Source: Oscillospiraceae bacterium
GTDB taxonomy: Bacteria > Bacillota > Clostridia > Oscillospirales > Oscillospiraceae
Direction of reading: 5' to 3'
Length of the DNA stretch: 32,240 nucleotides
Assembly: GCA_009784725.1 (NCBI GenBank)
Contig: WQXS01000024.1
Location: forward strand, 1 to 32,240
The notes under the pieces are model-generated. The model did not search any database, was not told where the DNA came from, and saw only the letters and a program-made list of their open reading frames with translations. Below are positions 1 through 32,240 of the stretch, one piece after another. The number at the start of each line of letters is the position of its first letter. Positions within the stretch are counted from its first letter, which is position 1. Both the position numbers and the translations under genes were made by a program.

Positions 1-813
1 ACCGGAATGGTCGCAACAAACTCCATAAAACCAAACACCGGAAATATATCGGCAGGAACCTCCGTATTTGCATTACTGGTTCTTGAAAAACCATTATCAA
101 GACTCCATCCCGAAATCGACCTTGTCACAACACCTGCAGGCAACCCGGTTACCCTTGTTCATTGCAATAACTGCACAGCTGATTTGGATGCCTGGGTTAA
201 TCTGTTTGGTGATGTTATGGCAAAAATGGGTGCGGATAATAATAAAACAAAGCTGTACGGCACCTTATATAACTCGGCACTCTCGGGAGATCCGGACTGC
301 GGTGGTCTTGTATCGGTAAATTACCTGTCGGGAGAGCATATAACAGGATTTTCCGAAGGCCGTCCGTTATTCATTCGCACGCCGAACAGCCGGTTTTCAA
401 TTGAAAATGTCATGCGTTCTCTGCTGTTTTCGGCAATGGCATCACTGCGTATCGGAATGAATATTCTCACAGATGATGAAGGTGTTAGAGTATCAAAGCT
501 GCTCGGACACGGCGGGCTTTTCAAAACTCCTGTTGTCGGGCAGAAATTAATGGCAGGTGCGCTTAATACACCGATAGCGGTAATGGAATCAGCCGGAGAA
601 GGCGGAGCATGGGGAATAGCGTTGCTTGCTGCTTTTGCTGTAAATAAAGAAAATAACGAATCTCTTGAAAGCTTCCTTGATAACAAAATTTTTGCAGGTT
701 CTGCAGTGAGCACAATAACTCCCGACCCGGCAGATGTCAAAGGCTTTGAGGATTATCTTAAGCTCTACAGAGCAGCACTAAAAGTAGAAAAAACCGCAGT
801 CGAGGAGCTGTAA
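1..813 (+). CDS. FGGY-family carbohydrate kinase, C-terminal part (probable L-ribulokinase; 5' end outside window)
   Basis: The reading frame is open from base 1, so this is the C-terminal 270 or so residues of a longer kinase; the first ATG, at 7, is internal. It carries the glycine/serine-rich GTS motif (ISAGTSVFALL) and the late AGEGGAWGIALLAAF helix typical of the second ATPase-fold domain of FGGY kinases, which phosphorylate sugars using ATP in the cytoplasm. The two next genes encode an AraD-type epimerase and a FucI/AraA-superfamily isomerase, so the likely substrate is L-ribulose, giving L-ribulose 5-phosphate in L-arabinose catabolism. The substrate is inferred from context. Xylulose or another ketose is possible, because the N-terminal sugar-binding part is missing from the window. 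Confidence 0.85.
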   Translation, partial: TGMVATNSIKPNTGNISAGTSVFALLVLEKPLSRLHPEIDLVTTPAGNPVTLVHCNNCTADLDAWVNLFGDVMAKMGADNNKTKLYGTLYNSALSGDPDCGGLVSVNYLSGEHITGFSEGRPLFIRTPNSRFSIENVMRSLLFSAMASLRIGMNILTDDEGVRVSKLLGHGGLFKTPVVGQKLMAGALNTPIAVMESAGEGGAWGIALLAAFAVNKENNESLESFLDNKIFAGSAVSTITPDPADVKGFEDYLKLYRAALKVEKTAVEEL

Positions 814-830
814 TTACCCCGCGTATATAA

Positions 831-862
831 AGAATCTGAGATTCTTCGCTTTGCTCAGAATT
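831..862. repeat. short hairpin-forming interspersed-type repeat
   Basis: Between the kinase and the epimerase gene lies an imperfect hairpin whose arms contain CTGAG and CTCAG around an ATTCTTCGCTTTG loop. From memory it resembles a very widespread small intergenic repeat with the core ATTCTTCGCTnCGCTCAGAATGAC, but the copy number in this genome cannot be seen here. It ends just before the epimerase ribosome binding site (AAAGGA at 865-870), so it sits in the 5' leader of that cistron and might affect mRNA processing. Confidence 0.45.
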
Positions 863-879
863 ACAAAGGAATATAACTG

Positions 880-1599
880 ATGCTGAATGAACTGAAAACA
901 CAAGTACTGGAAGCCAATCTGCAGTTACCAAAATATGGTTTAATTACGTTTACATGGGGAAATGTATCCGGTATAGACCGTGACAAGGGTCTTGTTGTCA
1001 TTAAACCGTCAGGTGTTGAGTATGACGGAATGACGGCAGAGCAAATGGTGGTTGTCGAGCTTGAAACAGGTAAGGTCGCAGACGGCAATTTTTCTCCGTC
1101 GTCCGACACAGCAACACATTTGCAGTTATATAAGGCTTTTCCGAATATCGGCGGGGTCGTTCATACGCACAGCCGCTGGGCTACAATATTTTCGCAGGCA
1201 GGCACCGCAATACCCGCACTCGGAACAACTCATGCAGATTATTTTTACGGGGAAATACCCTGTACACGCAAGATGACACCTGCGGAAATCAGTGACAGAT
1301 ACGAGGAAAACACAGGTAATGTGATAATTGAACGCTTTAAAGGTCTCGACCCGGATGCAATCCCTGCGGCTCTTGTATACAGCCACGGGCCGTTTACATG
1401 GGGGAAAACCCCGGAGGAAGCCGTTCACAACGCAGTGGTTCTTGAGGAAATTGCATATATGGCATGGCATGATATAATGATGACTGCTATACAGCCATCA
1501 TTGCAGACATCACAAAAAGTCACACACATACAACAGGAACTTATTGATAAGCATTACCTGCGAAAACACGGTAAAAATGCATATTACGGACAAAAATAA
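880..1599 (+). CDS. araD: L-ribulose-5-phosphate 4-epimerase
   Basis: This cytoplasmic class II aldolase-fold enzyme interconverts L-ribulose 5-phosphate and D-xylulose 5-phosphate, the last step linking L-arabinose to the pentose phosphate pathway. At 239 residues it matches the family length. The residues align almost number for number with E. coli AraD: the metal-site residues Asp76, His95 and His97 (HTHS motif), a third histidine at 169 (YSHGPFTWG), the catalytic Asp120 (THADYFYGE) and the C-terminal tyrosine of KHYLRKHG at 226. The ATG at 880 follows AAAGGAATATAACTG, a usable Shine-Dalgarno. It lies 66 nt after the kinase and 15 nt before the isomerase, so the three are almost certainly one operon. 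A fuculose or ribulose phosphate aldolase is much less likely given the AraD-specific C-terminus. Confidence 0.95.
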
Positions 1600-1614
1600 T
1601 CAGGAGGAGAAATC

Positions 1615-3087
1615 ATGACAAACATCCCAACAATTAAACTAGGTATCATTTCAGTATCGCGCGACTGTTTCCCGATTGAATTATCGGGAGCTCGACGCTC
1701 GGCAATATCCGGTGCATACAAGGATATTTATGAATGTCAAATCACAGTAGAAAACGAAAAAGATATGCTCAAGGCAATTGATGATGTTAAAGCAGCGGGT
1801 GTAAATGCACTTGTTGTTTTCCTTGGTAATTTCGGTCCCGAAACGCCCGAAACACTACTCGCACAATATTTCTGCGGCCCGACAATGTTTGTTGCGGCAG
1901 CCGAAGATGCAGCAGATAAGCTTGTAGGCGGAAGAGGAGATGCATATTGCGGAATGCTCAACTGCTCATATAATCTGGGGTTACGCAACATTAACGCATA
2001 TATACCCGAATATCCTGTCGGCACAGCTGATGATATTGCAAAAATGATTGCTGATTTTGTTCCGATTGCCAGAGCGGTTATCGGTGTATCAAAGCTTAAA
2101 ATACTATCATACGGTCCGCGTCCGCAGGATTTTCTTGCCTGTAACGCACCGATAAAACAGCTTTTCGACCTTGGTGTTGAGATAATGGAAAATTCTGAGC
2201 TTGATTTGCTTGTTGCGTTTAATGCCCGCAAGGATGATTACCGGATTCCGGGTGTTATTCTTGAAATGGAAAAGGAACTCGGTGACGGAAACAGGCTCCC
2301 CGGGATTTTACCGAAGCTTGCACAGTTTGAAATCACACTTCTTGATTTAATGGAAGAAAATAAAGGCAGCCGCGAATATATAATATTTGCAAATAAATGC
2401 TGGCCTGCATTCCAGACAGAGTTTGGTTTTGTTCCATGCTACGTCAACAGCCGCATGGCTGCGAGAGGGATTCCCGTTTCATGTGAGGTTGATATCTACG
2501 GAGCGCTTTCCGAATATATCGGAACATGCATCAGCGGCGAACCTGTAACACTTCTTGATATTAACAACTCCGTACCTACCGATATGTATGAAAATAATAT
2601 TAAAGGCAAATTCGATTATTCGCTTACAGATACATTCATGGGCTTCCACTGCGGCAACACACCGATGTGCCATTTAAGCAAAGGAGCTGCATTAAAACAT
2701 CAGCTAATTATGCACCGCCTTCTCGAGCCCGATAAAGAACCCGATATTTCAAGAGGAACACTCGAGGGTGATATAAACCCCGGAAAAATCACATTCTATC
2801 GCCTGCAAGGAACAGCAGAGGGCGGACTGACCGCCTATATTGCAAACGGCGAAGTATTACCCGTTGCAACACAATCATTCGGAGGCATAGGAATATTTGC
2901 AATAAAAGAAATGGGACGCTTCTACCGCCATGTTCTGATTGCAGACCGTTATCCTCATCACGGAGCAGTGGCATTCGGGCATCACGGCAAAGCGATTTTC
3001 GAAGTCTTTAAGTTCCTCGGCGTAAAGAAAATCTCCTATAACCAACCGGCAAGCCTGCCGTATCCGACAGAAAATCCGTTTAAGTAA
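1615..3087 (+). CDS. L-fucose/L-arabinose isomerase family protein (probable L-arabinose isomerase)
   Basis: A 490-residue aldose-ketose isomerase of the FucI/AraA superfamily. It probably converts L-arabinose to L-ribulose in the cytoplasm, feeding the kinase and epimerase encoded just upstream. Glu291 (SCEVDIYG) and Asp315 (TLLDINN) are 24 residues apart, the same spacing as the metal ligands Glu337 and Asp361 of E. coli FucI. A His pair at 448-449 (RYPHHGAVAFG) is a good candidate for the third ligand. The protein is shorter than FucI (about 590 residues) and does not read like classical AraA, so it belongs to the third, less studied branch of the superfamily. Its start has a perfect AGGAGGAG ribosome binding site. 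The assignment to L-arabinose rests on gene context; L-fucose or another aldose cannot be excluded. Confidence 0.85.
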   Translation: MTNIPTIKLGIISVSRDCFPIELSGARRSAISGAYKDIYECQITVENEKDMLKAIDDVKAAGVNALVVFLGNFGPETPETLLAQYFCGPTMFVAAAEDAADKLVGGRGDAYCGMLNCSYNLGLRNINAYIPEYPVGTADDIAKMIADFVPIARAVIGVSKLKILSYGPRPQDFLACNAPIKQLFDLGVEIMENSELDLLVAFNARKDDYRIPGVILEMEKELGDGNRLPGILPKLAQFEITLLDLMEENKGSREYIIFANKCWPAFQTEFGFVPCYVNSRMAARGIPVSCEVDIYGALSEYIGTCISGEPVTLLDINNSVPTDMYENNIKGKFDYSLTDTFMGFHCGNTPMCHLSKGAALKHQLIMHRLLEPDKEPDISRGTLEGDINPGKITFYRLQGTAEGGLTAYIANGEVLPVATQSFGGIGIFAIKEMGRFYRHVLIADRYPHHGAVAFGHHGKAIFEVFKFLGVKKISYNQPASLPYPTENPFK

Positions 3088-3099
3088 GGTTTTAAGCAA

Positions 3100-4731
3100 A
3101 TGAGTAACTGGTGGAAAGAACGAGTTGTTTATCAAATATATCCTCGAAGCTTTCAGGATTCAAACGGCGACGGAATAGGTGATATCCCCGGTATCATCTC
3201 GCGCCTTGACGAAATCAAAGAGCTCGGGGCAGGTATTATCTGGCTTTCGCCCGTGTATAAATCACCTGATGTCGACAATGGTTATGATATCAGTGATTAC
3301 CGTGATATAAATCCGAAGTTCGGAACAATGGCAGACATGGAGCAACTGTTCGCCGAGGCGGAAAAACGGGATATTAAAATAATAATGGACCTTGTCATAA
3401 ATCATACATCGGACGAGCATGACTGGTTCCAAAAAAGCCGTGAAAAAGACAGCCCGTACCGGGATTATTACATATGGCAGCCACCAAATGCAGACGGCAA
3501 AGCACCAAATAACTGGACATCCTTTTTTATGGAAAGTGCCTGGGAGTTTGACGCAAAGAGCGGCGAATATTATTTGCATCTCTTCCATGAAAAACAGCCC
3601 GACCTGAACTACCGTAATCCGAAGGTAATTGAAGAAATCAAAGAAATCATGCACTTTTGGATGAAAAAAGGAGCAGCGGGCTTCCGGTGCGATGTTATCA
3701 ACGTTATATATAAATCATCATTTGATGACGGAATCCACCGAATGGCGGTAACCGGACGGGAACACTTTGTATCGCAGGAAGGAATGCACGAGATTCTTAA
3801 GGAGCTCCGGCGTGATGTGCTTGATAATTACGACTGCTTTACCGTCGGTGAATCCGCTATGGTCAGTCTTAAGGATGCAAGGCTGCTTTGCAATCCCGAA
3901 AGAAAAGAGCTGGACATGATTTTTTACTTTGATCATCTCCAGGTTGACAGGTTGATTGAAAAATACATTCCTAAAAAGTTCAAAGCATCCAAGCTTTTGA
4001 ATATTCTTACAAAATGGCAGCAGGGGCTCGACTGGAACGCCGTATACCTTGAAAATCACGACCAGCCCCGTATTGTTTCACATTACGGGAATGACGGCGA
4101 ATTTTGGGAACGCAGTGCAAAAATGCTGGCAACACTGCTTCTGACTCTGAAAGGCACTCCGTTTATATATCAGGGTCAGGAGATCGGAATGACAAATTTC
4201 GATTATACAAGCATATCGCAAATGGATGATTTGGAAACTCTGGGTGTTGACAGATTATTGCGTTCGTTTTGGGTTCCCGCATTTTTGCGCTGGAAGTGGA
4301 TAATGCCATGCTCACGGGATAACGCCCGTACGCCGATGCAATGGAGTGACAAGCTTGGTGCCGGTTTTACAACCGGGGAGCCATGGCTCGGGATAAATAA
4401 AAACCATACAAGAGTAAATGTGGAGGAGCAAAAAAGCAGAGCAACTTCCATATGGAATTTCTACAAAAACATGATAATCCTCCGGGCTTCAAATGAAACC
4501 TTAAAGTACGGCGATTTCGCTCCTGTTTATTCGGACAAGCAAGTAATTGCATACACCCGTACAATCCAAGGCGACGAGCAGTATGCGATAATTTTGAATT
4601 TTTCCGACAATCCCGGAGCAACCCCCTTTGAAGGAAGCCTAATCGGAAAAGTCGTAGTAACAAACACCGGCCGCGACACTTACGACGGCACCCTAAAACC
4701 CTGGGAAGCAGTAGTATTGAAAGTTTGGTAA
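3100..4731 (+). CDS. GH13 alpha-glucosidase, oligo-1,6-glucosidase type
   Basis: A cytoplasmic family 13 glycoside hydrolase of 543 residues, close to the usual 550-560 for oligo-1,6-glucosidases, with no signal peptide. The (beta/alpha)8 barrel starts at WWKERVVYQIYPRSF. The conserved regions are present: DLVINHTS (about 97-104), GFRCDVI with the nucleophile Asp198, FTVGE with the acid/base Glu251, and ENHDQPR with the transition-state Asp321. The residue after the nucleophile is Val199. In yeast isomaltase/maltase and Bacillus oligo-1,6-glucosidase, Val here goes with alpha-1,6 activity and Thr with alpha-1,4, so isomaltose or panose is the predicted substrate. It starts 12 nt after the isomerase with only a weak AAGG ribosome binding site, so it may depend on translation of the gene before it. 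Confidence 0.93.
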   Translation: MSNWWKERVVYQIYPRSFQDSNGDGIGDIPGIISRLDEIKELGAGIIWLSPVYKSPDVDNGYDISDYRDINPKFGTMADMEQLFAEAEKRDIKIIMDLVINHTSDEHDWFQKSREKDSPYRDYYIWQPPNADGKAPNNWTSFFMESAWEFDAKSGEYYLHLFHEKQPDLNYRNPKVIEEIKEIMHFWMKKGAAGFRCDVINVIYKSSFDDGIHRMAVTGREHFVSQEGMHEILKELRRDVLDNYDCFTVGESAMVSLKDARLLCNPERKELDMIFYFDHLQVDRLIEKYIPKKFKASKLLNILTKWQQGLDWNAVYLENHDQPRIVSHYGNDGEFWERSAKMLATLLLTLKGTPFIYQGQEIGMTNFDYTSISQMDDLETLGVDRLLRSFWVPAFLRWKWIMPCSRDNARTPMQWSDKLGAGFTTGEPWLGINKNHTRVNVEEQKSRATSIWNFYKNMIILRASNETLKYGDFAPVYSDKQVIAYTRTIQGDEQYAIILNFSDNPGATPFEGSLIGKVVVTNTGRDTYDGTLKPWEAVVLKVW

Positions 4732-4737
4732 AGTGAA

Positions 4738-4782
4738 AAAGGGACAGCACAAGGGGGACCGTCCCCCTTGTGCTGTCCCTTT
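4738..4782. terminator. near-perfect 45-nt palindrome, bidirectional terminator / REP-like element
   Basis: Two 22-nt arms (4738-4759 and 4761-4782) are exact reverse complements around a single central base. The core is GGGACAGCACAAGGGGGAC, with AAA outside on the left and TTT on the right. It fills the 57-nt gap between the convergent stops at 4731 and 4789, so it can terminate transcription from both sides. The very GC-rich, perfectly symmetrical form without a real loop is more like the mobile palindromic repeats seen in some Clostridia than an ordinary terminator. Confidence 0.8.
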
Positions 4783-4788
4783 GTGCTT

Positions 4789-7074
4789 TTATCTTTTTGC
4801 GAATTCGAATTCGTCCATGATTTCTTTTGGGATGCCTTTGCCGTTTTGCTGGAGTTTTTTGATGATGAGGTTTAGGCGTTGGGCGCGTTTTTGGCGTCTT
4901 GCACCATAGCGTGTCAGGGCTTCGTTGTAGCGCATGTTTTTCTTGAGCTGTTCTCTGATGTCCGCATTAAACGGGCAAAAAGTCATTAGGATACCAAGTG
5001 CGATACTGTTAAGCCGTGCCATACCTTTTGATTCGTTTTGGATCCACATGACATAGTTGTTGACAAATACTGTCTTATAGTTATTTCTTGCTGCTCCGAG
5101 TTCATTTCTTATTTCGGTCATCGTCTGCATTGCAATGCTGCGGTTATTCATATAAAACTGCAGGTAATCGCAGAAATAACTTGTAAGTGACGGGTCGGTC
5201 AGGTCGTTCCAGCGGGAGCCCTGGACACGTCTGCACATTTCCCAGCGGAAATCACCGCAAAGGCGGGTAACGATGGTACGAAACTCACCTTCAAGGAATA
5301 TAGGCATGAAAATACGGGCAGGTGTGGTACGGAGCCTGCCTTCAATCTCCTGCCACATGGAGCCGCGAAGACCAACATTCGGCATGAGGATAAAGTTAGG
5401 AACGATTTCAACACTTATTGTTTCGTCGCTAATTCCGACCTTTTGATTTGAGTAACGTGTTTCACGGTAAAATGCCGAAAAATCTATCTCACGGATTTCA
5501 TTTATTACTTCCTTTAATTTATCGGCAGTTATAAGAGTGGTTTCCGGGTCACGCAGCAGATTGTGGCTTGAGAAAACAGGGCAAAATCTTGACGGATTGC
5601 CGAATGTAACCCTGTTGACAACCGGGAAGCAGTTTTCCATTTCATATTTAAGATGCTCGTTTCTGTCAGCAAGCAGGCGGGCTTCTTCTTTGGCATCTAT
5701 TTGCTTTTGGTTCTTTAAGTCCCGGCAGTACGCCGTAAAGTCCATGTCAAACTCACTGAGACTCGGGTCTCTTTTGCCTTCATATATTGACCTGAGCCAC
5801 TCGGCAACTGTAAATATTCCGTTTTCCGGGTCGCCTTTATATGTATCTGCGATGGAGTACAGGAAGTTTGCATGCTCATATCCGGCAAGTGTCGGGTCAA
5901 CATATCCGAAGTTGAGGAACATTTTTATAATAGTCGGCGGTGAGTCATCTTCAAGTGTTTTAAGAAATACCGGGGTGTAAACCTGATAAAACAGCTTGGT
6001 CAAATCTCTGCGTAAATCTCTTGCATCATCCTCTGAGCTGTTCCTGTCGGAAAGCTCTGTATATTCGTTAACACAACGTATAAAAGCAGAGGATATTTCA
6101 TCATCACAACCCGAATATTCCAAGATTGTTGTAAGCGAAGTGAGCAGGTTCTGATTTACGCCCTGCTCGGCAACCGGAGAGGCTTCGGTCATCTCCATGC
6201 CGTCTTGAGCTTCGCGTTTTGTCTCGAGTGTATCCCAATAAGTATCCAAACGTTTTTGATAATAATCCGAATCGATTCCCGCCATACCCGATAATGCTTC
6301 GGTCAGCGGAGCCATCAGTGACTCTATTGCAAAATCTGCTCCGGTAATCTTTAAAGAACTCAGATGCAGCTCACTGATAAGTGAAAACAGGTCATATCCG
6401 CCCTCATGCAGAAGAAGTGCAGAAATGCCTTCCAAATACTCATGATAGGTTTCACATGCAAGTAAAACCTGCCTGACGTCTTCAAGGCTTTTGCGTATAA
6501 ATCCTATCTCAACGCCTGTATTTCCATGGAAAAACTTTTTATGAGTTGCAGGGTCCAGGTCGTTGATTTCCGTATAATAGCTGTGAACCCAATCCTCGAC
6601 GGGGTCATTTCCTGAAAACTTAGTAATATCCTCGAGTCCCGGGAGCTTTTTCGGTGCGGATGCATATGTTTTGCTTAAACGGCTGTATTCCTCATAAAGC
6701 TCGTTAATCATATCAAAAGCACTATCGGCATCATGCTTAAGACGTGCTTTATATTGAAGCAGCTCTGCCAGCTGACGGCAGATTGAGCTTATCATCATAT
6801 ATGCTATATCGGCATTCGACTGCATAAGGTTATCCAGAGAATCCAAACCTTCGCATGGGTATTGGTATAATGTGCCGTTGGATATGGCATTATATGTATG
6901 GGTGTGAGCATCCGATGCAACGTCGCATAACCCGAGCATATCCATCTTTCCGAAAATGAAAGTATGTCCGCCGAAAGAACCTTCAACCTCACCCTCACCA
7001 ATGAGAGAAATATGCTTGAGCGGCTCTCCTTTTGTATAAATTACCGCACCCTCTTTAAACTGTGTTGCTGCCAT
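4789..7074 (-). CDS. large protein with cyclic-nucleotide-binding-like N-terminal domain, function unknown
   Basis: A 761-residue, apparently cytoplasmic protein without signal peptide or membrane spans. Residues about 1-105 read like a cNMP-binding/Crp-type beta-barrel (FKEGAVIYTKGEPLKHISLIGEGEVEGSF), followed by a long helix (about 105-145) like the Crp dimerisation helix. The phosphate-binding cassette seems degenerate: the usual FGE...R(S/T)A pattern is replaced by LGLCDVASDAHTHTYNA, so cyclic nucleotide binding is doubtful. No helix-turn-helix follows. The remaining 600 or so residues are mostly helical, acidic in the middle and basic at the C-terminus (ARRQKRAQRLNLIIKKL), and I do not recognise them. 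The ATG at 7074 follows a GGGGGT ribosome binding site and has its own promoter (7108-7136). It is a single-gene unit between divergent and convergent neighbours. Which process it regulates or serves cannot be said. Confidence 0.75.
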   Translation of the reverse strand: MAATQFKEGAVIYTKGEPLKHISLIGEGEVEGSFGGHTFIFGKMDMLGLCDVASDAHTHTYNAISNGTLYQYPCEGLDSLDNLMQSNADIAYMMISSICRQLAELLQYKARLKHDADSAFDMINELYEEYSRLSKTYASAPKKLPGLEDITKFSGNDPVEDWVHSYYTEINDLDPATHKKFFHGNTGVEIGFIRKSLEDVRQVLLACETYHEYLEGISALLLHEGGYDLFSLISELHLSSLKITGADFAIESLMAPLTEALSGMAGIDSDYYQKRLDTYWDTLETKREAQDGMEMTEASPVAEQGVNQNLLTSLTTILEYSGCDDEISSAFIRCVNEYTELSDRNSSEDDARDLRRDLTKLFYQVYTPVFLKTLEDDSPPTIIKMFLNFGYVDPTLAGYEHANFLYSIADTYKGDPENGIFTVAEWLRSIYEGKRDPSLSEFDMDFTAYCRDLKNQKQIDAKEEARLLADRNEHLKYEMENCFPVVNRVTFGNPSRFCPVFSSHNLLRDPETTLITADKLKEVINEIREIDFSAFYRETRYSNQKVGISDETISVEIVPNFILMPNVGLRGSMWQEIEGRLRTTPARIFMPIFLEGEFRTIVTRLCGDFRWEMCRRVQGSRWNDLTDPSLTSYFCDYLQFYMNNRSIAMQTMTEIRNELGAARNNYKTVFVNNYVMWIQNESKGMARLNSIALGILMTFCPFNADIREQLKKNMRYNEALTRYGARRQKRAQRLNLIIKKLQQNGKGIPKEIMDEFEFAKR

Positions 7075-7107
7075 AATTAACCCCCGTGCAAAATGAATAG
7101 TCCTGCC

Positions 7108-7136
7108 ATTTTAACAGCAAATCGGTAAAAACGCAA
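7108..7136 (-). promoter_or_regulatory. sigma-A type promoter of the cNMP-like gene
   Basis: Read on the minus strand: TTGCGT, a 17-nt spacer, then TAAAAT preceded by TGT (extended -10). It points into the 761-residue gene starting at 7074. Confidence 0.6.
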
Positions 7137-7152
7137 GGCTTTCAAGTGTACC

Positions 7153-7181
7153 TTGATATATCATGATTCGGGTGATAAAAT
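7153..7181 (+). promoter_or_regulatory. sigma-A type promoter of the alpha-galactosidase operon
   Basis: TTGATA, 17-nt spacer, TAAAAT, placed 55 nt before the ATG at 7237 and divergent from the promoter at 7108-7136. Confidence 0.65.
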
Positions 7182-7236
7182 AGACAAATATAGCTAGGAT
7201 AAATTCAAACAAAATAACGCTTTTGGAGTTTTGCGA

Positions 7237-9612
7237 ATGATAAATTTCACAGATAATATTTTCAGGCTCTCAACAGATGAAACGAGCTATTGGTTCAGGG
7301 TTACCGGATTCGGGCATTTGGAGCATATTTATTACGGAGTATTTTTACCCGAGGACCAATCTGCTCAGCCATTGATTCTGAAACATACAGCAGAGCTTGG
7401 TTCCTGTGTCAACTACGACCCGGGAGACGATAAGTATTGCCTTGATACCTTTTGTCTTGAATGGTCCGGCATTGGAAAAGGGGATTACAGAAACACACCT
7501 GCAGAAATAAAAATGCCCGATGGTACATTTACTGCAGACTTTATCTATAAAAGTCATAAAATCGAAAACGGTAATATAATAATGGACACCTTGCCGATGG
7601 CTTACGGAAATGAAGCAGATTGCAAAACACTTGAAATAACAATGCTTGATGAAAGTAACAATACTACGCTGCTTTTATATTATACCGTTTATGCAAAATC
7701 TAATGTAATTACCCGCCGCTGCGTAATTATCAACAATAATAAAGCACCTCTTACAATCAAAAAGCTGATGAGTATGACAATGGATATTCCAAATGACGGA
7801 TACAGGCTTTTGACATTTGACGGAGGATGGATCAAAGAAGCAAATAAGCATGAACGTGAAGTTACATACGGAACTCATATCAACTCCTCAACAACCGGAA
7901 GCAGCAGCAACAGACACAACCCCGGTTTTATACTTGCAGCCAACGGCACAACAGAAACACAGGGAAATGCATTCGGGTTCAATCTCGTATACAGCGGAAA
8001 TCATTATGGAGCGGTTGAGCTTTCAAACCATGACCTTGTCAGAATACAAAGCGGTATAAATCCGTATTGCTTCGAATGGACGCTTGAAGCAAATGAAAAA
8101 TTTGAAACCCCCGAAGCAATTCTGAGCTGCTCGGATAAAGGGTTAAACGGCCTTTCGCATAATTTCCATGATTTTATTAATAACCATATAATACGCAGCG
8201 ACTGGAAAAATAAAGAGCGTCCTGTCGTGATAAATAACTGGGAAGCATACTTCTTTGATTTTAACCGCGATAAGCTCCTTAGCCTTGCAAGGCGTGCCAA
8301 ATTAATCGGTGTAGAAATGTTCGTGCTCGATGACGGTTGGTTCGGCAAACGTGACAACGACAAAGCAGGACTGGGCGATTACCACGTAAATACAAAAAAG
8401 CTTCCCGGCGGCCTCGAGGATTTTTCTGCGGCAATTCATAAGCTTGGAATGAAATTCGGTCTTTGGTTTGAGCCTGAAATGGTTAATGAAGACAGTGATT
8501 TATACAGAGCACACCCCGAATATGCTTTAAAAACTAACGGAAAAAACCCTGCACGGGGCCGTAACCAGCTTGTGCTTGATATGTGCAACCCCGAGGTTAG
8601 AGATTATATTGTAGAAAATGTGACCTCTATATTGGATTCGGCAAAGGTTGACTATGTAAAATGGGATTATAACAGGCACATAAGCGATGCCTGTTCTCCA
8701 TGTGTTCCCGACCAGGGAAGGTTTTTCCATGAGTATACAATGGGCTTATACGAAACCCTTGATAGGATTTTTTCACCCCGTCCGCATATACTTTTTGAAA
8801 GCTGCAGCAGCGGCGGAAACCGTTTTGACTTGGGAATGCTGTGTTTTTCACCGCAAATATGGACATCCGATGATACCGACCCTGTTGAAAGACTCCGGAT
8901 ACAAAGCGGTATATCTTACCTGTATCCGCTCTCAACCGTAAGCGCACATGTCTCCGAAGCACCGCATGTACAGACAATCCGCGATACCCCAATTGCAACA
9001 CGTTTTAATGTTGCGGCATTCGGATGCCTTGGTTATGAGCTAGATTTAAAGTATCTGACTTCAGAAGAAACAAAGGAAGTAAAAGAACAAATAGCGTTTT
9101 ATAAGAAAAATCGCAAGATATTTCAATTCGGCAGATTTTGGCGCGGAGAACAGTTTAAGGATAATAAGGTTGTATGGCATGTTGTCGATGAAAAAGCGAA
9201 AAAAGGAATCAGCGGATTTTTCCAAACACAGACAACTGCAAGCGAAGGCTTTGACCGCATGAAATTTATGGGATTAAAGGACGCTCAGAAGTATTCCGTA
9301 AAAACACGTACTCAACGACTTTTCATCAAACGTTTCGGAGGCCTTGTGAAGCATATATTACCCGTAGCACTGGACCCGAACGGAATTGTCCTTCGCACGG
9401 CAAACAAACACTACAGTATGAACGACTGCGTAGAAACCTACACAGGCTACGGAAAATCCCTGATGAGCGGGGTACTGCTAAACAACCAATTCGAAGGAAC
9501 CAATTATAATGAAAATACACGTATGCTGGGTGATTACGGTTCCAACTTATATATACTCGAAGCAGTAAGCGATACGAAAAAAGCTCCCGTCAAAAAATCG
9601 AAGGAGGATTAA
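7237..9612 (+). CDS. GH36 alpha-galactosidase
   Basis: A 791-residue cytoplasmic enzyme that removes terminal alpha-galactosyl groups from melibiose, raffinose-type sugars and related galactosides. An N-terminal beta-supersandwich domain (to about 310) precedes the (beta/alpha)8 barrel. The barrel carries FVLDDGWFGKRD, the nucleophile Asp477 in KWDYNRHIS, ESCSSGGNRFDLG, and the acid/base Asp545 in WTSDDTDPVERL, which are the GH36 signatures. Length is close to the 720-750 of the family, with an extra basic stretch near the C-terminus (about 690-715). The frame also opens with TTG at 7231, but ATG 7237 has the ribosome binding site (GGAG, 8 nt spacing). The symporter gene begins 3 nt downstream with its ribosome binding site inside this gene's last codons, so uptake and hydrolysis are coupled. 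Confidence 0.95.
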   Translation: MINFTDNIFRLSTDETSYWFRVTGFGHLEHIYYGVFLPEDQSAQPLILKHTAELGSCVNYDPGDDKYCLDTFCLEWSGIGKGDYRNTPAEIKMPDGTFTADFIYKSHKIENGNIIMDTLPMAYGNEADCKTLEITMLDESNNTTLLLYYTVYAKSNVITRRCVIINNNKAPLTIKKLMSMTMDIPNDGYRLLTFDGGWIKEANKHEREVTYGTHINSSTTGSSSNRHNPGFILAANGTTETQGNAFGFNLVYSGNHYGAVELSNHDLVRIQSGINPYCFEWTLEANEKFETPEAILSCSDKGLNGLSHNFHDFINNHIIRSDWKNKERPVVINNWEAYFFDFNRDKLLSLARRAKLIGVEMFVLDDGWFGKRDNDKAGLGDYHVNTKKLPGGLEDFSAAIHKLGMKFGLWFEPEMVNEDSDLYRAHPEYALKTNGKNPARGRNQLVLDMCNPEVRDYIVENVTSILDSAKVDYVKWDYNRHISDACSPCVPDQGRFFHEYTMGLYETLDRIFSPRPHILFESCSSGGNRFDLGMLCFSPQIWTSDDTDPVERLRIQSGISYLYPLSTVSAHVSEAPHVQTIRDTPIATRFNVAAFGCLGYELDLKYLTSEETKEVKEQIAFYKKNRKIFQFGRFWRGEQFKDNKVVWHVVDEKAKKGISGFFQTQTTASEGFDRMKFMGLKDAQKYSVKTRTQRLFIKRFGGLVKHILPVALDPNGIVLRTANKHYSMNDCVETYTGYGKSLMSGVLLNNQFEGTNYNENTRMLGDYGSNLYILEAVSDTKKAPVKKSKED

Positions 9613-9615
9613 ATC

Positions 9616-11019
9616 TTGGAAAGAAATTTTGATACCCGCAACAGATTCTGTTTTGGCCTCGGCACAATAGGCAGGGATATGTTTTATACACTTGTAAGCA
9701 TGTTTGTTATGGTATATATCACCGAAGCTCTTGGGGTGGATAACAAAACACTTGCGATTATGACAACAATGCTCCTTGTGCTTCGTATAATCGATGCTGT
9801 AAATGACCCTGTTATGGGGCTGATTGTTGATAATACTCATACAAAATGGGGGAAGTTTAAACCGTGGATTTTAATCGGTGCCGTTATAAGTGCAGCTATG
9901 ATGATTTTACTGTTTGCCGACATGGGTCTGACCGGAGCCGCTTATGCAGTAGTGTTTGGTATTTGTTACTTTATCTGGGATGTATCCTTCGGGCTTAACG
10001 ATGTCGCATACTGGTCAATGATGCCGTCACTTTCCACCGACCAGAAAACACGCGAGAAATTCGGCTCCTTTGCACGTATATGCGCAAGCATAGGACTCTT
10101 TACGGTTGTCGTGGGAGTTGTGCCTATTACAAATGCATTTGGTGATGCTCTCGGAAGCAAAACTCACGGTTGGTTTTTGTTTGCTGTAATTATCGCAGCA
10201 GTGATGATAGCATTTCAATCAATAACTCTTATCGGAGTTAAGGAACCTAAAGGAGTTTTCAAAAAGGAAGAAAACACATCATTGCTCGAAATGCTCAGGG
10301 CGCTTGGGAAAAACGACCAGTTGATGTGGGTCGCTGTTTCGCTGTCGTTATTTATGATTGGTTATACAACAACCACAATCTTTGGAGTGCATTTTTTCAA
10401 GTATGCATACGGCAACGAAAATACATATTCGATTTTCGCAGCAGTGCTTGGTGTATCACAGCTTGCAGCGTTCAGTATGTTTACGACCGTCAGTAAATTC
10501 TTCACAAGGCGTAAGCTTTACACGTATGCAACATGCTTTGTAATAGTCGGTTATATCCTGTTCTTCTTTGCGCCGATGAATATGATTTTTATAGGTGCGG
10601 CAGGAATGCTCATCTTTGTGGGACAGGCATTTATTCAGATTCTTATGCTTATGTTTCTCGCAGACACAATTGAGTACGGTCAGTGGAAGCTCGGCAAAAG
10701 AAATGAGAGTATCACATTTTCCGTTCAGCCTTTTATCAATAAAATAGGCGGAGCAATCGCAAGCGGTGTTCTCGGGCTTACACTTATAATATCCGGAATC
10801 AATGAAGCGGCAACTCCCGATGATGTGACACCGGGCGGAATAACGACAATGAAAGCCGCAATGCTTCTTTTCCCGCTTATAGCGATTGTAATCGGATATT
10901 TTATTAATATGGCGAAATTTAAAATAGATGAAAAACGTTATGCGGAAATTATTTCTGAATTAAAAGCCCGGGGTGATATAGCGGAGGATGCAGGTAATAG
11001 TGATGCAACAGATGAATAA
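9616..11019 (+). CDS. GPH-family sugar:cation symporter (MelB-like)
   Basis: A 467-residue polytopic membrane protein with about 12 hydrophobic segments, from the glycoside-pentoside-hexuronide:cation symporter family of the major facilitator superfamily. The family signature is clear in residues 57-84: DAVNDPVMGLIVDNTHTKWG followed by KFKPW. Asp60 and Asp64 appear to match the cation-site Asp55 and Asp59 of E. coli MelB. It probably imports alpha-galactosides such as melibiose or raffinose with Na+ or H+ for the GH36 enzyme encoded directly upstream; the substrate is inferred from that pairing. Translation starts at TTG 9616, supported by AAGGAGG at 9601-9607 with 8-nt spacing. Its last codons overlap the next gene, which continues the operon. 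Confidence 0.9.
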   Translation: MERNFDTRNRFCFGLGTIGRDMFYTLVSMFVMVYITEALGVDNKTLAIMTTMLLVLRIIDAVNDPVMGLIVDNTHTKWGKFKPWILIGAVISAAMMILLFADMGLTGAAYAVVFGICYFIWDVSFGLNDVAYWSMMPSLSTDQKTREKFGSFARICASIGLFTVVVGVVPITNAFGDALGSKTHGWFLFAVIIAAVMIAFQSITLIGVKEPKGVFKKEENTSLLEMLRALGKNDQLMWVAVSLSLFMIGYTTTTIFGVHFFKYAYGNENTYSIFAAVLGVSQLAAFSMFTTVSKFFTRRKLYTYATCFVIVGYILFFFAPMNMIFIGAAGMLIFVGQAFIQILMLMFLADTIEYGQWKLGKRNESITFSVQPFINKIGGAIASGVLGLTLIISGINEAATPDDVTPGGITTMKAAMLLFPLIAIVIGYFINMAKFKIDEKRYAEIISELKARGDIAEDAGNSDATDE

Positions 11020-11473
11020 TACATACTATACCTACGAAACATCATATGGTATTATAACAGTCGAATCTGACGGTGCAGCAATCACTTTACTCAAAGCAGG
11101 AAAGAACATTAATCCGCGCGGTAAAAAAACAGCAACGCCTCTAACCGACAAGACTGCAAATCAGCTCAACGAGTATTTTGAAGGCAAACGAAAGGTTTTT
11201 GACATTCCGCTAAATCCGCAAGGAACCGATTTTCAACGCAAGGTGTGGAAAGCACTCGAAGCAATCCCGTATGGTGAAACAAGAAGCTACAAAGATATCG
11301 CAACAGCAGTCGGCAATCCAAAAGCATGCCGTGCAGTCGGACTTGCAAACAACAAAAACCCAATATGGATAATTATCCCATGCCATCGTGTAATCGGTGC
11401 AAACGGAAGTCTTACAGGTTACGGCGGAGGCATCGACATGAAAAGAAAATTATTAGATAAGGAAAGTAACTAA
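11003..11473 (+). CDS. ogt: methylated-DNA--[protein]-cysteine S-methyltransferase
   Basis: A suicide DNA-repair protein that takes the methyl group from O6-methylguanine onto its own cysteine. The diagnostic PCHRVIG motif is present with the acceptor Cys127, preceded by the helix-turn-helix arginine-finger region (GETRSYKDIA, AVGNPKACRAVGLANNKNP). At 156 residues it is a compact Ogt type without the Ada sensor domain. The start is uncertain: ATG codons at 10988, 11003 and 11012 are in frame, the only GGAGG (10983-10987) touches the first and is 15 nt from the second, and 11012 gives the N-terminus (MNNTYYTY) most usual for the family. All three overlap the end of the symporter gene. Its place in a sugar operon has no obvious metabolic reason. 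Confidence 0.9.
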   Translation: MQQMNNTYYTYETSYGIITVESDGAAITLLKAGKNINPRGKKTATPLTDKTANQLNEYFEGKRKVFDIPLNPQGTDFQRKVWKALEAIPYGETRSYKDIATAVGNPKACRAVGLANNKNPIWIIIPCHRVIGANGSLTGYGGGIDMKRKLLDKESN

Positions 11474-11474
11474 T

Positions 11475-12251
11475 ATGAATGTAATTCTCAAAGCTGACGG
11501 GCTTACGAAAACCTTTAGTCTGTCGGCAAAGCAGCAAAAGCTGCAAAACACAAAGAAAAAGGTTATAACAGCCGCCGACCATGTATCATTTGAAGCCTAT
11601 AACGGTGAGATATTCGGTTTGCTCGGACCTAACGGCGCAGGGAAAACAACTACACTGCGTATGCTTGCAACAATTATTAAAGCTGATGAGGGTGATGCAG
11701 TCGTTGATGGTTCAAGCATAAAAAGTGAACCTGATACCGTTCGCTCAAAAATCGGTTTTCTTACAAGCGAGCTTAAGCTTGAGGATTTTTTCACACCGAA
11801 TTATTTGTTTGATTTCTTTTCAAAAATCCACCATATTGACCCTGTTACAAGCCAAGAGCGAAAACGCAAACTATTTGAAAAATTCGGAATTGATAAATTT
11901 GCAGAGGTAAAAGTTGCGAACCTGTCAACCGGAATGAAACAGAAAACTTCTCTTGTTGTTTCAATCGTTCATGACCCGAATATAATTATATTTGACGAAC
12001 CGACAAACGGGCTTGACGTTATAACGGCAAAGGTTGTAACAGATTTCCTGCTTGAGCTTAAAGAACAAGGGAAAACAATAATATTGTCAACGCATATATT
12101 CAGCCTTGTTGAGAAGCTTTGTGACAGAGCCGGGATTATTATTGACGGAAAGATGGTTGCATGTGACACACTGGCAAATCTGACCGCAGAAAAACCGCTG
12201 GAGGATATTTTCTTCGACCTCTATTCGGAAAATGCAGGAGGTGCGGAATGA
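11475..12251 (+). CDS. ABC transporter ATP-binding protein, NatA-like
   Basis: The 258-residue cytoplasmic ATPase of an ABC-2 type exporter. The Walker A motif GPNGAGKTT is at about 52-60, the signature LSTGMKQK is the variant typical of NatA-like proteins, and Walker B with the catalytic glutamate is IIIFDEPTNGLD, followed by the H-loop (ILSTHIF). It starts one base after the Ogt stop, with AAGGAAAG upstream, and its stop overlaps the permease start by 4 nt (ATGA). The two proteins therefore form one exporter. In Bacillus NatAB extrudes Na+; other members export peptides or antibiotics, so the cargo is open. A sodium extruder next to a possible Na+:sugar symporter would be a sensible pairing but is only inference. 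Confidence 0.9.
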   Translation: MNVILKADGLTKTFSLSAKQQKLQNTKKKVITAADHVSFEAYNGEIFGLLGPNGAGKTTTLRMLATIIKADEGDAVVDGSSIKSEPDTVRSKIGFLTSELKLEDFFTPNYLFDFFSKIHHIDPVTSQERKRKLFEKFGIDKFAEVKVANLSTGMKQKTSLVVSIVHDPNIIIFDEPTNGLDVITAKVVTDFLLELKEQGKTIILSTHIFSLVEKLCDRAGIIIDGKMVACDTLANLTAEKPLEDIFFDLYSENAGGAE

Positions 12252-13426
12252 AAAATATCATAACAATTATGTCAAAGGAATTTACAAGGTTTTTCACGGA
12301 TAAACGAATGGTGCTTATGACCATTCTGCCTGCTGTTCTTATATATGTTGTTTATACATTTATGGGAACAATGATGGCAAGAGTAGTATTACCTGACGAG
12401 TATGCAACAAGGGTTTTTGCAGTAAATGCACCTGCTTCAATAACACAGGTATTGCAGGCTGCCGATATTCGCATTGAAAATATCGGAGCAAATGAAACTC
12501 CGGAAGCTAAGGAAAGATTGATAAACAAAGAAGCGGATTTACTGATGATTTTCCCTGCAGACTTCGATGCATTAGTTGAAGTATATGATTTGCAAACTGC
12601 AGCCGGCCCTGCGCCGAATATCGAAATGTATTTTCTGTCTACCGAACCGAACTCCGCAACCGCATATCATCAAATAACAGCAATACTCGATTTATATGAA
12701 ACTTCACTTGTCAACAAGTTTGATATCAACAGAGATAATACAAATGCAGACCTTGCAACCGCTGAGGATGTTGCAGCAAGCATAATATCTATGATAATGC
12801 CGATGCTTCTGTTTATTTTCCTGTTTTCCGGCTGTATGGGTCTTGCGCTCGAATCAATCACGGGAGAAAAAGAGCGCGGAACACTTGCAACATTGCTTGT
12901 ATCCCCGCTTAAAAGAAGTGAGCTTGCTATAGGAAAAATACTGAGCCTTGCGGTATTGTCATTTTTATCGGGTTTAGTTACGGCAATTGCAACGATTCTT
13001 GCACTTCCGAATCTTATGGGCGGCGGTACAGACGGTATGGTCGATGTGAACATATACAGCATAACCGATTATATTCTTCTTGCATTGATTATACTTACAG
13101 TACTGCTTGTAATGGTTGCAATGGTATCAATTGTTTCTGCGTTTGCAAAAACATTAAAAGAAGCGGGACAAGCGACTATGCCGCTGATGATTGTTGTTAT
13201 GCTCGTCGGCGTATCGGGCATGTTCGGCGGAGGAGTTCCGACAGAGCCGTTTTATTACATGATTCCGTTATACGGAAGCGTACAGAGCATGAGCGGAATA
13301 TTTTCACTTGAGTATTCCACAGTGAATATAATAGTAGCATGTATCAGCAATTTGGTTTTCGCTTGTATCGGCGGCTATATACTGACAAAAATGTTCAACA
13401 GTGAAAAAGTCATGTTTTCAAAATAG
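12248..13426 (+). CDS. ABC-2 type transporter permease, NatB-like
   Basis: The 392-residue membrane partner of the preceding ATPase. The topology is the NatB/YhaP type: one N-terminal span (about 20-42, after KEFTRFFTDKRM), a large extracytoplasmic loop (about 45-175) and a C-terminal block of five or six spans. The block contains the conserved ESITGEKERGTLATLLVSPLKRSELAIGK coupling segment that contacts the ATPase. Translation is coupled by the 4-nt overlap with the ATPase gene. The stop lies 33 nt before the sortase start, so the sortase may share the transcript. Confidence 0.9.
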   Translation: MKNIITIMSKEFTRFFTDKRMVLMTILPAVLIYVVYTFMGTMMARVVLPDEYATRVFAVNAPASITQVLQAADIRIENIGANETPEAKERLINKEADLLMIFPADFDALVEVYDLQTAAGPAPNIEMYFLSTEPNSATAYHQITAILDLYETSLVNKFDINRDNTNADLATAEDVAASIISMIMPMLLFIFLFSGCMGLALESITGEKERGTLATLLVSPLKRSELAIGKILSLAVLSFLSGLVTAIATILALPNLMGGGTDGMVDVNIYSITDYILLALIILTVLLVMVAMVSIVSAFAKTLKEAGQATMPLMIVVMLVGVSGMFGGGVPTEPFYYMIPLYGSVQSMSGIFSLEYSTVNIIVACISNLVFACIGGYILTKMFNSEKVMFSK

Positions 13427-13459
13427 AAGTTAAAGCAAACCGGGCAGAGGTAACAGCGA

Positions 13460-14242
13460 GTGAAGAAATGGCTTAGCGAGATATTAAAACGCCCCATTAC
13501 AAAGAGGCAGGTTTTATATGCTTCTATGATGCTGATTGGCGCTTTCTTTGCAGCCGCTGCTCTGCGTATGATTCTGAGTGATACAATGGAGGATACTGCT
13601 GCACGTGTAGAGTATCTGCAGCTCCGAGAGGCGTTTCCCGAGGTTTCAAGACAACCGGTTTTAGTCGAGGATGAAGATGAAGAAATCATCCCCGAGGAAG
13701 AAGAGGATGAGTTTGATTTACGCAATCTGTCACTTGACGAGCTTGCAGCTATTAACAGAGATTTCATCGGCTGGATAAATGCGGGAAATGCAATTGATTA
13801 TCCCGTTGTACGCGGAAATGATAACACCAGATATATAGATATAACGTTTTTCGGCAGCCGCAACTCTGCGGGGACTATTTTCATGGACTACCGCAACTCG
13901 GGGGGTTTTGACGAGCATGTTGCAATCTTATACGGGCATTTTACAAGAGACGGTTCAATGTTCTCGGCACTTATAAATTACCTGAATCCCGGCTACAGGC
14001 GAAGCAACCCGAACATCAACATAACAACACGTGACGGCAGAAATCTTACATACAGGGTGTTTGCCGCAGTTTTAACCGATGCCTGGGATAATGCATACAC
14101 TGTAGGCATTAGAGACAGCTCGAAAGCAGCAGAGACATTCCCCGATGCTCCGAATTCTGCAAGCAGGTTTTTACTCCTGTCAACATGTACAAGAAGCAGG
14201 GACGAAAACGAAAGAGTACTCGTATTTGCTGCACTGAGCTGA
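13460..14242 (+). CDS. class B sortase
   Basis: A 260-residue membrane-anchored transpeptidase that joins surface proteins to the cell wall or to each other. There is one N-terminal span (about 19-40), then a strongly acidic linker (about 70-87, mostly Asp and Glu) and the sortase beta-barrel. The catalytic triad is His160 (LYGHFTRDGSMFSAL), Cys243 (LSTCTRSR) and Arg252 (NERVLVFA). The DGSMFSAL segment and the TC..SR..ERV pattern are those of class B. The start is GTG at 13460 with AGAGG 9 nt upstream. No protein in this window carries an evident sortase signal; the CAP protein at 15324 is on the other side of a minus-strand gene and keeps a membrane anchor instead. The stop is only 4 nt from the convergent neighbour's stop, with no hairpin between them. 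Confidence 0.88.
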   Translation: MKKWLSEILKRPITKRQVLYASMMLIGAFFAAAALRMILSDTMEDTAARVEYLQLREAFPEVSRQPVLVEDEDEEIIPEEEEDEFDLRNLSLDELAAINRDFIGWINAGNAIDYPVVRGNDNTRYIDITFFGSRNSAGTIFMDYRNSGGFDEHVAILYGHFTRDGSMFSALINYLNPGYRRSNPNINITTRDGRNLTYRVFAAVLTDAWDNAYTVGIRDSSKAAETFPDAPNSASRFLLLSTCTRSRDENERVLVFAALS

Positions 14243-14246
14243 GCAC

Positions 14247-15272
14247 TTACAGCTTTGCCAAATCGGCAAGAAACTCATCGATTTTATCACCCGGTGTTGC
14301 CCAGGATGTAAGCAGACGTGCGGCAATATTGCTCTCAATGCTCTGCCAGTCATAAAAACCGTGGGAAACATGCAGTTTTTCGGCAACTGCGGCGGGGAAA
14401 ACAGGAATAATTAAGTTTGTCTGAGCGGGATACAGGAAGCTGTATCCCAGTTTTTTTATTCCCTCAGCCAGTTTTTGTGCGCAGTTATTTGCATATAAAG
14501 CAAGCTCATCATATAAATTATCTGTAAAAAGCGTTTTAAACTGTACTCCAATCGCTGCAGTTTTTGCCATAAGCCCTCCGCGTTGCTTCAGAAGAAAACG
14601 GAAATCATTTTTCAGCGTATTGTTGCATATAACAATTGCCTCACCGAATAATGCTCCGTTTTTTGTTCCGCCGATAAAAAAGGCATCGGCAAAATCTGCA
14701 ATATCAGAATATTCCAGGTCACAAGCAAAGCTGTTTAAGGCAGCGCCAAGCCTTGCGCCGTCAATATACAGGTATAAGTCATTAGCATGGCAAAACTCTG
14801 ATATAGCTGACAGCTCATCTTTTGTATAAACAGTTCCGCATTCTGTTGATAATGAAACATACACAAGACGGGGTTTTACCATATGCTCATCACCCGCATG
14901 TTCATCAAGAACGGATTTAATATCGGATACACAGAGTTTTCCTCCGCTTCCCTCGCAGGTACAAATTTTATGTCCGGTTGCTTCAATCGCACCTGTTTCA
15001 TGCACGAAGATATGACCGCTTTTTACAGCTATAACCGCTTCATGCGGACGCAGAGCGGATGATATTACAACAAGATTCGCATGTGTTCCTCCGGAAATAA
15101 AGTGAATATCGGCATCCGGCTTGTTTATTTTAGCTCGGATAAGCAAGGCGGCGTCATCGGAAAACTCATCAAGACCGTACCCTTCAAATTGTGAATTACC
15201 AATTGCCGCAAAGGATTCCAGGATTTTCGGGTGAACCATTTCACTGTAATCGTTTTTAAAACTATGCTTCAT
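14247..15272 (-). CDS. low-specificity L-threonine aldolase-type PLP enzyme
   Basis: A 341-residue cytoplasmic fold-type I pyridoxal-phosphate enzyme of the threonine aldolase/beta-eliminating lyase family, cleaving L-threonine or L-allo-threonine to glycine and acetaldehyde. Lys204 in FFIGGTKNGALFGEA is the Schiff-base lysine, Asp171 in YIDGARLGAAL binds the pyridine nitrogen, and His91 in HETGAIEATG is the ring-stacking histidine; SGGTHANLVV binds phosphate. Length matches the family (about 340). The minus-strand ATG follows AAGGATGTTAAACAG. It is monocistronic, divergent from the CAP protein gene with only 51 nt between starts, so the two promoters must overlap neighbouring sequence. Which beta-hydroxy amino acid isomer it prefers cannot be read from the sequence. 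Confidence 0.9.
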   Translation of the reverse strand: MKHSFKNDYSEMVHPKILESFAAIGNSQFEGYGLDEFSDDAALLIRAKINKPDADIHFISGGTHANLVVISSALRPHEAVIAVKSGHIFVHETGAIEATGHKICTCEGSGGKLCVSDIKSVLDEHAGDEHMVKPRLVYVSLSTECGTVYTKDELSAISEFCHANDLYLYIDGARLGAALNSFACDLEYSDIADFADAFFIGGTKNGALFGEAIVICNNTLKNDFRFLLKQRGGLMAKTAAIGVQFKTLFTDNLYDELALYANNCAQKLAEGIKKLGYSFLYPAQTNLIIPVFPAAVAEKLHVSHGFYDWQSIESNIAARLLTSWATPGDKIDEFLADLAKL

Positions 15273-15288
15273 CTGTTTAACATCCTTC

Positions 15289-15317
15289 TTTACAAATTTG
15301 ACGATTCAAATTAAAAT
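15289..15317 (+). promoter_or_regulatory. promoter predicting a leaderless transcript for the CAP protein
   Basis: TTTACA, a 17-nt spacer and TAAAAT. A start of transcription 7 nt beyond the -10 box falls on 15324, the A of the ATG, and no Shine-Dalgarno sequence lies between. Confidence 0.5.
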
Positions 15318-15323
15318 ATATGT

Positions 15324-16616
15324 ATGAATAATAAAGTAATAAGAATTACAATAATTGTTTTATCCGCACTTCTTGCACTTTTGGTTCTTGCGGTTATTAT
15401 AGTATACAACCAAAGAGCGGCAGAGCCTGATTCAGATACGGATTATGACAGCGTTGAAGAAACTCCCGGGTTACCGTTGAATGAAATCGAAGTAGCAAGC
15501 ATAAGGGTGGTTCTTGAAAGCTACGAAATTTACAGAGGCACCAGATTCATGCCCGAAGTAATTATACTACCCGATAATGCTACTGACAAGGATTTTACAC
15601 TTCATTCGGATAATGAACGTGTTGTGCGTCAACAGGGGAATAATTGGGTTGCAGTTGAGGTAGGTACGGCAAATCTTATTGCCACAGCTTCAAACGGCAT
15701 CACAGGTATGGCGGTTGTTGTAGTAATAGCACCCGAAGCGGAATTTATGTCCTTTCAAGAGGAGGAAGTGACACTTGATATAGGTGAGGTTTTTGAGCTC
15801 ATTCCGACATTTATTCCGAGAGATGCAGGACTCGGCGGGGTTGTAGTATATACATCGGTAAATGAGCGGGTTGCGACCGTTACAAGTGACGGTAAAATCA
15901 GCGCAGTCGGTCCGGGGACAACGACAATAAGAGGCACTGTCGGAGATGTCAGTGCGGAAATCAAAGTTACAGTAGAAATTCAAATAAGAAGCATTATTAT
16001 AACTATGAACCGCAGAGTATTCGCTATCGGTGAACGTGCAGAGTTTTCAATACAGGTTGAACCTGAGAATGCCACAAATTCAGGAGTATCCGTAAGCTTC
16101 AGCGGTGCTGCGGTCACATCAACGGGAGTAAATTCATTTCGCTGTGACGAAGCAGGGGAGGTAACTGTAACATTTACCTCCGACAGCAACAGCTCGATCA
16201 GCCGGAGTATGGATATTATTGTTCACGACCTTGCCGTTCTTGCCGACGAGGTTTTCAGGCTGACGAATATTGAAAGAGCAAATTCAGACCTTACACCTGT
16301 CGGAAGAATTGCACTGCTGACACAGGTTGCGCAGTTACGAGTGCGTGAGATATCCGAACCTAATCAGTTTTCACACACAAGACCGGATGGCAGAGCATTC
16401 CAAACAGCTTTTAACGATATCGGTCTGCAATATACCTATGCCGGAGAAAATTTAGCCGCCGGACAGGAAAGCCCGGCGGAAGCGGTCAGAGCATGGATGG
16501 AATCAACAACGGGACACCGTGAAACCATATTGGACAGTGATTTCGGGAACCTTGGAGTTGCAGTAACCATTGACGGTGACGGAAGACTCTATTGGGTACA
16601 GATATTTATGAACTGA
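15324..16616 (+). CDS. membrane-anchored Ig-like (BIG2) and CAP/SCP domain surface protein
   Basis: A 430-residue extracytoplasmic protein. Residues 6-29 form one hydrophobic segment without an evident lipobox or cleavage motif, so it is probably an N-terminal anchor, followed by an acidic linker. Two or three bacterial Ig-like repeats follow (about 55-300), with BIG2 features such as ATVTSDGKISAVGPGTTTIRGTVGD. The C-terminus (about 305-430) is a CAP/YkwD-type domain: FSHTRPDGRAFQTAF, YAGENLAAG, AVRAWMESTTGHRETILDSDFGNLGVAV and YWVQIF. CAP domains of this kind are common on Clostridia surfaces and spore coats, but their activity is unsettled. The start lacks a ribosome binding site, which fits the leaderless promoter. 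Expression and partners are unknown. Confidence 0.88.
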   Translation: MNNKVIRITIIVLSALLALLVLAVIIVYNQRAAEPDSDTDYDSVEETPGLPLNEIEVASIRVVLESYEIYRGTRFMPEVIILPDNATDKDFTLHSDNERVVRQQGNNWVAVEVGTANLIATASNGITGMAVVVVIAPEAEFMSFQEEEVTLDIGEVFELIPTFIPRDAGLGGVVVYTSVNERVATVTSDGKISAVGPGTTTIRGTVGDVSAEIKVTVEIQIRSIIITMNRRVFAIGERAEFSIQVEPENATNSGVSVSFSGAAVTSTGVNSFRCDEAGEVTVTFTSDSNSSISRSMDIIVHDLAVLADEVFRLTNIERANSDLTPVGRIALLTQVAQLRVREISEPNQFSHTRPDGRAFQTAFNDIGLQYTYAGENLAAGQESPAEAVRAWMESTTGHRETILDSDFGNLGVAVTIDGDGRLYWVQIFMN

Positions 16617-16696
16617 CGCTGTGTAAATAACTGACGCATTGAAAATTACAGATGCAATGCAAATAACAGGCGCCATTTAAAAACTAATGCCATATC
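16611..16696. repeat. degenerate tandem repeat, about 18 nt period
   Basis: From the last codons of the CAP gene into the gap before the convergent cyclase gene, four to five blurred copies of a unit like AAATAACtGAcGCATTG follow each other, for example AAATAACTGACGCATTG, AAATTACAGATGCAATG and AAATAACAGGCGCCATT. This 89-nt convergent gap shows no clear terminator hairpin. Confidence 0.4.
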
Positions 16697-16705
16697 TGCG
16701 GAGAC

Positions 16706-18934
16706 TCAGCCTCTGGAAAGCCCTTGCTTCTTCTTTTCAATTTTTTCTTCATAAAGCAGGCTGTCAGCGCTAAGCATCGCCGCTTCAAATGATTCCTTTG
16801 TTGCGGCTTCAAGTATTACGCTGCCGATGCTGCTTTGAATATTATACGGATGGAGTTTTCTGTTGTTATACTCGGTAAGCTTGTCGCGGATACGGTTAAC
16901 TAATTGTTTGCCGTCTTTTTCTGATTTTATCGATGAGAATACAACAAACTCATCTCCGCCCATTCTTCCGATAATATCTTCTTCCCGCAGCGTTTCTTTA
17001 AGTATTTCAGAAAAAGCCGATATTGCAATGTCGCCTTCGTTATGGCCGTGAGTATCATTTATATATTTGAGCCCGTCCATATCCATAAACATAATAAACG
17101 GCATTCTTTCAATATCTCTGTTTAAGTGAGGCAGTCTTGAATAAGCAAACTGGAAAAACCCTCTTCTGTTGAGCAATCCCGAAAGCTCATCCGTTATTGA
17201 CAGGGTTTGGATTTTTGTAAGCAGCTCTGCACCTTTTATTGCAGTTGAAATGCTCAGGCGCAGGCTTTCATATGTTTCAACCGGAATTTGCGAATCGTAG
17301 GGTAGCAGCATAACTCCGACCTCATCATCGCGGAAAAATAATGGAATAAAGAAAAGTGTCCTGCGTTCACGCTCAAAATCAAACCCGTCGATTGTGGAAA
17401 AGTCGGAAAAGAGAATAGGATTCCAGCTGTTGTGCTGCATTTTGAATTTTCTGTCACCGTCAAACCCGATTAATGTATCGATTGTTCTGTTTGCATTAGG
17501 TGCTCCGCTCTTAAAAGGTGTGCTGTATAAACCTATCAGCATTGTATTTAATGAAATTGATGGGAGAGATTTACTAAGTTCATCAGCCAGAGCTTCTATA
17601 TCAAAAGCAATTGTTAATGCACTTGTAGCTCTTCTCAAATGCACACGGGCATCGCTGAGATGAAATTCGCTTATTTTATCTTCTTTAATCCTGATGTCAT
17701 ATACAAGAGAAGTAGAATAAAACAACGTAGAAAGGACTGAGTGCAGGTTATCGACTTCATCAGAGTGGCTTTCAACGCTTGTTGAAAGAAGATTTAATAC
17801 TTCATACCATACAGTAAAATCATGTGAGTAATGACTGTATTTTATTAGGATTTCATCAAGAGAATGCAGAAAAGAGTCCCTATGAAACGGTTTTGCTGTT
17901 AATTTACCGTTTAAATTTGTAATCCATCTTGCAACTCTATCCTCCGAAATAATCCCTTCGAAAAGAGGTGTGATATTACGGAGAGCAAAGGAAAATAATG
18001 TATCCTCGGCGGCAGGAGCATCTTCCGGCTTAAAGCTTGATTTGGAAAATTCCTTCTCAAAGCATCCGCATGACTGCCTTGGCACAAAAACGGGTGTTAT
18101 ATATTCGATATCGTCGAATTTTTCATTATTAATTTTACGGCACAGCATCTGTGCGCTGGCAAAGCCTATTTCATAAAAACCCTGGCGTACGGTGCTTATT
18201 GACGGAATGAAGGTTGCTGAAAATCTATCATCATCAAAGCCTGTTACGGCAATATCTGTAGGAACAACAATACTCCTGCTCTTCAGTTCGTTTAATACCC
18301 CTATTGCGCTTTCATCATCACATGCAGCAATTGCATCAACAGTTATTTTACGGTTATCAAGAATTTCAACCACAGCCTCGCGGCCGCTTTCGCTTGTAAA
18401 ATACCCGGGTAAAATGTAATTATCATCAAGCGGTATCCCGTTAGCTTTTAATGCTCTTTTATATCCCTCAAGGCGGTCTTCTGCTTCGGGATGACCGTCC
18501 GGACCTTTTACAAATGCAATCTTCTTTTTCCCGTGCACTTTGATTAAATGGTCGACAGCGCTGTATATTCCGTCTATATTATCAACCAGCACAGACGGAA
18601 GCCCCGGCATGGAATAAGATACAGAAACAACCGGAATATGCTTTGGAATCATATCGGCATAATCTTTGAAATTGTTTATTCCTATGTGCTGTGCGAGAAA
18701 ACCGGCAAAGAGAATTACACCATCGAGTGATTTGCTGTTAACTATTGTTTCAAAGCATGTCTCAAGATGCGAAGCAAAATCATAATCATCTGTCTGGTAA
18801 GTGCCGAAATATGCAGTAAGATGGATATCATTTTGTTTTGCATAGCCTGCAATGCCTGTCCATATTTCATGCAGACATGTGTTGTCTATTGTGGAAAAGA
18901 CTACGGCAAAATGAAGTTTTTTGTTCTTTTTCAT
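16706..18934 (-). CDS. LacI-like sensor / GAF-like / GGDEF diguanylate cyclase, paralogue A
   Basis: A 742-residue cytoplasmic protein predicted to make c-di-GMP from two GTP in response to a bound ligand. Residues about 6-285 are a LacI/PurR effector-binding core (VDNIDGIYSAVDHLI, FVKGPDGHPEAEDRLEGYKRAL, AACDDESAIGVLNEL, VTGFDDDRFS). It begins directly at LHFAVVF with no helix-turn-helix, so it is not a repressor. RQSCGC (Cys289, Cys291) closes that domain. A helical stretch and a GAF-like fold (about 440-570) precede the GGDEF domain (579-735). The GGDEF domain has FMDMDGLKYIND, catalytic GGDEF at 659-663 and an inhibitory RxxD site at 650-653, so feedback-inhibited activity is expected. 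The ATG at 18934 has no good Shine-Dalgarno. It lies 70 nt behind paralogue B with no promoter seen, so the two are probably cotranscribed. The ligand is unknown; a sugar is the family default. Confidence 0.88.
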   Translation of the reverse strand: MKKNKKLHFAVVFSTIDNTCLHEIWTGIAGYAKQNDIHLTAYFGTYQTDDYDFASHLETCFETIVNSKSLDGVILFAGFLAQHIGINNFKDYADMIPKHIPVVSVSYSMPGLPSVLVDNIDGIYSAVDHLIKVHGKKKIAFVKGPDGHPEAEDRLEGYKRALKANGIPLDDNYILPGYFTSESGREAVVEILDNRKITVDAIAACDDESAIGVLNELKSRSIVVPTDIAVTGFDDDRFSATFIPSISTVRQGFYEIGFASAQMLCRKINNEKFDDIEYITPVFVPRQSCGCFEKEFSKSSFKPEDAPAAEDTLFSFALRNITPLFEGIISEDRVARWITNLNGKLTAKPFHRDSFLHSLDEILIKYSHYSHDFTVWYEVLNLLSTSVESHSDEVDNLHSVLSTLFYSTSLVYDIRIKEDKISEFHLSDARVHLRRATSALTIAFDIEALADELSKSLPSISLNTMLIGLYSTPFKSGAPNANRTIDTLIGFDGDRKFKMQHNSWNPILFSDFSTIDGFDFERERRTLFFIPLFFRDDEVGVMLLPYDSQIPVETYESLRLSISTAIKGAELLTKIQTLSITDELSGLLNRRGFFQFAYSRLPHLNRDIERMPFIMFMDMDGLKYINDTHGHNEGDIAISAFSEILKETLREEDIIGRMGGDEFVVFSSIKSEKDGKQLVNRIRDKLTEYNNRKLHPYNIQSSIGSVILEAATKESFEAAMLSADSLLYEEKIEKKKQGLSRG

Positions 18935-19004
18935 ACAGATATTTTCGTTTCTATAAGAATTTTATCCCGGGCTGTCTTTGCTCTGAACTGTATCGGTGTT
19001 TTAA

Positions 19005-21233
19005 CTATTGCCTTGAAAGTCCGCTTTTCTTTTTAGTCATTTTTTCATCGTATAAAAGACTGTCGGCACTCAGCATTGCTTCTTCAAAGCATATTTTTGT
19101 TGCAAATTCAAGAATTATACTTCCGATGCTGCCTTGAACGCTGTAAGGATGCAAGTTTTTGCTGTTATATAGCTTAAGCTTGTCGCGGATTCTTTCTACC
19201 AGCTGATTGCCGTCCTTTACGGACTTGACCGATGATAATACAACAAACTCATCTCCGCCGATTCTGCCGATAATATCTTCTTCACGGAGTGTATCTTTTA
19301 AAATCTCTGAAAATGCAGAAATTGCTTTATCTCCTTCGTTGTGACCGTATGTATCATTTATATATTTTAAGCCATCCATATCCATAAACATCAAAAACGG
19401 CATTCTTTCGGTATCTCTTTGCAGATGGGACAGTCTTGAATATGCAAACTGGAAAAAGCCTCTTCTGTTAAGCAATCCCGAAAGCTCGTCTGTTATTGAC
19501 AGGGTCTGGATTGTTGTTAAAAGCTCGGCGCCTTTTACTGCAGTGGAAATACTGATACGCAGGCTTTCGTATGTTTCTATCGGGAGATGCGGCTGGTATG
19601 GGAGCAGCATAACACCAAGCTCTTCGTCCTTAAAAAATAAAGGAATAAAAAACAATGAACGCCGTTCACGGTCAAAATCAAATCTGTCTATTGTGGAATA
19701 ATCGGAAAACAATATCTGATTCCAACTGTTATGACTCATGTTAAATTTTCTTTTTCCGTCAAAACCGATAAGTGTGTCAATAACCCGGCTCTCTTTTGGG
19801 GAGTTACTTTTTACGGGTTTATTGTATAGTCCGACTAAAATTGATTTCAGCGAAATTGCAGGAAGAGTTTTACTGAGCTCCTCTGCAAGTGCTACAATAT
19901 CGAATTGAATAACTATTGCACTTGTTGCTCTTTTTAAATGAACCCTTGCATCCCTCATCAGAAACTCATTGTTTTTCTCTTCTTTTATCCGAATATCATA
20001 TACGAGTGTGGTTGCATAAAATAATGTCGAAAGAACGGCATGCAGGTCGCCAACTTCTTCTGTATGGAACTCCACAGCAGATGTAAGCAGAGATAATGCT
20101 TCATACCAGCAGGTAAATTCCTGGGAGAAATGGCTGTAGTTTATAAGAATTTCATCAAACAGATGTAAAAATTTATCCATATCAAATGACTTTGCCATTG
20201 TCTCGCCGGCAAGGTTTGAAATCCATTTTTGGACAATATCCTTTGGAATGTCGTTTCCGAAAAGGGTTGTGATATTACGCAGTGTATATGATATGAGGGT
20301 ATCGCCTTTAATCGGGGTTTCTTTAGATTTTGATTCTGTTTTTGAAAGGTCTATTTCAAAACAGCCGCATGACTGACGCGGGACAAAAAGAGGTTTTACA
20401 TATGTAATATCTTCGACCTTTTCCCCGTTTATTTTTGCATTCAGTGCTTTTGCGCTTGTATGTCCTATATCAAAGAAATCCTGACGTGCCGTACTTATGG
20501 AGGGCATAAATATTGCTGCCGCTCTGTCATCGTTAAATCCTGTGACCGCAATATCCGACGGGACAATAATGTCTCGCCTCTTGAGCTCGGTAAGGACGCC
20601 GATGGCACCTTCGTCATCGCAGGCGGCAATAGCGTCAACAGATTGTTTACGGGTATCAAGCAGCTCAATAACAGCATCCCGTCCGCTTTCTCGGCTGAAA
20701 TTCCCCGGTAAAATCAAGCTTTCATTAATTGTAATACCGTTTGATTCCAAAGCGCGTTTATATCCTTTTAAACGCTCTTCGGCTTCGGGATGTCCGTCGG
20801 GACCTTTTACAAATGCTATCTTTTTATTGTTGTGTTCACGAATCAAATGATCAACTGCACCAAAAATACCGCTTTCACCGTCAACCAGAATTGACGGTAC
20901 GCCCGGCATTGGAAATGCAACGGAAACAATAGGGATGTTTTTTGGTATGTTACTCAGATATTCATGAAAATCGTCGATACCGACATGCTTTGTAAGAAAT
21001 CCGGTCAGAATAATAACGCCATCTAAAAATTTGCTGTTTCTGATTGTTCCGAAACAGGTTTCAAGATGCATTGCAACATCATCATCGGTTGACTGATAGG
21101 TTCCGAAATATGCGGTAAGATGAATATTATTCATTTCCGCATACTCGACAATACCCTTCCATATTTGCAATGACCCGGCATTATCTATTGTTGTAAATAA
21201 AACACCAAAATGAAGTCTTTTTCTATTTGTCAC
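19005..21233 (-). CDS. LacI-like sensor / GAF-like / GGDEF diguanylate cyclase, paralogue B
   Basis: The closest relative of paralogue A, collinear with it end to end: both have RQSCGC with Cys289/Cys291, RxxD at 650-653 and GGDEF at 659-663. The motif context is GRIGGDEFVVLSS, where the other three have GRM. The frame can be extended to ATG 21257, but GTG 21233 is preferred. It has GGGAG six bases upstream, gives exactly the same length (742 residues) as A, and aligns VTNRKRLHF with MKKNKKLHF. Upstream is a hairpin that can end transcription of paralogue C, followed by a LacI-type palindrome at 21259-21270, so B probably starts its own transcript that continues into A. The sensor domain differs from A at many surface-loop positions, suggesting a different or differently tuned ligand. 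Confidence 0.88.
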   Translation of the reverse strand: MTNRKRLHFGVLFTTIDNAGSLQIWKGIVEYAEMNNIHLTAYFGTYQSTDDDVAMHLETCFGTIRNSKFLDGVIILTGFLTKHVGIDDFHEYLSNIPKNIPIVSVAFPMPGVPSILVDGESGIFGAVDHLIREHNNKKIAFVKGPDGHPEAEERLKGYKRALESNGITINESLILPGNFSRESGRDAVIELLDTRKQSVDAIAACDDEGAIGVLTELKRRDIIVPSDIAVTGFNDDRAAAIFMPSISTARQDFFDIGHTSAKALNAKINGEKVEDITYVKPLFVPRQSCGCFEIDLSKTESKSKETPIKGDTLISYTLRNITTLFGNDIPKDIVQKWISNLAGETMAKSFDMDKFLHLFDEILINYSHFSQEFTCWYEALSLLTSAVEFHTEEVGDLHAVLSTLFYATTLVYDIRIKEEKNNEFLMRDARVHLKRATSAIVIQFDIVALAEELSKTLPAISLKSILVGLYNKPVKSNSPKESRVIDTLIGFDGKRKFNMSHNSWNQILFSDYSTIDRFDFDRERRSLFFIPLFFKDEELGVMLLPYQPHLPIETYESLRISISTAVKGAELLTTIQTLSITDELSGLLNRRGFFQFAYSRLSHLQRDTERMPFLMFMDMDGLKYINDTYGHNEGDKAISAFSEILKDTLREEDIIGRIGGDEFVVLSSVKSVKDGNQLVERIRDKLKLYNSKNLHPYSVQGSIGSIILEFATKICFEEAMLSADSLLYDEKMTKKKSGLSRQ

Positions 21234-21257
21234 CCTTTTCTCCCACAAAAAGAACAT

Positions 21258-21271
21258 AGTGAACGTTCACA
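21258..21271. promoter_or_regulatory. LacI/CcpA-type operator palindrome upstream of paralogue B
   Basis: AGTGAACGTTCACA contains a perfect 12-nt palindrome (21259-21270) with a central CG, the hallmark of LacI-family operators. It matches the CcpA cre consensus TGWNANCGNTNWCA at every fixed position except the first. It lies 25 nt before the GTG start of the cyclase, so a bound repressor would block transcription. Confidence 0.5.
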
Positions 21272-21375
21272 CTTCTAACCTCAGCAGAATATCATAATTA
21301 TGATAAAAAAACAGATTTCAGGTGTGTAATGCTCATGATTTAATGTAAAATGTTAGTTTACCGTTAAACGAAAAT

Positions 21376-21412
21376 GCAGGGAAGCAAGCCTTATTTTCTT
21401 GATAATCCCTGC
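21376..21412 (-). terminator. probable terminator at the end of paralogue C
   Basis: GCAGGGA and TCCCTGC arms enclose an inner CAAG/CTTG stem; on the minus strand the hairpin is followed by ATTTTCG. It overlaps the stop codon region of paralogue C and separates it from paralogue B. Confidence 0.5.
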
Positions 21413-23625
21413 GCTTTTTTTGCCTTTTTTTCCTCGTACATAACACTGTCTGCGCTGAGAACCGCCGATTCAAAGCATTCATTCGATGTTTCCATAAGAA
21501 TAATGCTTCCGATACTTGCAGATACTTTATATGGATGGTGTTTTTTATCATTATAGCTGTCAAGGCTGTCACGGATACGCTTGATTAATGTTACACCGTC
21601 ATCTTTTGTTTTAATCAGTGATAAAACAACAAATTCGTCTCCGCCCATTCTGCCGATTATATCTTCCTCGCGCAGCGTTTCTTTCAGGATTCTTGCAAGT
21701 ACGCTTATTGCGATATCACCCTCCTGATGACCGAAGGTGTCATTAATATACTTCAGGCCGTCCATATCCATGAACATTACAATCGGGATTCCTTCGGAGC
21801 TTCTGCGCATATGCTGGAGCCGTGAATATGAGAATTGGAAAAATCCTCTTCTGTTTAATAATCCCGTTAGCTCATCGGTTATTGATAAAGCCTGTATTTT
21901 TGAAATCAGCTGCGCACCTTTTATTGCCGTGGAAATACTTAAGCGTAATGCTTCGTATTCATCTGTTGTAATTTGTGCGTCATATGGAATAAGCAAAACA
22001 CCCATTTCATCATCAATGAAGAAGAGCGGGAAGTTATAGAAGGTACGCCGGGTTTTATTAAAATCAAACCCGTCAATCGCTCCAAAGTCAGTAAACTGCT
22101 CCGAGCTTTTTTCATCGTATACTTTCTTGATTTTTTTATTTCCATCGAACCCGATGACAGTTTCAATTGCCCTGTCGGCATTTAACGTACCACTTTTTAT
22201 CGGATTTTTATATATCCCGATAAGTGCCGTGTCCAGAAGCAGCTCGGGAAGAATATGGTGCAGCTCGTCAATAAGCAGGTTGATGTCAAATAATGAAACA
22301 AATGAATTTGCCGACCTTCGAAATATAAGGTGTGATTCGTTAATTTCCTTATCAACTCTGATTTTTTCTCTCAGGCAGGTTTCGTTGATAAGTGATGTCG
22401 CCATGATTATTGCAGACAAAATTGAATGAGCGCATTCAACTTCATCATGGTGCATTTCAACACCAAGTGTTAAAGTATTAAGAACCTCATGCCAGACATC
22501 AAAATCCTTTGAGTAATAGCTGTAATTAATGAGCAGCTCGTCAAATAAGACGAGAAAGTCCTTTTTGCTAAACGGAGAATTTGTAATCGCATTGATTATT
22601 TCCGTAGTCCATTCACATATTGAACTTTGCGGGATAATATTATTAAATATATTTGTTAAGCTTTTAATCGTGAATGCGAAAAGAGAATCTATATTTTCCG
22701 TATTGTCATCCATTTGTGAATATATATTGGTAAAATTACCAACGCAGCCACAGGACTGGCGGGCAATAAACACCGGTGATACATAAATGAGTTCTTCAAC
22801 TTTTTTTCCGTTAAGTTTATCAACAAGAAGCTTTGTGCTGACAGCACCTATTTCGAAGAAATCCTGACGTGCAGTACTTATTGACGGAAGAAAGGTTGCC
22901 GATTCTCTGTCATCGTCAAATCCTGTGACGGCAACCTCTGTCGGGACTAAAATGCCTCTTTCGCGAAACTCGCCGAGAACACCGATTGCGGTTTCGTCAT
23001 CACTTGCGACTACCGCATCAACAGTAATCTTGCGTTTGTCATACATTTCCTTGGCAGCGGCTTCTCCGCGCGTGCGGGAAAAATCGCCGGGGAAAACATA
23101 ATTTTTATCGAATTTAATTGCGTTGTCGGCAAGAGCTTTTTTATATCCGTCAAAGCGCTCTTCGGCCTCGGGGTGCCCGTCCGGGCCTTTGATAAAGGCG
23201 ATTTTGCTTTTACCGTGTATTTTAATAAGGTGGTCTACCGCATCGTAAATTCCGCTTGTGTTTTCGGTAACAACAGAGGGTATGCCGGGCATAGTGTAAG
23301 AGATTGATACCATTGGAAGGGTTTTAGGCAATGAGTCGATGTAGTAGTTAATTTCATCAAGACTTATATTATGAGCAAAAAACCCCGTGAACAGAATTAT
23401 TCCGTCCAGAGAGGTGTTGTTTTTTATCGCATTAAAGCAAGTGTCGTAATGAGGTGCATACTCAGTGTGAGTTGTATGAGTGCCGATATATGCAGTTAAA
23501 TGAATGTCATTCGCTTCGGCATAATCACATATACCGTTCCAGACAGCACACTGACAAGCATCAAAAATAGTAGAAATTAAAACCCCGAAATGCAGTCGTT
23601 TCTTATTCTTTTTACTACGACCCAT
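21391..23625 (-). CDS. LacI-like sensor / GAF-like / GGDEF diguanylate cyclase, paralogue C
   Basis: A 744-residue member of the same family, with Cys292/Cys294 in RQSCGC, an REED inhibitory site and GGDEF at 661-665. Its cyclase domain is nearly identical to that of paralogue D and recognisably different from A/B (ELTGLLNRRGFFQFSYSRL against ELSGLLNRRGFFQFAYSRL). Its sensor domain is divergent (GTHTTHTEYAPHYDTCFNAI). The frame opens at TTG 23640, but ATG 23625 follows GGGAGGG with 7-8 nt spacing and is the better start. A textbook promoter lies upstream (23685-23713), so C is transcribed from its own start after guaA. The middle region carries a charged insert (LREKIRVDKEIN) not seen in the same form in A or B. 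Confidence 0.88.
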   Translation of the reverse strand: MGRSKKNKKRLHFGVLISTIFDACQCAVWNGICDYAEANDIHLTAYIGTHTTHTEYAPHYDTCFNAIKNNTSLDGIILFTGFFAHNISLDEINYYIDSLPKTLPMVSISYTMPGIPSVVTENTSGIYDAVDHLIKIHGKSKIAFIKGPDGHPEAEERFDGYKKALADNAIKFDKNYVFPGDFSRTRGEAAAKEMYDKRKITVDAVVASDDETAIGVLGEFRERGILVPTEVAVTGFDDDRESATFLPSISTARQDFFEIGAVSTKLLVDKLNGKKVEELIYVSPVFIARQSCGCVGNFTNIYSQMDDNTENIDSLFAFTIKSLTNIFNNIIPQSSICEWTTEIINAITNSPFSKKDFLVLFDELLINYSYYSKDFDVWHEVLNTLTLGVEMHHDEVECAHSILSAIIMATSLINETCLREKIRVDKEINESHLIFRRSANSFVSLFDINLLIDELHHILPELLLDTALIGIYKNPIKSGTLNADRAIETVIGFDGNKKIKKVYDEKSSEQFTDFGAIDGFDFNKTRRTFYNFPLFFIDDEMGVLLIPYDAQITTDEYEALRLSISTAIKGAQLISKIQALSITDELTGLLNRRGFFQFSYSRLQHMRRSSEGIPIVMFMDMDGLKYINDTFGHQEGDIAISVLARILKETLREEDIIGRMGGDEFVVLSLIKTKDDGVTLIKRIRDSLDSYNDKKHHPYKVSASIGSIILMETSNECFESAVLSADSVMYEEKKAKKAQGLSRK

Positions 23626-23684
23626 CAAGCACCCTCCCAATAATCACATAATACCCACCACGGGCACAATAACACACAAAGCGT

Positions 23685-23713
23685 ATTATACCACATTTTT
23701 TCGCATATTTCAA
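23685..23713 (-). promoter_or_regulatory. sigma-A promoter of paralogue C
   Basis: On the minus strand TTGAAA, exactly 17 nt, TATAAT. A 10-nt palindrome with central CG (AAAACGTTTT, 23748-23757) and a second GAAAACG copy lie 35-50 nt further upstream and could bind an activator. Confidence 0.8.
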
Positions 23714-23764
23714 AGGTTTGATGAATAATTATACCGTTTTCATACTTAAAACGTTTTCGTTTAT

Positions 23765-24745
23765 TTACTCAAACTCTACCGTGCCGGGGGGTTTGTTTGT
23801 TATGTCGTAGACGATGCGGGAGATTTCGGGGACTTCGGAGGTTATGCGGTCGGATATTTTCATTAACAGGTCGTGGGGGAGATGGATGTATTCGGCGGTT
23901 ATGAAGTCTTTGGATTTGACGGCTCGCAGGGCAAGTATGTAGCCGTATGTGCGGGCGTTGTTGAAGATGCCGACTGAGCGCATGTTTGTCAGAGCAGCGA
24001 AATATTGGTCGGGGTTAAAGTCTGAAGCGTCAATCTCTTCGCGGAAAATGGCATCGGCTTCTCTGAGGATATCAAGCTTATTTTTTGTAATTTCACCGAT
24101 ACAGCGTACTGCAAGACCGGGGCCGGGGAACGGTTGACGTTCGGTAAGCACTGCAGGTAAACCAAGATGATGCCCCAAAGCCCGGACATCACATTTCCGC
24201 AGTGCACGTAAAGGCTCGACAAGCCCTTTGAAATCCATGGTATCGGGCAATCCGCCGACATTGTGGTGGCTTTTAATAACCTTCGATTTTTTTGTACCCG
24301 ATTCAATTACATCGGCAAGGATTGTACCTTGTGCAAGATAATAATCACCGGGTAAGTTTTTTATTCCTTCTTCAAATACACGAATGAATTCCTCACCGAT
24401 TACTATACGTTTTTTTTCGGGGTCAGTCACACCGTGCAGCTTCGCAAGAAAACGCTCTTCGGCATTTATGCGTACAAATTTTAAGTCCCGGTTGCAAAAT
24501 GCAGCTTCAACCATATCTCCTTCATCTTTTCGCATTAACCCATGGTCGACAAAAATGCAGTGCAGCTTACCCGGGACAGCTTTTGCAAGAAGAGCCGCAA
24601 CCACTGACGAATCAACGCCGCCCGATAATGCAAGCAGAACATTATCGGAGCCGACATGATTTTGTATAACCTCAATTGCTCTCGATTCAAACAACGCTAT
24701 ATCAGGCTCATCACCTGCTTTAAGCGCATCATACCTGTTACTCAT
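23765..24745 (-). CDS. guaA: GMP synthase, stand-alone ATP-pyrophosphatase (synthetase) subunit
   Basis: Catalyses ATP-dependent amination of XMP to GMP in the cytoplasm. The 326 residues correspond only to the C-terminal two thirds of ordinary GuaA: the PP-loop LSGGVDSS at 40-47, the FVDHGLMRKDE segment, the ESGTKKSKVIKSHHNVGG lid region, QPFPGPGLAVR and the C-terminal dimerisation tail ending KPPGTVEFE. The class I glutamine amidotransferase domain is absent. The protein has its own start (ATG 24745, AAAGGAA upstream) and an intact frame, so this is the two-subunit form known from archaea and some bacteria, not a fragment. Glutaminase must be encoded elsewhere, or ammonia is used. It lies 33 nt behind cyclase paralogue D, very probably on the same mRNA; GMP leads to GTP, the cyclase substrate. 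Confidence 0.92.
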   Translation of the reverse strand: MSNRYDALKAGDEPDIALFESRAIEVIQNHVGSDNVLLALSGGVDSSVVAALLAKAVPGKLHCIFVDHGLMRKDEGDMVEAAFCNRDLKFVRINAEERFLAKLHGVTDPEKKRIVIGEEFIRVFEEGIKNLPGDYYLAQGTILADVIESGTKKSKVIKSHHNVGGLPDTMDFKGLVEPLRALRKCDVRALGHHLGLPAVLTERQPFPGPGLAVRCIGEITKNKLDILREADAIFREEIDASDFNPDQYFAALTNMRSVGIFNNARTYGYILALRAVKSKDFITAEYIHLPHDLLMKISDRITSEVPEISRIVYDITNKPPGTVEFE

Positions 24746-24778
24746 ATATACAGTTAATTCCTTTCAACAAACAGAATA

Positions 24779-27001
24779 TTAACCTCTTGAAATACCCTGT
24801 TTTTTCTTTTCCTTTTTCTCTTCATACATAACGCTGTCAGCGCTGAGAACCGCTGATTCAAAGCATTCGTTTGTCAACTCAACAAGCACAATGCTGCCGA
24901 TGCTTGCCGAAACTTTATACGGATGCAGCTTTTTGTTATTATATTCATCAAGGCTGTCACGGATGCGTTTGATTAGAGTTATTCCGTCATTTTGTGACTT
25001 GATTGAAGATAAAACAACAAACTCATCTCCGCCCATTCTCCCTATAATATCCTCCTCGCGGAGTGTTTCCTTAAGGATTTTCGCAAGAACGCTGATTGCA
25101 ATATCTCCCTCCTGATGGCCGAAAGTATCATTAATGTGCTTTAAACCATCCATATCCATAAACATTACAATCGGAATCCCCTCGGAATTTCTCCTCATAT
25201 GCTGAAGCCTTGAGTAAGAAAACTGGAAAAATCCTCTTCTATTCAGCAGTCCCGTAAGCTCGTCGGTAATTGACAATGCCTGGATTTTTGATAATAAACC
25301 GGCACCCTTTACTGCGATTGAAACATTTGCTCTGAGTGATTCATAAACATCAACATGCACTCTTGAATCATACGGTAAAATCAATATACCCACTTCAATA
25401 TTTTCAAAGAATAACGGAAACAGCATTAATGCGCGCTGCCGGCTGTTAAAATCAAAACCGCCGATTGGTGAATAATCAGAGTATAAAATTGATGTACATT
25501 TATCGTCACTGACATAAAGCTCCTTATCACCGTCAAAGCCGACAACTTCCTCAATAGCCCTAACGGCAACCGGGTCATCGGATGCTATCTGGCTTCGGTA
25601 CAAACCGACCATTGCAAAATCCAACGAAAGCATCGGAAGCGATTTAAGCAATGCGTCGGCAAGCATTTTTATTTCAAACATGGAAACAATGCTGCTTACA
25701 ACTCTTCGCAGATTATTTCTAAAATCATTTAATGCAAAAGTAACATTTTTTTCACTTTTTATTTGAATGTCATAAATAAGAGTAGTTACACGTATTAGTG
25801 TTGATAGAACTGCGCGCGAATTTTCATCGTGTATAAATTTTTCGAACCCTGCCGTCAGAATGTTAATTATTTCATGCCATTTTGAATAATCCTCGGAATA
25901 ACGGCTGTAAGCGATTAATATTCCGTCAAACATACTTAAATAATCATCGCTGATAAACGGTTTTTCCACAGCTTTTTCTATCAGAGCCGAAACCCACCAT
26001 TCTATCTCCCGTTCCGGGATTTCATCTTTGAAAACACTTGCAAATCTGCGGCTTACAAATGAAAGAAGTGTCTCTGAATCTCCGGGTGTCTCATCATCCT
26101 GTTTCTCTTTGTCCTTAAAATCGTTCCCAAGGCAACCGCATGACTGACGCGCAAGAAATACAGGGGATACGTATGTAATTTCATCTACGGAAGAGCCGTT
26201 AATAATTTTATGAAGCTTTTCTATGCTTTCCGTGCCGATTTTGAAAAAGTTCTGTTGTACGGTACTTATCGAAGGGATAAATGTATCCGAACCTCTATCA
26301 TCATCAAAGCCTGTTGCGGCGGCATCCGACGGAATTAATATTCCTCTTAGTTTAAGCTCTCGCATTGCACCCATTGCGGTACCGTCATCACTTGCCGTAA
26401 TTGCATCAAATTCAATACCCCTATTTTCAATAAGCTCAATTATGGCATTGCGTCCGCCGTCCTGGGTAAAATTGCCCTGCAGAAGGTAATTTTCATTAAA
26501 TTCAATATTGTTTTCCAAAAGAGCTTCTTTATATCCTCTAAGGCGTTCTTCCGCCTCAGGATGCCCTTTCGGACCCATGATAAATACAATTTTTCTCTTG
26601 TTGTGTATCTTTATAAGATGATCAACAGCGTGGAAAATTCCGTTTCTGTTGTCGGTTATTACAGAAGGAACTCCTTCCGCAAAAAAGCAAATGGAAACTA
26701 CCGGTATCTTTTTACAAATTTCATTTATTCGTTTAACTAAATTGTCCGTTCCGATATTTGTGGCAATAAATCCGGAATAACAAATTAATCCGTCAAGTGA
26801 GGTGTTATTTTCAATTGCATTAAAACATGTTTCATAATGTGAAATATATTCATAATCAACGGTTTGATATGTACCGACATATACTGTCAGGTTAATATCA
26901 TGCGCTTTTGCAAAGCTGTTAATACCGTCTAAAACAGTGCGTTGACTGGAATCTTCGGGGGTTGCAATCAGAACACCAAAATGAAGCCGTTTATTATTCA
27001 C
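24779..27001 (-). CDS. LacI-like sensor / GAF-like / GGDEF diguanylate cyclase, paralogue D
   Basis: The first gene of the array, 740 residues: Cys288/Cys290 in RQSCGC, the REED inhibitory site and GGDEF at 657-661, with a cyclase domain almost the same as that of C. The sensor has features of its own, such as FIMGPKGHPEAEERLRGYKEAL where the others have FVKGPDGHPEAE or FIKGPDGHPEAE, and a different hinge (VCFFAEGVPSVITDN-like). Longer starts exist (ATG 27052, ATG 27016), but 27052 lies inside a TATAAT box. GTG 27001 has GGAG 9 nt upstream and gives the N-terminus matching the paralogues (VNNKRLHFGVL). The downstream guaA gene is 33 nt away. Together D and guaA form the promoter-proximal transcription unit. 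Confidence 0.87.
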   Translation of the reverse strand: MNNKRLHFGVLIATPEDSSQRTVLDGINSFAKAHDINLTVYVGTYQTVDYEYISHYETCFNAIENNTSLDGLICYSGFIATNIGTDNLVKRINEICKKIPVVSICFFAEGVPSVITDNRNGIFHAVDHLIKIHNKRKIVFIMGPKGHPEAEERLRGYKEALLENNIEFNENYLLQGNFTQDGGRNAIIELIENRGIEFDAITASDDGTAMGAMRELKLRGILIPSDAAATGFDDDRGSDTFIPSISTVQQNFFKIGTESIEKLHKIINGSSVDEITYVSPVFLARQSCGCLGNDFKDKEKQDDETPGDSETLLSFVSRRFASVFKDEIPEREIEWWVSALIEKAVEKPFISDDYLSMFDGILIAYSRYSEDYSKWHEIINILTAGFEKFIHDENSRAVLSTLIRVTTLIYDIQIKSEKNVTFALNDFRNNLRRVVSSIVSMFEIKMLADALLKSLPMLSLDFAMVGLYRSQIASDDPVAVRAIEEVVGFDGDKELYVSDDKCTSILYSDYSPIGGFDFNSRQRALMLFPLFFENIEVGILILPYDSRVHVDVYESLRANVSIAVKGAGLLSKIQALSITDELTGLLNRRGFFQFSYSRLQHMRRNSEGIPIVMFMDMDGLKHINDTFGHQEGDIAISVLAKILKETLREEDIIGRMGGDEFVVLSSIKSQNDGITLIKRIRDSLDEYNNKKLHPYKVSASIGSIVLVELTNECFESAVLSADSVMYEEKKEKKKQGISRG

Positions 27002-27050
27002 GTCACACATCTCCATAAAATCGTTGTTGGAAAATAATCTGTCATTTTGC

Positions 27051-27080
27051 ATTATAACAAAAAAAGTGTAAAAAAAACAA
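27051..27080 (-). promoter_or_regulatory. promoter of paralogue D and guaA
   Basis: Minus strand TTGTTT, 18 nt, TATAAT. The predicted transcript start near 27044 leaves a leader of about 43 nt before GTG 27001 and excludes the ATG at 27052. Confidence 0.5.
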
Positions 27081-27100
27081 TGATTATAAGAAGAAAACTG

Positions 27101-27130
27101 TTGACCGCTAATTATTCAGTGTGTTATAAT
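27101..27130 (+). promoter_or_regulatory. strong promoter of the rpmG-secE-nusG-rplK-rplA operon
   Basis: TTGACC, 18 nt, TATAAT preceded by TGT (extended -10). The predicted transcript start is about 27137, giving a leader of roughly 210 nt before rpmG. The promoter is divergent from that of paralogue D. Confidence 0.75.
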
Positions 27131-27243
27131 CCACTTTACCTGTCGGCAGACGGGTTCATTTTTCGAGCGAAGAATATACCGGCATCAGATTATATGTTCT
27201 TAGTTTGTGAATCCATTTCTGCCAAATAACACAGGAAGGCAAA

Positions 27244-27328
27244 GCAACCGGATGAATATTAACGAGAATTATTCACAGGTTACTTAACGCAACCGGATGA
27301 ATATTATCAGGGATTATTCATAGGGTAC
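27244..27328 (+). repeat. two 40-nt imperfect direct repeats in the rpmG leader, each hairpin-forming
   Basis: Copies at 27244-27283 and 27289-27328 share GCAACCGGATGAATATTA and then diverge while keeping ATTATTCAnAGG and GTAC or TTAC. In each, TGAATA can pair with TATTCA over a short loop; in the first copy AACC can also pair with GGTT. The second copy ends 7 nt before the rpmG ribosome binding site (27335). The rest of the leader (27137-27243) shows nothing I recognise. Confidence 0.65.
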
Positions 27329-27348
27329 GGAGCAAAGGAGGTGCCGCA

Positions 27349-27498
27349 ATGAGGATAAAGATTACCCTCAGATGTAACGAGTGTAAGCAAAGAAACTACA
27401 ACACTACAAAGAACAAAAAAAATACCCCCGACCGGCTGGAAATGAATAAGTATTGCCGGTTCTGCCGCAAACACACCGTTCATAGTGAAACGAAATAA
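27349..27498 (+). CDS. rpmG: 50S ribosomal protein L33
   Basis: A 49-residue ribosomal protein with the L33 sequence [23 protein letters not shown] and the end [16 protein letters not shown]. It has two CxxC pairs (CNEC and CRFC), so it is the zinc-binding C+ form; Firmicutes often keep both a zinc and a zinc-free version and switch between them under zinc shortage. The start has a perfect AAGGAGG at 27335-27341 with 7-nt spacing. It is the first gene before secE-nusG, the usual Firmicutes order. It is too short for many gene finders but unambiguous. Confidence 0.95.
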
Positions 27499-27515
27499 GC
27501 GGGAGGAGAAGCATA

Positions 27516-27824
27516 ATGTCAGACGATAAAATCGAAAAACTGGAAACTCCGACCCCGGCAGATTCCAAAACTCCGGCAACAACCAAAAAACGCAGGGTAA
27601 AAGGCAGCAACCGCATTGCCAAGTGGTTTCGCGAAATGCGAAGCGAGCTTAGAAAAGTTGTATGGCCCACACCAAAACAAATTGTAAACAATACATTTGT
27701 TGCGTTAACGGTCATGTCCTGTGCTGCGATTTTAATTTGGATTCTGGATTTAATCGCCGGAGAAATATTTATAGCAATTATTACTTATGTCCCGAGTATC
27801 CCAAGATTAATTCAAGGGTGGTAA
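27516..27824 (+). CDS. secE: preprotein translocase subunit SecE
   Basis: The small essential membrane subunit that clamps the SecY channel. The 102 residues comprise a charged, Pro/Thr-rich N-terminal tail (1-30), the conserved amphipathic segment FREMRSELRKVVWPTPKQ (about 39-56) and one transmembrane helix (about 62-85). The single-span layout is the Firmicutes type; the tail of about 35 residues before the conserved part is somewhat long. GGAGGAG precedes ATG 27516, and the gap to rpmG is 17 nt. Confidence 0.95.
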   Translation: MSDDKIEKLETPTPADSKTPATTKKRRVKGSNRIAKWFREMRSELRKVVWPTPKQIVNNTFVALTVMSCAAILIWILDLIAGEIFIAIITYVPSIPRLIQGW

Positions 27825-27829
27825 AACCA

Positions 27830-28348
27830 ATGGAAGAAGCAAAATGGTATGTAGTCCATACATACTCCGGTTATGAAAATGCTGTAGCCGCTACAATTGA
27901 AAAAGCTGCAGAAAACCGTAAAATGCAAGATCAGATTCTTGAAGTAAAGATACCTACGGAAACAGTAACAGAAATCCACGAATCAACAACAAAAACAGTA
28001 GAACGCAAAACATTTCCGGGTTATGTGCTTATAAAAATGCATATGAACGATGTAAGCTGGCATCTTGTCAGAAACGTACGCGGTGTCACAGGCTTTGTCG
28101 GTTCAGCAAATAAAGCAATACCGTTGTCTGAAGACGAAATAATCAACCTTGGAATTGAAAGACATGAAATAGTTGTCGGCTTTGAAGTCGGCAGCACAGT
28201 TAAGGTAGTTGACGGCCCGCTTGAAGGTTTCCTCGGAAATGTTGAAGAAATCGAATTTGATAAGAGCAGGGCCCGCGTCATCGTATCAATGTTCGGAAGA
28301 GAGACACCGGTCGATTTGGATTTCGACCAGATAGAACCAATAGAGTAA
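27830..28348 (+). CDS. nusG: transcription termination/antitermination protein NusG
   Basis: A 172-residue transcription elongation factor that binds RNA polymerase and links it to ribosomes or Rho. The N-terminal NGN domain begins [15 protein letters not shown] and contains [12 protein letters not shown] and [12 protein letters not shown]. The C-terminal KOW domain has [21 protein letters not shown] and ends in the usual [21 protein letters not shown] 27830 is 5 nt after the secE stop and has AAGGGTGG upstream; the longer open frame back to 27662 lies inside secE and is not the start. Length is normal for the family (about 175). Confidence 0.96.
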
Positions 28349-28427
28349 TTGTTTTTGCAAGTGGGAGGAGCATAAATATTTATATGTTCCGATTAAATCA
28401 CCACATATTATTAGGAGGTGCACGAAA

Positions 28428-28856
28428 GTGGCACAAAAAGCAATAGGAATAATAAAACTCCAGATTCCCGCCGGTAAAGCAACACCGGCACCACCCGTCG
28501 GACCTGCGCTCGGTCAGCACGGTGTTAACATAGGTCAGTTTACAAAAGATTTTAATGAGCGTACAAAAAATGACGAAGGGCTTATAATTCCCGTAGTCAT
28601 TACAGTTTATGCAGACCGCAGTTTTTCGTTTATAACAAAAACACCGCCTGCATCTGTTCTTCTTAAAAAAGCATGCAATCTTGAAAAAGCATCGGGTCAG
28701 CCTCATATGGATAAGGTTGCGACGATATCCAAGGACGAGGTCCGTAAGATTGCAGAACTTAAAATGCCCGACCTTAATGCAGCCGATATTGATACAGCAA
28801 TGAGCATGGTTGCAGGGACAGCACGCAGCATGGGCATAACGGTAGCGGAGGGTTAA
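28428..28856 (+). CDS. rplK: 50S ribosomal protein L11
   Basis: A 142-residue protein of the GTPase-associated centre of the ribosome, bound to the 23S rRNA together with L10. It shows the family signatures [26 protein letters not shown], the proline-rich [12 protein letters not shown] and the C-terminal [13 protein letters not shown]. The start is GTG 28428, with AGGAGGTG 8 nt upstream. A 79-nt gap separates it from nusG and contains a second good ribosome binding site (28363-28370) with a 20-codon open frame running into the gene. Confidence 0.97.
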
Positions 28857-28859
28857 GAT

Positions 28860-29552
28860 ATGTTTAGAGGAAAGAACTACAAAGAGAGTGCAAAACTCGT
28901 AGACAGAACCCAACTTTATGATCCCGCTGACGCATTTGATATTGTGATTAAAGCATCAAAAGCAAAGTTTGACGAAACCGTCGAACTTCATATTAAGCTT
29001 GGTGTTGACTCACGTCATGCCGACCAACAGGTACGCGGCGCAATCGTTCTTCCGCACGGAACAGGCAGGTCACAAAGAGTACTTGTTTTCTGCAAAGAAG
29101 AGCGTGTAGACGAAGCTCTTAAAGCAGGAGCGGATTTTGCAGGCGGACAGGATTTGGTTGATCGTATTCAAAAGGAAAACTTCTTCGATTATGACGTAGT
29201 TGTTGCAACTCCGGACATGATGAGTGTTGTAGGTCGCCTCGGTAAGGTTCTCGGACCGAAAGGTTTAATGCCGACACCAAAAGCCGGCACGGTAACACCA
29301 AATATTGAACAGGCAATATCGGAAATAAAAGCCGGTAAAATAGAATACCGCCTTGATAAAACAAATATCATCCACTGCCCGATAGGCAAGGTTTCATTCG
29401 GAAAAGAAAAGCTTGTTGACAACTATCAAACACTGCTCGATGCCGTGAACAAAGCAAAACCCGCAGCAGCAAAAGGACAATACATAAAAAGCTGCGTAAC
29501 AGCCTCAACAATGGGTCCCGGTGTAAAAATTAATGCGTTGAAACAGGCATAA
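28860..29552 (+). CDS. rplA: 50S ribosomal protein L1
   Basis: The 230-residue protein of the ribosomal L1 stalk, which in many bacteria also represses translation of its own operon by binding the mRNA. Motifs include [30 protein letters not shown], the conserved [30 protein letters not shown] and the C-terminal [15 protein letters not shown] 28860 is 3 nt after the rplK stop, with GGAGG inside the end of rplK, so the two are coupled. A terminator follows directly; rplJ and rplL, the usual next genes, are not there. Confidence 0.97.
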
Positions 29553-29564
29553 CATGCCTCAGAT

Positions 29565-29598
29565 GTGGTCGCCCTCAGAGTGAGGGCGACCACTTTTT
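29565..29598 (+). terminator. Rho-independent terminator of the ribosomal protein operon
   Basis: A perfect 13-bp stem (GTGGTCGCCCTCA and its complement) with a GAG loop and a TTTTT tail. On the minus strand no T-run follows, so it mainly serves rplA. Confidence 0.92.
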
Positions 29599-30256
29599 AT
29601 ATCAACTGCTGTTCGTTAATAATCAGCTTAAATTCCAGGTTTAACCTTTCAGCTGCTTTTCTGCACATTATCATACGCCCGAGGAATATTTCAAAATAAT
29701 CCATAACAGAGCCGTACTTAGTATCAACCGTAAGCTTCAGTTTAATTAAAGAATGTTCTTCGTTTATTTTTAAAACAGATTTTTTGACCGAATAATTTAC
29801 CCTGTCGTGAATATCAAAACTCGAAATCTCCGTATTTCTCACCCTTGAGCGTCTGACATCGGATTTGTCGGCAAGAATCAAAGCGGCACTTACATGGTCT
29901 ACAGGTACGCCTGTACCTTCATCGTGATTACCGATGGCAGTTGTAACCGTGGCAATTTCGGCAGCTTCAAACCCGAGGTCTTCAAGAATGTTAAAGACCA
30001 TAACAGCCCCCGAAAGTGAGTGGTTTTCTCTGTTTACCAGATTACCGATATCATGCAGATACCCCGAAATCTGAGCAAGCTGGGCATCACGCTCGGGATA
30101 ACCGAGTGTCCTTAATATATAACCCGCATCTTCGGCTGTACGTGTTACATGAGCAAAGCTATGCTCGGTATAACCCAGCGCACATAAAGACTCGTCTGCT
30201 TTTGTGATGTATGTGTTTACGTCGTCATTATTTTTTATATCTTCAAATGTAAGCAT
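29597..30256 (-). CDS. HD-domain protein, predicted metal-dependent phosphohydrolase
   Basis: A 219-residue cytoplasmic protein. Residues about 30-140 form an HD domain: His36 (SFAHV), His68-Asp69 (GYLHDIGNL), His79 (ENHS), His111 (IGNHDEG) and Asp130 (ILADKSDVRRSRVR). The extra histidines between the HD and the last Asp suggest a two-metal site as in HD phosphodiesterases. The conserved DKSDVRRSRVRN segment is typical of a group of small clostridial HD proteins with no known substrate. The C-terminal 75 residues (KLKLTVDTKYGSVMDYFEIFLGRM) form a separate small domain. The ATG has GGAGAGG 12 nt upstream. It is divergent from the adenosyltransferase. A nucleotide or cyclic dinucleotide is a possible substrate, but nothing here proves it. 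Confidence 0.85.
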   Translation of the reverse strand: MLTFEDIKNNDDVNTYITKADESLCALGYTEHSFAHVTRTAEDAGYILRTLGYPERDAQLAQISGYLHDIGNLVNRENHSLSGAVMVFNILEDLGFEAAEIATVTTAIGNHDEGTGVPVDHVSAALILADKSDVRRSRVRNTEISSFDIHDRVNYSVKKSVLKINEEHSLIKLKLTVDTKYGSVMDYFEIFLGRMIMCRKAAERLNLEFKLIINEQQLI

Positions 30257-30264
30257 ATGTTATA

Positions 30265-30293
30265 TTTACCTCTCCGTTTACAAATGTTATACT
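30265..30293 (+). promoter_or_regulatory. promoter of the adenosyltransferase gene
   Basis: TTTACC, 17 nt, TATACT with a TGT extended -10. The predicted transcript start near 30300 lies after the ATG at 30295, which supports ATG 30331 as the true start. Confidence 0.55.
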
Positions 30294-30330
30294 GGTGCAT
30301 AGTATACTATATGAAAGGTATAAACTGCAA

Positions 30331-30864
30331 ATGCCCGAAAAAGGATTTATACATATATATTATGGCGACGGGAAAGGCAAAACAACTGCTGCTCTCGGTC
30401 TTGCTGTCAGAGCAGCCGGATGCGGCAAGAAGGTTGTTATTGCACAGTTTCTCAAAGGATGGAATTGCGGGGAGCACAACACATTAATGGAATTACCTAA
30501 TATTAAAATGTTATGTGCAAAACCTGCAAGTAATAAGTTTGTCAATGAAATGAATGATGAAGAAAGGTTATTAACCGAAGCATCACAAAATGAATGTTTA
30601 AATGAAGCTCTTGAACTGGTTGAAAAGGGTGACTGCGATGTGCTGATACTGGACGAAATTATTGACACACTTGAAATGGGTGTTGTTGATGTAAAATTGT
30701 TTGAAAAAGCGGTATATGAGAAAGCGAATAAGTTAGAGCTTGTGCTTACAGGTCATAATCCCGACCTACAATTACTTAAGCAGGCAGACTATGTAACAGA
30801 AATGGTAAAACATAAGCACCCGTACGATGCAGGGATTAATGCAAGAAAAGGTATTGAGTTTTAG
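30331..30864 (+). CDS. cobO: cob(I)yrinic acid a,c-diamide adenosyltransferase (CobO/BtuR type)
   Basis: Transfers the adenosyl group of ATP to reduced cobalt in corrinoids, giving adenosylcobalamin. The 177 residues show the CobA/CobO/BtuR pattern: P-loop YGDGKGKTTAALG at 11-23, QFLKGW, the Walker-B-like CDVLILDEIIDTLEMGVVD, LVLTGHNPDLQLL and the C-terminal KHPYDAGINARKGIEF. The open frame also offers ATG 30295, but the family starts just before the P-loop strand and ATG 30331 has GAAAGG upstream. No other cobalamin genes are in view, so it may serve salvage of imported corrinoids. Confidence 0.93.
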   Translation: MPEKGFIHIYYGDGKGKTTAALGLAVRAAGCGKKVVIAQFLKGWNCGEHNTLMELPNIKMLCAKPASNKFVNEMNDEERLLTEASQNECLNEALELVEKGDCDVLILDEIIDTLEMGVVDVKLFEKAVYEKANKLELVLTGHNPDLQLLKQADYVTEMVKHKHPYDAGINARKGIEF

Positions 30865-30938
30865 GGCAATGATACGATAATTAATAATGAAATGCTTTTC
30901 TTTATTACCAAGAGCTGCCATTTTTACCATGTAAAGTA

Positions 30939-30967
30939 TTGCAAAGCAATTCAGTGTATGTTACAAT
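30939..30967 (+). promoter_or_regulatory. promoter of the tRNA pair
   Basis: TTGCAA, 17 nt, TACAAT with a TGT extended -10. The predicted transcript start is near 30974, 14-15 nt before tRNA-His. The stretch from 30865 to 30938 shows nothing else. Confidence 0.7.
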
Positions 30968-30988
30968 TCCATGTGTTTCGTTTATATG

Positions 30989-31065
30989 GTGGGTGTAGCT
31001 CAGTTGGTTAGAGCACTGGATTGTGGTTCCAGGGGTCGTGGGTTCGAATCCCATCATCCACCCCA
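30989..31065 (+). tRNA. tRNA-His (GTG)
   Basis: A complete cloverleaf: acceptor GTGGGTG with CATCCAC, D-arm AGCTCAGTTGGTTAGAGC, anticodon stem CTGGA/TCCAG with anticodon GTG at 31023-31025, T-arm GGGTTCGAATCCC, and an encoded CCA end. The base before position 1 (30988) is G and the discriminator is C, the G-1:C73 pair that identifies tRNA-His. The two genes of this tRNA unit are 73 nt apart with no promoter seen between them. Confidence 0.97.
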
Positions 31066-31138
31066 TAAACTGAGATAAAGACAAAATTAAAGAACAACCT
31101 TTTACCACATTTCGCAAACCATTGATATAACTAAATAT

Positions 31139-31213
31139 TGGGCTGTCGCCAAGCGGTAAGGCACCAGACTTTGACTCTGGCATTCGTTGGTTCAAATCCA
31201 GCCAGCCCAGCCA
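31139..31213 (+). tRNA. tRNA-Gln (TTG)
   Basis: A complete cloverleaf: acceptor TGGGCTG with CAGCCCA, anticodon stem CCAGA/TCTGG around CTTTGAC with anticodon TTG at 31171-31173, T-arm GTTGG/CCAGC with TTCAAAT, discriminator G and encoded CCA. Its 3' end is repeated in inverted orientation at 31247-31263. Confidence 0.97.
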
Positions 31214-31263
31214 TAGAAGAGACCCGACAACAGTAGTTGTCGGTTTTCTTCTATGGCTGGGCT
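31204..31263 (+). repeat. inverted repeat joining the 3' end of tRNA-Gln to sequence beyond its terminator
   Basis: Arms of 17 nt (31204-31220, beginning with the acceptor strand and CCA of the tRNA, and 31247-31263) are perfect complements. Between them sits a smaller hairpin (CCGACAAC/GTTGTCGG) with TTTTCTT. The whole forms one long stem that competes with the acceptor stem. Confidence 0.85.
31224..31250 (+). terminator. Rho-independent terminator of the tRNA unit
   Basis: An 8-bp stem CCGACAAC/GTTGTCGG with AGTA loop, followed by TTTTCTT, 11 nt after the tRNA-Gln CCA. Confidence 0.85.
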
Positions 31264-31280
31264 TGACCAGCCTAACACGA

Positions 31281-31312
31281 ACACCTGCAATAGCAATGAT
31301 TGCGGGTGTTTT
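31281..31312 (+). terminator. second terminator-like hairpin after the tRNAs
   Basis: ACACCTGCAAT pairs with ATTGCGGGTGT (one T-G pair) around a 7-nt loop, followed by TTTTCTG. It is probably a back-up terminator, or belongs to an element inserted at the tRNA. Confidence 0.65.
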
Positions 31313-31574
31313 CTGTTGAGAGATTTTACTCGTTAAATATCGCAAAAAACCGCAATTTTTTGCAAAGATGCAAGTCAGATGCAAGTCAAAATTCTGAACT
31401 GGAAATTACAAAAAATCTATGATAAACTTCTAAGGCGTGGTATTGTTATTTTCTTAATCGATATAATTTTTAACGATATCACGGTAGGGAACATTATTAG
31501 CTGAAGCAGTGCTAATCATTCTATAAACACAGATAATTTATAATAATTGAAACAGTTAATTTATTGACAGTTCG
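31313..31574. other. AT-rich non-coding stretch with a tandem 11-mer
   Basis: No gene is seen between the tRNA terminators and the small gene at 31625. The only features are two back-to-back copies of GATGCAAGTCA (31367-31377 and 31378-31388), an imperfect GCAAAAAACCGCAATTTTTTGC hairpin region just before them, and a rising AT content. Such sites next to a tRNA 3' end may mark an integration boundary. Confidence 0.4.
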
Positions 31575-31583
31575 TGCTATAAT
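31575..31583 (+). promoter_or_regulatory. extended -10 promoter of the DUF5678-like gene
   Basis: TGCTATAAT is a perfect extended -10 element 41 nt before ATG 31625. A TTGACA at 31564-31569 is too close to be its -35 box; it could serve a weaker -10 (TATTAA, 31586-31591). Confidence 0.5.
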
Positions 31584-31624
31584 TATATTAAATAGAAAGT
31601 GGTTACTGATTGCGAGGTGTTATT

Positions 31625-31855
31625 ATGCAAGACAAAGATTTTGAATGGTTCATAGAGAACTACAATATGTTATACGAAAAATACGGATGTTGCTTTCTTG
31701 CTATAAAAGATAAGAATATTATTGGTGTTTACAAAAGTTTTGACGAAGCAGCAGATAATACTTTAGAAACCGAAGAAATCGGTACTTTTATTATACAAGA
31801 ATGTAATGGTGACGAATCAGCATATACAATGCAAATAGCATCAATGTTTATATAA
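31625..31855 (+). CDS. small DUF5678-like protein
   Basis: A 76-residue soluble protein of unknown function. The pattern FIENYNMLYEKYGCCFLAIKDKNIIGVYKSFDEAADNT resembles DUF5678: a helix with W/F and L..KYG, a two-stranded AIKDKNIIG hairpin and a SFDEA helix. It has an unusual C-terminal extension, GTFIIQECNGDESAYTMQIASMF. The open frame reaches TTG 31610, but ATG 31625 has GAGGTG 5 nt upstream. It is 13 nt before the protease gene, clearly the same transcript, so the two proteins probably work together, perhaps as partner or substrate of the protease. The family call is from memory of the pattern. Confidence 0.75.
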   Translation: MQDKDFEWFIENYNMLYEKYGCCFLAIKDKNIIGVYKSFDEAADNTLETEEIGTFIIQECNGDESAYTMQIASMFI

Positions 31856-31868
31856 GGGTTAACTAATT

Positions 31869-32240
31869 ATGGCAGCAAATGCATTTATTAAAAGTTATAA
31901 TGGCATTTCACGTAAACTGGATACCCAGACTGTTATTGAATATAATGGTGCTTCAGAAACTGTCGATGCTATATGGGATACAGGAGCAACAGCTACCTGT
32001 GTATCAATGGAGGTTGTCACTAATTTAAATTTAAAACCACTTGGTAAGCAAAAAATACATACTCCTGCAGGCGAAAAGGTTGTAAACACCTACAGAGTAA
32101 ATATCGTACTACCGAATAATGTGACAGTAAAAAACTTGGTTGTATGTGATTCTGAAATAGACGGGTTAAAAGTAGGTGCATTGATTGGTATGGATATTAT
32201 GAGTCACGGTGACTTTGCTGTCAGTAACTTCAATGGAAAA
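31869..32240 (+). CDS. retropepsin-like aspartic protease, C-terminus outside window
   Basis: 124 codons are visible and the frame is open at the window end. The catalytic motif IWDTGATATCVS (Asp37, Thr38, Gly39) has the DTGA(T/S) form of retroviral-type pepsins. It is followed by hydrophobic strands and a second element LIGMDIMSHGDFAVSN, which matches the G-M-D-(I/L) motif of the retropepsin fold (Asp_protease_2/gag-asp type). Proteases of this fold act as homodimers, each chain giving one Asp. There is no signal peptide, so it is cytoplasmic. ATG 31869 has AAGGG about 10 nt upstream, overlapping the end of the DUF5678-like gene. The substrate is unknown; the tight pairing with the small gene is the best clue. 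Confidence 0.82.
   Translation, partial: MAANAFIKSYNGISRKLDTQTVIEYNGASETVDAIWDTGATATCVSMEVVTNLNLKPLGKQKIHTPAGEKVVNTYRVNIVLPNNVTVKNLVVCDSEIDGLKVGALIGMDIMSHGDFAVSNFNGK

Follow-up and report, generated by a model that had tools for sequence, protein, structure and literature searches.

Four LacI-core genes for putative soluble diguanylate cyclases in an Oscillospiraceae genome of likely termite gut origin

On one contig of an Oscillospiraceae bacterium, four large genes each join a LacI-type effector core to a GGDEF domain, which raises the question of what such proteins would sense and how four of them came to lie together. The window, by which is meant the whole stretch of 32,240 nucleotides that was analysed, belongs to a genome of 2.77 Mb in 99 contigs (98.4% complete). 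The features considered here are the following.

15324–16616, plus strand: protein with Big_2 and CAP domains (Pfam), convergent with copy 1
16706–18934, minus strand: copy 1 (W1), 742 residues, LacI core and GGDEF by Pfam
19005–21233, minus strand: copy 2 (W2), 742 residues from GTG 21233 (750 if from ATG 21257)
21391–23625, minus strand: copy 3 (W3), 744 residues from ATG 23625 (ORF 21391–23640)
23765–24745, minus strand: C-terminal half of guaA alone, 326 residues (TIGR00884), between copies 3 and 4
24779–27001, minus strand: copy 4 (W4), 740 residues from GTG 27001 (757 if from ATG 27052)

The minus-strand ORFs holding the four copies (16706–18934, 19005–21257, 21391–23640 and 24779–27052) are free of internal stops. 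The start codon was taken as the one behind a Shine-Dalgarno-like stretch, and the resulting lengths (742, 742, 744 and 740 residues) agree with the 740 to 744 residues given in an earlier note on this DNA; for copy 1, a clear ribosome site was looked for and none was seen. A promoter-like TTGAAA-17-TATAAT lies upstream of copy 3 at 23713–23685, and the alternative start of copy 4 overlaps a promoter-like stretch. The same note had called the four paralogues consecutive, which has to be corrected, as the guaA gene splits copies 3 and 4. With copy 3 as the query, 23 matches are found in its own genome, of which only the four array genes are full length, the remaining matches covering the core alone or the GGDEF part alone; further c-di-GMP parts are present in this genome. 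Rfam, at the gathering threshold and for the window only, finds two tRNAs and nothing else. Elsewhere in the window (4789–7074), a 761-residue protein with a sub-threshold cyclic-nucleotide-binding match (E 0.002) is encoded between alpha-amylase and GH36 genes.

Peripla_BP_3 of Pfam matches all four copies (E 3e-25, 2e-24, 4e-25 and 8e-19), as does the GGDEF domain, PF00990 (E 2e-30 to 8e-35); these matches are long and highly significant, which rules out chance as an issue. The domain order of W1 is LacI core (1–291), helical module (about 313–443), GAF-like domain (about 446–545), signalling helix (552–580) and GGDEF domain (580–736). The first core strand is formed by residues 8–12 of W1, and an N-terminal HTH and hinge helix are absent from all four copies, with fewer than 30 residues preceding this strand even from the longest ORF start. 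This is in agreement with the earlier description of a LacI/PurR-type effector core that lacks a DNA-binding domain and begins right at its first strand. It is also in agreement with the structure prediction proposed beforehand, as the model, made for W1 only, has a periplasmic-binding-type two-lobe fold of the LacI type at its N-terminus, with the pocket residues in place; CcpA has the top structural Z for this model (28.4) and, by sequence, ranks with the closest solved structures (E 2e-28). The RQSCGC junction noted before is found in all four copies. The helical and GAF-like middle is borne out in part: a GAF-like fold resemblance appears when the middle part of W1 is searched alone, but Pfam gives no GAF match in the four copies. 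Across 26 aligned rows, the GGDEF motif and the metal and substrate residues D618, N626, D627 and D635 are invariant, as are R650 and D653 of the RxxD I-site, which lies five residues before GGDEF, so that the reported GGDEF domain with both motifs holds for each copy. A simple hydropathy scan finds no transmembrane segment (peak 19-residue values of 1.26, 1.51, 1.38 and 1.91 in W1–W4), as expected of the soluble cytoplasmic protein that had been proposed. A soluble ligand-sensing cyclase is the best reading of the predicted fold, the C-lobe pocket residues and the absent membrane segment.

Scanning the sensor part against named genomes gave 42 loci, of which 22, in 20 genomes, are close (best segment 47–61% identity). 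R[QE]SCGC is present in 22/22 of these, and the C-terminal output is GGDEF in 20/22 and HisKA-HATPase-REC in the other two (L047, L048). Their lineage labels are Bacillota (19), Treponema (two) and Chitinivibrionia (one). Isolate codes of six termite species are borne by 20 of the 22, as read from the accessible part of PMC7024585, which lists termite species with isolate codes; the other two are labelled Pal332. New here is a tight clade that spans Bacillota, Treponema and Fibrobacterota, with 20 of the 22 named loci from termite guts. The window itself is likely of termite gut origin, because in a same-genus genome (G131) one member agrees with L032 of an Embiratermes MAG in its first residues and in its contig position. 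At E <= 1e-60, the family is found in 2/200 sampled genomes of the window's family (its own and G131), 2/295 of its order (its own and G247, of the histidine-kinase type), 2/398 of its phylum (its own and one of the distant L049 type) and 1/145 of the family to which the Treponema genome G001 belongs (the query genome itself), these being counts in which, for some genomes, just the best candidates from a loose first look were scored. Relatives are encoded by none of the 72 stretches of a viral collection that matched a pattern. One relative (L097/L098, contig C56 of G013) is split into two frames of 554 and 220 residues, which looks like a broken copy or an error in the sequence.

The junction is shared more widely than the cyclase. 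All four copies have SCG[CE] at the end of the core, as do the 22 close loci and 12 distant LacI cores (three of L049, L050, L051–L053, L054, L055 and L057–L059), four further close rows (L084, L091, L099 and L100) having been selected by SCG[CE] itself; it occurs in 0/13 LacI-type proteins of repressor length (335–407 residues, classed by length and N-terminus). The outputs on the distant cores are GGDEF, MCP (L051) and PAS-LuxR (L050). That this SCGC-ended core is also joined to outputs of the histidine-kinase, chemoreceptor and LuxR kinds is new here, and the junction may serve as a simple sequence mark of LacI cores rewired to other outputs. L051 (5815–8556), from Anaerolineaceae/Chloroflexi, has a LacI core ending in RRSCGC followed by an MCP domain (Pfam, on L051), and is possibly a cytoplasmic chemoreceptor, as L052 and L053 may be too. 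In L050 (5986–8076, Spirochaetales), the LacI core ends in RNSCGC and is followed by PAS and, at the C-terminus, by an HTH of the LuxR type. L049 (871–8306), in a Bacillota MAG, holds another run of LacI-core sensors, made up of two 771-residue cyclases and a third protein cut by the contig end.

A comparison of ligand-contact residues, of the kind suggested in the earlier note, was made for 30 close and 8 distant sequences, aligned with LacI, in which we take S191, S193, R197, W220, D247, D274, Q291, F293 and P76 to be the contact positions. It shows C-lobe positions that are kept and N-lobe positions that differ between copies. The counterparts of S193, R197, W220, D247, Q291 and F293 are E150, R154, F179, D207, Q251 and F253 in 30/30 close sequences; D is found at the D274 position in 29/30 (N in copy 2) and H at the S191 position in 28/30. 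The E and R are retained in all eight distant sequences, F179 in seven, Q251 in four and F253 in three. In the N-lobe the pocket positions vary, that of P76 being Q in 28/30, with copy 1 (L) and copy 2 (S) as the exceptions. Judged from these alignments, the pocket is conserved, with differences between the copies, which we infer to differ in ligand.

Each gene, in our view, probably encodes a soluble one-component sensor, in which the LacI core binds a cytoplasmic small molecule, likely a carbohydrate, and thereby controls the c-di-GMP output of the GGDEF domain. Closure of the LacI/PurR-type core on its small molecule in the cytoplasm would be passed via the SCGC junction, the helical module, the GAF-like domain and the signalling helix to the GGDEF domain, which as a dimer would make c-di-GMP, and this product would inhibit the cyclase at the RxxD site. 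The copies would have a common output but diverged sensors. Ligand binding, a sugar as the ligand, the binding-dependent change of the cyclase and the dimer state are the steps of this scheme that we infer.

For the choice of ligand, the genes next to the cyclases were compared, counting an ORF as linked if it runs in the same direction and lies no more than 50 nt downstream, and ignoring ORFs below 90 residues. Of the close members with a GGDEF output, 26 in all (W1–W4, L027–L046, L084 and L091), 8 have a linked ORF: GH94 (L027, L028), GH2 (L039), GH5 (L091), Aldedh-like (L041, L044), AA_kinase/GNAT (L043) and guaA (copy 4). The same holds for four of seven distant members (L049 twice, L054, L055, L057, L058 and L059), with GH78 (L054), GyrI-like (L049), LMWPc (L055) and an ORF of no family (L059). 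A glycoside hydrolase or phosphorylase is therefore downstream in 5/12 linked relatives (4/11 if similar Treponema loci are counted once), a raw count begun after the first cases had been noticed and taken without a background rate. Directly downstream of the four window genes, a glycan-enzyme gene is found in 0/4. This distribution, with a glycan enzyme beside 5 of 12 linked relatives and none of the window genes, is new here. These neighbours of the relatives, which the four window genes lack, lend indirect support to a sugar ligand; it would most likely be a carbohydrate released when glycans are broken down. In L091 (101–5190), a flagellin gene, the cyclase gene and a GH5 cellulase gene that overlaps the cyclase by 4 nt lie in this order on one strand.

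The linked gene of copy 4 allows another reading, in which the ligand of the cores is a purine or nucleoside and c-di-GMP synthesis is coupled to nucleotide supply, with guaA as the functional partner. The guaA C-terminal gene starts 33 nt after copy 4 and is the sole TIGR00884 match in the genome, and a similar neighbourhood recurs in G020, where the locus of the cyclase L084 also holds guaA and a gene with a CAP domain, with no second cyclase; the CAP neighbour there resembles that of the window (15324–16616), and the cyclase's sensor half groups with copy 4. CytR, a nucleoside repressor, is moreover the best NCBIfam match of the copy 1 core (E 8e-32, 110.6 bits, with the cut-off of 436 far above). 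However, CcpA, RbsR and GalR profiles also match, the guaA link is confined to one lineage, and elsewhere glycan enzymes are among the linked genes (the 5/12 above), so we regard a purine ligand as rather unlikely. The GMP synthase of the window (23765–24745) is the ATP-pyrophosphatase half alone. For the glutaminase half, its own genome gives no match above the cut-off and two weak matches; this half is present in 39/61 sampled genomes of the family (own genome among the 61). The half-length protein may be an ammonia-dependent enzyme or one with a missing partner.

The nearness of CcpA both by sequence and by structure would also be consistent with a core that works as CcpA does and answers to a protein partner, not to a specific sugar. 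This is quite improbable, as the alignment has K in CcpA where 30/30 close sequences have R154, and the remaining C-lobe ligand positions are invariant.

The history of the array was followed in separate trees of the sensor halves and the GGDEF domains. The sensor tree pairs copy 1 with copy 2 (100/99) and places copy 4 with L084 (98/93). In the GGDEF tree, copies 3 and 4 are sisters (98/95). A single clade of all four copies is rejected for the sensor halves (AU p 0.005) and is compatible with the data for the GGDEF domains (p 0.33). Among the groups beyond the four copies, which were named after the trees had been inspected, a sister pairing of the W3 and W4 sensor halves is borderline (p 0.05), and a grouping of the copy 4 GGDEF domain with that of L084 is disfavoured (p 0.028). 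Between copies 3 and 4, the likeness is 55% for the core, 39% for the middle part and 88% for the GGDEF domain. Because the sensor halves are not one clade, yet these GGDEF domains are 88% alike, the best explanation is that, inside the array, the output was subject to gene conversion or domain exchange. The array looks like a mixed sensor set with a partly homogenised output, and the simple local expansion suggested earlier from the side-by-side copies is unsupported. New here, too, is this combination of sensor halves that do not form one clade with GGDEF domains that, in copies 3 and 4, resemble each other as if converted. The 68% identity of copies 1 and 2 and the likeness of these two GGDEF domains could also point to redundant duplication, with no separate sensing roles. 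Against this, all four frames are open, dN is well below dS where dS is computable (dS being near saturation), and the catalytic and most pocket residues are retained; redundancy thus seems very improbable.

Transfer between phyla is favoured, because of the patchy occurrence, the common habitat and the high identity, the Fibrobacterota protein being 61% identical to copy 1 when copies 2, 3 and 4 are 68%, 55% and 53% identical to it. In the sensor tree, from which L052, L053, L054, L055, the split L097 and, as duplicates, L105, L110 and L111 were left out and in whose set L050 and L057–L059 never were, a 30-row clade is supported (100/99), far from the other four rows (three of L049, and L051). 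The trees give no proof of cross-phylum transfer, as Bacillota as a single clade is not rejected (AU p 0.16). The Treponema and Fibrobacterota contigs match their own bins in tetranucleotide composition (mean r 0.94, 0.96 and 0.97, against 0.52–0.78 with sampled Bacillota), a match to be read with the caveat that binning itself relies on composition. For the Treponema GH94 cluster, no empty site could be demonstrated, because the GH94 gene flanking the cyclase is found, at E <= 1e-150, in 1/98 sampled genomes of the family, the query's own.

A wider scenario, which we would call possible but speculative, is that a portable SCGC-ended sensor, often accompanied by helical/GAF modules, has spread between Bacillota, Treponema and Fibrobacterota in termite guts, swaps outputs (c-di-GMP, phosphorelay) and sits in operons for glycan breakdown, where c-di-GMP would be set by an oligosaccharide within the cell; in the bank of the window's lineage, the cyclases would have been homogenised by conversion and the sensors would differ. 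The near-exclusive occurrence in termite guts suggests that food sugars inside the cell may set a lifestyle signal. To our knowledge, a link from sugar availability to c-di-GMP decisions is known for few receptors. A LacI-core cyclase, if this reading is true, would connect an intracellular sugar directly, through one soluble protein, to c-di-GMP in a lignocellulose-based habitat, and operons such as GH94–cyclase–GH94 point to candidate ligands.

The core fold and the C-lobe ligand residues are common to these proteins and the LacI/GalR repressors (CcpA, RbsR, CelR, LacI, PurR), whereas in the window proteins the N-terminal HTH is lacking, the core ends in RQSCGC and the output is GGDEF. RmcA, a c-di-GMP protein, has a membrane topology, unlike the window proteins. 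In the available part of a 2022 review (PMC8846402), Peripla_BP-GGDEF proteins are catalogued by Pfam architecture as putative sensors of unknown role, whose Peripla_BP-type domain is common to LacI regulators and may bind sugars; the same LacI-type periplasmic-binding-like domain is seen in c-di-GMP proteins there and here. The PBP clan is described there as periplasmic and signalling via a TM linker, whereas the window proteins have no TM segment and have helical and GAF-like modules. In that part of the review, SBP_bac_3 of RmcA (L-arginine) is the only studied case in the PBP clan, and the sugar entry in the table is a phosphotransferase route; RmcA shares with the window proteins a periplasmic-binding fold in a c-di-GMP protein, its domain being from another PBP family. 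In the open-licence PMC literature, no study of a LacI/Peripla_BP and GGDEF protein was recognised beyond this review (PMC12268683 does not deal with this architecture), and as far as searches show, the architecture is catalogued yet uncharacterised. A parallel in gene content comes from the accessible part of PMC6828939, where the amlR-amlE-ACSP50_2473 operon of Actinoplanes encodes a maltase together with a repressor of the LacI type and a GGDEF-EAL protein, and where the authors propose a coupling of maltose use to c-di-GMP. LacI-type sugar sensing, a glycoside hydrolase and GGDEF are linked in both systems, but in Actinoplanes the DNA-binding repressor and the GGDEF-EAL protein are separate, whereas here the sensor and the GGDEF domain are fused.
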